Under the pieces are notes generated by a model. It was not told where the DNA came from, made no database searches, and saw nothing but the letters and a program-made list of their open reading frames with translations. From Candidatus Brockarchaeota archaeon (GTDB taxonomy: Archaea; Thermoproteota; EX4484-205; JAAOZO01): a stretch of 64,000 nt of DNA. A program made the position numbers and the translations under genes. This document shows, one piece after another, positions 1 through 64,000 of the stretch (the first letter of the stretch is position 1; each line of letters begins with the position of its first letter). The stretch covers positions 39,899 to 103,898 of the forward strand of contig JAFNIV010000001.1 of assembly GCA_017601145.1 (NCBI GenBank). Direction: 5' to 3'.

Positions 1-271
1 CGTTCAATGAACCTACAGCGTTTGTTGCTATAACATAACAATTACTACTTAACTGTTTAGCAGTGTATATGTTTGATCTATAGTTTACTTTATGAGGGGG
101 GAGATTATGCGTTAGGCCATGTCTGCTAATGAAAGCTACGTCTTTGTTTGCAACACGTATCCAATAAACAAGGCTTTTTCCATAAGGAGTACTTATTTCT
201 TCGCTTTCCTCTAACGGAAACAAATCTGAAGTTCCACTTCCTCCAATTATAACTAAAGAGGCTTTTCTCAT
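1..271 (-). CDS. S-methyl-5'-thioadenosine/purine nucleoside phosphorylase family protein, truncated by the window edge
   Basis: My reverse translation gives MRKASLVIIGGSGTSDLF...ISRHGLTHNLPPHKVNYRSNIYTAKQ...VIATNAVGSLN, with the family motifs GGSG, RHG..HNLPPHKVNYR.NI and NAVGS. Confidence 0.85.
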   Translation of the reverse strand, partial: MRKASLVIIGGSGTSDLFPLEESEEISTPYGKSLVYWIRVANKDVAFISRHGLTHNLPPHKVNYRSNIYTAKQLSSNCYVIATNAVGSLN

Positions 272-318
272 AGAGAATAAAAAAAAGAAAAAGTATAAAA
301 AGTTTCTAGCTTCTAGAT

Positions 319-813
319 TTGAACAAAAGAATGAAGAAAGCTGAAAGAAAGATTGGTAGATTTCAGGTTATGGCACTATTACAAGCAGCACGTTACTACA
401 TTTTGATGAAGGATTTTGAAAAAGCTTTATCGTTTGGTCTTAACAGAGCAATATTTTACGCGTGGGCAAAAAGAACATTAAGAACAGCACCAAGTAAAGT
501 GAGAAGACAAAAAACAAGAGAAGAAGTTCTAGAGGGAAAAAAGGAAACAAGAGAAGAAAAAACATTCTTTCTTGGAAACGAGGAAGCGTATTTGTCAGAG
601 AATGGATGGTTTAAAATAGGAAATCAAGAACAAAAACCTACTGATTTTGAGAAAGAAATAATAGACAAAATTGCAGACACTATGCAATTCGAAGAAGCAT
701 GGAAAGCAGCTATAGATTATTTAAATAAGTTTGACAAAGAAACATTACTAGACCAAAGGAAATTTTTTGAAGAAGTTTATAAGCCAGTAAGAGATAAATT
801 CCCGAACATATAA
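319..813 (+). CDS. hypothetical protein, 164 aa, TTG start
   Basis: Long ORF with biased codon use and no recognised motif. Confidence 0.6.
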   Translation: MNKRMKKAERKIGRFQVMALLQAARYYILMKDFEKALSFGLNRAIFYAWAKRTLRTAPSKVRRQKTREEVLEGKKETREEKTFFLGNEEAYLSENGWFKIGNQEQKPTDFEKEIIDKIADTMQFEEAWKAAIDYLNKFDKETLLDQRKFFEEVYKPVRDKFPNI

Positions 814-816
814 ATT

Positions 817-2343
817 CTACTTTAAATTAGCTGAATTAGTAAGAAGAAGAATAGCTCTTCTCGTAAGAACTCTAGTGTTCTTATCTATAAGAAATAAAAC
901 TACGAAATATACAACAGCCCCAACTGCAACTACTGGAAACACACCATACAATACTAAAGATAATTTTTCACTTACCGCACTTTTTGGATACATAAGAATG
1001 AGAACGATAGACATTACTAAGCTTGAAATTATATATTTCATGAATTGACTTTTAGGAAGATTTAACTTTATTAAAGATTTAACTTTTATGAAGTAATAAG
1101 TGGTGAAGATAAAATTCCAAATCAAGTTACTAAATGCTAAGGCAGTAGCAAAAAGCTCGTACTTAGCTTTAAGGTCAACAAGCACTATAGTAATTAAAGC
1201 TAGAGTTAATACATAAAGAAAAGAATTAATAGAATCGATCACTGGAAGCTTAAATAGAATAGAATTGATTAAGTCTTTTGAAAAGGAATTTACACTTTCA
1301 TCAGCTTTTTCTGAGCCCAATAAAACAGAAGTAAAGATGCTTTTATTAGCTCCAATTAAGTTACTTATTGAAAACAAGATAAGAGCATCTCTTGCAACAC
1401 TATACTCTTCTCTTAGAATGCATAAAAGTGGCTCTGATAATATTATTGCCCCAAACATCATCGGTATTCCAAACATGTTTGTTAATGAAATTATATCTTC
1501 GATGTAAGACTTTGAGCTTTCAATACCCTCTTTAAGTACTTTCGGATAAACTGCAAACGATATTGCACCAGCATAACCAACAAGGCTTCCAAAGGTTAAA
1601 GCAGCTTTATAGTATGCTATTGGAATTACTGAGTTACTACCTAATAGATATCCTAAAAATATAACATCCAAAGAAGCAATAAAACCAGGCAATACATTAA
1701 CTAATGGTAACCATGCATTACTTGTCCATTTTTTGATTAAAACGCGATCAAAGTTACCAGACAACATTTTAGGATTCATAACTACAAAGAACATAAACTC
1801 AAGAAGTAAAGCTAACACAATCGCAAGAACAGCACCAAATAAACTCAAATTAAAAATAACTACTAACAATACTCCAAAGAAAAGTTTTATGATCTCAAAT
1901 ATGATAGAAGAAATTACATTAAGAGTTGGATTAAGGCCATAATTTACAGCTTCAGCAGATGTCGTAATAAAATATGCAAAGATCCAAAGAGCGAAAATGT
2001 AGAGGATAAAGTTTGGAATTTCTGTTCTTACGAAGATATTAAGATTAGCTAAAAGTAAAAAGAGAGAAAGAGAAACTAAAGAAACAAAAAAACTTAATTG
2101 TATAGTAGTTCGACCGACTATTTTCTCCCTTCCTGCTTCTCTAGTCGCCCAAAAATTAATTACAGAAGCAGGAATTATGAAATATACAAGTACTGAAGAA
2201 AAGTACTGCCAAGCTCCAAAAATTTCAACAGGAAGTTTTCTAGAAACAAGAGTAATAAAGGCAAAGCCAGTAAAAAGAGCAAAAATTCTAGAAAGAAAGC
2301 TTAAGAGACCTACATACCTTGGTCTAATCTTTTCTTGAACCAA
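817..2343 (-). CDS. polysaccharide flippase/oligosaccharide translocase-like multi-TM protein (MVF/MATE superfamily)
   Basis: 508 aa with about 12-14 hydrophobic segments and a flippase-like N-terminus (LLSFLSRIFALFTGFAFITLVSRKLPVEIFGAWQYF). Confidence 0.75.
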   Translation of the reverse strand: MVQEKIRPRYVGLLSFLSRIFALFTGFAFITLVSRKLPVEIFGAWQYFSSVLVYFIIPASVINFWATREAGREKIVGRTTIQLSFFVSLVSLSLFLLLANLNIFVRTEIPNFILYIFALWIFAYFITTSAEAVNYGLNPTLNVISSIIFEIIKLFFGVLLVVIFNLSLFGAVLAIVLALLLEFMFFVVMNPKMLSGNFDRVLIKKWTSNAWLPLVNVLPGFIASLDVIFLGYLLGSNSVIPIAYYKAALTFGSLVGYAGAISFAVYPKVLKEGIESSKSYIEDIISLTNMFGIPMMFGAIILSEPLLCILREEYSVARDALILFSISNLIGANKSIFTSVLLGSEKADESVNSFSKDLINSILFKLPVIDSINSFLYVLTLALITIVLVDLKAKYELFATALAFSNLIWNFIFTTYYFIKVKSLIKLNLPKSQFMKYIISSLVMSIVLILMYPKSAVSEKLSLVLYGVFPVVAVGAVVYFVVLFLIDKNTRVLTRRAILLLTNSANLK

Positions 2344-2351
2344 TTACTTTG

Positions 2352-3476
2352 TCACTGTGGAAAATTTTTATCCATAAAAATGCTAAGTCGCCTTAGAGCA
2401 ACTATTTTGTTTTTGTCCCCTATTTTAGCGTGTTCAATCGCAAACTTTAAGAGGTCTATTGCTTCGTCCATTTTCTTTCTGTCAACAGGATATGGAACGC
2501 CATCTTTTCCTCCAAAAGCAAAAGAATACCTTATTGGGTCTCTTTTACTCACTTCTGCATCAAAAATTATTTCAGAGACTAAAGCAAGAGCCTTTACTGT
2601 AGCAGGACCAATTCCTTGAATTGCTAATAGCTGCTCGAAATTTGAAGGCTTTGTTTCATATGCTACCTTAAGAGCATCCCAGTTTATGTTTTTCTCTAAG
2701 ACAATTTTGCAATGCTTTATACTCTTAAATGAATGATCTATAAATGAAGTTAAAGTTGTTTGTTTTGAATCTTCTATCAGCGAGAGATATTTTCTTAAAT
2801 TACTAATAGGTTCACTTGCTATTTCAACAGAAACTTTTCTAGCTTCTTCGCTTTCATACGCAACCATGTTCATAACATTACTAACAACTCTATCGCCAAT
2901 TACTCCAGAATGAGGCTCTACTACAAAGCTTTTTACATTACCGCTAAACCAATGATAACGCCTTGCGGATTTTAAATCTATATTCATTCCTTGCTGAATT
3001 ACTGCCCATTTGCCGCTTCTCGTGAAGAAGAACATATGATGATAAATATTGTAGCCAGCTTGAATTGCAGAGGTATCAACTTTTGCAACAAGTCTTGACG
3101 CATACTTAAGTTCTTTCGGATCAGCGTCGTAATTTTTTTCACATAGCTGATCTATTTCATTCAAAGTTGATCTTGATCTTTTACCTTTCCCACCTGCAGC
3201 CCTTATACCGAGATCATTTTTATTGAAAACATGTTTTAAAACAGCTGATGTAACGGTCGTTGAACCGCTACTATCCCAATCATAACCAAGGACATTAGAA
3301 ACTGCTTGAAACCAAATCGGATCAGAGAGTCTCCTTAAGATTTCAATTTCACCAAACTCTAAGTAAATTACTTGAAATATACCTTCGGCTAACTTAAGCA
3401 TCCTACTTACCAACCAAGGGGGGGCTTTCCCTCCATGAAGCCTTAAGTCAAAGGTTCCAGATACCGACAAGAGCAA
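2352..3476 (-). CDS. DUF763 domain protein
   Basis: N-terminus SGTFDLRLHGGKAPPWLVSRMLKLA is typical of DUF763; also contains an HhH-like 'LLAIQGIGPATVKALAL'. Confidence 0.85.
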   Translation of the reverse strand: MLLSVSGTFDLRLHGGKAPPWLVSRMLKLAEGIFQVIYLEFGEIEILRRLSDPIWFQAVSNVLGYDWDSSGSTTVTSAVLKHVFNKNDLGIRAAGGKGKRSRSTLNEIDQLCEKNYDADPKELKYASRLVAKVDTSAIQAGYNIYHHMFFFTRSGKWAVIQQGMNIDLKSARRYHWFSGNVKSFVVEPHSGVIGDRVVSNVMNMVAYESEEARKVSVEIASEPISNLRKYLSLIEDSKQTTLTSFIDHSFKSIKHCKIVLEKNINWDALKVAYETKPSNFEQLLAIQGIGPATVKALALVSEIIFDAEVSKRDPIRYSFAFGGKDGVPYPVDRKKMDEAIDLLKFAIEHAKIGDKNKIVALRRLSIFMDKNFPQ

Positions 3477-3580
3477 TAACTATAGCAAAAGCCAAAATAA
3501 AAAGATTTCTGAATAAGAGATTTACATTACAAACTAAAACCTTAAATAAGAAACTTTTTCCCAAAAACGTACCACTCGAA

Positions 3581-5758
3581 GTGATGGATTCTAATAAAAG
3601 CTTAGAAATACTTATGGAAAAGCTTGAAGAAAAAGAAAAAAGTCTAGTAAAGAAAATAGTAGAACCTGAAGAAGCTATATTATCAGTTGCAAAAGGAAAC
3701 TTAGATGAAGAGGGCAATTACTCTGAATATTTACTTGTAGTAACAGGAAAGAGAATAGTAAAACTTGGCATGGATGGTAAAATCCAAAAAGAAATGAGCA
3801 TTCAAAAAATAATGCAGGTTAACTTTAACGATTATCTTGGAAATAGTGAACTCATATTAGTTGTTGATGGAAAAGAAATACCAATAGCAAGGTTTTCAAG
3901 AGAAAAAATAGAAGAATTTAGGCATGCTGCTGGAGTTATATCTGCTTTACTTCAATATAAAGAGCAAAAAGAAATAGAATTCAAATTTCCTTTGGAAATA
4001 AACAACAAAAGGAAGACGAGCGCTATGCTTTGGCTTATGTCATATTTAAAACCCTATTGGTACTTAGCAGCGATAGGATTAATTTTATCTATAGCGATTA
4101 CCGGCCTTAATTTAGCACCTCCATCGTTGCTAAAAACCCTTATTGATCAGGTTGTAATAAAAAAGGATGAAAATGAATTACAAAAATTAACATTTATTTT
4201 AATATCAATATATGCAATAAGTACATTACTTGGAATAGTTCAGAATTACTCACTTTCATTATTAAGCCAGAAATTAGTTTATAGCATGAGAAAGGACCTT
4301 TACGCACATGTACAAGAACTTTCAATGTCTTTTTATGATAAAATGAGTACAGGAAGAGTGATATCTAGGATAACGGATGATATTAGCAGGGTTCAATGGT
4401 TTTTAGTTTGGGGAATACCAAGCTTGGTTATAAATGTTCTATCTATAATTGGAATAGGAATGATAATATTTACTATGGACTATAGATTATCACTTTTTGC
4501 ACTTTTGCCCTTCCCACTTATAATCATTGGATTACCAAGATTTAGATCAAGAGCAAGAATTGTTTATCACAAGGCTTGGAGAAAATGGGCAGACTTAAGT
4601 TCTTTACTTGTAGATACAATACCAGGAATATCTATTGTAAAGTCCTTCGTAAAGGAAAGAGAGGAAGTCAATAGATTAGTTGAAAAAATGAACGAAGTTG
4701 TAGGAGCAAACATGGATACGACTAAGCTTCACTTAGGATTTTTCCCATTGCTTGGATTCGTTAGTTCTGCAGGTGCAGCCATAGTATGGTACGTTGGAGG
4801 ATTGCATGTAATAAAGGGGGACATATCTCCAGGAACATTGGTTGCATTCGTTAGCTATATGTGGATGTTCTATGGCCCAATTCAAACTATGACAAACTTA
4901 GCGGAGCCACTTCAACAAGCAATAACCTCTGGAGAAAGAGTTCTAGAAATTTTGAGAGTAGATCCTGTAATAAAGGATGCACCAGATGCTGTAGACTTCG
5001 AAATAAAAGGAAACATAAAATTTGAACATGTTACTTTTGGTTATGAACCGTTTATTCCAGTTCTAAAAGATATAAACTTTGAGGTAAAAGCGGGAAAGAC
5101 GTTAGGAATAGTAGGACAAAGCGGATCCGGAAAAACTACGGTAACTAAATTGCTGTTAAGGTTCTATGATGTAAATGAGGGAAGGATCTTAATAGACGGA
5201 GTAGACATTAGAAAAATTAAAATAGAAAGATTAAGAAAAAGCATAGGGATAGTTTCTCAAGATCCATTTCTCTTCGATAATTCTATACTATTTAACATAA
5301 CTTATGGTCTAGAAAAAGTAGACCCGAAAAAAGTAATAGCGGCTGCAAAAGCAGCAAACATACACGAGGAGATTATGAATTTTCAGCTAGCTTACGATTC
5401 ACCTACTGGGGAGAGAGGCTCAAGACTCTCTGGAGGAGAAAGACAAAGAGTAGCAATAGCAAGAGCGATAATTCTGGAACCGAAAATTCTTATAATGGAT
5501 GAAGCAACATCCTCTGTAGATACCTTAGCTGAAAGAAAAATACAAGAAGCTTTAGATAACATTTCAAGGGAAAGAACTATAATAGCAATCGCGCATCGAC
5601 TTTCTACACTTCAAAGATCTGATAAAATAATAGTAATTGAAAAAGGCAGGATTGTAGAAGAAGGAACACATGAAGAATTACTAAAGAAAAACGGATTATA
5701 TGCAAAAATATACAAAGCCCAATTTACAGAAGGTGAAAAGCAAGTTGCCACCGCTTGA
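3581..5758 (+). CDS. ABC exporter (fused TMD-NBD) with an N-terminal PH-like extension
   Basis: Walker A GQSGSGKTT, signature LSGGERQR, Walker B ILIMDEATSS; about 130 aa N-terminal beta-rich extension before the TMD. Confidence 0.9.
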   Translation: MMDSNKSLEILMEKLEEKEKSLVKKIVEPEEAILSVAKGNLDEEGNYSEYLLVVTGKRIVKLGMDGKIQKEMSIQKIMQVNFNDYLGNSELILVVDGKEIPIARFSREKIEEFRHAAGVISALLQYKEQKEIEFKFPLEINNKRKTSAMLWLMSYLKPYWYLAAIGLILSIAITGLNLAPPSLLKTLIDQVVIKKDENELQKLTFILISIYAISTLLGIVQNYSLSLLSQKLVYSMRKDLYAHVQELSMSFYDKMSTGRVISRITDDISRVQWFLVWGIPSLVINVLSIIGIGMIIFTMDYRLSLFALLPFPLIIIGLPRFRSRARIVYHKAWRKWADLSSLLVDTIPGISIVKSFVKEREEVNRLVEKMNEVVGANMDTTKLHLGFFPLLGFVSSAGAAIVWYVGGLHVIKGDISPGTLVAFVSYMWMFYGPIQTMTNLAEPLQQAITSGERVLEILRVDPVIKDAPDAVDFEIKGNIKFEHVTFGYEPFIPVLKDINFEVKAGKTLGIVGQSGSGKTTVTKLLLRFYDVNEGRILIDGVDIRKIKIERLRKSIGIVSQDPFLFDNSILFNITYGLEKVDPKKVIAAAKAANIHEEIMNFQLAYDSPTGERGSRLSGGERQRVAIARAIILEPKILIMDEATSSVDTLAERKIQEALDNISRERTIIAIAHRLSTLQRSDKIIVIEKGRIVEEGTHEELLKKNGLYAKIYKAQFTEGEKQVATA

Positions 5759-6251
5759 AGACTTCTTAAAGAAAACGTGGGTTATTAAAAAAGAAGACGT
5801 AAAAATTCTTAGAGGTGAAAAGGCAAATACTGTTAAACTAGTAAGTAAAAATGGAGATATTTTTGAAGTAATACCCAAAAAACCATTTCCAATAAGCTAT
5901 CCTTATTTTCTAATATTTGTTGATACGCAAGGTAACGAAATACTTATGATAGAAGACTATAGAAAAATAGATAAAGAATCCAAGAAAATTTTGGAGGAGA
6001 TTCTGGACAAGCTTTACTTTATGCCAAGAATAAAAAAAGTAAAAAAATTAGAGACAAGCGGAGATGAGTTTGTATGGGTTGTAGAAACAGACAGAGGTCA
6101 ACGAGAGTTTAGGACGAGAGGAAGGCGAAGTATAAGTAGGGTGGGAGAAGACAAAATTGTGATAATCGATACAAACGATAATGTTTATGTAGCAGAAGAG
6201 TTGTACAAGATGGATAAAAAAAGTGTAGAACTTCTTGAGTCCGTGACATAG
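5733..6251 (+). CDS. DUF1854 domain protein (likely GTG start at 5733, overlapping the ABC gene)
   Basis: Pattern matches DUF1854: PISYPYFLIFVDTQGNEILMIEDYRKIDKES...LYFMPRI...W.V.TDRG.REF.TRGRR...I.DTNDNVY. Confidence 0.75.
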   Translation: MKSKLPPLEDFLKKTWVIKKEDVKILRGEKANTVKLVSKNGDIFEVIPKKPFPISYPYFLIFVDTQGNEILMIEDYRKIDKESKKILEEILDKLYFMPRIKKVKKLETSGDEFVWVVETDRGQREFRTRGRRSISRVGEDKIVIIDTNDNVYVAEELYKMDKKSVELLESVT

Positions 6252-6654
6252 TCTATACCACATCCATTTTTGTCCATAATCATTTACATCCTTATTTTTG
6301 GATATTTTGTCTGGTGAAGTGGATTTTTGAGGTTGTTTAAGCTTCTTGAGGATAAACCAGTGTAGGAGCCTTTATTTTATTCATAACTTCGAAAGGATAC
6401 TTAACACTTCCAACGAGTAAAGTCTAGAGATTTTCGATTCTTCAAGGTTAAGCCTTTCATCACATCGAGTTCGAAGTTATCAAGGGCTTCATAGACTAGA
6501 CATATAGCGCACAAGTCATGCTTCATGAGCAGCTCGTTCAAGAAAACAAAAAGCATGTATATGAAAAAACTATTTAAGCTTTTCAGCAATTTATCTCATG
6601 GTTAAAACAGCAGGCTTTACTTGCGAACTTCTTGTAAAGATCGCTTAAAAGAAG

Positions 6655-8082
6655 CTAATCATAAAACAAGTTTTTTATCCACCATTCTCTTCCAAAAAGA
6701 AGCCTAACAAAAACTTTTTTCCTATCTTCTGAAGATATAGCATAGTTTACTAAGGCAGTATTCTTTAATATCTTAAACGATTTAAATGAACTTATTACTT
6801 CTTGAGGCAAGCTACTTAGAAATTCATCACTTGAAACTATGGAGTTGAGCATGTCTGAAAATGTAGTTAGAGACCTCTTCTTCAGTACATACCACCTTTC
6901 ATCTTTTATAAAAGGGCCAAAAAGCGTATCTTTATCATTGAGGTGTTTTTTGATAAATTTCTCTGCATTTTCGTAGTCATACGTTTTTGGGCCTAGTTGT
7001 TCTTTAGCTTCTATTTTATCGCTTTCCAGAACAAAAAGAAATAAAAGCTCTTCAGATTCATCGCTCCAAGCATCGCTTTTTATGATGTTAAAGTTGTTTT
7101 GTCTTGCTTTATTCTCAATACGCTTTAATATACGCTTAATTTGCCCCCAAAAAACGTCTGGAGGAGCTTTCCAAGGTTTCACTAAAATACCGTACACCTT
7201 TAAAGCTCCAGAGGAGACTACGTCGGTAATCGCTTCTAAAGAGGGTTCTTGAGGAACTTCTAGTTGAAAGTAACTTAAAGAAGGTCTCCTTAAAAAAGAT
7301 CTGCAGGCCCAAGAAAACTTCCAGAAATTTTCTTTTGTCACTGCAGCAGCCACGTTTCTCTCAGGATCGATGGGGTCAATAACTACAAACTCAGAATTAA
7401 AGACATCTGTAGGTGTCTTATTTAGTTGAACAACTTTTTTTGTAGGATCAATGATTAATGGAAGTTTTATTTCAGAAAAAGCCTTAACAGTTTCTAGGAA
7501 CCCACCATAATTGTAAACTAGAAGTTCACATAAAAAACCACTAAAACCACCAACTTTTATCTCAGCGCCATAAGCGCCTATGCTCTTAAGAAAAACCTTT
7601 AGGAGTCTAGCGCTATCTTTTAACTTATCATTAAACTTACTTTTTACAAATTTTGTGTGATAAACAGATCTATCCGTAGCAGAAAGCCAATTTGGAGGTT
7701 CAACCTTGTAACAAGGAACAACATCAACATCCATAAAGTCAAAATTTATTGTCACGTATGGATGTTCAGCATACCTTAACAAGCATCTTTCTTTTCCATA
7801 CTTTGAGATTACCGAACTAATCGTTATTTTTCCGATTTCGTTTTTGCTGTAATCTTTCGGAAACAAAATAAAAATATCAGCATCTATATCCTTTGAAGTC
7901 CATGTATCCTTTGCTATCGAGCCTTCAAGTTCTACTTCAATTCTTTGATCTATCTTCCAAAAAACTTCCTTTAAATTCTTAATCACTTTTTCTACAGTTT
8001 GGTTTACTTTTTCTCTTAAGTCTTCATCAGGTTTTATTAATTTTAAGGCTTGCTCCATTACAGAAGAAAGAACCTCGCTCAT
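6655..8082 (-). CDS. cca: CCA-adding tRNA nucleotidyltransferase (archaeal class I)
   Basis: EGSIAKDTWTSKDIDADIFILFPKD and DVDVVPCYKVE catalytic motifs. Confidence 0.92.
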   Translation of the reverse strand: MSEVLSSVMEQALKLIKPDEDLREKVNQTVEKVIKNLKEVFWKIDQRIEVELEGSIAKDTWTSKDIDADIFILFPKDYSKNEIGKITISSVISKYGKERCLLRYAEHPYVTINFDFMDVDVVPCYKVEPPNWLSATDRSVYHTKFVKSKFNDKLKDSARLLKVFLKSIGAYGAEIKVGGFSGFLCELLVYNYGGFLETVKAFSEIKLPLIIDPTKKVVQLNKTPTDVFNSEFVVIDPIDPERNVAAAVTKENFWKFSWACRSFLRRPSLSYFQLEVPQEPSLEAITDVVSSGALKVYGILVKPWKAPPDVFWGQIKRILKRIENKARQNNFNIIKSDAWSDESEELLFLFVLESDKIEAKEQLGPKTYDYENAEKFIKKHLNDKDTLFGPFIKDERWYVLKKRSLTTFSDMLNSIVSSDEFLSSLPQEVISSFKSFKILKNTALVNYAISSEDRKKVFVRLLFGREWWIKNLFYD

Positions 8083-8630
8083 TTTTTACCTACCTCACAT
8101 AAAGTTTCATAAATTGGGCCATTGTAAGTTAAGGTACTTTTCTTTAGCCTTATAGGAGAAATAAGCACTTCTCCAAAGTCAACATTAGCTAGTTCAGCTA
8201 ACTTAACTACTAATTTACCTTTATTTCTTGGAGACCTTACTCTTGCTATTGTTAGATGAGGCTCAAACCTTTTATCTATTTTAATTCCAATTTTTTCTAA
8301 AAAAGGCCATATCTTTTTTGCATTTTCTCTAAGTAACTCAGCACCATCAGAAACTCCAATCCATATTACTCTTGGATTATTGCTTGAAGGAAAAGAACCT
8401 ATTCCACTTAGCCTAATTTTTGTGCTTGTCTTGTCAAACGTACCTAAAAACTTACATATTTCATTTTTCTGAATCTCGTTAATTTCTCCTAAGAAAGCCA
8501 AACTAAAATGAAAGTTATATTCTTCAACTAATTTAACATCGCATCCTATTGAAACTATTTCTTCCTGTACTTCTTTTATTTTTCTAATAACAGATTCATT
8601 TTCGAGGTCCATGGATACAAAGGCTCGCAA
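8079..8630 (-). CDS. thpR: RNA 2',3'-cyclic phosphodiesterase / 2'-5' RNA ligase family
   Basis: Two HxT/S-type motifs (FHFSLAFLG, PHLTIARV). Confidence 0.88.
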   Translation of the reverse strand: MRAFVSMDLENESVIRKIKEVQEEIVSIGCDVKLVEEYNFHFSLAFLGEINEIQKNEICKFLGTFDKTSTKIRLSGIGSFPSSNNPRVIWIGVSDGAELLRENAKKIWPFLEKIGIKIDKRFEPHLTIARVRSPRNKGKLVVKLAELANVDFGEVLISPIRLKKSTLTYNGPIYETLCEVGKK

Positions 8631-8702
8631 CTTTAATCTCTTAAACTGAAAAAGCCAACATTTAAATTGTTTTCTTTGAGTTAATAGCTTTAGAAAGCAA
8701 AA

Positions 8703-9281
8703 ATGATGGATAAAACACTTATAGTAGTAACAGGACTTCCTGGTGCAGGAAAGTCTACAGTATCAAATCTTATAATGGAGGAGTATAATCTTCCAGTAAT
8801 TTCTATGGGAGATTGCGTTAGAGAAGAGGCAAGGAAAAGAGGAATAAAGGAGGATGCAAAATCAATGCAAGAGTTCATCGTAGAACTTAGAAGGAAGTAT
8901 GGTCCTGGAATTGTAGCAGAATTAACAACAAAGAAAATTGAAAAACTAAATCAAAAATTCATTGTTGTAGACGGGCTTAGAAGCAAAGAAGAACTTGAAA
9001 TCTTTAAAAGAAATTTCAAAAGAATTCTTCTATTAGTTATAGTTGCTAGTATAGAAAAGAGATTAAAAAGACTTTTGATGAGGCATAGAGTAGACGACCC
9101 TAAAACTTTAGAAGAACTGAAAGCAAGAGATGAAGTTGAACTAAACATTGGCTTAAGAGAAGTAACAAACGATAACAACAGTATAAGAATAGAAAACGAG
9201 GGAGATTTGCAGGAACTAAAACAAAATGTGAGAGAAATAATGGAAAAACTTGAGATACAAAAAATGCAAACTGAAGTATAG
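8703..9281 (+). CDS. UPF0200-type nucleotide kinase-like P-loop protein
   Basis: VVTGLPGAGKSTVSNL, VVDGLRSKEEL, HRVDDPKTLEELKARDEVELNIG. Confidence 0.82.
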   Translation: MMDKTLIVVTGLPGAGKSTVSNLIMEEYNLPVISMGDCVREEARKRGIKEDAKSMQEFIVELRRKYGPGIVAELTTKKIEKLNQKFIVVDGLRSKEELEIFKRNFKRILLLVIVASIEKRLKRLLMRHRVDDPKTLEELKARDEVELNIGLREVTNDNNSIRIENEGDLQELKQNVREIMEKLEIQKMQTEV

Positions 9282-9340
9282 ATTGATAACAAACAAGGAT
9301 ATTTAAAAGTATGTAAAGAATTCAACATAATTATTTCAAA

Positions 9341-10258
9341 CTAGTCTATTATTACCTCCATAAGGTCTTCTGCTGCAACGACATTTTTAAAAACTCTCTT
9401 TGCATCTTCTACAAGTATGGCAGTATCTTTATATCTGGCGCTGAAGTGAGTTAAAAAAAGTTTTTTAACCTTACCTAATGCAGCAACAACAGCTGCATCG
9501 GAAGCTAAAGAATGAAAAACTTTTCTTGCTGCATCCTCTTTACTTGAATCAAAAGTAGATTCATGCACAAGTATATCAGCACCTCTCGAAAACTCGATTA
9601 AATTTTCAGAATAAGCAGTGTCACCAGTATATACAAGTTTAAAACCAGGTCGAGGAGGACCAACAACCATTTCTGGAGTTATAACTTTCCCGCTTAAAGT
9701 TATGCTTTTACCTTCAATTAGTTCTTTCCTCAATGGACCTTCAGGAATACCAAGCTTACTTGCTACTTCTTCGTTAAACTTTCCAGGCCTATCCTTCTCT
9801 ACAAACTTATACGCCCTGCTTTCTATGCTATGTTTAACTTTAATTGAATACACTTCATAGTCCTTCTCTGAAACCACAAGACCATCTTGAACAATTTCAT
9901 TAATGATTATACTAAAATTTGTACTTTCCTCATCCTCATGAATTGTCGGAAGTAAACAGTTTAAAAAGTCCTTGAGTCCTGGTGGCCCAAACACTTCTAA
10001 GGATTGTGTTCTCTTCATTAAAGACATTGTCATTATTAAGCCAGGTAAGCCAAGAACGTGATCACCATGCATATGTGTAATGAAGATTTTATTAACTTTT
10101 ACCGGGCTCAATTGCGCCTTTATCATCCTATGTTGAGTACCTTCACCTACATCAAAAAGGATAATTTCACCGTTCCATACTAGCGCTAAAGAAGGTAAAC
10201 TTCTAGATTCTGTTGGAACTCCTGCAGACGTCCCAAGAAAGACAAGTTTACCTCTCAA
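9341..10258 (-). CDS. rnz: ribonuclease Z
   Basis: FLGTSAGVPT, HMHGDHVLGLPGL, YTGDTAYSENL, LTHFSARY. Confidence 0.95.
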   Translation of the reverse strand: MRGKLVFLGTSAGVPTESRSLPSLALVWNGEIILFDVGEGTQHRMIKAQLSPVKVNKIFITHMHGDHVLGLPGLIMTMSLMKRTQSLEVFGPPGLKDFLNCLLPTIHEDEESTNFSIIINEIVQDGLVVSEKDYEVYSIKVKHSIESRAYKFVEKDRPGKFNEEVASKLGIPEGPLRKELIEGKSITLSGKVITPEMVVGPPRPGFKLVYTGDTAYSENLIEFSRGADILVHESTFDSSKEDAARKVFHSLASDAAVVAALGKVKKLFLTHFSARYKDTAILVEDAKRVFKNVVAAEDLMEVIID

Positions 10259-10260
10259 AG

Positions 10261-11295
10261 TTAGCTCACCTTACGAGAAGCTAAAAAAACTCTAGTTAGC
10301 TTATCATGAACTATAACTTCATCTTCAGAAACTATATGAAAACCATTCTCATTTAATAACGTTTTTACTTCTAAACCTTTTGGATAAACCATAGCAAAGT
10401 ATCCACCTTTTTTAATGATACCAGAAAGGTTAGCTATAAATCTTGTGTAGAGATTAACTAGGGACTCTTTTTTAAGTTTTGGAGACAGTCTTCCATACGG
10501 AGGATCAGTTGCTACTTTGGTTGCTTTCACTACAGGAAGGAACCTAGAGTCGCCTCTTATTAGATCATAGTTAAGAGCACCATAAAAAACAAGATTCTCT
10601 TTAGCCCCACGCAGCATTTTTTCTTTAAAGTCTAGCCCCACTACTCTTGCTCCTATTAATTCAGCTTCAAGAAGGATTCCGCCCATACCACAGAAAGGAT
10701 CCAAGAAAATATCGTCTTTTTTTACTCTCGCTAGGTTTACTAAAGCTCGTGACAAATCCGGAGGAAGCATCGAAGCATGAAATTTTGGCTTAATCTTATT
10801 TTGTCGCTCTTTTAAATTTTTTCTTTCTGAATACTTCAAAAATTTCCCTAAGGCATAGGCATCATTTTCAATATGGAGAATAAAAATTTCCTCTGGATTT
10901 TCGAAATTTGTTTTCTTCATAAACTTTTCGGAAAGGATAGAACCAACCTTTCTTTCTAGAAGACTTACTTCCTCGGGGGGTATAGCTCTTTCGACCCTAT
11001 TAACTCTGACATAGAAACTTCCTCCTTCATTAAGATTTAGCTTATGGAGAAAACTAAAAAGATTTGAAACTGACCCTCTTTGAAAAATAAGTTCTTCGCA
11101 TAAAAAATGAGAAATGGCAACTCTTTGAATAGATTCTTTCGCCTTATTAAGCTCACAGGTAAATCTGCTCAAATACTTAGTTCCAGGTTTCAAAGAGAAA
11201 TTAGATTCAGTAGCTTCAAGGCTTCCAACTAGTTCACTCTTAGGCAAGGAACCATATTTTCCTGCATGAACCACGAAAAAGTCTTTTGCACTCAT
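10261..11295 (-). CDS. THUMP-domain tRNA (guanine10-N2)-methyltransferase family
   Basis: DPFCGMGGILLEAELIGA, VATDPPYGRLS; start reset to the ATG overlapping the prs stop (TAATG). Confidence 0.85.
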   Translation of the reverse strand: MSAKDFFVVHAGKYGSLPKSELVGSLEATESNFSLKPGTKYLSRFTCELNKAKESIQRVAISHFLCEELIFQRGSVSNLFSFLHKLNLNEGGSFYVRVNRVERAIPPEEVSLLERKVGSILSEKFMKKTNFENPEEIFILHIENDAYALGKFLKYSERKNLKERQNKIKPKFHASMLPPDLSRALVNLARVKKDDIFLDPFCGMGGILLEAELIGARVVGLDFKEKMLRGAKENLVFYGALNYDLIRGDSRFLPVVKATKVATDPPYGRLSPKLKKESLVNLYTRFIANLSGIIKKGGYFAMVYPKGLEVKTLLNENGFHIVSEDEVIVHDKLTRVFLASRKVS

Positions 11296-12182
11296 TAAAC
11301 CATTTGCCTTAGCTTTTCCACAATTTCTCTTGATACAGAAAAACTTGTAAATTTTCCTTCTACAGTATCTGAACAAAAAATATTTCTTACACCTGCTTCT
11401 TTTATTCTCTCTTCTGCATTACCAACGAACAACCCATGAATGCATACAAGGTCAATATCTTTTACACCCTCAGTCTTGAGAATTTTCGCAGCTTCGGAAA
11501 TAGTACCCCCAGTACTTACAATATCATCAAAGAGCAAAACCTCTGAGTTACTGTTAATAGCCTTACCTATCTTAGATTTGACTTCTCCTGAGTATTTATT
11601 CCTACTTTTAGTAAGCCAACCATAATCACTTCCTAAAAGTTTTGAGATCTCAGCTACTTTGTTTAATCGGCCTTCATCAGGCGCAACCACAACATAATTC
11701 TTTTTAAGGACTTCTTTAATAAAGTATAAGACAGAGTTTGTTGCACTAATTGATTCTGCCTTTTCCCCGAAAAAAGAAATTGATTCGGTGCTATGAGGTT
11801 CAACTACAAATATCTTTTTGAAATAAAATGAGCTTAGTACCTTTGAAACAATTCTTGAAGAAATTGCTTCTCCAGGTAAGAACATCTTATCTTGTCTAGC
11901 ATAAGCAAGGTATGGAATCACAAGAATGATTTCCTTAACTCCTATATCATTTAACACAGATAACATTTGAAGTAAAACGAATAAGTTTCTATCTTGAGGA
12001 GGAGAAAGAGAATTAACTAATACTACTAGATCTTCTTTTTTAATGCCATCTATTTTAACGTAGCTTTCACCATCGGGAAATATTTTGTATGTTAGATTAA
12101 CTTTTTCAATACCCATTAATTCAGAAACTCTGTTACCTAAAATATTTGAAGATGGACCAATAAGAAGTTTTAAGGTATTCAT
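11295..12182 (-). CDS. prs: ribose-phosphate pyrophosphokinase
   Basis: PYLAYARQDKMFLPGEAISSR; VVAPDEGRLNK; LLFDDIVSTGGTISEAA. Confidence 0.93.
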   Translation of the reverse strand: MNTLKLLIGPSSNILGNRVSELMGIEKVNLTYKIFPDGESYVKIDGIKKEDLVVLVNSLSPPQDRNLFVLLQMLSVLNDIGVKEIILVIPYLAYARQDKMFLPGEAISSRIVSKVLSSFYFKKIFVVEPHSTESISFFGEKAESISATNSVLYFIKEVLKKNYVVVAPDEGRLNKVAEISKLLGSDYGWLTKSRNKYSGEVKSKIGKAINSNSEVLLFDDIVSTGGTISEAAKILKTEGVKDIDLVCIHGLFVGNAEERIKEAGVRNIFCSDTVEGKFTSFSVSREIVEKLRQMV

Positions 12183-12214
12183 TAGTAGTTGACACGAGAA
12201 AGGAAAGCTAATAT

Positions 12215-13258
12215 TTAAAGATTAAATAAACTAAAACTAGAAATCTTTGCTTCTCCTAATATTGGAATCTTTTCACCACATTTGGGGCATTTGTTATCTT
12301 TTGTTAGGTTCACTTTAGTAACAAAAAAGCCATTTCTTTCTATTAAAAGTGTACCACACTTTGGGCAGTAAGTATTCTCAGACTCATGTCCAGGCAGATT
12401 ACCAGCGTATACGTAGCGAAGACCAAAATCTTTCGCTAACTTTATCGACTTTTCTATGGTTTCAACCGGAGTTGGAGGGACATCGTTCATTAAATAATTC
12501 GGAAAAAAACGTAGCACATGAAATGGAACATCTGGACCAAGGTTATCTACTATCCACTTTGCAAGAGCCCTTAGGTCTTCCATGAAATCGCCTTCCTTTG
12601 GAACTACAAGGTTTGTAATTTCAATGTGAACTTTTTTCTCTTTTAAAGCAAGTAATCCTTCAAAAATGTGATCAACGCCTGGCACAGTCATCCGCTTTAA
12701 ATAAAAATTCTTGTTTGCATTGCCTTTAAAATCAACGGTAGCAGCATCCAAGTACTTAGAAATTAAGTCAATAGCTTCAACACTCATTGAACCATTAGTC
12801 ACAAATGTGTTCTTAATTCCATATTGACTTGCGATTTTTGAGGTATCGTATGCGAACTCTATGTTTATTGTTGGTTCAGTGTAAGTGTAACTTATTGCTG
12901 TAGCTCTATATTTTCTAGCTTGGTCAACGACATCTTCGGGGGTTCTGTTACTTCCAATAATTTCTCGTTCTTGGGAAATGTCCCAATTACAACAGAACTG
13001 GCAACGATAGTTACAGCCTACTGTTGCTATTGAATAAGCAGTACTTCCGGGCCAAAAATGAAATAGAGGCTTCTTTTCTATTGGATCTAAGTTCTCTGCT
13101 ACTAACTTCCCGTAAACTAAGCTATAGAGTTTTCCATCAATATTTTTCTTTACCATACAAAAACCAAGCTTACCTTCAGGAATTATACACTTTCTAAAGC
13201 AGGCATTACATCTAACTACTTTATTTTCTAATTTATTGTAAATATACGCTTCTTTCAT
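12215..13258 (-). CDS. amrS: AmmeMemoRadiSam-type radical SAM enzyme
   Basis: VGCNYRCQFCCNWDISQ (CX3CX2C), N-terminal CX2C..., C-terminal zinc-ribbon cysteines. Confidence 0.85.
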   Translation of the reverse strand: MKEAYIYNKLENKVVRCNACFRKCIIPEGKLGFCMVKKNIDGKLYSLVYGKLVAENLDPIEKKPLFHFWPGSTAYSIATVGCNYRCQFCCNWDISQEREIIGSNRTPEDVVDQARKYRATAISYTYTEPTINIEFAYDTSKIASQYGIKNTFVTNGSMSVEAIDLISKYLDAATVDFKGNANKNFYLKRMTVPGVDHIFEGLLALKEKKVHIEITNLVVPKEGDFMEDLRALAKWIVDNLGPDVPFHVLRFFPNYLMNDVPPTPVETIEKSIKLAKDFGLRYVYAGNLPGHESENTYCPKCGTLLIERNGFFVTKVNLTKDNKCPKCGEKIPILGEAKISSFSLFNL

Positions 13259-13473
13259 TGTTTAGGCCTTTTTAGTAATAAGAAAAAGGCCATTTATTTA
13301 AGAATTTCTAAGTTAAAAAGGAAGATAAAGTTAAGATTTGTATCATCTCCGAACTAAAACTTAGAAGAGAGTGCACAATAAGTTTTCTAGCCCATCTTAT
13401 AAAAAAGGGATCTTTTCATGAAGTTGAAGAAAAGCAAAAAATTTAACTAGAGGAAGATATAAACAAACAAAAG

Positions 13474-14550
13474 TTGTGGAAAATAATTAGGCCTGATGCG
13501 ATAGAAGTTCTTTATGACGTTAAAGCAAGAGCTTCTCTTAGCCATTATTTTAGTGTAATGGAGAACAAGAGACCTGCTAAGTTTATAGTTTCTAAAGCAA
13601 TTGAAGTTGAAAAGATTGAGGAGCTAGGCTTAGAAGATCTCTGGAGAGTTCATGAAGAAAAAATGAAAGAATTTAAAGAAGTAGAAGGAACATTATCTTT
13701 AACGAAACTGAAAGAAAGATCGCCAAATTTACTTAACTTAAAAGTGGAAATAGCAAAAAAGCTTATGGAATCCTGTGTACTTTGCGAACATAGATGTAAG
13801 GTAAATAGAATGGCAGGGCAACGAGGTGTTTGTAAAGCTGGAAAAGAACTTGTTGTTTCATCTATGTTCGATCATTATGGAGAAGAAGCTGAATTAGTAC
13901 CAAGCTTTACAGTTTTTACTTTAGGCTGTTCATTTAAATGTTTACATTGCCAAAACTACTCAATTTCACAGTGGCTTGAAAAAGGAGAAGAAATGAGTTC
14001 TGAAGAAGTAGCAAAAAACGTTGACCAAGCAAGAAGAAATGGTTCCAGAAATTTAAACTGCGTAGGAGGAAATCCAGACCAATATTTATATTCTTGGTTA
14101 AGAGTTTTTTTAAAGCTAAGAGAGAATATACCAATAGTTTGGAACTCAAATGCTTATTATTCATATGAACAAATGTTACTATTGGACGGAGTTATAGACC
14201 TATACTTATTAGATTTTAAGTACGGGAATGATAAATGCGCTTACGAAATTTCTGGAATAAAAAATTATACAAACACAGTAAAGAGAAATCATGTAATGGC
14301 AAAAAAATCAGGAGACTTGCTAATAAGAATCTTAGTTTTACCTGGCCATCTCTATTGTTGTTTAAAAACAATAGTAGAGTGGATATCAAAAAACTTAGGA
14401 GAGAACACAAGAGTTAATTTGATGTGGCAATACTATCCAGCGTGGAAAGCTTTTGAAAGGGAAGAACTGAGGAGAAGGCTAACTCAAGAAGAAATGAGAG
14501 AATCATTAAGAATTGCAAAAGAAGCAGGACTAAAAAACATAATTACTTAG
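13474..14550 (+). CDS. PflA-like radical SAM protein
   Basis: LGCSFKCLHCQNYSISQW (CX3CX2C); CVLCEHRCKVNRMAGQRGVCKAG. Confidence 0.82.
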   Translation: MWKIIRPDAIEVLYDVKARASLSHYFSVMENKRPAKFIVSKAIEVEKIEELGLEDLWRVHEEKMKEFKEVEGTLSLTKLKERSPNLLNLKVEIAKKLMESCVLCEHRCKVNRMAGQRGVCKAGKELVVSSMFDHYGEEAELVPSFTVFTLGCSFKCLHCQNYSISQWLEKGEEMSSEEVAKNVDQARRNGSRNLNCVGGNPDQYLYSWLRVFLKLRENIPIVWNSNAYYSYEQMLLLDGVIDLYLLDFKYGNDKCAYEISGIKNYTNTVKRNHVMAKKSGDLLIRILVLPGHLYCCLKTIVEWISKNLGENTRVNLMWQYYPAWKAFEREELRRRLTQEEMRESLRIAKEAGLKNIIT

Positions 14551-15056
14551 TAAGTAATTCCGATCTTACTATAGATTTCTTTAGGGTACTTAACTTCAGT
14601 TATTACATTAACGACATCAGCTCTGTTTATAAGTTCAGGTGGAGCATACCTACCAGTTAGCACTACGTCTGTTTCTTCAGGCACTTCATCTAAAAACTTT
14701 AAAACTTCATTTACATCGAGTAAGCCAATTGCTACTGCAAGATTTATTTCATCCAAAACTAGAAGATGTGGTTTTTCTTTTAATTTTTCACGAGCAAAGT
14801 TTAGTCCATTCTTAGCTAACTCCTTATCCTTTTGTCGTGGATTTTTTAAATCAATGAATTCAGGAGTTCCAAATAAATATGCTTCGTAAAATGGTTTTAA
14901 TTTCTCCTGAATAGCATATTCTCCAATTTCTTTCCTTCCTTTCATGAAGAAAATTATTACTGCTTTTAAGCCATGACCAGCAGTTCTTATTGCTAAACCA
15001 ATAGCATTAGTAGTCTTTCCAGGGCCAGTACCAGTATAGAGAAATATTTTTCCCAT
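14547..15056 (-). CDS. cobO: cob(I)alamin/corrinoid adenosyltransferase
   Basis: YTGTGPGKTTNAIGLAIRTAGHG and HLLVLDEINLAVAIGLLD...VVLTGRYAP; start reset to MGKIFLY. Confidence 0.9.
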   Translation of the reverse strand: MGKIFLYTGTGPGKTTNAIGLAIRTAGHGLKAVIIFFMKGRKEIGEYAIQEKLKPFYEAYLFGTPEFIDLKNPRQKDKELAKNGLNFAREKLKEKPHLLVLDEINLAVAIGLLDVNEVLKFLDEVPEETDVVLTGRYAPPELINRADVVNVITEVKYPKEIYSKIGITY

Positions 15057-15058
15057 TT

Positions 15059-17704
15059 TTATGCCACCGGGCAGTAACTCCAACCACAATCAAGACAAGT
15101 TTTACAGCCACCTTCAACTATGATTCTACTGCTTCCACAAACGGGGCATTTTTCTGTGTTGTTCTTCTGCTCTCTACTTTGTTGAAGATCTACTAACTCT
15201 TTTACAGGATCACTTTGTTTCTTTAAACTTACACTAACAAACTGAGAACTGGTTGTTAAAACTTCTATTCCTAATTCCCGCAAAAGATCTAAAGTTTTAT
15301 TGCTAACTAAGTTTGAATAGCTTCCTTTTCTAGAGCTTGGAGCTACTAAAACTTGAGAGGGAAGGGAACCATCTCTGTATATCGTAATACCCTTAATACC
15401 TAAAGCATGCGCAAAGATGTAAGCAGATTTTACATCTTCAGGCTTCACCCAAGAAGGCATATTTATTGTTTTGCTTGTAGCAGCAGTTATCCATTTGGAA
15501 AAACAAGCTTGAGCCCTTACATGATCCCACCAAGGAATATCCAATGCAGTTTGAAAAACTTTTCTTAATTCTATTGGTATTTCTTCAATATCCTGGATTG
15601 AACCACCCTGATCGTTGATTTCTTTTAAAAGACGCTCGTTGTACATTCCGATAGATTTGAGTTTGTTTTTGAATACTTCATCTACATAGTAAAAAGTTCC
15701 AACAGAGACTCTTTTTTCATACACCAAAGCATAAAGGGGTTCTATCCCAGAAGAAGTATCAGCCAACATAGAAATTGAACCTGTAGGTGCAATTGTAGTA
15801 ACTTCTGCATTACGCATCCCATATATTTTTATTCTTTCTTTTAGGGCTTCCCAATCTAGCCTTTTTTTAGAAGAATAGTAACCTTCTATTGGCATTTCAC
15901 CCCTAGCGTAACCAGAAACATCGTAAAGTGGGAACTTGCCTCGTTCTCTAGCAAGTTCAGTTGATTCCCACATTGCAAAGTAAGTTAAATGTTCACCTAA
16001 AGCTTCCATAAGTTCAAAGCCTTCTTCAGAATTGTACGGAACCTCTAGTAGAAATAACATATCTGCTAACCCCATAATACCTAGCCCAACTTTTCTTGTT
16101 GCTTTTGTTTGTTTTTCTATTTCCTTCAAAGGGAACTTGTTAACGTCTAGAACATTATCTAAGAAACGTAAAGCAACTTTAATTACTTTTTCATATTCGC
16201 TCCAATTAAAGAAAGTTTTTCCATCTTCTGATTCTTCAACAAAGGCTAAAAGATTGATAGAGCCAAGATTGCAGGATTCATTTGGATAGAGAGGCTCTTC
16301 ACCGCAAGGATTCGTAGAATATATTGGTCCAAGAGCAGACTTTAATATGTTGTGTTTGTTAATGTTGTCAAACATTACAACACCAGGGTCTCCTGTACGC
16401 CATGCCGTTGTAGCTACTAAGTCAAGGAGTTTGCTTGCTTCGACTTCGTTCCATATTTTTCTATCTCTTGGATTGATAAGTTTAATTTTTCCATTTTTGT
16501 TTAGTGCATCCCAAAAGTCGTCTGTCAAGAGTACTGAAATGTTAAAATTCTCCAGTTTTCCTCTTTCAAGCTTGCAAGTTACGAATTTCTCAATGTCAGG
16601 ATGATTGATGTTTAGAATGCCCATATTTGCACCTCTTCTCCTCCCTCCTTGCTTTACTACGTCAGTTATAACGTCAATTATTCTCATGAACGAAACTGGC
16701 CCACTTGCTATTCCAGAAGTTGAAGACACAACATCTCCTGCTGGTCTTAGTTTAGAATAATTTATACCAACACCACCACCAGACTTAAATATGATAGCGG
16801 CTTCAGTAGCTGTTTTCATAATGGACTCCATGTCATCGTCAATATCTAAAACAAAACAAGCACTCAGTTGACCGAGTCTTGTTCCTGCATTAAACAGAGT
16901 AGGAGAATTAGGTAGAAATTTCTTTTGAAACATAAGATTATAGTATTCATCAAAATTTGCAACAAAAGAATCAAAATCCCCTTTAAGCAAGGAAGAGAAG
17001 AACTCATCCCAACTCATTTTAGCTTTTCCTTGCTGATTTATTTCGTCATAAAGTGCTTTCATACGTTCAAGATGGTATTCGTTCCAAAGAAAAGCATAAG
17101 TTCCATCTTTCCTTTTTAATCCTACTTTTCCACTCCATTCTTTAGGCGACCATGAAAAACTTTCAGGTTTTATGCTTTCGCCGCCTTTTGGATTAAAAAC
17201 TTTTTCACTGAAGAGTATATCAGGTACTACAACAAGTGCAGAAACTCTTTGAAGCATTTGCTTTGGAGTTTCAATAAGTTCGCCCTTTTCATTTTTAAGT
17301 AAGTAACGACTTGCCATTAATCTAAGTGAATTTGTAGAAAAAACTTTATCTACTTCATCTAATGCATCTTTTTTTAAAATACCTTTTTTTTCCTCCCTAA
17401 TCTGCTCGCGCTCTTTCCTATAAAGTATGTAAGATTTGGCAACATCAAAAAGGCCTTCTTTCATCAACGAAAGTTCAACGATATCCTGAATCTGCTCTAC
17501 AGTTGGAGTTTTTTCAGCTTGATAAATTACCTCTATAGAATTTAACACGTGGGTAAGTGTGCGTTCAAGAGCTTCTTTATCATATTTATTTATACTTTTC
17601 ATTGCCTTAGTTATTGCTCTTTCAATCCTAGTTTTATCAAAATCTACAATTCGTCCATCTCTTTTAATTACTTTTCTACTCATCAAATTGCACACTATTG
17701 CCAA
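15059..17704 (-). CDS. nrdJ: adenosylcobalamin-dependent ribonucleotide reductase (class II) with ATP-cone
   Basis: ATP cone VIKRDGRIVDFDKTRIERAI; NSPTLFNAGT; STNPCGE; NLGSINL; APTGSISMLADTSSGIEP; C-terminal zinc ribbon. Confidence 0.95.
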   Translation of the reverse strand: MAIVCNLMSRKVIKRDGRIVDFDKTRIERAITKAMKSINKYDKEALERTLTHVLNSIEVIYQAEKTPTVEQIQDIVELSLMKEGLFDVAKSYILYRKEREQIREEKKGILKKDALDEVDKVFSTNSLRLMASRYLLKNEKGELIETPKQMLQRVSALVVVPDILFSEKVFNPKGGESIKPESFSWSPKEWSGKVGLKRKDGTYAFLWNEYHLERMKALYDEINQQGKAKMSWDEFFSSLLKGDFDSFVANFDEYYNLMFQKKFLPNSPTLFNAGTRLGQLSACFVLDIDDDMESIMKTATEAAIIFKSGGGVGINYSKLRPAGDVVSSTSGIASGPVSFMRIIDVITDVVKQGGRRRGANMGILNINHPDIEKFVTCKLERGKLENFNISVLLTDDFWDALNKNGKIKLINPRDRKIWNEVEASKLLDLVATTAWRTGDPGVVMFDNINKHNILKSALGPIYSTNPCGEEPLYPNESCNLGSINLLAFVEESEDGKTFFNWSEYEKVIKVALRFLDNVLDVNKFPLKEIEKQTKATRKVGLGIMGLADMLFLLEVPYNSEEGFELMEALGEHLTYFAMWESTELARERGKFPLYDVSGYARGEMPIEGYYSSKKRLDWEALKERIKIYGMRNAEVTTIAPTGSISMLADTSSGIEPLYALVYEKRVSVGTFYYVDEVFKNKLKSIGMYNERLLKEINDQGGSIQDIEEIPIELRKVFQTALDIPWWDHVRAQACFSKWITAATSKTINMPSWVKPEDVKSAYIFAHALGIKGITIYRDGSLPSQVLVAPSSRKGSYSNLVSNKTLDLLRELGIEVLTTSSQFVSVSLKKQSDPVKELVDLQQSREQKNNTEKCPVCGSSRIIVEGGCKTCLDCGWSYCPVA

Positions 17705-18046
17705 AAGGACTTTATTAACTTATTTTTTACATCTCATTACAAGAATGTGTAAAATCCTTAAAAAAATTAAAGCTAAAAATCTAATGAAGCATCAAGAACA
17801 AATAAATTCACTTCTGACAAATTCCCAAATTAGCATAAAAAAGAAATTAATTTACTAAAAACAGGAAAAATATAAAGAAACAAAAAGAAGTAAAAGACTA
17901 AATTTTTCTAGAGAAAATAAAATGGAAGTTTTAAACAAAAATTCTGAACAAAGTTTAACGAAAATTAAAAATGCACTTTATTTGCTTAGAACAGCAATAA
18001 ACGTTGAAAATCTTTCATTTTAAGTAGAACTAGCTTTCTAAAGAAG

Positions 18047-19196
18047 CTATTTTTCCCATGCATCCAATGGAGGCTTTTTATTTAGTGGTAGAGGAGATTT
18101 ATATTTTTTGTTGCCTAATCTCCTTTGATGCTCATCCCTTGCCTTTACTACAAGCTCAGGATTAACTATTAAATCAATCAGAGTACCGGCTATTACCTTC
18201 GCAGCAAATATAAGAGACTCATGTCCTAGCTCAGAAGCGGATTGCGCAGTACTTTGCCACGAATGACCAGGAGTACCTAAAACCCAAGCTGCAGTACTAA
18301 ACTCTACAGTAGGAGCTTTCCAACTTACATCTGCAACGTCTGTAGAAACATGATCTAACATTCCTTCGCCCCAGGGGTCTGGAACCTCATCATCTATCAA
18401 TTTGTTAGCAAGAGTCTCCCAATTTGGACGGCCTGATTTCTTTAACGCATGAACTTTTGCTTCAGGAGAGATTGTCTTTGCTATTTCTTGTGCGAACTTT
18501 AAACTATCTTCAGAATACTTCGGTGGACCGACTTCACGCATATTCTTTACAATCAACTCAGATATTGTTCTATTTGGAATAACATTGTGCATACCTTCTA
18601 GAAATTCTACTTCTAGAACGGTTCTTGTCATCAAAGTAGCACCTTTGGCAATATCTAAAATCCAGTTATAAATAAATTCGACTTCTTCTCTTTCTGGGGC
18701 TCGTATATAATACCAACTTCTAGCATAATCTGGAACAATATTTGGTTGCGCACCACCTTTTTCTATAGTATAGTGGATTCTTGCATCTTGACTTATATGC
18801 TCCACTTAGATTGTATTGAGCGAGAACTTCTTTCACAGCGATTGCTGCAGCCATGCCTGAAGCTCCATGTATGTTATGACCACAACCATGACCTGGTGCA
18901 CCTTCAATTAAAGGCTCTTTCCATGAGACTTTTTTCTGAGAAAGGCCAGGTAGTGCATCGTATTCTCCCATTATACCTACCACAGGCTTTCCTTGTCCCC
19001 AACTTGCTATGAAAGCAGTAGGTAGACCTGCAATTCCTCTTTTAACAAAAAAACCATTTTTCTCGAGCTCTTCGAAAAGAAGTTTTGAGGACTTTAACTC
19101 CTTTAAACCAAGTTCTGCAAACTCCCAAATTTTATCGCTTATTTCCACAAGACTATCTTTATTTTTGTCAATCCAACTAAAAGCTGTTTCCTTCAT
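18047..19196 (-). pseudogene. M20/AbgB-type amidohydrolase, split and internally deleted
   Basis: N-part (18720-19196) reads MGEYDALPGLSQ...GAPGHGCGHNIHGASGMAAAIAVKEVLAQYNLSG. C-part (18047-18805) resumes as EHISQDARIHYTIEKGGAQPNIVPDYARSWYYIRAP in another frame; the intervening domain is missing. Confidence 0.85.
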
Positions 19197-19275
19197 TACA
19201 CAACTCGTCCAAGTTTTACTAAAGAGAAAAATAAACTTTTATCGCTAAAGTTAGAAAAATAAAAAACAGGAATCT

Positions 19276-19662
19276 TTAACTTGGAGTTTCGGGAGTCTTC
19301 GTTTCTTCTTGTAACTTAGCAGTTTCTTTTGAAGCTTTGTATTCTTTCCAAGCTTTTATAGCTTCTGCAAAAGTCTTACCAGCTTTTATTTGATCTCTTA
19401 CGAATATATTCATTTCAGAAAGTTTTCTTGGCTTCTTAGTAGTTTTTTCTTTTGACTTAAGTTCGCTTAGTAATTGTTTGCTACTTTCAGAAATTTCTCG
19501 CCTTACCTCAGAAATACCATCCGCAACTTTTGGGAGAGTATCTACTTCTTTTTTCAAAGACTTAATTAGAACAGCTAAGTTGTCTAGTTTTTTATTTATT
19601 TTTTCTACTTCTTTTTTGAATGCTTTTTCTGAAACAAATTTCGTCTTTGACTTTTCAGCCAA
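19276..19662 (-). CDS. small coiled-coil protein with C-terminal FVRDQIKAGKTFAEAIKAWKEYKA segment
   Basis: 128 aa, heptad-like central region, Lys-rich. Confidence 0.6.
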   Translation of the reverse strand: MAEKSKTKFVSEKAFKKEVEKINKKLDNLAVLIKSLKKEVDTLPKVADGISEVRREISESSKQLLSELKSKEKTTKKPRKLSEMNIFVRDQIKAGKTFAEAIKAWKEYKASKETAKLQEETKTPETPS

Positions 19663-20034
19663 CTTATTTTCACAAAGTGTTATTGTATCTCTTTAATATA
19701 TAAGTCTTTTTTATGTATAGTATATCTTCTCATTCGGAAAGAAACTTACTACTCCTTTTTTAACGTGTTTCGACAATTGTCTAACTTTAAAACTTAAGGT
19801 ATTATAGTATCCTTTTGCTGTTTAGCTAAAGGTACCCTTTACTTGTTTTCTCTTGAATTTTAGGCAAGATACAAAATCTTTCAAAATGTTTATCAATAAA
19901 CAAATAGCAAACATTCTTAAACTGTCGATCTCAAGGATCACTATTTGAAGAAAAGCACCCATAATTGTTGGAAAGCGCCTCTTCAGCAGTTTCAAAATAG
20001 AAATGTTTAAGTAGTGGTCTAACTCTCTTAACTC

Positions 20035-20256
20035 TTTGATAGAAGAAGAACTCTACGCCCTCTCTGTTCTGGAAGCATGGCTTCCTATGAGGGCAGGTTG
20101 ATGAAATGCAAAGAATGTAACATAATCTTAGATAGAGACGTTGTAGCAGTATTGAACCTTCAGATGCGGGGAGAAGGGTTCCCCCAAAGAGCCCTCGATG
20201 AAATAATCGAGAGGGAAGGGTTAAGTAGGAATGAAACATCATCTATCTCTACTTAA
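20035..20256 (+). pseudogene. C-terminal remnant of an IS605-type TnpB/OrfB
   Basis: YEGRLMKCKECNIILDRDVVAVLNLQMRGEGFPQRALDEIIEREGLSRNETSS, preceded in another frame by KKNSTPSLFWKHG (cf. STPSLCPKHG). Confidence 0.72.
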
Positions 20257-20345
20257 CTCAGAACCCAAACTATTGGGCTAACTTTGAATATTTAGTTTTA
20301 ATTTTTTATTATAGTATTTAAATCAAAAATTTTTTTTACAAGCTT

Positions 20346-20654
20346 ATGCTAAAAGTAAAGAAGCGAAACTTGAGTTCATTAAAAAGGCTAATCCTGGCAA
20401 CTTCTCATTATGATCTTACGAGAATACCATCAATAATGGCAGCTAAATTAGTTTCAATGCGGTTTGGAATTCAGCTAGAGATAGTAGATGAAAACTGGCT
20501 TTTAGAGAGAAATTTAAAACCATATCTTCCTTCATTTATGCTTGAGTTATTAGACAATAGGATATTAGTTTTAAGAGTAGGAGGTTTACTGAATTACTTT
20601 GAACTATCACAAAGAATAATAGAAGAGATTCAGAGGTTAAATTTAAGTAGTTAA
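20346..20654 (+). CDS. hypothetical protein, 102 aa
   Basis: ORF with plausible composition. Confidence 0.5.
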   Translation: MLKVKKRNLSSLKRLILATSHYDLTRIPSIMAAKLVSMRFGIQLEIVDENWLLERNLKPYLPSFMLELLDNRILVLRVGGLLNYFELSQRIIEEIQRLNLSS

Positions 20655-20681
20655 ACTGTAAGACTATTACAGCTAAAACAA

Positions 20682-20993
20682 ATGTCTAATGAGGAGATAA
20701 GTGAAGTAATAGAGCTTTGTCAAGAAATTATTACTTCACTTTCTACTCTTCCTTTTAAATATGAAAGTAAACCACTTACTTACCAGGGTTTTAACCTTAA
20801 TAATCTTAATCAAAAAGCAGAGCTTAGTATTGAAGCATTCTTGGGAGAGTTAGATTTAGAACTTATTGAACTTAAGAAAATGGTTGAAGAGTACGACAAG
20901 ATAGAATCAGAAGAACTTTCAGTAGAAGATATAGAGAAAAAGATCAAGAACTTAAAACAAAAAGTAGAGCAAGAATCTAAGAAAAGCACTTAA
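20682..20993 (+). CDS. hypothetical acidic protein, 103 aa
   Basis: ORF collinear with 20346..20654; Glu/Lys-rich. Confidence 0.5.
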   Translation: MSNEEISEVIELCQEIITSLSTLPFKYESKPLTYQGFNLNNLNQKAELSIEAFLGELDLELIELKKMVEEYDKIESEELSVEDIEKKIKNLKQKVEQESKKST

Positions 20994-21010
20994 ATTAGGA
21001 TGCCAGTACT

Positions 21011-21736
21011 TCAGAGTTCTTGCCTGACTTTTTCACCAAAAAACATTTTTTCGACTTCTTCCCTTGTTAATTCATTTGAATTTCCTTGATACACAAACTC
21101 TCCACCAACTAGAATGGCAACGCGGTTTGATGTTTCTAAGGCTTTAGTCACGTTTTGTTCTACGAGAATTACAGAGACGTTAAGTTCTATGACGATTTCT
21201 TTGACCTTTTTTAGTAAGACGCTTGTTGCCTTAGGAGATAATCCCGCTGTTGGTTCATCCAAAAGTAAGACCAAAGGTTTAGATATAAGTGCTCTAGCCA
21301 TAGCTAGCATTTGTCGCTCTCCCCCACTTAAAGTCTTCGCAAAATTCTTTCTCCTCCTTTCTATTTCTGGAAACAGCTTAAAGATAGATTCCATTTCTTT
21401 TTTCACGTCAATACCATTTCTTTTAAAAGCACTAAGTTCTAGATTTTCTTCCACAGTAAGATTTGGAAAGACGTTTTGTATCTGAGGGGCATAACCAATC
21501 CCAAGTCTTGCTACTTCATAAGGTTTTTTCCCAGTTATTTCTTTACCATTTAAAAATACTTTTCCTTCAAAAATCCGTGCTACTCCAAATATTGCGTTCA
21601 GGAGAGTAGATTTTCCAGCACCATTTGGACCTAAAACAGAAAGAATTTCTCCTTCGTTCAGCGCTAGATTTATACCTCTAACAATCTTAAGTTTTTCATA
21701 CCCTGCTGTTAAGTTTCTAGCCTCAAGTAAAGGCAT
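21011..21736 (-). CDS. livF: branched-chain amino acid-type ABC transporter ATPase
   Basis: GPNGAGKSTLLNAI, LSGGERQMLAMARAL, VLLLDEPTAGLSP. Confidence 0.92.
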   Translation of the reverse strand: MPLLEARNLTAGYEKLKIVRGINLALNEGEILSVLGPNGAGKSTLLNAIFGVARIFEGKVFLNGKEITGKKPYEVARLGIGYAPQIQNVFPNLTVEENLELSAFKRNGIDVKKEMESIFKLFPEIERRRKNFAKTLSGGERQMLAMARALISKPLVLLLDEPTAGLSPKATSVLLKKVKEIVIELNVSVILVEQNVTKALETSNRVAILVGGEFVYQGNSNELTREEVEKMFFGEKVRQEL

Positions 21737-21738
21737 TA

Positions 21739-22494
21739 TTAGTCACCGATATACGCCTCTATAACTTTCTTATCATTAAGAACTTCTTCTGGAGTCCCTT
21801 CAGACAAGAGCTTTCCAAGATGCAATACGTAAATGTAGTCAACATAATTCATAAGTATATCAATTCTATGCTCTATTATAAATAAAGTAAGACCATACCT
21901 ATTTTTAAGTTCAAGTAAATAATTGAATAAGCTTTTTGCGGCAGAATATGAAATTCCTGCTGCAGGTTCATCTACAAGAAGTAATTTCGGATTATTCATC
22001 AAGCTTCTTGCAGTTTCAATTAGTTTCATATGAGCACCAGATACATCAGAAGCGATACTTCTTTTAACTTCCTCTAAACCTATACTTTTCGTTATTTCTT
22101 GAGCTTTTTTAATTAGCTCTATCTCATTGCTAACCCAATTTCTTTTTATGATAGAACGAGTCATATTTTCTCCTTTTGACTCAGCAGCAACTAGAAGATT
22201 TTCAAGAACAGTCAACTTAGGAAATAGTCTTGGATTTTGAAATGTTCTTACTAAGCCTAAGTTGTAAATTTCATTCGGATTTAGTCCAGTTATTCTGTTG
22301 CCCATAAAGTACACTTCTCCGGAATCAGGAGGATAGAAACCAGAAACTACATTGAACAAAGTCGTTTTTCCACTTCCATTGGGACCAATAAGGCCAGTAA
22401 CCGAACCTTCGCGTATAGACAAAGTAACATTGTCTAACGCAACTACGCCACCAAACCTCTTCGATATATTTTCTACTCTAAGAATGTCTCTCAC
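21739..22494 (-). CDS. livG: branched-chain amino acid-type ABC transporter ATPase
   Basis: GPNGSGKTTLFNVVSGFYPPDSGEV, LLVDEPAAG; likely GTG start at 22494. Confidence 0.9.
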   Translation of the reverse strand: MRDILRVENISKRFGGVVALDNVTLSIREGSVTGLIGPNGSGKTTLFNVVSGFYPPDSGEVYFMGNRITGLNPNEIYNLGLVRTFQNPRLFPKLTVLENLLVAAESKGENMTRSIIKRNWVSNEIELIKKAQEITKSIGLEEVKRSIASDVSGAHMKLIETARSLMNNPKLLLVDEPAAGISYSAAKSLFNYLLELKNRYGLTLFIIEHRIDILMNYVDYIYVLHLGKLLSEGTPEEVLNDKKVIEAYIGD

Positions 22495-22495
22495 T

Positions 22496-23605
22496 TTAGC
22501 CACCGCCCATTGCAAACCAATCAAACACTTTCTTTATGTAAAACTTAACTTTCTTACTGGTTTCTTCCATTCTTTTCTTTAAACTAATGGGCTCTTTTTC
22601 TTCAACAAAATTCCATATAAAAGAAGATTTCGGATCTTCAGGAATAAGCCCCTCTGGCTTAAACAACAGGGATGCGACTATTAATAAACCTACAATCATC
22701 CATCTAATATAGTTCACATCAATTGGCAAATTTTGAAACGTGAAGTTAAGTATTACTGAAGCTCTATTTAGAAACGTTATTATACCAGCACCTAGTAATG
22801 CTCCTTTATTGTTTGCTAATCCTCCTAGTATAACCATAGCCCAAACTTCAAAAGTTAGGCTTGGAACAAAGATGTCAGGATTTATGGAGCCCATATAGTA
22901 TGCTAATAATGCACCAGCTACACCAGCCATCCCTGAGCCAATGAAAAGAACTTGGGCTTTAATCTTTGGAACATCTTTTCCTAGGCATAGAGAAGCAATT
23001 TCATCTTCTCTTATAGATTTCATGATTCGACCATATGGAGAATTAACGAATTTTTCTGAAAAAATATACATAATAGCCAATATAACAAGTGTAACCAGCA
23101 TGAACATAAAATCTTTAACGGCTGGATCCTGAATAAAAGCAAAGGGATGGGGTATTCCAGCTAATCCATAAGTACCACCAGTAGGCTGGAAGTTTCTAAG
23201 AAATATTCTCAAAAGCTCGCCAAAACTTAAAACAGTTATACCTAAGAAAGCAGGCCCAACTCTTAGTGTAGGATAAGAAACCATATAACCAGCGATGCCG
23301 GAAACAAAGAAAGCAAGTACTACAGTAAACAAAAAGATTAGTATGCTTAGGATAGGGTTTTGTTTTGAAAGTGTTCCCATAGAAATAATAGTTTCAAGTG
23401 AATAAAGAGGATAGCTAAGTCCGTTTAACATTAAAAATGCTGAAAGAGAAATCACCGCAGCAAAAAACGCACCAATACCGTAAAAAGCAGCCTTCCCAAA
23501 GTTTGATATTCCAGTGTATCCTGCTTCTAAGTTTAAGCTTATAGAAAGTATGGAATATATACTAAATAAAGTAATCCAAGAAACTAGAAATCCTACTACG
23601 TCCAT
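22496..23605 (-). CDS. livM: branched-chain amino acid-type ABC permease
   Basis: LNLEAGYTGISNFGKAAFYGIGAF and EDEIASLCLGKDVPKIK, position in liv operon. Confidence 0.9.
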   Translation of the reverse strand: MDVVGFLVSWITLFSIYSILSISLNLEAGYTGISNFGKAAFYGIGAFFAAVISLSAFLMLNGLSYPLYSLETIISMGTLSKQNPILSILIFLFTVVLAFFVSGIAGYMVSYPTLRVGPAFLGITVLSFGELLRIFLRNFQPTGGTYGLAGIPHPFAFIQDPAVKDFMFMLVTLVILAIMYIFSEKFVNSPYGRIMKSIREDEIASLCLGKDVPKIKAQVLFIGSGMAGVAGALLAYYMGSINPDIFVPSLTFEVWAMVILGGLANNKGALLGAGIITFLNRASVILNFTFQNLPIDVNYIRWMIVGLLIVASLLFKPEGLIPEDPKSSFIWNFVEEKEPISLKKRMEETSKKVKFYIKKVFDWFAMGGG

Positions 23606-24558
23606 TTTCTCTCCCTCTTAAATTTTAGCCTATAGGGCAAGCCACCTGCAGCTCCTGCAGGAGGACGTACTAAGATTACTATAAGTAAAGTTAAGAACGA
23701 TAAGAATGGTCTAAAACTTAAGTCAAGACCTATTAAGTTGTAAAGAATACTCATGAGTATATTCTCAGCGCCTGCTATTACAAAACCACCTAAAATTGTT
23801 AGAGCAATACTACTAATTCCACCTATTACGCATGCTGCAAAAACTTGTAGTATAAGAGAATCAGCAAACTCAGGAGAAGCATAAGAAAACATAGCCCAAA
23901 AAACACCACTAATGGCAGCTAAGCCTCCACAAAGAAACCATGTTAATGTCATTACGCTCTCATCAGATATTCCAGAAATTTGAGCTAGCTGTGGATTATC
24001 AGAAACAGCTCTCATTGCTTTTCCAAAACTAGTTCTATAAAAGACAACAAATGTAAGAACGATTAACGAGATACCTAAAATCAAAGAATAAGTAAGCGAA
24101 GGATTACTTATGCCAAGAAAGTTTAGATTTAGAGTATACCTAAACGCCGGTACTGCAAAGTATAGATCTTTCTTAATCACTTTTGAAACAATGCTTATAA
24201 CAGAATATATCAGGTATTTTAAAAAGATCCAAGAACCTAAAGAGGCTATCATTAGAATTACAGGAGAGGCTTCTTTGTCCATTAGTTTTCTGTAAACAAA
24301 CTTGTGATTTAAGATAGCTACAATTGCTCCAGCAAAAAAAGCAGCAATAAGTGCTACAAAAACATTGCTAAAAAAATCAGGATAAACTAAGCTTAATATA
24401 ACTGCCACATATGCTCCAACTGTAACTAAAGAAGTATGAGCGAAGTTTAATACACGAGTAACCTTGTAACTTATTGTTAGAGGGATTGCCATTAAGCTGT
24501 ATATTAGACCAATCCAAAGTGTATTAATAACAACACCCAAATCAATTAAGTTCATCAC
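23596..24558 (-). CDS. livH: branched-chain amino acid-type ABC permease
   Basis: LNFAHTSLVTVGAYVAV; GKAMRAVSDNPQLAQISGI. Confidence 0.9.
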   Translation of the reverse strand: MMNLIDLGVVINTLWIGLIYSLMAIPLTISYKVTRVLNFAHTSLVTVGAYVAVILSLVYPDFFSNVFVALIAAFFAGAIVAILNHKFVYRKLMDKEASPVILMIASLGSWIFLKYLIYSVISIVSKVIKKDLYFAVPAFRYTLNLNFLGISNPSLTYSLILGISLIVLTFVVFYRTSFGKAMRAVSDNPQLAQISGISDESVMTLTWFLCGGLAAISGVFWAMFSYASPEFADSLILQVFAACVIGGISSIALTILGGFVIAGAENILMSILYNLIGLDLSFRPFLSFLTLLIVILVRPPAGAAGGLPYRLKFKRERKWT

Positions 24559-24627
24559 TCTACACCTAGTAAGTTTAATACATAACTTTCCAAAAGAGAA
24601 ATAAGAAAAAAAAGAAAAAATTTTTCT

Positions 24628-25932
24628 TTATCCCCAAGTTATTGTACCCCCAGAATAGCTACCTATATCCTGGTATTCATAAGTACCATTAACGCTAGAT
24701 ACTGTCCAAATCGCATAGTCTTGATACATTCTGTCTCCAGCACTATTCAGTATACACCACCCAGAAGCACCATAGTAATTACTTGCAACTTTAAACATTG
24801 CTGCTCTTATAGCTGCTCCATCATACTTTCCAGCCAATAAGATTGCTTTACCAACAAGTATTATTGAGTCATACACGTTTGCTGCAAACACAGGAGGATC
24901 TCTTCCAGTTAAGCTTTTATAGCGTGCGGCAAAATCTATGTATACTGGGTTTTCTTTAAACACTGGTCTTGTACCAAGTAAGTTGACTTTTCTTATAAAG
25001 GTTGCGATTTCAGGACTTAAGAGCTGAGTAGTTCCATGTACACCTTCGCTTGAGAACCACCTTACTGAAGATAAAGTAGGATCATCTTTCGCATGACCAA
25101 GTATATTGGCACCATCAGTATCAAATGATATCATAACTACAGCATCCGCACCAATTGCTTTTACTTGGGAACTAAGTTGCGCGACTTCACTAGCATAGTC
25201 TGGCAATCCTGTAGCATATTTTGTTAAGGTAGCTTTTCCTCCTAAGCTAGAAAATACATTGTTAAAGAATTGAGCAAAAGCTTGCCCATATTCATCATCT
25301 CTATAGAACACTACTACATTTCTTGCACCTTGTTCGAACGCGAGCTTTGCAAGGGCTTCCGCTTGTACAGCATCAGAACCAACAGTTCTAATTATAAAGT
25401 CATTTGGAATAGCAAGAGTAGGAGAGGTTGAAGATGGTGAAACAATAAGTATTTGATTAGCATCTGCGTACGCTTTCACCGCTTTCACTTGAGAACTTGC
25501 TGCTGGACCTACGACAACTTTTATACCTTGTTGAGCTAGTGACTGCACAGCGGTTAATGCATCTTGGGCTTGAGTCTTGTCGTCAACTATTACCAATTTA
25601 AATTGAACTTTAACATTCTCATTAGCAAGTTCACTATTTAAGTCATTTAATGCCATTTGAGCAACAGTCTTCCACTGATTTCCAACGTCTGAAAGTTCTC
25701 CAGTGAGTGGAAAAGAAACTCCTATTGTGTAAATTTTTGTAGTGTTCAATGCATTTACTGCTGCCTGAAGCGTATTAACTCTGTTTTGAAGATCACTGAG
25801 TTGAGCGCTATACTGCGAAGATTGAACTAAAAAGGTACCAAGGCCTCCAAGGATTAAACCTATTACGAACGCTGCTAAAAGTCTAGGAAGCACTCCACTA
25901 GATGGTTTAGTTACTTTCGTTTCTTCGGACAT
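24628..25932 (-). CDS. livK: branched-chain amino acid-type ABC substrate-binding protein
   Basis: N-terminal TM anchor; IGVSFPLTGELSDVGNQWK; VVGPAASSQVKAV; VVFYRDDEYGQ. Confidence 0.9.
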   Translation of the reverse strand: MSEETKVTKPSSGVLPRLLAAFVIGLILGGLGTFLVQSSQYSAQLSDLQNRVNTLQAAVNALNTTKIYTIGVSFPLTGELSDVGNQWKTVAQMALNDLNSELANENVKVQFKLVIVDDKTQAQDALTAVQSLAQQGIKVVVGPAASSQVKAVKAYADANQILIVSPSSTSPTLAIPNDFIIRTVGSDAVQAEALAKLAFEQGARNVVVFYRDDEYGQAFAQFFNNVFSSLGGKATLTKYATGLPDYASEVAQLSSQVKAIGADAVVMISFDTDGANILGHAKDDPTLSSVRWFSSEGVHGTTQLLSPEIATFIRKVNLLGTRPVFKENPVYIDFAARYKSLTGRDPPVFAANVYDSIILVGKAILLAGKYDGAAIRAAMFKVASNYYGASGWCILNSAGDRMYQDYAIWTVSSVNGTYEYQDIGSYSGGTITWG

Positions 25933-26338
25933 TTAAGTCTTTTGCTCCGTTAAGCAGGAATATTTAAGTTTTTCGCTAATAGCTACCTAAAAAATATTAA
26001 AAAGTATTTAAATTTTTAATTATTTACTAGATTATTAATTCTACTTAAACTTTTTTAATCTCCGGCTACATAAACTCATCCAGTATCTAGCTTCTAAGTT
26101 ACAACTATAACAGTATTATAAATTGGTAATGAACTAGCCATTCGTTAAGAGTTTATCATGCATTACGCGGGAGAAATGTACGAAATAGAACAAACTTTTA
26201 TTAAAAGAAAGAGAAAATTCTGAAGAACAAGCGATTAATAAAGTATATTCGTTTGTAAACATTAGGAACTTAATACCTCATTATTACAAAAGAAGTGATT
26301 TTTGTATCTTAGGATATTTACTACTCATTGATATCTAT

Positions 26339-26486
26339 ATGTACTTTCTAGAATATAGTATAGAATGTCCTAACTGTAGAGGCAAAAATAGATATATTAA
26401 AGAATAAAGTTGAAGGCAACAAATATAAGTATCCTTACTGCCAAACTACAATAATCCTTCCAGAAAAGTTGTTCAACTTACTTTGA
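26339..26486 (+). pseudogene. frameshifted zinc-ribbon ORF remnant
   Basis: SIECPNCRGKNRYIKE then, after a frameshift, KVEGNKYKYPYCQTTIILPEKLFNLL*. Confidence 0.4.
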
Positions 26487-26759
26487 TCTTATTGCTTATA
26501 TTTAACTAAGCTGCGTTTTTATTTATTTTACTTATATTATAGTAAAAAAATCTCACAAACGCGCATTTTTCTAGCGAGTTTGGAGGTTCTACACGATTCT
26601 TCTACTAAAGAAGCAAAATCTTTCTAGAAGCTTCCACTTCTAGAGTAGCTAAACCTCTAGCCTATACTTCTTTAGAGTTATTACTACTCTAAAATTAGTT
26701 TTATAAATAGACTCTGTTACGTTATATTTAATCATTGTAGGAAAGCAGGACCTTCCTAT

Positions 26760-26957
26760 TCAACGCCTTTTCACTGGACTATCCTTCCATAAACCTAGTA
26801 ATCTTTTCTGTTTATTTGTGAATCTTCAAGATATTTTTAGTTCAGAAATTAGTTCATATAACTTTAGTTATTTAATTAAGCTAGGTATTATTTCGTGTTC
26901 TTTATCTTTAACCAATTCATTAGTTTCAAAGTCTATTAAACTCCATTTTCTATACTT
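26760..26957 (-). pseudogene. decayed ORF with internal stops
   Basis: One frame reads KYRKWSLIDFETNELVKDKEHEIIPSLIK*LKLYELISELKIS*RFTNKQKRLLGLWKDSPVKRR*. Confidence 0.4.
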
Positions 26958-27141
26958 AAGCTAACATAACTTTTTATATGGTTCTTTGCCTCTATATGAT
27001 ATTTCAAAACAAAGGAAGAAACATAGAACTTTAGTTCATTGCTCAAAATGGAGATTTTCTTGAACAAACCAGAATTTTAAACCATAAGGACATAGATGAA
27101 AGCGCCTAAGATTCAGAAGAAACTTCTTCAACACTTTGTAG

Positions 27142-27825
27142 CTAAAGCAAGTTAATTTTAACTTTCTCTCCATACGTATCTGTAGTTTTTTGAACAAATC
27201 TAGTTAACGAAACTTCTGGAACGTGAACTCTAAATGTAACCAAATCCTTCTTTGTACTTTGACTTACTACATCTCCAAACTGGTTAAGAAGAGAATATAC
27301 TTGCTTGAAGAGTTCGTTGTTGCACTGAACTTCTACTTCTTTTTCTTTTACTTTAAATGGAAGTATCTTCTTAAGCTCCTGTAAGATAGGTTTAACTTGT
27401 TCTTCAGGATCTTTAAACGGATCTATACTAACTCCTACTTTTTCAAAAGCTTGCTCAATCCTTAGAGTAGGAATTGGTATATTAGTTTGAGGGTCGTATG
27501 CAATTCTGGAAACTAAATTAATGATCCTTTTTCTGTTATCTTCTATCAGCTTTTTTCTTAAGTTTGCCGGAACTTGAATCTCACCTTCGTCCACTATCCT
27601 TTTGGCAATCTTGTAAACATCTTTTGTTCCAAAAAATTTTTGAAGAAGCTCTGATGAAACTCTCTCGCCTTTCTTATAGTCTTTAAATATTTGATCAAAC
27701 TTTACTATCTTATCGCTCCAGGGACCTTTTTTCAACTTATAGTAAACAGCTTTTTCTGGGTCTATTATAACTTCAAATTTGTTTCCTTTTATCTCAAGCC
27801 TAGCTACGCTTTGCTCAGAACTCAT
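27142..27825 (-). CDS. sbds: ribosome maturation protein SBDS
   Basis: KFEVIIDPEKA...; VPANLRKKLIEDNRKRIINLVSRIAYDPQTNIPIPTLRIEQA. Confidence 0.93.
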   Translation of the reverse strand: MSSEQSVARLEIKGNKFEVIIDPEKAVYYKLKKGPWSDKIVKFDQIFKDYKKGERVSSELLQKFFGTKDVYKIAKRIVDEGEIQVPANLRKKLIEDNRKRIINLVSRIAYDPQTNIPIPTLRIEQAFEKVGVSIDPFKDPEEQVKPILQELKKILPFKVKEKEVEVQCNNELFKQVYSLLNQFGDVVSQSTKKDLVTFRVHVPEVSLTRFVQKTTDTYGEKVKINLL

Positions 27826-27852
27826 AGTTTAATTTATAGTAAACTTAAGGAA

Positions 27853-28578
27853 TTAAATTTTACCTTTTACTCTTTCAAATATTTCAGAGATTTCGCTTTC
27901 ATCGGCCATTACAATTTTTCTAGTCTCTATGCCTCCATAAGCTAATCTTATCGTTTCTGGACTGGCTTCAGTTTTGTTGCTTGCAATCATACTAATGATT
28001 GCTATCTCCTTTAGTCTATCTAAATCAATACCCTTATTGTAGAACTTCTTAGCAGCCTCTATGGCCTCAGTTCTATTTATTCCTGCCGCCGTAATAAAAT
28101 ACTTATTGTAAACACCAGCAGGATCCAGTTGATAAACTGCAGGTCCAATTAAGTCAATGCCTCCAAGTATCAACGACACACCGAAGGGTCTTACCGCAGT
28201 TGTTTGTGTATAGCTTTGTACTAGGTCTCCTAAATTTTTTGCCAGATAGTCGATATCTATTGGTTCATCATAGAAGTATCTATTTGCTTGTGCAAGCTTT
28301 CTTGCTTGATCTACGAGAATCCTTGCATCAGAAGAAAAACCAGCAACAGTTGCAGCGACATGCTCATCTATTTGAAAAATTTTGTGACTAAATCTTCTGT
28401 CTTGCAAAGCATCTGACTTTTTTTCTATTCCAGCAAGCGCAACACCTTTATCTGAACTGACCCCGAATGCAGTTGGACTGTTGTTGACAAGAACTAAAGC
28501 ATAGTCGACTTGATAAAGGCGCCCATCTGGTGAAAACACGGTTACAGCTCGATCGTAACCCATTCCTGGAGGTAACAT
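27853..28578 (-). CDS. psmA: proteasome alpha subunit
   Basis: GYDRAVTVFSPDGRLYQVDYALVLVNN; RPFGVSLILGGID. Confidence 0.95.
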   Translation of the reverse strand: MLPPGMGYDRAVTVFSPDGRLYQVDYALVLVNNSPTAFGVSSDKGVALAGIEKKSDALQDRRFSHKIFQIDEHVAATVAGFSSDARILVDQARKLAQANRYFYDEPIDIDYLAKNLGDLVQSYTQTTAVRPFGVSLILGGIDLIGPAVYQLDPAGVYNKYFITAAGINRTEAIEAAKKFYNKGIDLDRLKEIAIISMIASNKTEASPETIRLAYGGIETRKIVMADESEISEIFERVKGKI

Positions 28579-29080
28579 TTTTCTCTTTCTTGCTTAACAA
28601 AATGGACTTGATAAATCTTTCGCTTATAACGTTTATGTGTTCAAAAAAGAAAAAAATTGTCAGGTAGTTGGATGAAATACCAAATTTGAAACTCCCTTAA
28701 GCCTAGCTATATGGATTTAGCCCTACACCGCGATTTACAGATGAGATTTTTTTACATGTTACTTAAAGTATGTTGCCTTGTTTCAAATTTTTTGCCTATT
28801 ATCATCAATTTATTATAAGGATGTAAAAAGGATTTCTGCGATATTACTCAAAATACATCTTATTAGAGAGAAGAAAAGAAGATACAAAAAGTGTCCTAAG
28901 TAAGGTGGAGTTTTAGTAACTTATGTTAGTGAATGTAGTCTTCATCTTACTCTTATTTACATAAAACTGTAGATAAATAGCATCTAGGCTTAAACTATAT
29001 TCAACATAACTATAGACAACAGAGTTGGAAAAGATCCTCTTTATTGTAATTTATACTAGTAACTTACATTTCAATTAAAA

Positions 29081-29155
29081 CGGGCCCGGAGGGATTTGAA
29101 CCCACGGTCTTCGGCTTAGAAAGCCGACGCCTTATCCATACTAGGCTACGGGCCC
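29081..29155 (-). tRNA. tRNA-Arg(TCT), no intron
   Basis: GGGCCCG acceptor, TTCAAAT T-loop, anticodon arm TCGGC-TTTCTAA-GCCGA. Confidence 0.9.
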
Positions 29156-29257
29156 GTTTTTAACGCTTAAAAGGAGGTTAATTAATTTTTCGAAGTTATC
29201 AAATAAGATAAGATTTCTTAAATACCTCGATAAAAAGTATAGAGGAAAACCACACTC

Positions 29258-32158
29258 TTACTCTAAGATGAAAGAAGGTCTAAGAGGTTCACTAAGCTTA
29301 GCTTTCTCATAGGGAGCGGCTTCTTTTGAGTCCTCTTTAATTATTTTTACTTCTTCTAACTCGAGGTCTTTCTTTAAGAAATTGCTTGAAGAAATTAGGA
29401 ATTCATCTTCCGTTATTTTGTCTAAAGCGTTCATAAAAGTATCAAAACCCATTGATCTAATTTTTTCAACGAGCCTAAGAACACTCTTTGGGAGATCCTT
29501 GTAACTTATGCTGCTTGTCCTATCTTTAAATGCGACCATAACTTCTTTTATTATCTCATTATCTCTCTTACCTTCTGCGAATTTAAGAGCCACAAACCTT
29601 GCTATTTCCCGTTTTTGTTCGGATGCTACAAAGATCTTTATTTTGCTTGGTTTCTCTTTCATAATCTTCTTAACGTTTTGGATATCGCTAAGCAAAGAAT
29701 CAAGGTAGTCTTCTTTTAGGTTTGCTAGTTTATTTTCTATAAAGTCTTCTTCTCTTGGCCACCTTTCCTTAACTACAAGTGAGTTGTTTCCTAAAATTCG
29801 CCACAGCTCTTCAGCAAAGTGAGGTGTAAATGGAGCCATCATAACCACCCAAGCATTAAGAGCTTTCTTTAAAGTTGGAGTTAATGTAAGTTCTTGTCTT
29901 CTTCTTACGTATCGTTTTAACGTATTCCTAAAATTAAAGAAAATCTCAACAGCAGCTTTTCTAATCGCAACTTCATTAAGTGAAGTTATTGCAGTTTTTA
30001 TGTGTTCTCTAACTTTTGATGAGAGCCAAAGGTCTAACTCAGTATCATTTTCGCTTACTTTCGCACCTGAAAGCATCAAAAAAGATTCATATATATTATT
30101 TAAATTTTGGAAAGCTGAATTTACAACTTCGTCGTTCCAATCTGGATCATCTAATCCATCAGCAGAAATTAAGCACGTAAGACGAACCACGTCAGCACCA
30201 TACTTTTTAATTGCATCCTTTATAGAAACGAATATTCCTTTTGACTTGTGCATTGGCTGTCCTCCTAACTTCATGAAGCCATTAACAGCTATGCCTTTTG
30301 GCCATTTGTCCTCTGGAAATATTGCAACATGATGAAATATGTAGAAGGTTAAATGATTTGCAATGAGGTCTTTACCGGAATTTCTAAGATCCACAGGATA
30401 CCAGTAATCAAATTCCTTTCTTATGCTTTCCAAAAGAGATTCTTCAATGTTTGAGCGTCTTGCAACATCCTTTGGATTCCCTTTTCCTAATATAACATAG
30501 TCAAAAAACTCTAAAGTAAGATTGCTGGACTTTAAGTATCCCTGATTTACGAATTTTGAAATTATGTAATAAGCCATGTAAATAGTTGAATCACTAAGGG
30601 TTTCTATCAAGTACTTATCATCCCAAGGAAGCTTTGTCCCAAGCCCGGAAGTTCTCACAAAAGCCCAATCATCATACCAATCTATGAACCACTCAAAGTT
30701 AATTCTTGCTTCTTCTGGAAAGATCCTCATCTTAGAGAGACAGCGCTTTGCCTTTTCTTTCCACTCTTTATTCGAGTAATCTAGCAAATACTGATCTGGA
30801 AGAATTTTTACATAGGTTCTTGTACCACACCTGCAAATAACGGGTGTTGGAAGTTCAAGCATTTCATCTGCAAGTCCTTTTTCCTTGAGGACTTCAGCAA
30901 CTTTTACTTTTGCATCCTTAACTAGCAATCCTTTAAATTCTCCAGTATTTTCAAGAAGAACACCATGCAAGAATTCTTCTCTATAGACCTCTGAAGTTGC
31001 CCTTTCAAGGTTAGGATCATTTTGGTTTTGTATTCCTAGTTCTTTCACTATAACCTCTGAAGGATTAATTCCAAACCTTTCAGTTTTAATAAGTGATATT
31101 GGTTGAAGGCCATCAACTATACTAGAGTCAAGATTAAATTTCTTAAGCACTTCTTTATTCTTTTTTAAATCAACCAAAGCCATGTAGTCATAAGGCGCAT
31201 GCGCAGGAACACTGTAAACAACACCTGTTGCTAAGTCTGGATCAACAAAAGAAGCAGGAAGAATTGGAACTTCTTTCCCAGTTAATGGAGTTAAAACATA
31301 TTTCCCTAAGAGCAAAGAACCATTAAATGAACTTATAACTTCTACATCTCTTAATTGATCCTTAAGCTTCTCAACGCAACTCTTGCTAACTATCCACTTC
31401 TCTCCATTAACTCTAGCTTCAACGTAGTCAGCATTAGGATTCAGCCAAACATTTGTTATGCCAAAGATAGTCTCTGGCCTAAGAGTTGCAGCTACTAGAA
31501 AAGCATCACTATCTTTTAACTTATACTTGACCAAATTAAAAATTATTGGGAAGACACCTTCTCCTGAAAGACGATCATGATCTCCTGTGACACTTTTACA
31601 CCTAGGACACCAAACAACAGGATGTTTTCCCCTCTTTATATATCCCCCTTCTTTTAACTTAAAGTATTGCCACTCTACATACTTACTATAGCATTGATCA
31701 TCACTTGTTGTATGAAATTCCCTTCTCCAGTCTATTCCAATTCCAAGTTTTTTAATCGCTTCTCTATTATTTTCGGTAAAGTATCTAGCCATAAAGAATG
31801 GATCTTCAAATTTATATATTATCTCTTCTGGGACGCCATCTATATCTCTAAGTATTTTTATTGTTTGTTGATCCCTCCTTTTTATTCTATCAGAAACTCC
31901 CGCTATTGTAACTCCTGTCCAATGCCATGCAAATGGAAAAAGTACATTATAGCCCATATGCCTTTTAAACCTCGAAATAACATCGAGTCTTGTTAAGGTA
32001 TATGCAGTTCCAATGTGTACTGAGCCGCTCATGTATGGAAATGGAAACGTGACGAAAAACTTCTCCTTAGTAAAATCTACTTCTGCATTGTAAACTTGGC
32101 TTTCTTCCCAAGTTTTTTGCCACTTTCTTTCGATTTCATGAAAGTTAAGCTTTTGCAA
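29258..32158 (-). CDS. leuS: leucyl-tRNA synthetase
   Basis: FPYMSGSVHIGTAYT (HIGH) and KMSKS-like HKSKG; archaeal LeuRS architecture. Confidence 0.95.
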   Translation of the reverse strand: MQKLNFHEIERKWQKTWEESQVYNAEVDFTKEKFFVTFPFPYMSGSVHIGTAYTLTRLDVISRFKRHMGYNVLFPFAWHWTGVTIAGVSDRIKRRDQQTIKILRDIDGVPEEIIYKFEDPFFMARYFTENNREAIKKLGIGIDWRREFHTTSDDQCYSKYVEWQYFKLKEGGYIKRGKHPVVWCPRCKSVTGDHDRLSGEGVFPIIFNLVKYKLKDSDAFLVAATLRPETIFGITNVWLNPNADYVEARVNGEKWIVSKSCVEKLKDQLRDVEVISSFNGSLLLGKYVLTPLTGKEVPILPASFVDPDLATGVVYSVPAHAPYDYMALVDLKKNKEVLKKFNLDSSIVDGLQPISLIKTERFGINPSEVIVKELGIQNQNDPNLERATSEVYREEFLHGVLLENTGEFKGLLVKDAKVKVAEVLKEKGLADEMLELPTPVICRCGTRTYVKILPDQYLLDYSNKEWKEKAKRCLSKMRIFPEEARINFEWFIDWYDDWAFVRTSGLGTKLPWDDKYLIETLSDSTIYMAYYIISKFVNQGYLKSSNLTLEFFDYVILGKGNPKDVARRSNIEESLLESIRKEFDYWYPVDLRNSGKDLIANHLTFYIFHHVAIFPEDKWPKGIAVNGFMKLGGQPMHKSKGIFVSIKDAIKKYGADVVRLTCLISADGLDDPDWNDEVVNSAFQNLNNIYESFLMLSGAKVSENDTELDLWLSSKVREHIKTAITSLNEVAIRKAAVEIFFNFRNTLKRYVRRRQELTLTPTLKKALNAWVVMMAPFTPHFAEELWRILGNNSLVVKERWPREEDFIENKLANLKEDYLDSLLSDIQNVKKIMKEKPSKIKIFVASEQKREIARFVALKFAEGKRDNEIIKEVMVAFKDRTSSISYKDLPKSVLRLVEKIRSMGFDTFMNALDKITEDEFLISSSNFLKKDLELEEVKIIKEDSKEAAPYEKAKLSEPLRPSFILE

Positions 32159-34922
32159 TTTTTTCGCCTCCTTCTATACCAAAAATTAACAAACCTAACA
32201 CCCTCTGTTTAAGTCTTTCTAAGTCGATGTTATTTACTAAACCACCTTTACCAAACTTGTCTTTTCCACCACCTCCTCCTCCGTATTCTTTTCCTATTAT
32301 CTTAGCTAGATCTCCAGCCCTTAACTTTGAAGGTATTTTTGATTCTTTGCCGTAAACTATTACGAAGTCGTTTGGGATAGACATTGTAGATAGGATAAAA
32401 CATACAGAAGCCTCGTCCAATTTAGAAACGTTTTCTCCTATCTTTATTATTTCATCTAGGTTGTACTGATTTGCCACATAAAATATGAAGTTGAAACCTT
32501 CTTTTCGCTCTGCCTTATTCACAAGTGAAACTGAAACTTCTTTTATTTCTTTTTCCTTATACTCTTCAACCTTAGACTTAAGCTCTTCGAGTTCCTTTAG
32601 AAAGTTCGTAGATTGTTCTAACAGTTTCAACTTACTTACCTTAAGTAATTTTTCTAATTTTCTTACAATATTTTCATCTTCTTGTAGTAACTTAAGTGAG
32701 CTTAATCCAGAAGTAAATATTAACCTAACTACACCATCTTGGATCTTCTCTGCATGAATTATCTTTATTAAACCAATTTGACCAGTGTTTTCTACATGCA
32801 AACCACCACAAGCTTCTACTTCGTAATTTCCAATCGATACGATTCTTATTTCCTTTGCTGGTACAACACCACCTTGATATATCCTAAAACCATACCTTCT
32901 TTCAGCCTCAGTTCTCATAAGATATTCTATCTTAACAGGAAGAGCTTTTAAAACAAGTTCATTGGCCAATTTTTCAATCTTTTCTATCTCCTCTTCAGTT
33001 AATCCTTCGTAATGAGTTATATCTAATCTAGACTCATTTACATCTTTTTGCGCTCCATGTTGCCAAACATGCGCACCAAGTATGTTTCGAGAAGCCCAGT
33101 TAATGATGTGTGTTGCAGTATGAGCTCTTCTTAGAGCCCATCTCCTTTCCATGTCAACTCTTAACTTTACTTTTTCACCTACCTTAGGAAGGTTTCCTTC
33201 TACAAAGTGTAGTATTCTGTTTTTATAATTTATGACATTAGTTACATTTAGTTTTTCTCCGCTTTCTCTTTCCATCGTTCCTTTATCACTTGGTTGTCCT
33301 CCGCCTTCTGGGTAGAATATTGTTTCCCCGAGCAACACTATGTTTGGCTCAAACACACCCAAAACTGTAGCAGAAAATTCTTCTAAATTTGGATCCTCAT
33401 AGTATTTCTTTTTTGTTTCTTCGTAATTGAGAATCTCCTTTGGAAACTCTTGCTCCTTAACTTGAGTCACTAAATTTTTTGCATGCCGAGCAGCTATGTT
33501 TTTGTAAAAGTCAACTGGAATTTCAACTGAAATCCCTCTTGTAAACTGAAGAACATCGTTAACTTCTTCTGGAGTAAAGCCATGAGAATCATAAAGCTCT
33601 ACGAGTTTTTCTGGAGTTAATAAATAGTTTTTTGAAGCATCAAGTTCTTTAAGGATTAAAGAAGAAGTACGTTCATAATTTCTTTTGTACTTTTGAAACT
33701 CAACAGAAGCAACCTTTATTATTTCATCTTTCTGTTCTCCTAAAGTTCTAAACCACCTCGACCAATAGTTAACCTGAAGATCAAGTAAAGGAATGAGATC
33801 ATCAAGAATTCCTAAAGAGCGCATATTTCTTGCAATCCTTCTAAATAAAAGCCTTGCAAGATAACCAACTCCAACATTTGAAGGAACAACACCTTCAGAA
33901 AGTATAAAAACAAGACTTTTTGAATGATCTACGATCTTAAAAGCCTTCTCAAGAGGCGATATTTGTTTCTCTAAGAATTCGGGCTTAACGTTAAGTACTT
34001 TCGCTACCTGAGTTCTGATTTGAGATAAGGGTAAAGTGGGATCAACTCCTGAAAGAGCTACTACATATTTTTTAATTAAGTCTTCATCATAAGATATCTT
34101 CCCTTCCTCTAATATGTACTGTATTGCTTTTGGATGTACAACGAACATTGAACTTAATGCGCCTGAAGCAACCCAAAGGAATCTTTCTATCCCATATCCT
34201 GTATCTACGGTTCTTATTGGCAATTCGGATAATGAACCATCTCTTTCAACTTTAAACCTCATGAATACTAAAGTTGCAACTTCTAGGCCTCCAACTATTA
34301 CTTCAAAACAAGGACCAGCATTTCCTCCGCCGGACCAGTATGACTCTTTGTATAGAATTTTTTCTCTAGGGATTTTCATAATTTTTGTGATAAACTCATA
34401 AGAGTAGCGCACTGTTTCATCTTTCCAGTAAACTTCATGAGAACTATCGTTAAATGCATGATGCCCACCCATTTCAAATATACTCATATGCCTTCCGAAT
34501 GTAGTGCCAACGTTATCAAGGTCAAGCAATCTAATGCAGGGTTGAGAAACAACTAAAGGATTAGCAGGAGGAGGGATCATGCCTTCTGTAACATAAGGTT
34601 GAAAGTCCACTATGCTAGCATCCGTTAGATAGAGGTCACTTCTCCATCTAGCAACAACAGGATAAGGATCTATAACTTTATGACTTTTGGAACTGAAAAA
34701 ACCAAGGAAGAGGTTTCTAACCTCTTCCAGAGAGCTTGTTCTGTAACCTATTGGATTATCGATGAATTCATATTTTACTGTTGGGGATTCTCCACACTCG
34801 CCTTTGAATTCTTGAGGGACCCAGTAGTACTCACCTTCCTTTTCACATAACCTTCTTTCGTAGCCTAGTTCTTTAAAAACGCTAAGCCTGTATTCTTCTT
34901 CACCAAACCTTCCTTTTGACAT
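32145..34922 (-). CDS. alaS: alanyl-tRNA synthetase
   Basis: RRAHTATHIINWASRNILG; EACGGLHVENTGQIG; FYPEGGGQPSDKG. Confidence 0.96.
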   Translation of the reverse strand: MSKGRFGEEEYRLSVFKELGYERRLCEKEGEYYWVPQEFKGECGESPTVKYEFIDNPIGYRTSSLEEVRNLFLGFFSSKSHKVIDPYPVVARWRSDLYLTDASIVDFQPYVTEGMIPPPANPLVVSQPCIRLLDLDNVGTTFGRHMSIFEMGGHHAFNDSSHEVYWKDETVRYSYEFITKIMKIPREKILYKESYWSGGGNAGPCFEVIVGGLEVATLVFMRFKVERDGSLSELPIRTVDTGYGIERFLWVASGALSSMFVVHPKAIQYILEEGKISYDEDLIKKYVVALSGVDPTLPLSQIRTQVAKVLNVKPEFLEKQISPLEKAFKIVDHSKSLVFILSEGVVPSNVGVGYLARLLFRRIARNMRSLGILDDLIPLLDLQVNYWSRWFRTLGEQKDEIIKVASVEFQKYKRNYERTSSLILKELDASKNYLLTPEKLVELYDSHGFTPEEVNDVLQFTRGISVEIPVDFYKNIAARHAKNLVTQVKEQEFPKEILNYEETKKKYYEDPNLEEFSATVLGVFEPNIVLLGETIFYPEGGGQPSDKGTMERESGEKLNVTNVINYKNRILHFVEGNLPKVGEKVKLRVDMERRWALRRAHTATHIINWASRNILGAHVWQHGAQKDVNESRLDITHYEGLTEEEIEKIEKLANELVLKALPVKIEYLMRTEAERRYGFRIYQGGVVPAKEIRIVSIGNYEVEACGGLHVENTGQIGLIKIIHAEKIQDGVVRLIFTSGLSSLKLLQEDENIVRKLEKLLKVSKLKLLEQSTNFLKELEELKSKVEEYKEKEIKEVSVSLVNKAERKEGFNFIFYVANQYNLDEIIKIGENVSKLDEASVCFILSTMSIPNDFVIVYGKESKIPSKLRAGDLAKIIGKEYGGGGGGKDKFGKGGLVNNIDLERLKQRVLGLLIFGIEGGEKIAKA

Positions 34923-34975
34923 AACTTAGCTTCTTTTGACAGTAAATATGATTTAAAACCTTTTTGTTAATAGTA

Positions 34976-35082
34976 TGCGGCAGCCGGGATTTGAACCCGG
35001 GCCAACAGCGTGGCAGGCTGCTTTTAGGTCTAAAGATGTCCTTCCAGTTGCAACAGCAATTACCAGGCTAGACTACTGCCGC
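34976..35082 (-). tRNA. tRNA-Gly(GCC) with two short introns (D-loop and between positions 25/26)
   Basis: 107-nt gene with a complete 73-nt cloverleaf after removing ATTGCTGTTGCAACTGGAA (19 nt) and ATCTTTAGACCTAAA (15 nt). Confidence 0.88.
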
Positions 35083-35299
35083 ATAAAAAATTTTTACGGA
35101 ATAAGGTAAATAAAAATCTTACTCTTTAACTAAAACTAAACATTAAGAACTTATTTATTAAGTACTGACTAAGCGACTACTTTACAAGCAAGGGCTAGCA
35201 AAAAGCTCTTTCTTAGCTATTCGCTTGTACGATTTTTCAGAGAAGAAAAACTATAACGACATTACGAATATTTTAAAAAAAGCAATTAAACGAGTTACC

Positions 35300-35540
35300 T
35301 TTTTTCTTTTAGTTCAAACTCATACAAACGTCGTCTTTTGATACGCATTTCGTTTATAAGATGGTCTTCCAATTCAAGTGAATTTATTGATTGAGGCTTC
35401 TATGAACATTGAAACTTCGATTGCTTCTTTTTTGAGAAATAGATTTACTAAGTATTCTAATACATTGATCTCATGCTTTGCAAGCAGCTTAATACAGAAG
35501 TAAGTGTACCAGTTTGCTAACTTAAGTTTAGTCTAAGACT
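35300..35540 (-). pseudogene. decayed ORF fragment
   Basis: One frame reads TKLKLANWYTYFCIKLLAKHEINVLEYLVNLFLKKEAIEVSMFIEASINKFT*, then another frame LELEDHLINEMRIKRRRLYEFELKEK. Confidence 0.3.
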
Positions 35541-35725
35541 ATTTGAAGAAAAACAAACCTCTAGCTTTACGCATTTAACTGAGACTTTGCTATCTTTGTA
35601 AAAGTTAAGATAGATTTCTCACTTTTCGGGAGAACTAAGAAGACTTAATCTAATGAACTTTTAGAAAGCTATTTTTATATTAACACCATAAACTTTCCCA
35701 TTCAAAAACAAAAGGCGTTAAGGTG

Positions 35726-35837
35726 CGGGCCCGGTGGGATTTCCAATCGATGTTTCTAAATTTTTGAACCCACGACAAACGGGTTTCTTTGGCTTGCCTT
35801 AAAAGCCCGCTGCTCTACCATGCTGAGCTACGGGCCC
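35726..35837 (-). tRNA. tRNA-Lys(TTT) with two introns (37/38 and T-loop 59/60)
   Basis: 112-nt gene with a 74-nt cloverleaf after removing AGGCAAGCCAAAGAA (15 nt) and AATTTAGAAACATCGATTGGAAA (23 nt, up to A-register). Confidence 0.9.
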
Positions 35838-35967
35838 GCTACGGCGAGTTCCTTCTTTGTACTACAAATTTAAATTTTTCTTCCTTAAAAAGGTCTAAGA
35901 ATCAGTTAAAACTGAAAGAAACAAAAACTTTTAATATTTATAAGATTAGTGCTTAAGCAGATAGCAG

Positions 35968-37518
35968 ATGGTTCTGTTTTCACTATGTTTCGAAGTGCAT
36001 CAGCCAAGAAGAATAAGAAAGGATTTTAGAAGTTGGAAGGCTAACAAAGTAAGCCCGAGTGAAGTTTTTGAAGCTTTTTTTGATTCAAAGCTAGACAAGG
36101 AAATTTTTGAAAGAGTATACAGTAAGTGCTACTTTCCAGCTACAAAAATTATTCATGATGTAATCTCAGAATTCTCAAACAAAGAGAAACCATTTAAAGT
36201 TTGCTATAGTTTTTCAGGAGTTTTTCTTGAACAACTTCAAAAGTTGCATCCTGAACTCTTAGATATTATAACAGAAATGGTAAAGACAAATCATGTAGAA
36301 CTTCTTTCTCAAACATATTACCACTCTTTAGCAAGCATTTATGTTAATGATCTCTCTGAGTTTAGGTATCAAGTTGAAGAACATAAAAAAACAATAAAAA
36401 AACTTTTTGGGTATGAAACAAAAATTTTTGAAAACACTGAACTTATATACAATAACTTAATTGCAAGAGAAGTTGCATCTTTAGGATTTGATGGAATAAT
36501 AACTGAAGGAGCCGATAGGATATTAAACGGGAAGTCTCCACATTTTCTGTATGTTTCTTCAAAAGCAAATATAAAAGTACTACTAAGAGACTACAGATTG
36601 TCAGACGATATAGCTTTTAGGTTCTCAAATAAGCAGTGGTCAGAGTATCCTTTAACAGCCTCCAAGTATGTTCAATGGGTTTCTAATATACCAGATCCTT
36701 TTGTCTTAGTTTTTGTTGATTATGAAACTTTTGGTGAACACCACTGGCCAGACTCAGGAATTCATAAGTTTTTGCAGGAGCTTCCTTACTACATTGATCA
36801 AAAGAATAACATAATTCCTTCTTTACCTAGAGAAATAGTAAGTAAAGTTCCTCCTTCAGGAGAAATAGATGTTGACGAAAATAGAGATACAATTTCTTGG
36901 GCAGATGTAAGTAGAGACTTATCAGCTTGGCTTGGAAATGAAATGCAAAAAACTATATTTAATGAAGTTTACGCAGAACATGAACTTAAACATGTGATAG
37001 AAGGACCACTAACTAAACTTTGGAGATACCTTCAAATTAGTGATAATTACTATTACATGTATACAGGTTATGGCGGACCAGCTGAAGTTCATAGATACTT
37101 TTCTGGTCCACTAGGCTTACCAGAAGACGTTTATTTCGCTTTTTCAAATGTTGTTTTTAAGTTCAAGGAACTGGTAAAAAAAGAAACACTTAAAAAAGAG
37201 AAGATACGCAAAATTTTATTGCTTGGGTTAAACAATGAAAAGGAATTTCGCTTTTCATTAAATAGAGATGTAGAACTTGGAGTTGCTGCAAGAGGTTACT
37301 TAGACTTTCTAGATGCATTAAATAGAGTATCAGCCATAAGTTTAGAATACCATACGTATAACTCTGATCTTGAAAAGTGGTTTTCGAGTTGTCTGAATGA
37401 CGAAGAAACAGCAAAGAAAATATCAAATCTAAGAAAGAAAAAGATTAGAGGTGAAAGACTGAGAAAAGAGTTGATTCGCATAATAGAAAGAAAAATAGAA
37501 AAAATAACAACTTTATAG
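35968..37518 (+). CDS. glycoside hydrolase family 57 protein (alpha-amylase-like)
   Basis: LCFEVHQPRRI; FENTELIYNN; FVDYETFGEHHWPDSGI. Confidence 0.88.
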   Translation: MVLFSLCFEVHQPRRIRKDFRSWKANKVSPSEVFEAFFDSKLDKEIFERVYSKCYFPATKIIHDVISEFSNKEKPFKVCYSFSGVFLEQLQKLHPELLDIITEMVKTNHVELLSQTYYHSLASIYVNDLSEFRYQVEEHKKTIKKLFGYETKIFENTELIYNNLIAREVASLGFDGIITEGADRILNGKSPHFLYVSSKANIKVLLRDYRLSDDIAFRFSNKQWSEYPLTASKYVQWVSNIPDPFVLVFVDYETFGEHHWPDSGIHKFLQELPYYIDQKNNIIPSLPREIVSKVPPSGEIDVDENRDTISWADVSRDLSAWLGNEMQKTIFNEVYAEHELKHVIEGPLTKLWRYLQISDNYYYMYTGYGGPAEVHRYFSGPLGLPEDVYFAFSNVVFKFKELVKKETLKKEKIRKILLLGLNNEKEFRFSLNRDVELGVAARGYLDFLDALNRVSAISLEYHTYNSDLEKWFSSCLNDEETAKKISNLRKKKIRGERLRKELIRIIERKIEKITTL

Positions 37519-37625
37519 AACCATGAACTAAAGTTGGATTATTTTATAAGACTCTTAGCAAAAAGAGGATTTTAGCTTAAACTAAAGCTTAAAAACTCTG
37601 GTGTTTCATACCTTTTAACGTAAAA

Positions 37626-38075
37626 TTGAGTATGATAGACGAGAAAGATGAAGTCATAATTAGCGCTTTAAGACAAGACTCAAATAAACCAATTTCTAGG
37701 CTATCAAAAGAAATTGGAATACCAAGAGCAACACTGCAAGATAGAATAAACAAGCTAGTTAAGCAGGGAATAATAAAGAAATTTACAATCATTCCTGACT
37801 TTGGGAAACTTGGCCGACCTGTAACTGCGTTCGTAATGGTCTCATTCCATCCTTCACCCGAAGTTTCTCAAAGAGAATTAGCAAAGCAAATTGCAACACT
37901 TCCAGAGGTTGAAGAAGTTCACTTAATTTCGGGGGAGTGGGATATTTTGGTAAAGATTAGGGTAAAGGATGTAGAATCTGCTGGCTCTTTTGTTATAGAT
38001 AAGATAAGGTCTATGAAAGGCGTAGAAAAAACAGAAACGTGTGTAAGTTTTGAGTGCGTAAAAGAAGGTCTGTAA
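37626..38075 (+). CDS. Lrp/AsnC family transcriptional regulator
   Basis: DEKDEVIISALRQDSNKPISRLSKEIGIPRATLQDRINKLVKQGII. Confidence 0.92.
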   Translation: MSMIDEKDEVIISALRQDSNKPISRLSKEIGIPRATLQDRINKLVKQGIIKKFTIIPDFGKLGRPVTAFVMVSFHPSPEVSQRELAKQIATLPEVEEVHLISGEWDILVKIRVKDVESAGSFVIDKIRSMKGVEKTETCVSFECVKEGL

Positions 38076-38078
38076 AAG

Positions 38079-38837
38079 CTAAGTTAGGTCACCACATGTA
38101 CAAAATGCCTCATGCAAGAGGCTATAAAGTTCATCAAGACCATCCTTACTTAAGGCAGAAGTGAAGATCAATCGTTGAACCCAAGGTACATTCGCTATCA
38201 GCTTAACTAGTTCTGAAGCAACATCTTTTAGCGTACCTATATCTTCCTTTTCGATTTCCTTAGCTAAAAAATCAGGTTCAGAAACTAACTTAGAGACAAA
38301 ACTCTTGTTTACTAGATCGCTTTTGCTGACGACTAGAACTATAGGTACGCTCATTCTTAGTTTTGTAATTACTGAAAGCAATAAAGCAGCTGCAAGACCA
38401 GAAGGAGAATTTAGAAGCCATGGATCTATTAGAAATACACCAACTGTACTTCTAATTTTTCTTAGTTTATTTAAAATGAAAGGACCCGAAGGATGAAAAA
38501 CGAAAACTTCCATTTGCCCAGGAGTATCGTAAATTATAACATCAGCACCCTCCTGCAACCTTGATAAAACTACTTCAACTTCACTAAACCTTCTTTGAAT
38601 TATTTCCATGGCTTTTAAAGTAGCACCATTTGGACCTAGGTTTTCCTTTATCATAAGATCTCTAACAGAAACCATTCTTCGAATGTCATAATCAAAAGTA
38701 TAAGTTACATTTTCTGCTCCAGGGTCAAGGTTTATAACTCTAACTGAAAAACCATATTTTTCCTTTAGCCATTGTTGGAGCGTAATTGTTAAACTTGTTT
38801 TTCCGCTGCCTGCAGTACCAAGTAAAACTACTTGCAA
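38079..38837 (-). CDS. GPN-loop GTPase
   Basis: LGTAGSGKTSLT; NLGPNGATLKAMEI (GPN); DTPGQMEVF; SKSDL. Confidence 0.92.
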   Translation of the reverse strand: MQVVLLGTAGSGKTSLTITLQQWLKEKYGFSVRVINLDPGAENVTYTFDYDIRRMVSVRDLMIKENLGPNGATLKAMEIIQRRFSEVEVVLSRLQEGADVIIYDTPGQMEVFVFHPSGPFILNKLRKIRSTVGVFLIDPWLLNSPSGLAAALLLSVITKLRMSVPIVLVVSKSDLVNKSFVSKLVSEPDFLAKEIEKEDIGTLKDVASELVKLIANVPWVQRLIFTSALSKDGLDELYSLLHEAFCTCGDLT

Positions 38838-38913
38838 TTTTTAGCTAAACTAAAGCAAGAGAGCACTATAAAAAGCTTCAGACAAAAAACTTAAGAAAGC
38901 TACGCTAAGGAGC

Positions 38914-40434
38914 TTGCCTATAAAGTTGCAGAAAGAAAGTATAATTGAAAAAGTACAAGAATTAGCAAAGAGAAGAGGATTTTTCTGGCAGTCTGCAGAA
39001 GTTTACTCTCCAGTGGGAGGTTTTTGGAACTATGGACCTTTAGGTTTAGTTTTAAAGAATAAAATCATAAGTAGTTGGAGGAAGTGGTTCGTAAAAGATG
39101 AAAATGCTTACGAAATAGAAACGTCTAACATATTACCAGAGATTGTTTGGATAGCCAGTGGACATGTTGAGAACTTTGTTGATAAAATAGTTGAATGTAA
39201 AAAATGCAAATCAAAATTTAGGGCAGACCATCTAATTGAAGATATCTTAGGGGAGAAAGAGAAGCTTGAAGGAAAAACTACTGAAGAACTAACAAGAATA
39301 ATAAGAGAAAACAAAATAAAATGTCCAAAATGTGAAGGGGAATTATCAGAAGTAAGAACTTTTAACCTTATGTTTCCAATATATGTTGGAGCATACGAAG
39401 AGATAAAGTGCTACTTAAGACCAGAAACAACTCAAGCTTCTGTTTTAGACTTTATGCAAGTTTATAGGACGCAACGAGGTAAACTGCCTTTAAAAATAGC
39501 TCAAATTGGAAAAGCATTTAGAAATGAGATATCACCTAGACAAATATTTATGAGGATGCGAGAATTTACTATGGCAGAACTTCAAATTTTCTTTAATCCA
39601 GAAGAAACAAAATATGAAGATTTTGAGAAGCTAAGCAACTATGAAGTAAACCTTTTACCCGTGGAATTAAGGCAAAAGGGAGAAGAGAATTTTGTTGGCA
39701 TAAGTGTTTCAAAAGCTCTAGAAAAAGGATGGATCCCAAACGAAATAATTGCATATTATATAGCTAAAGTTTTTGCTTTCTTTACAGAAGAACTTGGATT
39801 TAGAAAAGATTACATTAGATACAAAGAACTTCTACCAGAAGAGAGAGCACATTACGCCAAAGTACATTGGGATCTTGAAGTATACTCTAAAGACTTTGGA
39901 TGGCAAGAGTGTGTAAACAATGCATGGAGGTCAGATTACGATCTTTCAAGGCATCAAAAATTTTCTAAACAGAACTTTTCAGTTTTTGAAAATGGTAAAC
40001 GCATATTGCCTCATCTATACGAGCCAAGTTTTGGAATTGATAGAATATTTTTGCTTTTGTTAGTTAACTCATTTAGGGAGGATAAAGAAAGAACATGGCT
40101 TCAGATAAACAGAAAGTTTGCGCCATATGATGTAGGAGTGTTTCCACTTGTTTCAAAAGATGAATTAAAAACTAAAGCAAGGGAGATATACATATTGTTA
40201 AAAAATGATTTCAATATATTTTATGATGAATCAGATTCAATAGGTAGAAGATATAGAAGAGCTGATGAAGTTGGAATCCCAGCATGTATAACTATAGACT
40301 TCCAAACACTTAAAGACAATAGTGTCACGTTAAGAGATCGGGACACGATGCAACAAATAAGGACAAGAATACCAGATTTACCTGATGTTCTAAAAAAGTT
40401 TTTGAACGGCGCTAGCTTAGAAACTTTATCTTAA
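38914..40434 (+). CDS. glyS: glycyl-tRNA synthetase
   Basis: GGFWNYGPLGLVLKNKI; RPETTQASVLDF; EPSFGIDRI; zinc-binding cysteines. Confidence 0.95.
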   Translation: MPIKLQKESIIEKVQELAKRRGFFWQSAEVYSPVGGFWNYGPLGLVLKNKIISSWRKWFVKDENAYEIETSNILPEIVWIASGHVENFVDKIVECKKCKSKFRADHLIEDILGEKEKLEGKTTEELTRIIRENKIKCPKCEGELSEVRTFNLMFPIYVGAYEEIKCYLRPETTQASVLDFMQVYRTQRGKLPLKIAQIGKAFRNEISPRQIFMRMREFTMAELQIFFNPEETKYEDFEKLSNYEVNLLPVELRQKGEENFVGISVSKALEKGWIPNEIIAYYIAKVFAFFTEELGFRKDYIRYKELLPEERAHYAKVHWDLEVYSKDFGWQECVNNAWRSDYDLSRHQKFSKQNFSVFENGKRILPHLYEPSFGIDRIFLLLLVNSFREDKERTWLQINRKFAPYDVGVFPLVSKDELKTKAREIYILLKNDFNIFYDESDSIGRRYRRADEVGIPACITIDFQTLKDNSVTLRDRDTMQQIRTRIPDLPDVLKKFLNGASLETLS

Positions 40435-40942
40435 GAGTAAGAGTAAGTGCTAGTTAGCAAAACAACTTATTTTGAAGACAGGCTGATTACTGCATCAAAA
40501 TCAAAAGCAATCAGAGCAGATAAGCCATTTATAGTATATCCATCTTGAAGGATTTTCTGCACTTATTGCTATCTACCTTTACTTAGGTAGAGATTATTCG
40601 AGCCTATTGTACATTTAAGTTTCAAATCTCATCTCTGCAGGAGGTATTATTTTTGGTATTAATTCCTTCGCATAGCGTTATTCATTTTCATGGCTAAACC
40701 TTAATGCCAGTTCGTTTGGATATTTCTCCAATGTAATTCTCCAAGGAACATAAAATATCGTGATTTATCAAATTCTAAAGTAAACCAAGACTTGGAATAA
40801 GGAAAAACAACACTAATTATAAAAACGAGAGAACTTAACCCTTCTTCCGAAATAAAACAGTACTAAAAACTGCAAGGGAATAATTTAGGATTATCTAGCA
40901 AAATCGCTAGAAAATAAGAAAATCCAACCAATTTTTGAATAG

Positions 40943-41027
40943 TGCGGGGGGTGGGATTTGAACCCACGAACCCCTATGGGATGAGGGCCTGAGCCTCACG
41001 CCTTTAACCTGGCTTGGCAACCCCCGC
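40943..41027 (-). tRNA. tRNA-Leu(CAG), no intron
   Basis: Class II tRNA: GCGGGGG acceptor, long variable arm TCCCATAGGGGTTC, anticodon arm TGAGG-CTCAGGC-CCTCA. Confidence 0.9.
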
Positions 41028-41255
41028 GATTTATTTTAACTTTTGTTTTACTAAAGAAGTATAAAAACGCTTAAAAAACTTTCCAGCCTATTAACTTAAG
41101 TTTTCAGCTAAAAACTACGACTTTAATTTCGTTTACTTTATTCAGTTCCGATAGAGAGATCTTTACTTTGAAAAATGACAAGCACGATTATGCTTTTGTT
41201 TAGTCTCTGAATACGAAATCTGCAAACTAGGAAAAGAAACGGAATATTTGGAAAA

Positions 41256-42329
41256 CTAATCTAGTTTGTTTTCAATTATGCCTTCTTCGACAAAAAACTT
41301 GTACAAGTCTTTTTCGTTTGAAAATATTCTGGTAGAATAGTACTTAAAGAAAGGACTTTCTGGACCTTCGAACACTACGTAAATGTTCTTATTATTCGAA
41401 AAACCATAAGCCATTTCTGATAAAACACCCGGGGACATTACTGGTGAAAAATAGTAGACAATTATAAAGTCGCTTTGATCTATTAGCTGGTAGTCTCTTG
41501 AAACAATTTGTTCATCGATGTCTTTTTCAACCTCCTTTATTTCATCCAAGGATAAACTTACAGTAAGTTTATCTATTTCCAATTTTATAAAGTCATTTTT
41601 CGAATTACCCGAAAGGAAGCTAAGTATGTTTGAATCTTCTATGTCATAAGGATCAAAAACAATTAAGCCTGTTTGTCTAAGTTTATCTCTAAAGAGATTT
41701 TTTTGTTCTATTTTTGATGGATCTATTCCAATGTGTGTTATAGGATAACTAAGATAAGCCTTTTTAGTATTAGGATAAAAAATCAAGTTAAATAGCGACT
41801 CTGGTGGAGTTGAAAAAGGAACTACAAAGAAGGGCTTACCTTGAAAATCTGCAATAGATTTTGTTAATATAGTTTCTTCATCTCGCCAAACAAGTATATC
41901 TTTTAATGAAAGTCTTCCTTTCCAAGCCTTTGAAGATTCCAGTTTTAGTTTTATTGAAAGCAAAGAGTCGATTACTGTTATATACATGTCAGGGTTTAAC
42001 TCTCTAAGATAGTTAAAATCGAAAGCTTGAATTAAAAATTTTCTCCACCTAAAGCAAGCATGTGTTGCAATAACAACATCCTCATACTGCGAGCACTCAT
42101 GGATTATGTGTTCAAAAACAGTTGCTCTAAGAAAATTTAATGCAGAAGGAGAAAGGTCAAGTATTTTGTTTTCCTTTATTTCGATCCCCAACTTTTCTGC
42201 AACATCAAACATCATTTTGCCTACATCAAAGATCTTAATTGATTTTTTCTTTTCTTTTGCAAACTCTGAAAATTTATTAATTAGCTCAACTCTCCCGCTG
42301 CCACTTATTCCAGTAACGACGACCTTCAG
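41256..42329 (-). CDS. fusion of a degenerate P-loop kinase-like domain with a nucleoside 2-deoxyribosyltransferase-like domain; probable CTG start at 42329
   Basis: The ORF track starts at 42215, but the same frame extends upstream as (L)KVVVTGISGSGRVELINKFSEFAKEKKKSIKIFDVGK before a stop at 42342-42344; C-terminus KAYLSYPITHIG...FDPYDI...VSRDYQLIDQSDFIIVYYFSPVMSPGVLSEMAYG. Confidence 0.65.
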   Translation of the reverse strand: MKVVVTGISGSGRVELINKFSEFAKEKKKSIKIFDVGKMMFDVAEKLGIEIKENKILDLSPSALNFLRATVFEHIIHECSQYEDVVIATHACFRWRKFLIQAFDFNYLRELNPDMYITVIDSLLSIKLKLESSKAWKGRLSLKDILVWRDEETILTKSIADFQGKPFFVVPFSTPPESLFNLIFYPNTKKAYLSYPITHIGIDPSKIEQKNLFRDKLRQTGLIVFDPYDIEDSNILSFLSGNSKNDFIKLEIDKLTVSLSLDEIKEVEKDIDEQIVSRDYQLIDQSDFIIVYYFSPVMSPGVLSEMAYGFSNNKNIYVVFEGPESPFFKYYSTRIFSNEKDLYKFFVEEGIIENKLD

Positions 42330-42487
42330 TTGAAAACACCACTAAATAGTAAGGTTAAGCCTTTAAATAAACTTTTATGGAGCAAAAAGAACACAAAAAT
42401 CCCGAAACATGATCTTTTCAACAACTTGTGGCTTTAGAATTAGCTTAAAAATTAGTTTCATGAGAAGCGTTAGAAACCAAAAAGAAG

Positions 42488-42588
42488 CGCCGAGGGCAGG
42501 ATTTGAACTTACGCCCAGAGGACTGCGCTCCCTGAAGAAGGGAACCGGATCTCGAGTCCGGCGCTTTACCTGGCTCAGCCACCTCGGC
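42488..42588 (-). tRNA. tRNA-Ser(CGA) with a 14-nt intron in the T-stem (52/53)
   Basis: GCCGAGG acceptor, anticodon arm CCGGA-CTCGAGA-TCCGG; T-stem GCAG/G interrupted by TCCTCTGGGCGTAA. Confidence 0.9.
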
Positions 42589-42624
42589 ACCAAAAGAGGA
42601 ATGAAGAAAGGGTAATTAAACTTT

Positions 42625-43854
42625 TTATTTCGAAATAAATTGAGCCAACATAGCATCTGAAGATAGTGCTTTTCTGATGGGTTCCAAGGGCGTCGCAAGT
42701 TTCATTTTTCTTGTCCTACCATGCCGTCCCATATTTTGTACTTTACTTTGAATAAGACCAAGCATTTCAAGCTCATTTAGAAGCATAGAAACTCGCCGAT
42801 ATGTAAGTTCTTGAATCCTGAGACTTGATGCTAGTGATTTGTATTTATTAAAAAGCTCACCACTTGACGGAACTTGATTATTTTGATTAAAAATTAAAAG
42901 AGCTGTTAGCAAAAGTCTTGAGTGAAGTGGAAGGGTTCTTGAAATTTCAAAAACCTGATCTTCTTCAATCTTTAATGAGGCTTCTCTTACATCTTGTTCA
43001 GTGATTGTAGGCGAGTTTCTTCTTTCAGCTATTTCTCCAGCAACTCTTAAGAGGTTTAATGCTCTCCTTGCATCACCATGTTCAGAAGCAGACATGGCAG
43101 CAACTAAATTTAAGACTTCTTTTGAAATAACGTTTTCATAAAAAGCAAGTTCTACTCTTGCGTTAAGAATATCTTTTAGTTCTTCAGCAGTATATGGTTT
43201 AAACAGGACCTCTTCTTCACTTAAAGAACTTAAAACTCTAGGATCTAAGAATTCTTTAAATGAAAGATCATTAGATATAACAACTAAGGCTAATCTTGAG
43301 TTTGAAAAAGTCTCATTTATTCTACTAAGTTCATAAAGTATATCATCACCAAAAGATTTTACAAGCGTGTCAACTTCATCAAGTATTAAAAGAACATTAG
43401 CAGGAACCTTTTGCAAGTAGCTGGTTATTCTTTTTAGTACTTCTTCTGTAGCTAGCCCAGTAAAAGGTACTTGAAGATTAAGAGAGTTAGCAAAAGAAGA
43501 AAGTATCCTATACTCAGTACCTTCAAGTCTACAGTTAATATAAGAAGCTATAAAATTAATATTTTTTTCTCTTGATTTTTGAAGCATGATCTTTGAAACA
43601 AGTTTTATAGAAGCAGTTTTTCCAGTCCCAGTTTTTCCAAAGAGAAGGGCATTAGAAGGTTTACTATTGAGGAGGAGAGGAGCAAAGATTTCACTTAATC
43701 TCCGTAGTTCGTTTTCCCTGTGAGGTAAAAAATCAGGAGTAAAATCAGGTCTTAATGCATCCCTATTTTTAAAAATGGATCTTTTTGAAAGTAATGAATC
43801 TAAATATTTTTCAATTTCGCTTGAAGAGTCTAAACTATAAGAACCAGCGTACAT
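42625..43854 (-). CDS. cdc6: Orc1/Cdc6 replication initiator
   Basis: NALLFGKTGTGKTASIK; VLLILDEVD; sensor and C-terminal winged-helix region. Confidence 0.95.
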   Translation of the reverse strand: MYAGSYSLDSSSEIEKYLDSLLSKRSIFKNRDALRPDFTPDFLPHRENELRRLSEIFAPLLLNSKPSNALLFGKTGTGKTASIKLVSKIMLQKSREKNINFIASYINCRLEGTEYRILSSFANSLNLQVPFTGLATEEVLKRITSYLQKVPANVLLILDEVDTLVKSFGDDILYELSRINETFSNSRLALVVISNDLSFKEFLDPRVLSSLSEEEVLFKPYTAEELKDILNARVELAFYENVISKEVLNLVAAMSASEHGDARRALNLLRVAGEIAERRNSPTITEQDVREASLKIEEDQVFEISRTLPLHSRLLLTALLIFNQNNQVPSSGELFNKYKSLASSLRIQELTYRRVSMLLNELEMLGLIQSKVQNMGRHGRTRKMKLATPLEPIRKALSSDAMLAQFISK

Positions 43855-43960
43855 AAACTCGAGTCTAGAGAAATAGGAATAAGAGAATAAGCATTAAGCT
43901 AAAAATAAATTGACCTTTTACTACTAAAAAATTAATTTAGAAAAAGGTAAAAATAAAACA

Positions 43961-43985
43961 CACCCACCTGTATTTCCATTGAAAG
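43961..43985 (-). promoter_or_regulatory. ORB-like element A
   Basis: CTTTCAATGGAAATACAGGTGGGTG resembles archaeal ORB (CTTCCAGTGGAAACnAAnGGGG). Confidence 0.6.
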
Positions 43986-44165
43986 TAAAAAATCTATGCT
44001 TCTTTTTGTGCTTTTCTTTTTGAGTAATAATAGGCTAAAGTATAATCTCCGCTGTGTTCAATACATAGGCTAAGTGAAATAATAAAAGGTTCTATGCAAA
44101 TAAAGTAAAGTTAATACTCCACTTTATTTTTTTTACTTTTTCTTTTTATCTAGCACTATTCTTAT

Positions 44166-44187
44166 CTTCAATAGAAAACCAGGGGTC
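44166..44187 (+). promoter_or_regulatory. ORB-like element B
   Basis: CTTCAATAGAAAACCAGGGGTC. Confidence 0.6.
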
Positions 44188-44268
44188 TGACTCTTCTTTT
44201 TACATTTCTCCCCTTTCTATAACCTTTATACTGTTTTTCTTAGTAGTTAACTGTTAACTTTCTACAAG

Positions 44269-44292
44269 AACCCCTCTATTTCTACTGAATCT
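44269..44292 (-). promoter_or_regulatory. ORB-like element C
   Basis: AGATTCAGTAGAAATAGAGGGGTT. Confidence 0.6.
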
Positions 44293-44416
44293 AATGAAAA
44301 AACATTTTTTTCCCTTTATCTTAGAAAAATTTTTAATATTTTTATCCCTTTTTTATTTTCAACTGTAATTTTTGTAGTTTTTGTTTCTTTTCTTAATTTT
44401 TTTGTTGTTTTTTGTT

Positions 44417-44436
44417 ATACTGGAATAAAAGGTGTA
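44417..44436 (+). promoter_or_regulatory. ORB-like element D (weaker)
   Basis: ATACTGGAATAAAAGGTGTA. Confidence 0.4.
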
Positions 44437-44475
44437 AAAATATGTTAATTAACCCCTTATCCTCAGAATAAACCT

Positions 44476-45027
44476 GTGCCTATAAAAAAGGGTAAATTAT
44501 CCATTAACATAATATATGATGATAACACTAAAGTAAAGATCCTTATCGATTCTACTGACCTCTCTCATTCAGTAGAAACACTTCTTGATCTTTTAAATAA
44601 TAAAAATTTATCGAATAAAGTTCATTCAAAAATCTTTGAAAGTGATAATTCTCCTGGAAAAGAAGGACTAGATAAGGTAGAGTTTCTTCATGATGATTCT
44701 ACTCCTAAAATTAGAAAAACAGAAGAAGACTCTTACTCTATTCCTTCCCAAGAAGATCCTTCCTATCCAAATAATGTGTTTTCTCAGGAAGATAAAAAAG
44801 AGAGAACAAGAGTCAATGACATTTTAGTACTCTTTCGTTCTTTACCTCCTGGATGGTTTTCGAGCAAAGAAATTCAAAAACTTTTTAACGAAAGGTTCGG
44901 TGAAAACCTAAAACTAAGCGAAGTTTCAATCTATTTATCTAGGCTAGCTTCAAGAGGATTTCTACAAAGAGTAAAGGCTGGAAGATACTTTAAGTATAAG
45001 TTGGGTGAAGTAATAGCTGCCAAGTAA
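44476..45027 (+). CDS. protein with C-terminal winged-helix domain
   Basis: LPPGWFSSKEIQKLFNERFGENLKLSEVSIYLSRLASRGFLQRVKAGRYFKYKL. Confidence 0.65.
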   Translation: MPIKKGKLSINIIYDDNTKVKILIDSTDLSHSVETLLDLLNNKNLSNKVHSKIFESDNSPGKEGLDKVEFLHDDSTPKIRKTEEDSYSIPSQEDPSYPNNVFSQEDKKERTRVNDILVLFRSLPPGWFSSKEIQKLFNERFGENLKLSEVSIYLSRLASRGFLQRVKAGRYFKYKLGEVIAAK

Positions 45028-45492
45028 CTACGAATTGTCCTTTAAGCTATAAAGAAAAAGTTTTCCTTTTTTCTCTCTCTTCACAATTCCTTTATCTGTC
45101 ATGCTCTTCAGTGTTCGACTTACATGCTCTCTTGTTCTTCCAGTAAGTTGTGAAATTTCTCGTGCTTGTATTGGCTGATTTCTTTCTTGTAAGATTTTTA
45201 TTATTTCTTCTTCAAGCAAAACATGCTCTCCTTCCTTTCTAATGTTTCTTTTTTCTTGAGAGTCTACAGTTTCTTTCTTATATTCTATTGTTTTCGCTAA
45301 CTTTATTAATGCTTCACCGAGCTTTATGTTGCTTTCTCTAAGTATAGATATGGTTTTCTCTTCTTCATCTACTCTTTCTTTTAACTTTTCATTTTCCTTT
45401 TTTATGTTTATAATCTGATCGTTTATGTTTTTTATTTTTTCCTCTAGTTCTTTTATCTTATGGTCGTCCTTTTTCCAAAAGAAAAGTTGCAC
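45028..45492 (-). CDS. coiled-coil plus winged-helix regulator
   Basis: Long heptad N-terminus; EEIIKILQERNQPIQAREISQLTGRTREHVSRTLKSMTDKGIVKREKKGK. Confidence 0.7.
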   Translation of the reverse strand: MQLFFWKKDDHKIKELEEKIKNINDQIINIKKENEKLKERVDEEEKTISILRESNIKLGEALIKLAKTIEYKKETVDSQEKRNIRKEGEHVLLEEEIIKILQERNQPIQAREISQLTGRTREHVSRTLKSMTDKGIVKREKKGKLFLYSLKDNS

Positions 45493-45498
45493 TTTTTA

Positions 45499-46086
45499 TC
45501 ACCTTTTACCAAGGGCATTAAGTACATCAATTTTTGTTATTATTCCTACTATCCTTCCTTCCTTATTGCTAACTAGAACTCCTTTATGTCCTCTTGAAAG
45601 TAAATTTATTACCTCATCCAAACCTGTTTCTTCAGGCACTATTGGGAAATACGTACTTATCATCTTATCCACTTTTGTATCGTAGAACTTTTTTGGATTT
45701 CCTAAAAACTTCGGAAGCGCTTGTAATAATGACTCTTCGTCTATCGCTCCTATTGTCTTATCTCCTTTCATTACTGGAAGTTGTGAGATACTGTAAGCTG
45801 TCATTAATTCTAAAGCTCGTCTTACAGTTTCATCGTGATTTATTGATATCACTTTTTTTGTCATGATGTCACATGCTTTCATATCATGTCCTTGTTTGAC
45901 TTTCATTTCATTTTCTAAAACATTTAAAATTTTTCTTAGTGTAGAAGCTTTAGGATCTACAGTATTGTTTTCTATTTTTGCTATCAGTCCTTGGCTAAGG
46001 CCTGTTTTTTCTGCCAATTCTTTCTGAGTCAAATTGGCCCTTTTTCTTAAGTTCTTTACTTCTTCTCCTGAAGGTATAGAAAACAA
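45499..46086 (-). CDS. XRE-type HTH plus tandem CBS domain regulator
   Basis: LRKRANLTQKELAEKTGLSQGLIAKIENNTVDP; MTKKVISINHDETVRRALELM; GIITKIDVL. Confidence 0.88.
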   Translation of the reverse strand: MFSIPSGEEVKNLRKRANLTQKELAEKTGLSQGLIAKIENNTVDPKASTLRKILNVLENEMKVKQGHDMKACDIMTKKVISINHDETVRRALELMTAYSISQLPVMKGDKTIGAIDEESLLQALPKFLGNPKKFYDTKVDKMISTYFPIVPEETGLDEVINLLSRGHKGVLVSNKEGRIVGIITKIDVLNALGKR

Positions 46087-46187
46087 GGTGTTTTCTCTTA
46101 TACATTAACTTGCCTTTTTAACTTTTATTTTTTATCATGAGTCAATAACAGTGATGTTGTCACAACTTTTTATGAGGTCATATAATA

Positions 46188-46634
46188 TCACGATATTTCA
46201 TGTTTTCTGTTTTTTGTTATTTGCTTGATTATTTTTTTTATAGCTTCTTCTACCCCTTCTTTTATTTGTTCCTCTTTTTCTTCATCTATTTTATTCGTTC
46301 TCAGCAAGTTAACAAAAGCAACAAGTGTAGCCACGTCCTCTTCTGTGATGATGTTTTGATAGATCATGAACAAGATAGTGTAGATCGCTTCTTCTATGTT
46401 TTCTCGCGCTTGTTTTACAATTCGGTAAAAAGCACCTTTACTAATTCTTCTGTTTTCTAAGACGTAATCCCCTTTTCTCAATCTCTCCTTTTCTCTAGTT
46501 TTTAGTATTGCTTCTATTTGCTTCTTGCTCATAGTTGATCGTTCAGCAAAAAACTTTCCTAGCTCATTTAATTGCTCTTTTTCTGTGTTTTCTTCATGTT
46601 TTTCTTCGTTTTTCATTCTTTCTCTCTTTGTCAT
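46188..46634 (-). CDS. hypothetical charged helical protein, 148 aa
   Basis: ORF only. Confidence 0.5.
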   Translation of the reverse strand: MTKRERMKNEEKHEENTEKEQLNELGKFFAERSTMSKKQIEAILKTREKERLRKGDYVLENRRISKGAFYRIVKQARENIEEAIYTILFMIYQNIITEEDVATLVAFVNLLRTNKIDEEKEEQIKEGVEEAIKKIIKQITKNRKHEIS

Positions 46635-46715
46635 ACTCTTTTGTATTCCCTTTTCAAAAAATTAAGAGACTAAATCCTTTTATTTCTTTCGCTTTCTTAA
46701 TTGTCACGATAAAAC

Positions 46716-46967
46716 ATGGGGAGACGAAAGCGCAGAGAATTAAAGATTGTGAGAAAGACGATTCCTGAAATATTTCAATGCCCAAAATGTGGGGTAAAAG
46801 CTGTCTCAGTTGAAATTACAAAAGAAAAACAAGAAGGGTCACCTCTTGCTGTTGTGAAATGTGGAAATTGTGGACTAACATATACCCTCGTTATGAAGCC
46901 CCTTATGAAAAAGGTTGATGCTTATAACAAATTTGTAGATGCTTTTTATAGTGGTGAGCTTTCTTAG
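46716..46967 (+). CDS. Elf1-like zinc-ribbon transcription elongation factor
   Basis: MGRRKRRELKIVRKTIPEIFQCPKCG...VKCGNCGLTY...VDAYNKFVDAFYSG. Confidence 0.85.
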   Translation: MGRRKRRELKIVRKTIPEIFQCPKCGVKAVSVEITKEKQEGSPLAVVKCGNCGLTYTLVMKPLMKKVDAYNKFVDAFYSGELS

Positions 46968-46969
46968 AA

Positions 46970-47770
46970 ATGAATAGTTATTGTGATAGAATATTCAAAA
47001 TTGGAAAAATCGAAAAAAGAATCTACGAAAAACTGGAGTCTGATGGGTTTGTTTACTTTGTTTTAGTTGATCCCGAAAAACCAGGTGATTTAGTTTCGCT
47101 TTCAAAAATTGCTCAAGAATCAGGAGTTACTGCAATAATGGTTGGTGGTAGTACTGCTCAGCTTTCTCTTGATTATGAAGAAGTGATTTCTAAGATAAAG
47201 CATGAAAGTTCAATTCCAGTAATAATCTTCCCAAGTGGCACAGCTTCGATTGCAAGGGGTGCCGATGCTATTTGGTTTATGTCTCTCTTGAATTCTGACG
47301 ATCTATTTTATGTTATTGGTGCGCAGTATTTAGGCATCAGTGCAATAAGGTCTTTAAAACTAGAACCGATTCCTTTGGCATATATCATTGTGGGCTATGG
47401 TGGGACAGTAGGTTTTGTTGGGAAGGCAAGACCAATTCCCTATGAAAGACCTGAATTGGCTGCAGGATATGCTATGGCTGCTGAAGCTTTGGGTTTTAGA
47501 TTCGTTTATTTTGAGGGTGGTTCAGGAGCACCTCGTCATATTCCTCCTGAGTTTATTTCATATGTTAGAAAGTTCGTAAGTATACCTATAATAGTTGGTG
47601 GTGGAATAACTAATGGTACAATTGCAAAAGAGCTTATTGCCGCTGGTGCTGATGGGGTCGTAACTGGAAACGTTCTTGAAGGTTATTCTCAAATTAAGGA
47701 TAAAATCTTCGATATAATTCAAGGTTGTAAAGAAGGTGCTAAAGATAAGTTAAGCAAAATTAATAAATAG
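46970..47770 (+). CDS. geranylgeranylglyceryl phosphate synthase
   Basis: VLVDPEKP; MVGGSTAQ; IVGYGGTVGFVGKARPIPY; YFEGGSGAPRHIP; VGGGITNG. Confidence 0.93.
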   Translation: MNSYCDRIFKIGKIEKRIYEKLESDGFVYFVLVDPEKPGDLVSLSKIAQESGVTAIMVGGSTAQLSLDYEEVISKIKHESSIPVIIFPSGTASIARGADAIWFMSLLNSDDLFYVIGAQYLGISAIRSLKLEPIPLAYIIVGYGGTVGFVGKARPIPYERPELAAGYAMAAEALGFRFVYFEGGSGAPRHIPPEFISYVRKFVSIPIIVGGGITNGTIAKELIAAGADGVVTGNVLEGYSQIKDKIFDIIQGCKEGAKDKLSKINK

Positions 47771-47806
47771 ATTTTTATAAAAGTTCTAGAACTAACTGTT
47801 AAAGAA

Positions 47807-50800
47807 TTGTCAAACAAAAATCATTCTGAAGAGCTTCAAACTTATAATGCACTTCTGATAAAGTCCATTGAGCGCCTTTATGAAGTTGCTCAAAGAGCAA
47901 AAAGTAAGTCAAGTGATCCAAGCGACTTTGTTGAGTCAAAAATTGTCTATTCTCATGGGCATGCTATTGAAGAATTGTTAGGTCTGAAAGGTCTTTCTCA
48001 GAGATTTGAAGAACTAAGAAAACAATTAGAACCTATGAAAGTGCCGTTTGTCATCGTTGAGGATGTTGTGAATGGAAAATTTGGTTCTTTTAGTGAAGAA
48101 AGAGCTGCTACGTTAGCTGTAAAAGCAGCACTTGCATGTATAACACCGCCTGGTACTACGGCTGCTCCTTTAGAAGGTATCACTGAAACAAAAATAAAAA
48201 GAAACAAAGACGAGTCGAAATATCTAGCGGTTTACTTTGCTGGGCCAATGCGTTCTTCTGGTGGTACTGAACAAGCGCTTTCAATTCTAATAGCAGACTA
48301 TGTAAAATCTATTTTAGGTCTGTCTAACTATATCCCAACTAGAGATGAAATCAGTCGGTATGTTGAAGAATACAGAATTTATGAGCGAAAAATAGGAAGA
48401 TTCCAATTTAAAGTTTCTGAAAATGAATTAATTTATGCTCTCGAAAGAATTCCAGTTGAAGTAACTGGAGTCGGTACTGACCCTATTGAAGTGTCTGCTT
48501 ATAGAAATCTTGAAAGAGTAGAAACTAATTACATTCGTGGCGGAGCGTTAAGGGTTCTAATAGATGGTGTAATAGGCAGGTCTCATAAGGTCATGAAGTT
48601 TGTAAAAGAGTTAAATCTTAGTGGCTGGGATTGGCTAAAAAACCTGAAAGTCAGCAAACTAGATGTTTCATCTTACGTAGACGAGGTTCTTATAGGACGC
48701 CCTGTGATTTCTTCAAAGGATTTCTTCGGGGGCTTAAGGATAAGGTATGGCCGTGCTAGGAATACTGGTTTGATGGCAATAGGTCTACACCCAAGTACAA
48801 TGTACGTGCTAAATTCTTTTGTTGCAATTGGTTCTCAGCTTAGGCTAGATAGACCTGGAAAATCTGCCATAGTTGCTTCTGTGGACTCAATACTTCCTCC
48901 AATAGTTAAGTTAAAAAATGGTTCTGTTGTGAAGTTATCAGAGATTCCTAATAAGAATATCTTTAATGATATAGAGAAAATATTATTTTTAGGAGATATA
49001 CTAATTTCTATTGGAGATTATATAGAAAACAATAGAAAACCTGACGAACCTGGTTATTCTGAAGACGAATGGTGTGCAGAGCTAAAGGATAAGCTTCCAG
49101 AATTTTTAGACAAGATAAAGTCATTTATTACTGAAGAAAAACTAAACGAAGTACTTAAAGATCCTAATAAAATATCTTTTGATGAAGCTTTGTTCTTATC
49201 CAAAGTTATTGGCCTGCCTCTTCACCCAAAATTCCTTAACTTTTGGGAATTTTGCAACGGAGAAGACATCTTCACTCTGTTGTTAGAAATAAAAGAAAAT
49301 GGCGTGCTGGATCGAGAAATAATTATTCCTTATGCCGATAAAATCAAAACAATCCTTGAGAAAGCCTTAGTTCCTCATTCTGTCTTCGAAGATAAGATTA
49401 AAATTAATGAAGATGCCTCAAAGTTTTTGCGTTACTTAATCGAAAGAACTCGTTTATTTGCACCAAATGAAAAGGAAAGTGGCCTTTCTTATCTTTCTAG
49501 ACTTTCCGGTCTAACTCTTAAAAAATTATCAGGATCTGTCGTTTCTGCAAGAGTTGGAAGGCCCGAAGCAGCAAAACCAAGGTATATGGATCCACCAACG
49601 AATGTATTATTCCCTATAGGTAATTCTGGAGGTACCACAAGAAATATTTTAAATGCTAATGGGCAAGTTAAGGTTGAAATAGCAAATAGATACTGTCCAA
49701 GATGTAAAAAACAAACATTTTACTTTAGATGCCCTGAATGTGGTACAAAAACACTACCCATTTATACATGTCCTAGATGTGGAGAAGAATCGGAAGAAAA
49801 AATTTGTAGTAATTGCAACATTGAAAAATTACCCTATAGCCAGAGGTTTATAGATATAAGATCTGAAATAAATAAAGCTAAGAAAAAAACAAATATTCAA
49901 TTTGTTCCTAGAAAAATTAAAGGGGTAAAATCGTTAATGAACAACTTTAGAGTTCCTGAGCTCATAGAAAAGGGTGTTCTGAGAGCAAAGTATAATTTAT
50001 TCGTTTATAAAGATGGTACATGTAGATTCGATGCTACAAATGCTCCATTAACCGCATTTAAACCATCTGAAATAGGAGTCTCGTTTAGCAAACTTTATCA
50101 GCTAGGTTATGAAACTGACGTAAATGGAGTCCCTCTTTCTTCTGATGAGCAGCTTGTCTTTATTAAGCCGCAAGATGTAGTAATTCCAAAAAACTCTATT
50201 CGCTATCTTATAAATCTGAGCAAATTTATTGACGACCTTTTAGCATCTTATGGATTAGAGCCTTTTTATAAAATAGAAAATCCTGAAGATCTTATAGGCC
50301 AACTCATCATTTCAATATCTCCACACACAGTGGGTGGTATTGTAGGAAGAATAATAGGCTTTACTGAAGCAGAAGTACTTTTTGCTCACCCTTTTTACCA
50401 TCAAGCAAAAAGAAGAGATTGTGATGGTGATGCTGATTCCTTTACTCTTGCTCTTGACGTTTTTTTGAATTTCAGTAACTTTTATACTCCTAACAAACCT
50501 GGAGGAAAAATGGACTCTCCTCTTGTAGTTTTTCCAGTTATAGATCCTTCAGAAATTGATGACCAGATATATAATACTGAGAATGAGAAAAATCTTCCAT
50601 ATGCATTTTACGATAGCATAAGAAAATTGGATGAATTCTCTTCTTTGTATTCTCTTATAAATCTAATTGGGAATAACTTAACTTACAAACTAAACTTTAC
50701 TCATACTACAACTTCCATAAGTAATGGCCCAACAATATCAAGCTATAGATTAATTAACAAGGCCGAAGAAAAGTTTACAATTCAACTCTCTTTACTGAAG

Positions 50801-51184
50801 AAAACTGATTTCATAGATAAGAAAAGAGTTATAGAAGATTTGTTGAGCACACATTTAATCCGGGATTTTATAGGCAACGTAAAAGCTTTCTATACTGCTG
50901 GGTTTAGATGTATAAAATGTGGCCAGAAATACAGGCGACCTCCTTTAAGTGGAAAATGCATAAGGTGTGGATATCCTCTACAACCGAACGTTTTTTCTTC
51001 TAATATAGTTAAGTACTATAGCCTAATTGATGAGCTTATAACAAACTATGATGTCAGTCCATACTACAAGGCATCTATAAAGTTTTTTAAAAGGGAGCTA
51101 AGCTTACTTGACTTTAGCGAAGAAAAAGACAAAAAATTAGAAAAAACGAAATCCTCTTCATTAAGAAGTTTTATTGAGTCCTAA
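47807..51184 (+). CDS. polC: DNA polymerase D large subunit DP2
   Basis: 1125 aa; YFAGPMRSSGGTEQALS; ARVGRPEAAKPRYM; AHPFYHQAKRRDCDGDADS; zinc-finger cysteines. Confidence 0.96.
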   Translation: MSNKNHSEELQTYNALLIKSIERLYEVAQRAKSKSSDPSDFVESKIVYSHGHAIEELLGLKGLSQRFEELRKQLEPMKVPFVIVEDVVNGKFGSFSEERAATLAVKAALACITPPGTTAAPLEGITETKIKRNKDESKYLAVYFAGPMRSSGGTEQALSILIADYVKSILGLSNYIPTRDEISRYVEEYRIYERKIGRFQFKVSENELIYALERIPVEVTGVGTDPIEVSAYRNLERVETNYIRGGALRVLIDGVIGRSHKVMKFVKELNLSGWDWLKNLKVSKLDVSSYVDEVLIGRPVISSKDFFGGLRIRYGRARNTGLMAIGLHPSTMYVLNSFVAIGSQLRLDRPGKSAIVASVDSILPPIVKLKNGSVVKLSEIPNKNIFNDIEKILFLGDILISIGDYIENNRKPDEPGYSEDEWCAELKDKLPEFLDKIKSFITEEKLNEVLKDPNKISFDEALFLSKVIGLPLHPKFLNFWEFCNGEDIFTLLLEIKENGVLDREIIIPYADKIKTILEKALVPHSVFEDKIKINEDASKFLRYLIERTRLFAPNEKESGLSYLSRLSGLTLKKLSGSVVSARVGRPEAAKPRYMDPPTNVLFPIGNSGGTTRNILNANGQVKVEIANRYCPRCKKQTFYFRCPECGTKTLPIYTCPRCGEESEEKICSNCNIEKLPYSQRFIDIRSEINKAKKKTNIQFVPRKIKGVKSLMNNFRVPELIEKGVLRAKYNLFVYKDGTCRFDATNAPLTAFKPSEIGVSFSKLYQLGYETDVNGVPLSSDEQLVFIKPQDVVIPKNSIRYLINLSKFIDDLLASYGLEPFYKIENPEDLIGQLIISISPHTVGGIVGRIIGFTEAEVLFAHPFYHQAKRRDCDGDADSFTLALDVFLNFSNFYTPNKPGGKMDSPLVVFPVIDPSEIDDQIYNTENEKNLPYAFYDSIRKLDEFSSLYSLINLIGNNLTYKLNFTHTTTSISNGPTISSYRLINKAEEKFTIQLSLLKKTDFIDKKRVIEDLLSTHLIRDFIGNVKAFYTAGFRCIKCGQKYRRPPLSGKCIRCGYPLQPNVFSSNIVKYYSLIDELITNYDVSPYYKASIKFFKRELSLLDFSEEKDKKLEKTKSSSLRSFIES

Positions 51185-51685
51185 GCTTTTTCTAACTATT
51201 TTCGTTATTACTCTTCCTCCACATTTTGGACAGAAATCATGCTTAGTTTCATACTTACTGTGGCAATTTTTGCATTCGTAAATATACTCTCTAGGCTCTC
51301 TTATTTCTCTTTGGCCAATACTTTTGTACTTTATGTTCAAATGAGAGAGAATGTTTTGTATTGCAAAATCGTTTGTTATTACTAAGATGTCTTCTTCTTT
51401 ATTTCTGAAGCTCATTGCTAGTGCTATTATTTCAAGGTCTGTACTCGATATTTTTCCGGCTTCGCCCAACTGTATAGCCTTCTCTTTCACTTTCTCTATA
51501 AGCTTTTTACTCGGTGAAAGCACTTCTAAAATGTTTGCTTCTATTAGTGCAACTACTTTCGTATAGTTGGCGCGACGCTTTTTTAATTCTCTAAGAACTG
51601 AGTATGTAGTGTAAGCGCAACCTATACTTTTAAAGTTTAATATGCTTCTTATAATGGCTGAAGTGTCATAGATTACTACAGTCAT
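51161..51685 (-). CDS. nob1: Nob1-type rRNA endonuclease (PIN plus zinc ribbon)
   Basis: VIYDTSAII; STDLEIIALA; YECKNCHSKYETKHDFCPKCGGRVITKI. Confidence 0.9.
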   Translation of the reverse strand: MTVVIYDTSAIIRSILNFKSIGCAYTTYSVLRELKKRRANYTKVVALIEANILEVLSPSKKLIEKVKEKAIQLGEAGKISSTDLEIIALAMSFRNKEEDILVITNDFAIQNILSHLNIKYKSIGQREIREPREYIYECKNCHSKYETKHDFCPKCGGRVITKIVRKSLGLNKTS

Positions 51686-52485
51686 TCTATTAGCGCTCTC
51701 CTCAGTCTCTTAAGTAAATATTGTTTATCAAACCTTATTAGCTTTACTTTCTTTTCACTTCCAACTATAAAAAGGCAGTCTTCTTCGTTTATTCTTATTT
51801 CTTCAAGTCCATCTCTCACTATAATAGGTTTTTCCTTACCACCTCTTTTCGTTATCTTAATTTTTTTATTATTTGAAACTACAAGTGGTGCCCACTTTCT
51901 TTTTGCAAGAATAGGAGTTATCGTAAGTGCTTCTAATGAATTATCCACTACTGGGCCACCAGCACTCATTGAAAAAGCAGTTGAACCAAGAGGCGTTGCG
52001 ACAAGTATTCCAGTAGCATCAATACAGAATGTCCCAAGGCTTTCTACTTCAACTTCTATCTCCATTATCCCCTTAAGGCTTTCTGATGCAAATACAATCT
52101 CGTTAATTGCTTCTCCAACTTTTTTGCTGTTGACGTATGCTTCTATCTTTCTAACTTCTTCAACACTATATTTTTTGTTTTTTAACGCTTCGATTTTTTC
52201 TTCAAACTCTGCTAGTTCTACTTCTGCAAGAACTCCCTTTCTTCCTAAGTTCACATGAAGGATTAAAGTTTCGCTGTTTTCGAGCTTGTCTGCTGAATAG
52301 AAGAGGCTTCCATCTCCTCCTGCAACTATAAGTAAATCACACTGTGAAATCTTTCCTTCAACTTTATTGACCTCATAGTACTCGATTTTTTCTGGTCTTA
52401 TTTTTTCTTCTAGATTAACCTGTTTTATTTTCGCTAATGTAGTGTCATCTTTAGCTAATATGCATATCCTTCTATAGTGGCTCAT
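51682..52485 (-). CDS. nadK: NAD kinase
   Basis: IVAGGDGSLF; LHVNLGRKGVLAEV; TPLGSTAFSMSAGGPVV; start reset to MSHYRRI. Confidence 0.92.
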   Translation of the reverse strand: MSHYRRICILAKDDTTLAKIKQVNLEEKIRPEKIEYYEVNKVEGKISQCDLLIVAGGDGSLFYSADKLENSETLILHVNLGRKGVLAEVELAEFEEKIEALKNKKYSVEEVRKIEAYVNSKKVGEAINEIVFASESLKGIMEIEVEVESLGTFCIDATGILVATPLGSTAFSMSAGGPVVDNSLEALTITPILAKRKWAPLVVSNNKKIKITKRGGKEKPIIVRDGLEEIRINEEDCLFIVGSEKKVKLIRFDKQYLLKRLRRALIE

Positions 52486-52647
52486 GCCTTTAATACTAAA
52501 CAAAACTAAGTGAAAAAGAAATTAATAAATGATTCTATGAAATTTTCAAATTAAAACAAGAGTAATGTCAAAAATTTTACTCTAAGCAATAACTATATAA
52601 ACCGCGTTATTTCTAAAAAGAGTTAATCAGGAGAAAGGCTTCTTTAG

Positions 52648-53052
52648 GTGATAAAGATGAGTAAAGTTGTAGAACTGGGTTCTGTAAAGGAAGGCTCTTG
52701 GATACTAATAGATAACGAACCTTGTCAGGTTGTAGAAGTTTCGCATTCTAAGCCTGGGAAGCATGGAAGCGCAAAGGCAAGAGTTGTAGGCATTGGTTTA
52801 TTTGATGATGCGAAACATACTCTCATGAGCCCTGTAGATGAAAAAGTAGAAGTGCCTATGATTGAAAAGAGGAATGCTCAAGTACTGGCTCTTTTAGGAG
52901 ATCACATACAAGTCATGGATCTAGAAACCTACGATACTCTTGAACTTCCAATGCCTAAGGATTCCCAACTTGCTTCTTCTATTACCGTTGGAGTTACTGT
53001 AGAATATTGGAAAGTTCAAAGCAGAGCAAAAATAATGCGTATAAAAAGTTAA
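52648..53052 (+). CDS. eif5A: translation initiation factor 5A
   Basis: SHSKPGKHGSAKARVVGIGLFD (hypusination loop). Confidence 0.96.
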   Translation: MIKMSKVVELGSVKEGSWILIDNEPCQVVEVSHSKPGKHGSAKARVVGIGLFDDAKHTLMSPVDEKVEVPMIEKRNAQVLALLGDHIQVMDLETYDTLELPMPKDSQLASSITVGVTVEYWKVQSRAKIMRIKS

Positions 53053-53068
53053 GAGCTCACAATTCAAG

Positions 53069-54013
53069 ATGTCTCCAAACGAATCGGAACCTGTCAAAGA
53101 TTATAAGTTAAAATCTTTACGGAATTTTTCTGACTTATTTGGCTTCTATCTTCACTCAGGAGGTTTTCAATCTGTAGAAGTGGGGAAGGCTTTAGGCATA
53201 CTGCAACATATGTACAATGATAAAAATTGCACTAAATTCTTATCTTTTACAGCTAACTTAGTCGCAACCGGTCTAAGAGGAGTTATTGCTGAGATGATTC
53301 TAAATGGCTTAGTAGATGTTGTTATAACTACTGGAGGTACTATTGATCATGACCTTGCTAGGTCTTTAGGAGGTAAATACTATCATGGAGCTTTTTATTT
53401 AGATGATTCAAAGCTAAGGAAAAGTAACATTCACAGACTTGGAAACGTGTTAGTTCCTTTAGAGTCTTATGGCCCAATAGTGGAAAAATTCGTGCGTGAT
53501 TTCTTATCAAGAAAGCAAGAAAGTTGGACTGCTTCTCCCTCAGAAGTTCTGAATGAAATTGGTAGCTTAATAAATGATGAAAACTCGATACTAAGAGCAT
53601 GTTATCTTAAGAACGTTCCAATAATCTCGCCTGGAATCGTTGACTCGGCGTTTGGAACTACTCTTCTTTTCTCATATCAGAAAGGAAAATTTAAGTTAGA
53701 TGTTATGAAGGATGAAAAGCTTATGTCTGATAAGATTTTTGAGAAGAAAAGATCTGGTGCAATAATCTTAGGTGGTGGTATAAGTAAACATCACACTCTT
53801 TGGTGGAATCAGTACAAGGAAGGTCTTGACTATGTCATTGCTATAACGACTGCTTATGAGTTTGATGGTTCTTTATCTGGTGCAAGAATAAGTGAAGCCA
53901 TATCTTGGAATAAGGTAAAGCCGGAAGCAGAAGTTTCAAACATATACGGTGACGCTACAGTTATTCTTCCATTGTTACTAGCCGCTTTTTATGAAGCTCA
54001 AAATCCCACTTAG
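53069..54013 (+). CDS. dys: deoxyhypusine synthase
   Basis: TTGGTIDHDLARSLGGKYYHGAF; AISWNKVKPEAEVSNIYGDATVILPLL. Confidence 0.96.
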   Translation: MSPNESEPVKDYKLKSLRNFSDLFGFYLHSGGFQSVEVGKALGILQHMYNDKNCTKFLSFTANLVATGLRGVIAEMILNGLVDVVITTGGTIDHDLARSLGGKYYHGAFYLDDSKLRKSNIHRLGNVLVPLESYGPIVEKFVRDFLSRKQESWTASPSEVLNEIGSLINDENSILRACYLKNVPIISPGIVDSAFGTTLLFSYQKGKFKLDVMKDEKLMSDKIFEKKRSGAIILGGGISKHHTLWWNQYKEGLDYVIAITTAYEFDGSLSGARISEAISWNKVKPEAEVSNIYGDATVILPLLLAAFYEAQNPT

Positions 54014-54366
54014 TCTTTGTTCTTAAAAGTGCGTTTTCGTATTTTTATTTTACTTACTCTAAAATAAAAGTTTCTTCCCAATTCGATTTTTTACTTATTG
54101 CATTTTATATACTAAAATTTTCTAAAGCTATACCTTAATCAAAATCATTTAAATTTACCTCCACTTAAACTTTATATTTGGCAACAATGATGAGTCAAAG
54201 TTACTGCAAGTTTGTGTGCTAAAGGCATTTGTCTGAGTTGCCTAATAATTTCAAAAAGATAGTTTTTATTTTTTAGATTAAACTACAATAAACTTTAGTT
54301 ATGATTCAAAATTCGTAATAATTCCTTAAGAGAAATAAGAATATTTAAAAACTGCTCTTCTTTGCT

Positions 54367-56946
54367 ATGGAAATTAAGCTTATGAGCGTGAAAGGTGCTC
54401 TAAACAACTTCAAGTCGATGGCAAGTAAAATAAATAAACTTAGACCCTTTGTTGATTCTGGAACTTATCTCATTGTTTCTGTATTGGTAGTGAGTGCTGC
54501 TCTTGCTATAACAATAAGACTTCTTAATTTCAGATATGGTTTTTATCTTTCTGAATTCGACCCATATTGGCATTATAGAGCAGCAGAGTATATTGCAGAA
54601 CATGGAGTAAATTCATTTTTAACTTGGTTAGACAAATTAAGCTGGGTTCCAGAAGGAAGATGGGCTGCAGGTTCTACTCCTATTGGATTACCTTTAGCAT
54701 TGGATGGATTTTATTACTTTGTAAGGTTCTTAGGCTTAGATGTTGACATGCTAACCTTAGCTATTCTCTTTCCTCCAATTTCAAGTATTTTTGCAGTGAT
54801 TGCGGTATTCTTGTTAGGAAGGGAAATTGCCAATAATGAAGTTGGTGCTTTAAGCTCCATCCTTATAGCTTTTAGCGGGAGTTTGATCGATAGAACTCAT
54901 CTTGGATTTTTTAAACATGAAACTATTGGAATTCCTTTAATTGCTTTTTCTTTATATTTCTTCATAAAAGGAGTAAAAGAAGAAAACAAAATGTGGAGCT
55001 TTTTGTTTTCTATCCTTGCTGGCCTTTCGTTAGGTTATCTTTCAATTAGTTGGACTGGTTATCTTTTTGCTACTGGCCTTATTGCTCTTTTAACAATAGT
55101 AATATCGATATTTTCTAATACTGACTTGGATAAACTCCTCTTAGTTTCTTCAACAACTTTTGGTCTCTATCTTTCAATAGCAGCAATGTTTCCTAGAGAA
55201 AGATCGGAGATTCTTTCTTTAAACTTAGCATTAATAGTTCTCTCTCTAGTTTTTGTTGTTTTAAAGAAAGAGATAGATCAATTGCAAACATTAAGGCTAA
55301 AGATTCTTGTTTCTTTAGGTTTCTTCTGTTCGGTAATTTTGCTAGCAGTAGTTGGTGTGCACTTAGGGCTTCTTTCCTCACTTTACGGTAAGATTGCGGC
55401 TATAATCAATCCTTTTATAAGATCTCAAGAGGCAATAGTTGAATCTGTAGCAGAGCACAAAGTTTCTAGTTGGTACACAATCTTTAATGACAATGGACTG
55501 GCATTACTTCTTTTTGCTTTTTCAATAGTAGTTGCTTTCAGTGATTTGTCAAACGTCAACAATATATTTATCTTAACTTCTGGGCTTGCTTCTTTGTACT
55601 TCTCAACATTAATGGTTAGGCTTGAGCTGATATTTTCACCATTTAGCTCTGTGTTCTCTGCATATGGTGCCTATTTGTTAATTAGTAAAGTGCGAAGTAG
55701 CGAAGTTCTTAAAGTTATGGAAAGAAAATTAAAGAGAACGTTTGAACGTCCGTGGTGGATTTCTTCTATAGTAATTGTGCTCTTTGTGACTTCATTGCTT
55801 ACACCTTCTGTTGTTCTTGGTTATACCCATGCTGGTGTTCCAGTAACGATATCTAGTGCTTCTTTACCATATGCTTATGAATTTCCAGATTGGTTCCAGG
55901 CTTTAGAATGGTTAAGAGAGAATACTCCCCCAGGTTCGGTAATCATGGCATGGTGGGACTATGGATATTGGATAACTACACTAGGAGATAGACCTACAAT
56001 AATAGATAATGCAACTATTAATACTACACAAGTTGCCTTAGTTGGGAAGGCTTTTATATCTAATGATACAATTGCTATACCTATAATGAAAAAGTTTAAT
56101 GTTTCATATATACTTGTATTTTCAACTATGTTTCTTGCTTATTACTTCTGGTCGTACAATAAGCAAAAGTTTGGTTATTGGGGTGATGAAGTGAAGTGGA
56201 TCTGGATGGCTGAAATTGGTTATAGCTTACCAACAGAACCAACTCACAATAAGACTTTAACTTTATTTGGAGATAGAAACTTATCTCAATCACTTGCAAA
56301 GCAAGGATTAATTTCTTCTGATAGTTATGGCAATCCTGATCTCATTCTCCCCAATAGAACATTTGTATTAACTAAGCTTTTGGTTTTATCTGCTTTTGAT
56401 GGACAACAAAGCATAATTCCATCGGATCCTCATTTTTCGCTTGTTTTTATGTCTTCAGATGGATTAGTTTCTATTTTTAAAGTTAACTACAACTATACTC
56501 CTCCCGAAAGAATAATATCTTTGAGTGCTAGTAGTGAAGCAAATAAGACGAAGGACTCTAGCTGGAATGATAGCTACGAATTTGCACCTAATAGGACAAT
56601 TACCTTTAATGTTCTGAGTTTGTCTGCTAACGTTGGCAAGTACATAGACTCAAATGGCATGGCAAAAAATCTAAATGCCTCTGTTGAGGTAAGGCTTGTA
56701 GACTCTTTTGGAAATATTAAGTTTGAGATTACTCCTAGTCTTGGGCCAAACGAACTTGTAATTCTTCCAAACAAAATAATCTACACGGCAAACAACGAAA
56801 CTAAAGTATTCTCGCTAAGCTATAGATACCCCCTACACCTAGAATTTCATGCTATAGCTTCAAGCCTGCCAACTAACTATAAAAAAGTCTTAGAAAATGC
56901 AAACGCGTCGTTAGTTGTTTCTGACATAACAATTGGTTGGCTTTAG
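54367..56946 (+). CDS. aglB: oligosaccharyltransferase STT3/AglB
   Basis: Multi-TM; SEFDPYWHYRAAEYI; WWDYGYWI. Confidence 0.95.
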   Translation: MEIKLMSVKGALNNFKSMASKINKLRPFVDSGTYLIVSVLVVSAALAITIRLLNFRYGFYLSEFDPYWHYRAAEYIAEHGVNSFLTWLDKLSWVPEGRWAAGSTPIGLPLALDGFYYFVRFLGLDVDMLTLAILFPPISSIFAVIAVFLLGREIANNEVGALSSILIAFSGSLIDRTHLGFFKHETIGIPLIAFSLYFFIKGVKEENKMWSFLFSILAGLSLGYLSISWTGYLFATGLIALLTIVISIFSNTDLDKLLLVSSTTFGLYLSIAAMFPRERSEILSLNLALIVLSLVFVVLKKEIDQLQTLRLKILVSLGFFCSVILLAVVGVHLGLLSSLYGKIAAIINPFIRSQEAIVESVAEHKVSSWYTIFNDNGLALLLFAFSIVVAFSDLSNVNNIFILTSGLASLYFSTLMVRLELIFSPFSSVFSAYGAYLLISKVRSSEVLKVMERKLKRTFERPWWISSIVIVLFVTSLLTPSVVLGYTHAGVPVTISSASLPYAYEFPDWFQALEWLRENTPPGSVIMAWWDYGYWITTLGDRPTIIDNATINTTQVALVGKAFISNDTIAIPIMKKFNVSYILVFSTMFLAYYFWSYNKQKFGYWGDEVKWIWMAEIGYSLPTEPTHNKTLTLFGDRNLSQSLAKQGLISSDSYGNPDLILPNRTFVLTKLLVLSAFDGQQSIIPSDPHFSLVFMSSDGLVSIFKVNYNYTPPERIISLSASSEANKTKDSSWNDSYEFAPNRTITFNVLSLSANVGKYIDSNGMAKNLNASVEVRLVDSFGNIKFEITPSLGPNELVILPNKIIYTANNETKVFSLSYRYPLHLEFHAIASSLPTNYKKVLENANASLVVSDITIGWL

Positions 56947-56951
56947 TGTTT

Positions 56952-57710
56952 TTATTCTTCAACCAAAGCTGCTAAAAAGTAGTTTAGCGGAATTCCTTCC
57001 CATACTTCTCCACTTATTCTTAGAGGGAGGTCTTTTCCAAAATTTATAGAAACATCTGATAAGGGTTTAAAAGAAGAAATGAATTGATAAATTCTTCCTA
57101 TGTCATATTTCGCAGAACTTTCTTCCTCTATATTTGGCTCTTTTAAGGTTCCATCTTCAGTAGAAAGTTCAACTTCATAAGTCATATCTTCAGATTTTGT
57201 AGAAATTTTTACTTTTCCATTCTTTGCCTCGAACTCAACTCTATCTGATCTTCCTTTTCCAACTTCTACAACTTCCTTTATTACTTCTAACTCAGTTTTA
57301 AATGAAATTTTATATGAAACTTTTGGCAAAGGTAAGTCTTTCTTTTCACTTTGGAAAACTGATAAAGAAAACTTTCTAGGAGGTGAACTTCTAATTTCAG
57401 CTAAGAGCTTATTTTGGTAGAATGTTAAAGCTATTGGATTTTTGGTAGCATGTTTCAGCAGTTTTAAAGCGTCTTCTACTTTAACTACATAAGTATTTTC
57501 ATTTTTTATCTCGTATTCCTCAAAAGATTGTGAAGGCACCACAATATCAACCATTGAAACTTCTGAAAGATCTAATGTTCTTAAAATTACAGAGTCTTTA
57601 CTTACTTTTATTGGAGCTTCATCAGATATAGATGAGATCACTTTAAGGGCATCTCTAAGAATTTCGCTATCCTTTAATACAATTTTTGATTCAAATTCTT
57701 GATTCGACAT
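56952..57710 (-). CDS. pcn: PCNA sliding clamp
   Basis: 252 aa; DSEILRDALKVISSISDEAPIKVSKDSVILRTLDLSEVSMVDIVVP. Confidence 0.93.
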   Translation of the reverse strand: MSNQEFESKIVLKDSEILRDALKVISSISDEAPIKVSKDSVILRTLDLSEVSMVDIVVPSQSFEEYEIKNENTYVVKVEDALKLLKHATKNPIALTFYQNKLLAEIRSSPPRKFSLSVFQSEKKDLPLPKVSYKISFKTELEVIKEVVEVGKGRSDRVEFEAKNGKVKISTKSEDMTYEVELSTEDGTLKEPNIEEESSAKYDIGRIYQFISSFKPLSDVSINFGKDLPLRISGEVWEGIPLNYFLAALVEE

Positions 57711-57805
57711 CTCTTTCTCCCTTTATTATGCTAGTATACTTAAACGTTTAAAGATGAATAAAAGCTTTATATTGTTTATTTTTTTAGAAAGTAAGCAAAA
57801 AGCAG

Positions 57806-58840
57806 ATGGAATTTAATGTTTTCTTACTTGCAAAGTATCCCTTCTTAGAAGAAGCAAAAAGTTTTCTTGAATCATATAGCACAGTAAGTTTTGAAAACCT
57901 TTCTTCGGATGAAGATTATACTCGTGCTGTAAAAAGAGGAGTGGAAAGGATAAAAGAAGCCATACTTTTTAAAAAAATATCATTTAAAAATGAAAATCTC
58001 ATTGACTTTAAAGCAGAAATTCTTTCTTTTCCAATTGCAGTAGCCTTTATAGCTGCGCTAAACGATGATTTTTTAAGAAACATCTACGCTACAGCTGAAG
58101 GAAAGAGAATTCACGAACTTCTAAAAAGAGACTCTTATTCTGATTTGGAACTTTTGCTACGAGATCAAAAGATAAATTTTTATCCTTCTGAGGATTCTCC
58201 TAGTTCACTTTACAAAATAGCTTTTTCAGAATATCTTAAGGTTTCACCACAAAAATGGGGAAAAATATGGAAACTTGTTAACAGGCAAATAAAGCTAGGC
58301 TTTGTTTATGTGACAAGGGAAGAGCTCTCTAGGTTAGTTTCAGAACACATAAAAAACAGAATTCTCGAAAGAAGTAGACATCCTATTGACGCAGAAAGCT
58401 TTAGTGGTCCTCTGAAGAAAGGGTATATCGAGTTAAAAAATGTATGGGACTCTTACAAATCAAGGTTCGCTAAATTCGAAAAAGAAACCTCTGAGGTTTC
58501 CTTCCCTCCTTGCATGGTGAGACTACTTTCAAGGCAAGAAAATGGAGAAAACCTTTCGCACGTAGAAAGAAGAAGCTTAGTAACTTACCTTATTGCTAAA
58601 GGCCAAAGTATCGAAGAGATAATAAACTTACTAAAAAGTAGTCCAGATTTTAAAGAAAGTATTGCAAGGTATCAAGTGGAACATCTTGCTGGTCTAAAAG
58701 GTTCGAAGAAAAAATATTCGCCTCCAAGCTGTGAAACAATGAAATCTTATGGCTTATGCTTTTCTGATGAGTGGTGCAAAGGCATAAAACATCCGCTACA
58801 ATATAAGGGCAAACCTTTTTCTCAAACTTCCAAGAACTAA
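57806..58840 (+). CDS. priL: DNA primase large subunit
   Basis: FPPCMVRLL...HVERRSLVTYLIAKGQSIEEI..L; C-terminal cysteines; adjacent to priS. Confidence 0.93.
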   Translation: MEFNVFLLAKYPFLEEAKSFLESYSTVSFENLSSDEDYTRAVKRGVERIKEAILFKKISFKNENLIDFKAEILSFPIAVAFIAALNDDFLRNIYATAEGKRIHELLKRDSYSDLELLLRDQKINFYPSEDSPSSLYKIAFSEYLKVSPQKWGKIWKLVNRQIKLGFVYVTREELSRLVSEHIKNRILERSRHPIDAESFSGPLKKGYIELKNVWDSYKSRFAKFEKETSEVSFPPCMVRLLSRQENGENLSHVERRSLVTYLIAKGQSIEEIINLLKSSPDFKESIARYQVEHLAGLKGSKKKYSPPSCETMKSYGLCFSDEWCKGIKHPLQYKGKPFSQTSKN

Positions 58841-58903
58841 AGGCCTTTTTTCATTGAAGTAAAAGCTATAAAAAGCCTAAAAACTGTTCTTAGTTTAGTT
58901 ACG

Positions 58904-60079
58904 ATGAATGAATCTGAACTTAGGTTCTTAAAATCTGTTTATTCAGAATATTATTTAAAACATTCTAATCTTGTTGAAGTACCTCCACCTGTGGGAAAAA
59001 GAGAAATTGGGTTTGTTATTGGAAATGAAAAAGTTATGAGAAGACATATGTCTTTTCAAGATAACGAAGCCATAAGAAAGTATATCTTAAATAATTTGCC
59101 TTGGGACGCTTTCCATTCATGTTCTGTTTACGAGTTTCCTGAAAATCCAATAGATAAGAAAAATATAATATGGAACGAAATTGCTTTTGATATAGATGCT
59201 AAAGACTTAGGTTGCGAAGGCGAAGTTTACTGGATTTGTGATAGATGTGGAGAAGTATTAAAAAAAGGACTACAAAAGTGCCCGCGCTGTGAAAACGAAT
59301 TAAGAGAAGTTAACTTCATCACTTCAACTTGCATCGAGAAAACTTATGAAAAAGCAAAAGAGCTTGTGTTTTCGTTGATAGAAGATTTTGGCATAAGTGA
59401 AAAGGAAATAAAGATTTTTTACAGTGGCCATATGGGGTTTCATGTCTACGTGGACGCTCAGGTTTTTAGGGAAATTTCTCAAGACGAGCGAAGAGAAATC
59501 ATAGACTTCTTACTTCTTAATGAGTTGCAGCCAAGTTTATTGGTGACTTTTTCTCAACTACAAGTAAAAAATATAGGCGTTGGTAGACGCGTTATTTCTA
59601 ACATGATTAAAATTATTGAATCTCCAACTGATTACGTTTTTTTGGACGAGATTTCAGTTAAAAAGATTGAACAAAGGAAAAATGAGCTTATTAGCTCGAT
59701 AAAAGAAGGGTCACTAAAACTTATTCTCTCTCTCTTAGGACAAAGAATCTTAAAACGTATCATTCAAGAGGCATTAAGTATGTCGAAGATTCCAATAGAT
59801 CCTTCCGTTACATTAGATGAACACAGAATAATTCGTATGCCTGGTACACTCAATAGCAAAAGTAGCTTTCCTAAGTTTGAGGTAAGTTTGAATGAAAGAA
59901 TTTACCCTTTAGACTTACTACCTTCTTATGGAGAAAAATCAATAAAGTTAAAAATAAAATTTGCCCCCTCTCTTAAAGTGAAAGGAGAAACATTTAAGAA
60001 ATTGTACAACACTGAAGAAGAAATTCCAAGGTTTTATGCAGCTTACCTAGTTTCCAAAGGTGTAGCTCAAGTTGTATGA
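58904..60079 (+). CDS. priS: DNA primase small subunit
   Basis: IAFDIDAKDL; FYSGHMGFHVYV; HRIIRMPGTLNSKS. Confidence 0.95.
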   Translation: MNESELRFLKSVYSEYYLKHSNLVEVPPPVGKREIGFVIGNEKVMRRHMSFQDNEAIRKYILNNLPWDAFHSCSVYEFPENPIDKKNIIWNEIAFDIDAKDLGCEGEVYWICDRCGEVLKKGLQKCPRCENELREVNFITSTCIEKTYEKAKELVFSLIEDFGISEKEIKIFYSGHMGFHVYVDAQVFREISQDERREIIDFLLLNELQPSLLVTFSQLQVKNIGVGRRVISNMIKIIESPTDYVFLDEISVKKIEQRKNELISSIKEGSLKLILSLLGQRILKRIIQEALSMSKIPIDPSVTLDEHRIIRMPGTLNSKSSFPKFEVSLNERIYPLDLLPSYGEKSIKLKIKFAPSLKVKGETFKKLYNTEEEIPRFYAAYLVSKGVAQVV

Positions 60080-60617
60080 TGAATCAAAATTGTTAGAAGT
60101 TTGGAAAAGAGAACTTGAAAACCAGAATCTCCAAGTAATCTCCCAAGAAGAGTTAGAAGAGATAGAAAACGAGTTTAAAAGACTCAGAGAACGAAAACAT
60201 AAAATAGGAAAGTCCGAGATTGCAAAAGAGCTATTTAGTGCTGAGGAAAAAATAATGAGTCTAATCTTAGATGATCTTCTTTTCATAAGGACAATCAAAT
60301 CCTTCTTCGAATCATTTTCACCTCCAGAAGCCCTTTATGGATCTGCAGATAGCTCAATAATTTCTTACTCAAATGAGCTAAGGAAGCGTTATGAAGAAGC
60401 GTTACTTAACTTTAAGTCTGGAAATTCAAAAAAGACATTGTTCCAGGCTTTTTCTGATAGTTACGAATTAATAATTTTAAAGAAGAAAGTAGAGAGGTTT
60501 GTAGACGAATGGGGACATGAACATGGCCCATATAATGAAGGCGATTTTGCATTCTTACCAAAAAAATACGCAGAAATACTTATAAAGAAAGAAGTTGCTG
60601 AAAGGGTTCTAGGTTAA
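60072..60617 (+). CDS. GINS complex subunit (Gins51-like)
   Basis: Helical A-domain and C-terminal GPYNEGDFAFLPKKYAEILIKKEVAERV; downstream of priS. Confidence 0.82.
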   Translation: MYDESKLLEVWKRELENQNLQVISQEELEEIENEFKRLRERKHKIGKSEIAKELFSAEEKIMSLILDDLLFIRTIKSFFESFSPPEALYGSADSSIISYSNELRKRYEEALLNFKSGNSKKTLFQAFSDSYELIILKKKVERFVDEWGHEHGPYNEGDFAFLPKKYAEILIKKEVAERVLG

Positions 60618-60618
60618 T

Positions 60619-60897
60619 ATGAAAGTTCCGCATGAAATAACTACATATTGTCCAAAGTGCAATAAACATACCCCGCATACTGTTTCTCTCTATAAGACCG
60701 GGAAAAGACGCGCTCTCGCCAGGGGTGAACGACACCACGAAAGAATAGACAGACATGGATATGGGGGTTCAAAAGCTCCTATCGCAAATCCTGTAAAAAC
60801 TACAAAGAAACAAACATTAAAACTAAAGTGCAAAGTTTGCGGTTATGTAATAGTGAAGGAAGGCCTTAGACTAAGAAAGTTAGAAATAAAAACGTGA
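60619..60897 (+). CDS. rpl44e: ribosomal protein L44e
   Basis: [43 protein letters not shown]. Confidence 0.95.
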
Positions 60898-60904
60898 TTT
60901 TACT

Positions 60905-61096
60905 ATGAGATACAGAAAGCTTTACCCAACTTCAAAATTCCTTAGAGTAAAATGTAACAAATGTGGTAACAAGCAGATAGTTTTCAGCCATTCCTCAAAT
61001 GAAGTAAAATGCTTAGCCTGTGGTTCTGTTCTAGTTAAGCCAACAGGAGGAAAAGGAAAAATAGTAGGTGGTGAAATAGTAGAGACCTTAGAATGA
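60905..61096 (+). CDS. rps27e: ribosomal protein S27e
   Basis: [40 protein letters not shown]. Confidence 0.95.
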
Positions 61097-61851
61097 GTTC
61101 AAAACTTGAAGACGAGCTTCTCGTGGGAGAAGTTGTAGAAGTTGGTGATTTTGGTGCGACTCTAAAATCTGATGAGTATGATGGGGAGCTCTTTCTACAT
61201 ATTTCAGGGATGCCTATAAAGAAAGAAGCAAAAGTTTCTGATTTAATAAAAGTTGGTCAAATTCTTGTTGTAAAGGTGCTTAAGGAAGATGAGCAAAACA
61301 GAAGGCTTTATGTTTCGACAAAAGGAATAGACAAGTCAAAAGCTAAGACAAAAATAAGAAAATGGAAGGAAAGGAGGAAAGCGCTTAATTTGCTGGAAAA
61401 GGCACTAAAAGAGAGCAATCAGCCTCTAGATTTAATCGAAAAAATAGAGGAAAAAGCTGCAGCAAAGTATGGTTCTTTAACCCAAGCGTTTAAAATGGTT
61501 TTAGAAGATAAGAATGTTTTTCTAAGAATAGGAGTCCCTATTCAAACTCTAGATGTTTTAAACAAACTAATTTATGAAGAATTCTTTACAAAAAGCTACT
61601 CACAATCAAAGACCATAGAAATGTTTTTTTTGGATAAAGATGGTGTCAATAAGCTAAGAGAGATAGGAGAAAAACTTTGTTTTCATCAAACTTCAGAAGA
61701 AACAAAAATTATCTTAAAAGTAGTATCGCCGCCAAAATACGAGCTGGTTGTTGAAAGTAATAAACCAAGAGAAATTAAAGTAACTTTTGAAAAAACTTTG
61801 AAACGATTAGAAGCTTTAGTCAAGGAGAAAGGTGGAATTTTTAGGGCTTAG
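61093..61851 (+). CDS. eif2a: translation initiation factor aIF2 alpha
   Basis: N-terminal S1 domain ([28 protein letters not shown]), rest collinear with family. Confidence 0.93.
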
Positions 61852-62035
61852 CCTCTTTTTCTTTTCTACTTAGAATTATTGCTCTTAATTTTATTTCTAG
61901 AAAAGGGTCGTTCAAAGAAAACTTAGGTGGGTGTGGTTCTTTAAGGGTTCCTCCACATTTTTGGCATTTTTCTTCAGAAGAGATTGTATAATTTCCACAT
62001 TTAATACATTTTTTTAACATTTTCTCTGGAAGCAA
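61841..62035 (-). CDS. nop10: Nop10 H/ACA RNP protein
   Basis: MLKKCIKCGNYTISSEEKCQKCGGTLKEPHPPKFSLNDPF. Confidence 0.93.
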   Translation of the reverse strand: MLPEKMLKKCIKCGNYTISSEEKCQKCGGTLKEPHPPKFSLNDPFLEIKLRAIILSRKEKEAKP

Positions 62036-62078
62036 TAGAGTTATATCCCCCTTAATTTGTGTTACTGTTGAAATTGAA

Positions 62079-62888
62079 ATGTTGCCTTCCAGATCAGATT
62101 CAGCGGTTTACTATTTCACAAAACCTAAGATTTGGTTAAAAAAGGGATGGTCTGTTAAGGAACCAAAACTAATAATTGGCTATCCTGGAATTGGCTTAAT
62201 AGGGGAGCTTGTAGTCAGGTTTTTAATAAGATTTACAAATGCAAAAAAAGTTGGATTTATAACTTCTCCCTTTTTCAGTAATCAGGTAGTTGTAGACAAA
62301 TACGGAAATGCAAAACTTGTAGGTATTGCCCTTTTTATAAAAAACAGGAACGAGGGTGATCTTCTTTTTGCGCTTGGTCAGAAGCATCAAGAAGTAATGG
62401 GTGGTGAACTAGAAACGACTGAAATTTTACTGAAACTTTTTAAGAAACTAGGTGGCAAATTTGTTTACTCTGTGGGTGGGCATCTTACTCTAGAAAGAAA
62501 TGAAGTACCTGTTTGGGGGATAGCTTCTGAGCCCGATGTTGCCAACATGCTTAAAGAGAAAGGAATAACGTTAGCCCCTACAGGTACACCCATAGTAGGA
62601 GGTGCAGGCATTGCTCTAGGCTTATGCAGCTTCTTTAATCTAAAGGGAATTGGATTGCTGGGCCTTACAAGGAGTGAAAAGCCTGATTTTGCAACTTCAA
62701 GAGTCATTATTGAGAAACTTTCTTCTTTACTTAATTTAAGCGTAGAGTATAGTCTATTAGAAACAGAAGAGGCTAAATGGAATAAAATGGAAGAAAAATA
62801 CAGGGAGGAGCTAAATAAGGTAAAACTTGATAAGACTCTTTCTTTACTATTCAAGAAAGAGTATAAACGGCCAGAGTACCTTGGATAA
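62079..62888 (+). CDS. PAC2 family proteasome-assembly chaperone
   Basis: LIIGYPGIGLIGELVVRFLI...; GTPIVGGAGIALGLC. Confidence 0.9.
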   Translation: MLPSRSDSAVYYFTKPKIWLKKGWSVKEPKLIIGYPGIGLIGELVVRFLIRFTNAKKVGFITSPFFSNQVVVDKYGNAKLVGIALFIKNRNEGDLLFALGQKHQEVMGGELETTEILLKLFKKLGGKFVYSVGGHLTLERNEVPVWGIASEPDVANMLKEKGITLAPTGTPIVGGAGIALGLCSFFNLKGIGLLGLTRSEKPDFATSRVIIEKLSSLLNLSVEYSLLETEEAKWNKMEEKYREELNKVKLDKTLSLLFKKEYKRPEYLG

Positions 62889-63066
62889 AAATTGCTGTAA
62901 GGAACCATCAACTTAAGGCTTAAGACTTAACGATTTAATTATAAGTTATAAAGAGGCAGTTAGATAACTAAGAAAGAGTATGAATCTTTAAGTTTTTACA
63001 TACAGAAGATATAGGACTACTATTTTAGCAGCCTTACTACAAAGAGAGAAATTCTTATTAATAGCC

Positions 63067-63088
63067 CGTTTCCCTAAAAAAGGAAACG
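63067..63088 (+). promoter_or_regulatory. 7-bp perfect hairpin/palindrome ending 1 nt before the TFS start codon
   Basis: CGTTTCC-CTAAAAAA-GGAAACG-C-ATG. Confidence 0.5.
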
Positions 63089-63089
63089 C

Positions 63090-63425
63090 ATGCCCCTGAT
63101 AAAATTTTGTCCAAAATGTGGAAGTAGAATGGTTTTAAAGAAAGAGGGTAGGAAGAATCTTTACGTTTGCCCAAAATGTGGCTACTCAGAACAGGCTAAA
63201 GACCTAAAATCTGTAGTTGTAAAAAGTAAAGTAAAAACCAAGGTAAAAGTTTTAGGTAGTACAAACGGGTCTTTAAAACCATTACCCATAACAAACGCAA
63301 CATGCCCAAAGTGTGGAAATGACAAAGCTTATTGGTGGATTGTTCAAACAAGAGGAGCAGACGAATCCCCAACTCAATTCTTCAGGTGTACAAAATGTGG
63401 CTATACCTGGAGAGAATACAGCTAG
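63090..63425 (+). CDS. tfs: transcription factor S (TFS)
   Basis: FCPKCGSRMVLKKEG...CPKCGY; CPKCGNDKAYWWIVQTRGADESPTQFFRCTKCGYTWREY. Confidence 0.95.
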   Translation: MPLIKFCPKCGSRMVLKKEGRKNLYVCPKCGYSEQAKDLKSVVVKSKVKTKVKVLGSTNGSLKPLPITNATCPKCGNDKAYWWIVQTRGADESPTQFFRCTKCGYTWREYS

Positions 63426-63519
63426 CTTGCACACTATTAAGAACTTGAAATACCAAAATTTAAGGGAAAATGATTCTTAAAAATAGAAATATAATTGTCT
63501 CTTTCTATAATAAAAATTT

Positions 63520-63927
63520 TTATGTTTTTTGAGTGCCTATTTCTACGAAAAGATTTCTAAAGATATAAATAAGAGCCTCTTCAAAACTTCCTTTTTCAAC
63601 AATAAGCTCTACCATCTGTTCTTCTGTTAAAACTTCATTAAGTACAAGGTATGCTACTATAGCTTCTGCAATATTTCCTAAGGCTCTTGCTGTTTGTCTT
63701 TTTCTTATATTTTTTCTTAATCCTGATCTGTTTACAACTTCTCTAAGCATTTTATTTGTAACTTTGTTGCTTTTTGGAACATATCCTGCAGAAACTACTA
63801 ATGTGTTTACATAGTTTAAAATAGCATCCCCTATCTTTGCTAAATCTCTATTATAAAGAACCCTTTCTGCTGATGTTTTATCTTTACTTACATCTAACTT
63901 TCTAACTAATTCTTTCAATATGTTCAT
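63520..63927 (-). CDS. ribonuclease III-family-like small protein
   Basis: LAKIGDAILNYVNTL...KVTNKMLREVVNRSGLR...RALGNIAEAIVAYLVLNEVLTEEQMV. Confidence 0.65.
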   Translation of the reverse strand: MNILKELVRKLDVSKDKTSAERVLYNRDLAKIGDAILNYVNTLVVSAGYVPKSNKVTNKMLREVVNRSGLRKNIRKRQTARALGNIAEAIVAYLVLNEVLTEEQMVELIVEKGSFEEALIYIFRNLFVEIGTQKT

Positions 63928-64000
63928 TATTTTACTTGACTTCTTAATTCATTCCTTACCTTTTCTAGATCGCTCATTATTTTTTCTATTGCTGAAAATA
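63925..64000 (-). CDS. C-terminus of an unidentified CDS cut by the window edge
   Basis: ...IFSAIEKIMSDLEKVRNELRSQVK*, stop overlaps the next ATG (TAATG). Confidence 0.45.

Follow-up and report, generated by a model that had tools for sequence, protein, structure and literature searches.

Within the window, i.e. the 64,000-nucleotide stretch of Candidatus Brockarchaeota DNA analysed here, the minus strand of positions 34976-35082 constitutes a tRNA-Gly(GCC) gene with a 107-nt precursor and a 73-nt mature product, the CCA end of which is not encoded. The precursor is interrupted by two introns of 19 nt (intron 1, after A21) and 15 nt (intron 2, after C25), which are separated by four nucleotides (GGAC). 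Probably, this gene yields a functional tRNA whose two BHB introns are cut by a two-subunit EndA, and intron 1 is most likely the first to be removed.

The Rfam tRNA model assigned 44.7 bits (E = 1.7e-8) to the gene in a search of the whole genome (G000:C11:74874-74980), a score above the cut-off. Our own model R1 gave 72.9 bits; since R1 was built with the spliced sequence of the window gene itself, this value is circular as proof of identity and the Rfam score was used instead. ARAGORN did not report the tRNA-Gly(GCC) precursor when applied to the window. The doubly spliced 73-mer was recognised by the same program as tRNA-Gly(gcc), and each of the singly spliced forms was misassigned. On the minus strand, the gene reads GCGGCAGTAGTCTAGCCTGGTA, followed by intron 1 (ATTGCTGTTGCAACTGGAA), GGAC, intron 2 (ATCTTTAGACCTAAA) and AGCAGCCTGCCACGCTGTTGGCCCGGGTTCAAATCCCGGCTGCCGCA. 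Exon 1 (35061-35082) covers tRNA positions 1-21, exon 2 (35038-35041) positions 22-25 and exon 3 (34976-35022) positions 26-73, including the anticodon GCC at 35012-35014. Splicing restores a perfect cloverleaf, in which all 21 stem pairs (7 + 4 + 5 + 5) are formed together with the T-loop TTCAAAT and the anticodon loop CTGCCAC. It is the sole GCC tRNA-Gly detected in the source genome, which is 86.5% complete. The preliminary description of a tRNA-Gly(GCC) gene with two introns was thus borne out by the Rfam score, the spliced cloverleaf and the unique splice registers; the sequence, coordinates, intron lengths, bulges and helices that it gave, as well as the AAGG of the precursor, were all found as described.

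The 73-nt product allows two registers for each intron, exactly one of which provides a central helix of four pairs in either case. Intron 1 (35042-35060) is placed between positions 21 and 22, where the exon strand CTGG (35063-35066) pairs with the intron strand CTGG (35044-35047) via two G-U pairs, with bulges TA^A and AA^G. This helix is present in the precursor. An internal loop sets off the D stem, which acts as the outer helix of the motif; the motif thus has a relaxed form. Intron 2 (35023-35037) is placed between positions 25 and 26, with bulges AC^A and AA^A, and its strand CCTA (35025-35028) pairs with an exon strand TAGG that is complete after removal of intron 1. One half of this strand, T20 A21 (35061-35062), adjoins the other half, G22 G23 of exon 2, only in the absence of intron 1. 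In the unspliced precursor, the competing strand AAGG (35040-35043) faces CCTA instead, with three of the four pairs formed and the outer one replaced by an A-A mismatch. The BHB motif of intron 2 is hence incomplete before, and complete after, removal of intron 1. Shuffled intron letters reached a four-pair helix in 6.3% of the trials for intron 1, in 6.8% for intron 2 and in 0.45% for both. Intron 1 ends in CTGGAA, a near-copy of the exon sequence CTGGTA with a single difference; because this end mimics the displaced exon, the precursor retains three of the four pairs and the same outer CTGG. As a side observation, the two copies of the CTGG direct repeat are exactly one intron length apart, a spacing with the shape expected from duplication at insertion, and the repeat can self-pair via G-U. 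An exact search for intron 1 across the collected loci retrieved only its own match.

The cloverleaf by itself leaves the D-loop of the product ambiguous, as a version with GGAA scores like the one with GGTA, also in ARAGORN. As the two CTGG copies are spaced by one intron length, cutting within the repeat would lead to a GGAA D-loop without a TAGG strand and hence without any order of splicing. We consider such a splice site very unlikely, since among the best products of the solver four-pair helices for both introns were obtained exclusively with GGTA, and T20 is present both in the tRNA-Gly(CCC) of the source genome (L051) and in the intronless tRNA-Gly(GCC) of G016 (L007). The D-arm GGTAGGAC of the GGTA product is identical to that of these two genes and is also found in tRNA-Gly(GCC) genes elsewhere. 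The product containing GGTAGGAC was chosen on the basis of the helices and of this shared D-arm.

A pattern search in 400 genomes of the phylum revealed tRNA-Gly(GCC) genes that carry the 25/26 intron and lack the D-loop intron in five genomes of a single family (G103, G127, G151, G157 and G204), which belongs to another class of the phylum; the genes of these five additionally have an intron at 37/38. CCTA lies opposite an uninterrupted exon TAGG in four of the five and is replaced by ACTA in G103, and the intron interiors vary. In these genes of the family (f12), the flanking exon sequences CTGG and CCAG (CCGG in G204) form an extra outer helix of four pairs. Natural empty sites occur in two relatives from the same family (L164 in G187, L165 in G263), in which GGTAGGAC is directly joined to the anticodon arm. 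In the archaeon HR01 (L015; G133), the helix of the 25/26 intron is CAGG/CCTG, a compensatory change of the pair at position 20 from T-A to C-G. Exactly this pair is disrupted by intron 1 in the window precursor. The homologous 25/26 introns, their empty sites and this compensatory pair place intron 1 within the exon strand with which intron 2 pairs. Introns recur at the site of intron 1 as well: D-loop introns of a Hodarchaeaceae genome (L016; TTGG/CCAA) and of G205 (CTGG/CCAG) position their central helix identically.

A decayed or pseudogenic tRNA, in which the D-arm insertions are no introns at all, might be suspected from the shortness of both insertions and from the failure of ARAGORN to see a gene. 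Given that all stems are intact once spliced, that no second GCC tRNA-Gly was found, that introns homologous to the 25/26 intron by position and helix occur in other genomes, along with natural empty sites, and that the source genome is rich in similar BHB introns, we regard this explanation as extremely unlikely. Closer to the source genome, no tRNA-Gly(GCC) was detected in the genus mate G001 (85% complete), so that a comparison within the genus gives no age for either intron. Elsewhere in the order, the tRNA-Gly(GCC) genes of G002 and the f4 genomes have other introns (in the D-loop or at 37/38) or none, and neither intron of the window gene is present. The D-loop intron of G002 (L026), a member of another family of the same order, differs and is located nearer to position 15.

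We then consider how strictly intron 2 depends on prior removal of intron 1. The preliminary description had predicted an obligatory order, in which excision of intron 1 builds the motif of intron 2. That intron 1 interrupts the pairing strand of intron 2 is supported by the homologous introns at 25/26 and by HR01; the term 'obligatory' turned out to be too strong, as three of the four pairs are kept in the precursor, the energetic cost is small and the endonuclease is apparently of broad specificity. For the local helix, the modelled energy difference between the precursor and the form lacking intron 1 is small, with values of about 1.1 kcal/mol for 37 °C and 0.4 kcal/mol for 70 °C. Free-energy folding was rejected as a source of evidence: neither for the precursor nor for the intermediates were the BHB forms favoured, and as even the mature tRNA was not predicted to fold as a cloverleaf, the energy models lend no support.

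In principle, both introns could be real and be removed in either order, if a broad-specificity EndA accepts the three-pair helix AAGG/CCTA flanked by the matching outer CTGG in the precursor. The small energy difference would be in line with this explanation, and helices with three of the four pairs do exist in nature: in a tRNA-Ala of G001 and the tRNA-Gly of G103, the inner pair is lost to G-A. The outer pair, however, is the one broken in the window precursor, and none of the comparison introns lacks it. Four-pair helices were found in 29 of the 30 anticodon-loop and T-loop introns of the source genome and its genus mate, including all 15 in the source genome; for these introns the cloverleaf determines the product, and the genes surveyed are those contained in the examined loci. 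Together with the compensatory change by which HR01 keeps the outer pair, these observations argue against removal in either order, which we thus consider unlikely.

Two proteins of the source genome carry both tRNA-endonuclease domains, PF01974 and PF02778. The presumed alpha subunit (189 aa) aligns over nearly its full length with EndA of Aeropyrum pernix (3p1z, E = 1.5e-46) and contains the catalytic His in the motif GYDHAPF, compared to GIDHAPF in A. pernix and an Ala at this site in the 3ajv chain. The beta subunit (174 aa) lacks the catalytic His. At the level of genes, this set of two subunits, one of them with the catalytic residue, corresponds to EndA of the (alpha beta)2 type, the assembly itself being predicted. 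A Lys-bearing region of the 189-aa protein is taken to be the crenarchaeal loop, and two-subunit EndA with this loop cuts relaxed motifs (PMC6379350). The endonuclease of the source genome thus looks like the broad-specificity type, judged from its amino acid sequence. This would fit the many non-canonical introns of the genome and at the same time weakens a strict order; the resemblance of the alpha subunit to Aeropyrum EndA, which extends to the loop associated with relaxed specificity, speaks for removal in either order.

Taken as a whole, the evidence points to a preferred order in which intron 1 is probably excised ahead of intron 2, strict dependence being the weaker claim. The site 25/26 is recurrently occupied by introns, whose CCTA pairs with the exon nucleotides 20-23 (TAGG), and intron 1, lying between A21 and G22, splits this strand. 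We infer that the window gene is expressed and its precursor cleaved, and that EndA most likely excises intron 1 first. Ligation would then join T20 A21 to G22 G23 and restore the full four-pair helix, upon which intron 2 could be excised. Early removal of intron 2 via AAGG would be disfavoured, not impossible.

Sixteen intron-bearing tRNA genes of the source genome were surveyed, as seen through loci and not necessarily comprising all such genes. Apart from the window gene, seven have two introns (tRNA-Gly(CCC), tRNA-Lys(TTT), tRNA-Asp(GTC), tRNA-Phe(GAA), tRNA-Ser(GCT) and both tRNA-Gln genes), and in none of these seven does one intron interrupt a central-helix strand of the other. The tRNA-Lys(TTT) gene lies in the window as well (35726-35837, minus strand), with a 15-nt intron at 37/38 and one of about 23 nt in the T-loop; it was missed by ARAGORN and its Rfam score is below the cut-off. 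An intron of 14 nt near position 10 is identical in the two tRNA-Gln genes (L097 and L098; G000:C53 and C7), each of which has a further intron at 37/38. T-loop introns at 59/60 recur in numerous tRNA genes with similar TTCA/TGAA or TTCG/CGAA helices (L051, L058, L062, L063, L068, L073, L101 and in G001), a likeness that would be anticipated from the spread of a single kind of intron between such genes.

Nested introns, one of which has to be excised before the BHB motif of another can form, have been described in archaeal pre-tRNAs (Sugahara 2007; Tocchini-Valentini 2009, both as cited in PMC3978253 and PMC8450103), and the tRNAscan-SE 2.0 paper bases its iterative intron search on them (PMC8450103). 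Since such introns are published, the idea of order dependence is not new and the window gene adds a new example. As far as these citing papers describe them, the nested introns resemble those of the window gene in that the introns are close and removal of the first completes the second motif; in contrast to them, dependence in the window gene comes down to one base pair, owing to the likeness between the 3' end of intron 1 and the exon strand that it displaces. Non-canonical D-arm BHB introns are known from other Thermoproteota; in Caldiarchaeum subterraneum, for example, tRNA-Thr(GGU) has introns at 24/25 and 45/46 (PMC3293823). In both organisms the genome is rich in short BHB introns located away from the anticodon loop, but the introns of this tRNA-Thr(GGU) are far apart, unlike those of the window gene. 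In the red alga Cyanidioschyzon merolae, the introns of a multi-intron pre-tRNA are removed in a fixed order, with the anticodon intron last (PMC9602550). In contrast to the window gene, the sites in C. merolae share no pairing strand, and PMC3978253 contrasts the algal case with nested archaeal introns.

What distinguishes the window gene is the combination of one-pair dependence and natural controls, namely homologues with intron 2 only, homologues with neither intron and the compensatory substitution of the pair on which the order hinges. As a more speculative possibility, which we put forward tentatively and hold to be doubtful, the D-loop intron may have inserted into the strand with which an older 25/26 intron pairs, its 3' end copying the displaced exon, with the order of splicing set by one base pair. 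If true, the gene would represent a minimal natural switch by which splicing becomes ordered or unordered, and would capture how nested tRNA introns originate. It also illustrates why tRNA finders that operate in a single pass miss such genes. The gene offers a compact example of ordered tRNA splicing that lends itself to testing and could show the number of central-helix pairs required by a broad-specificity EndA.
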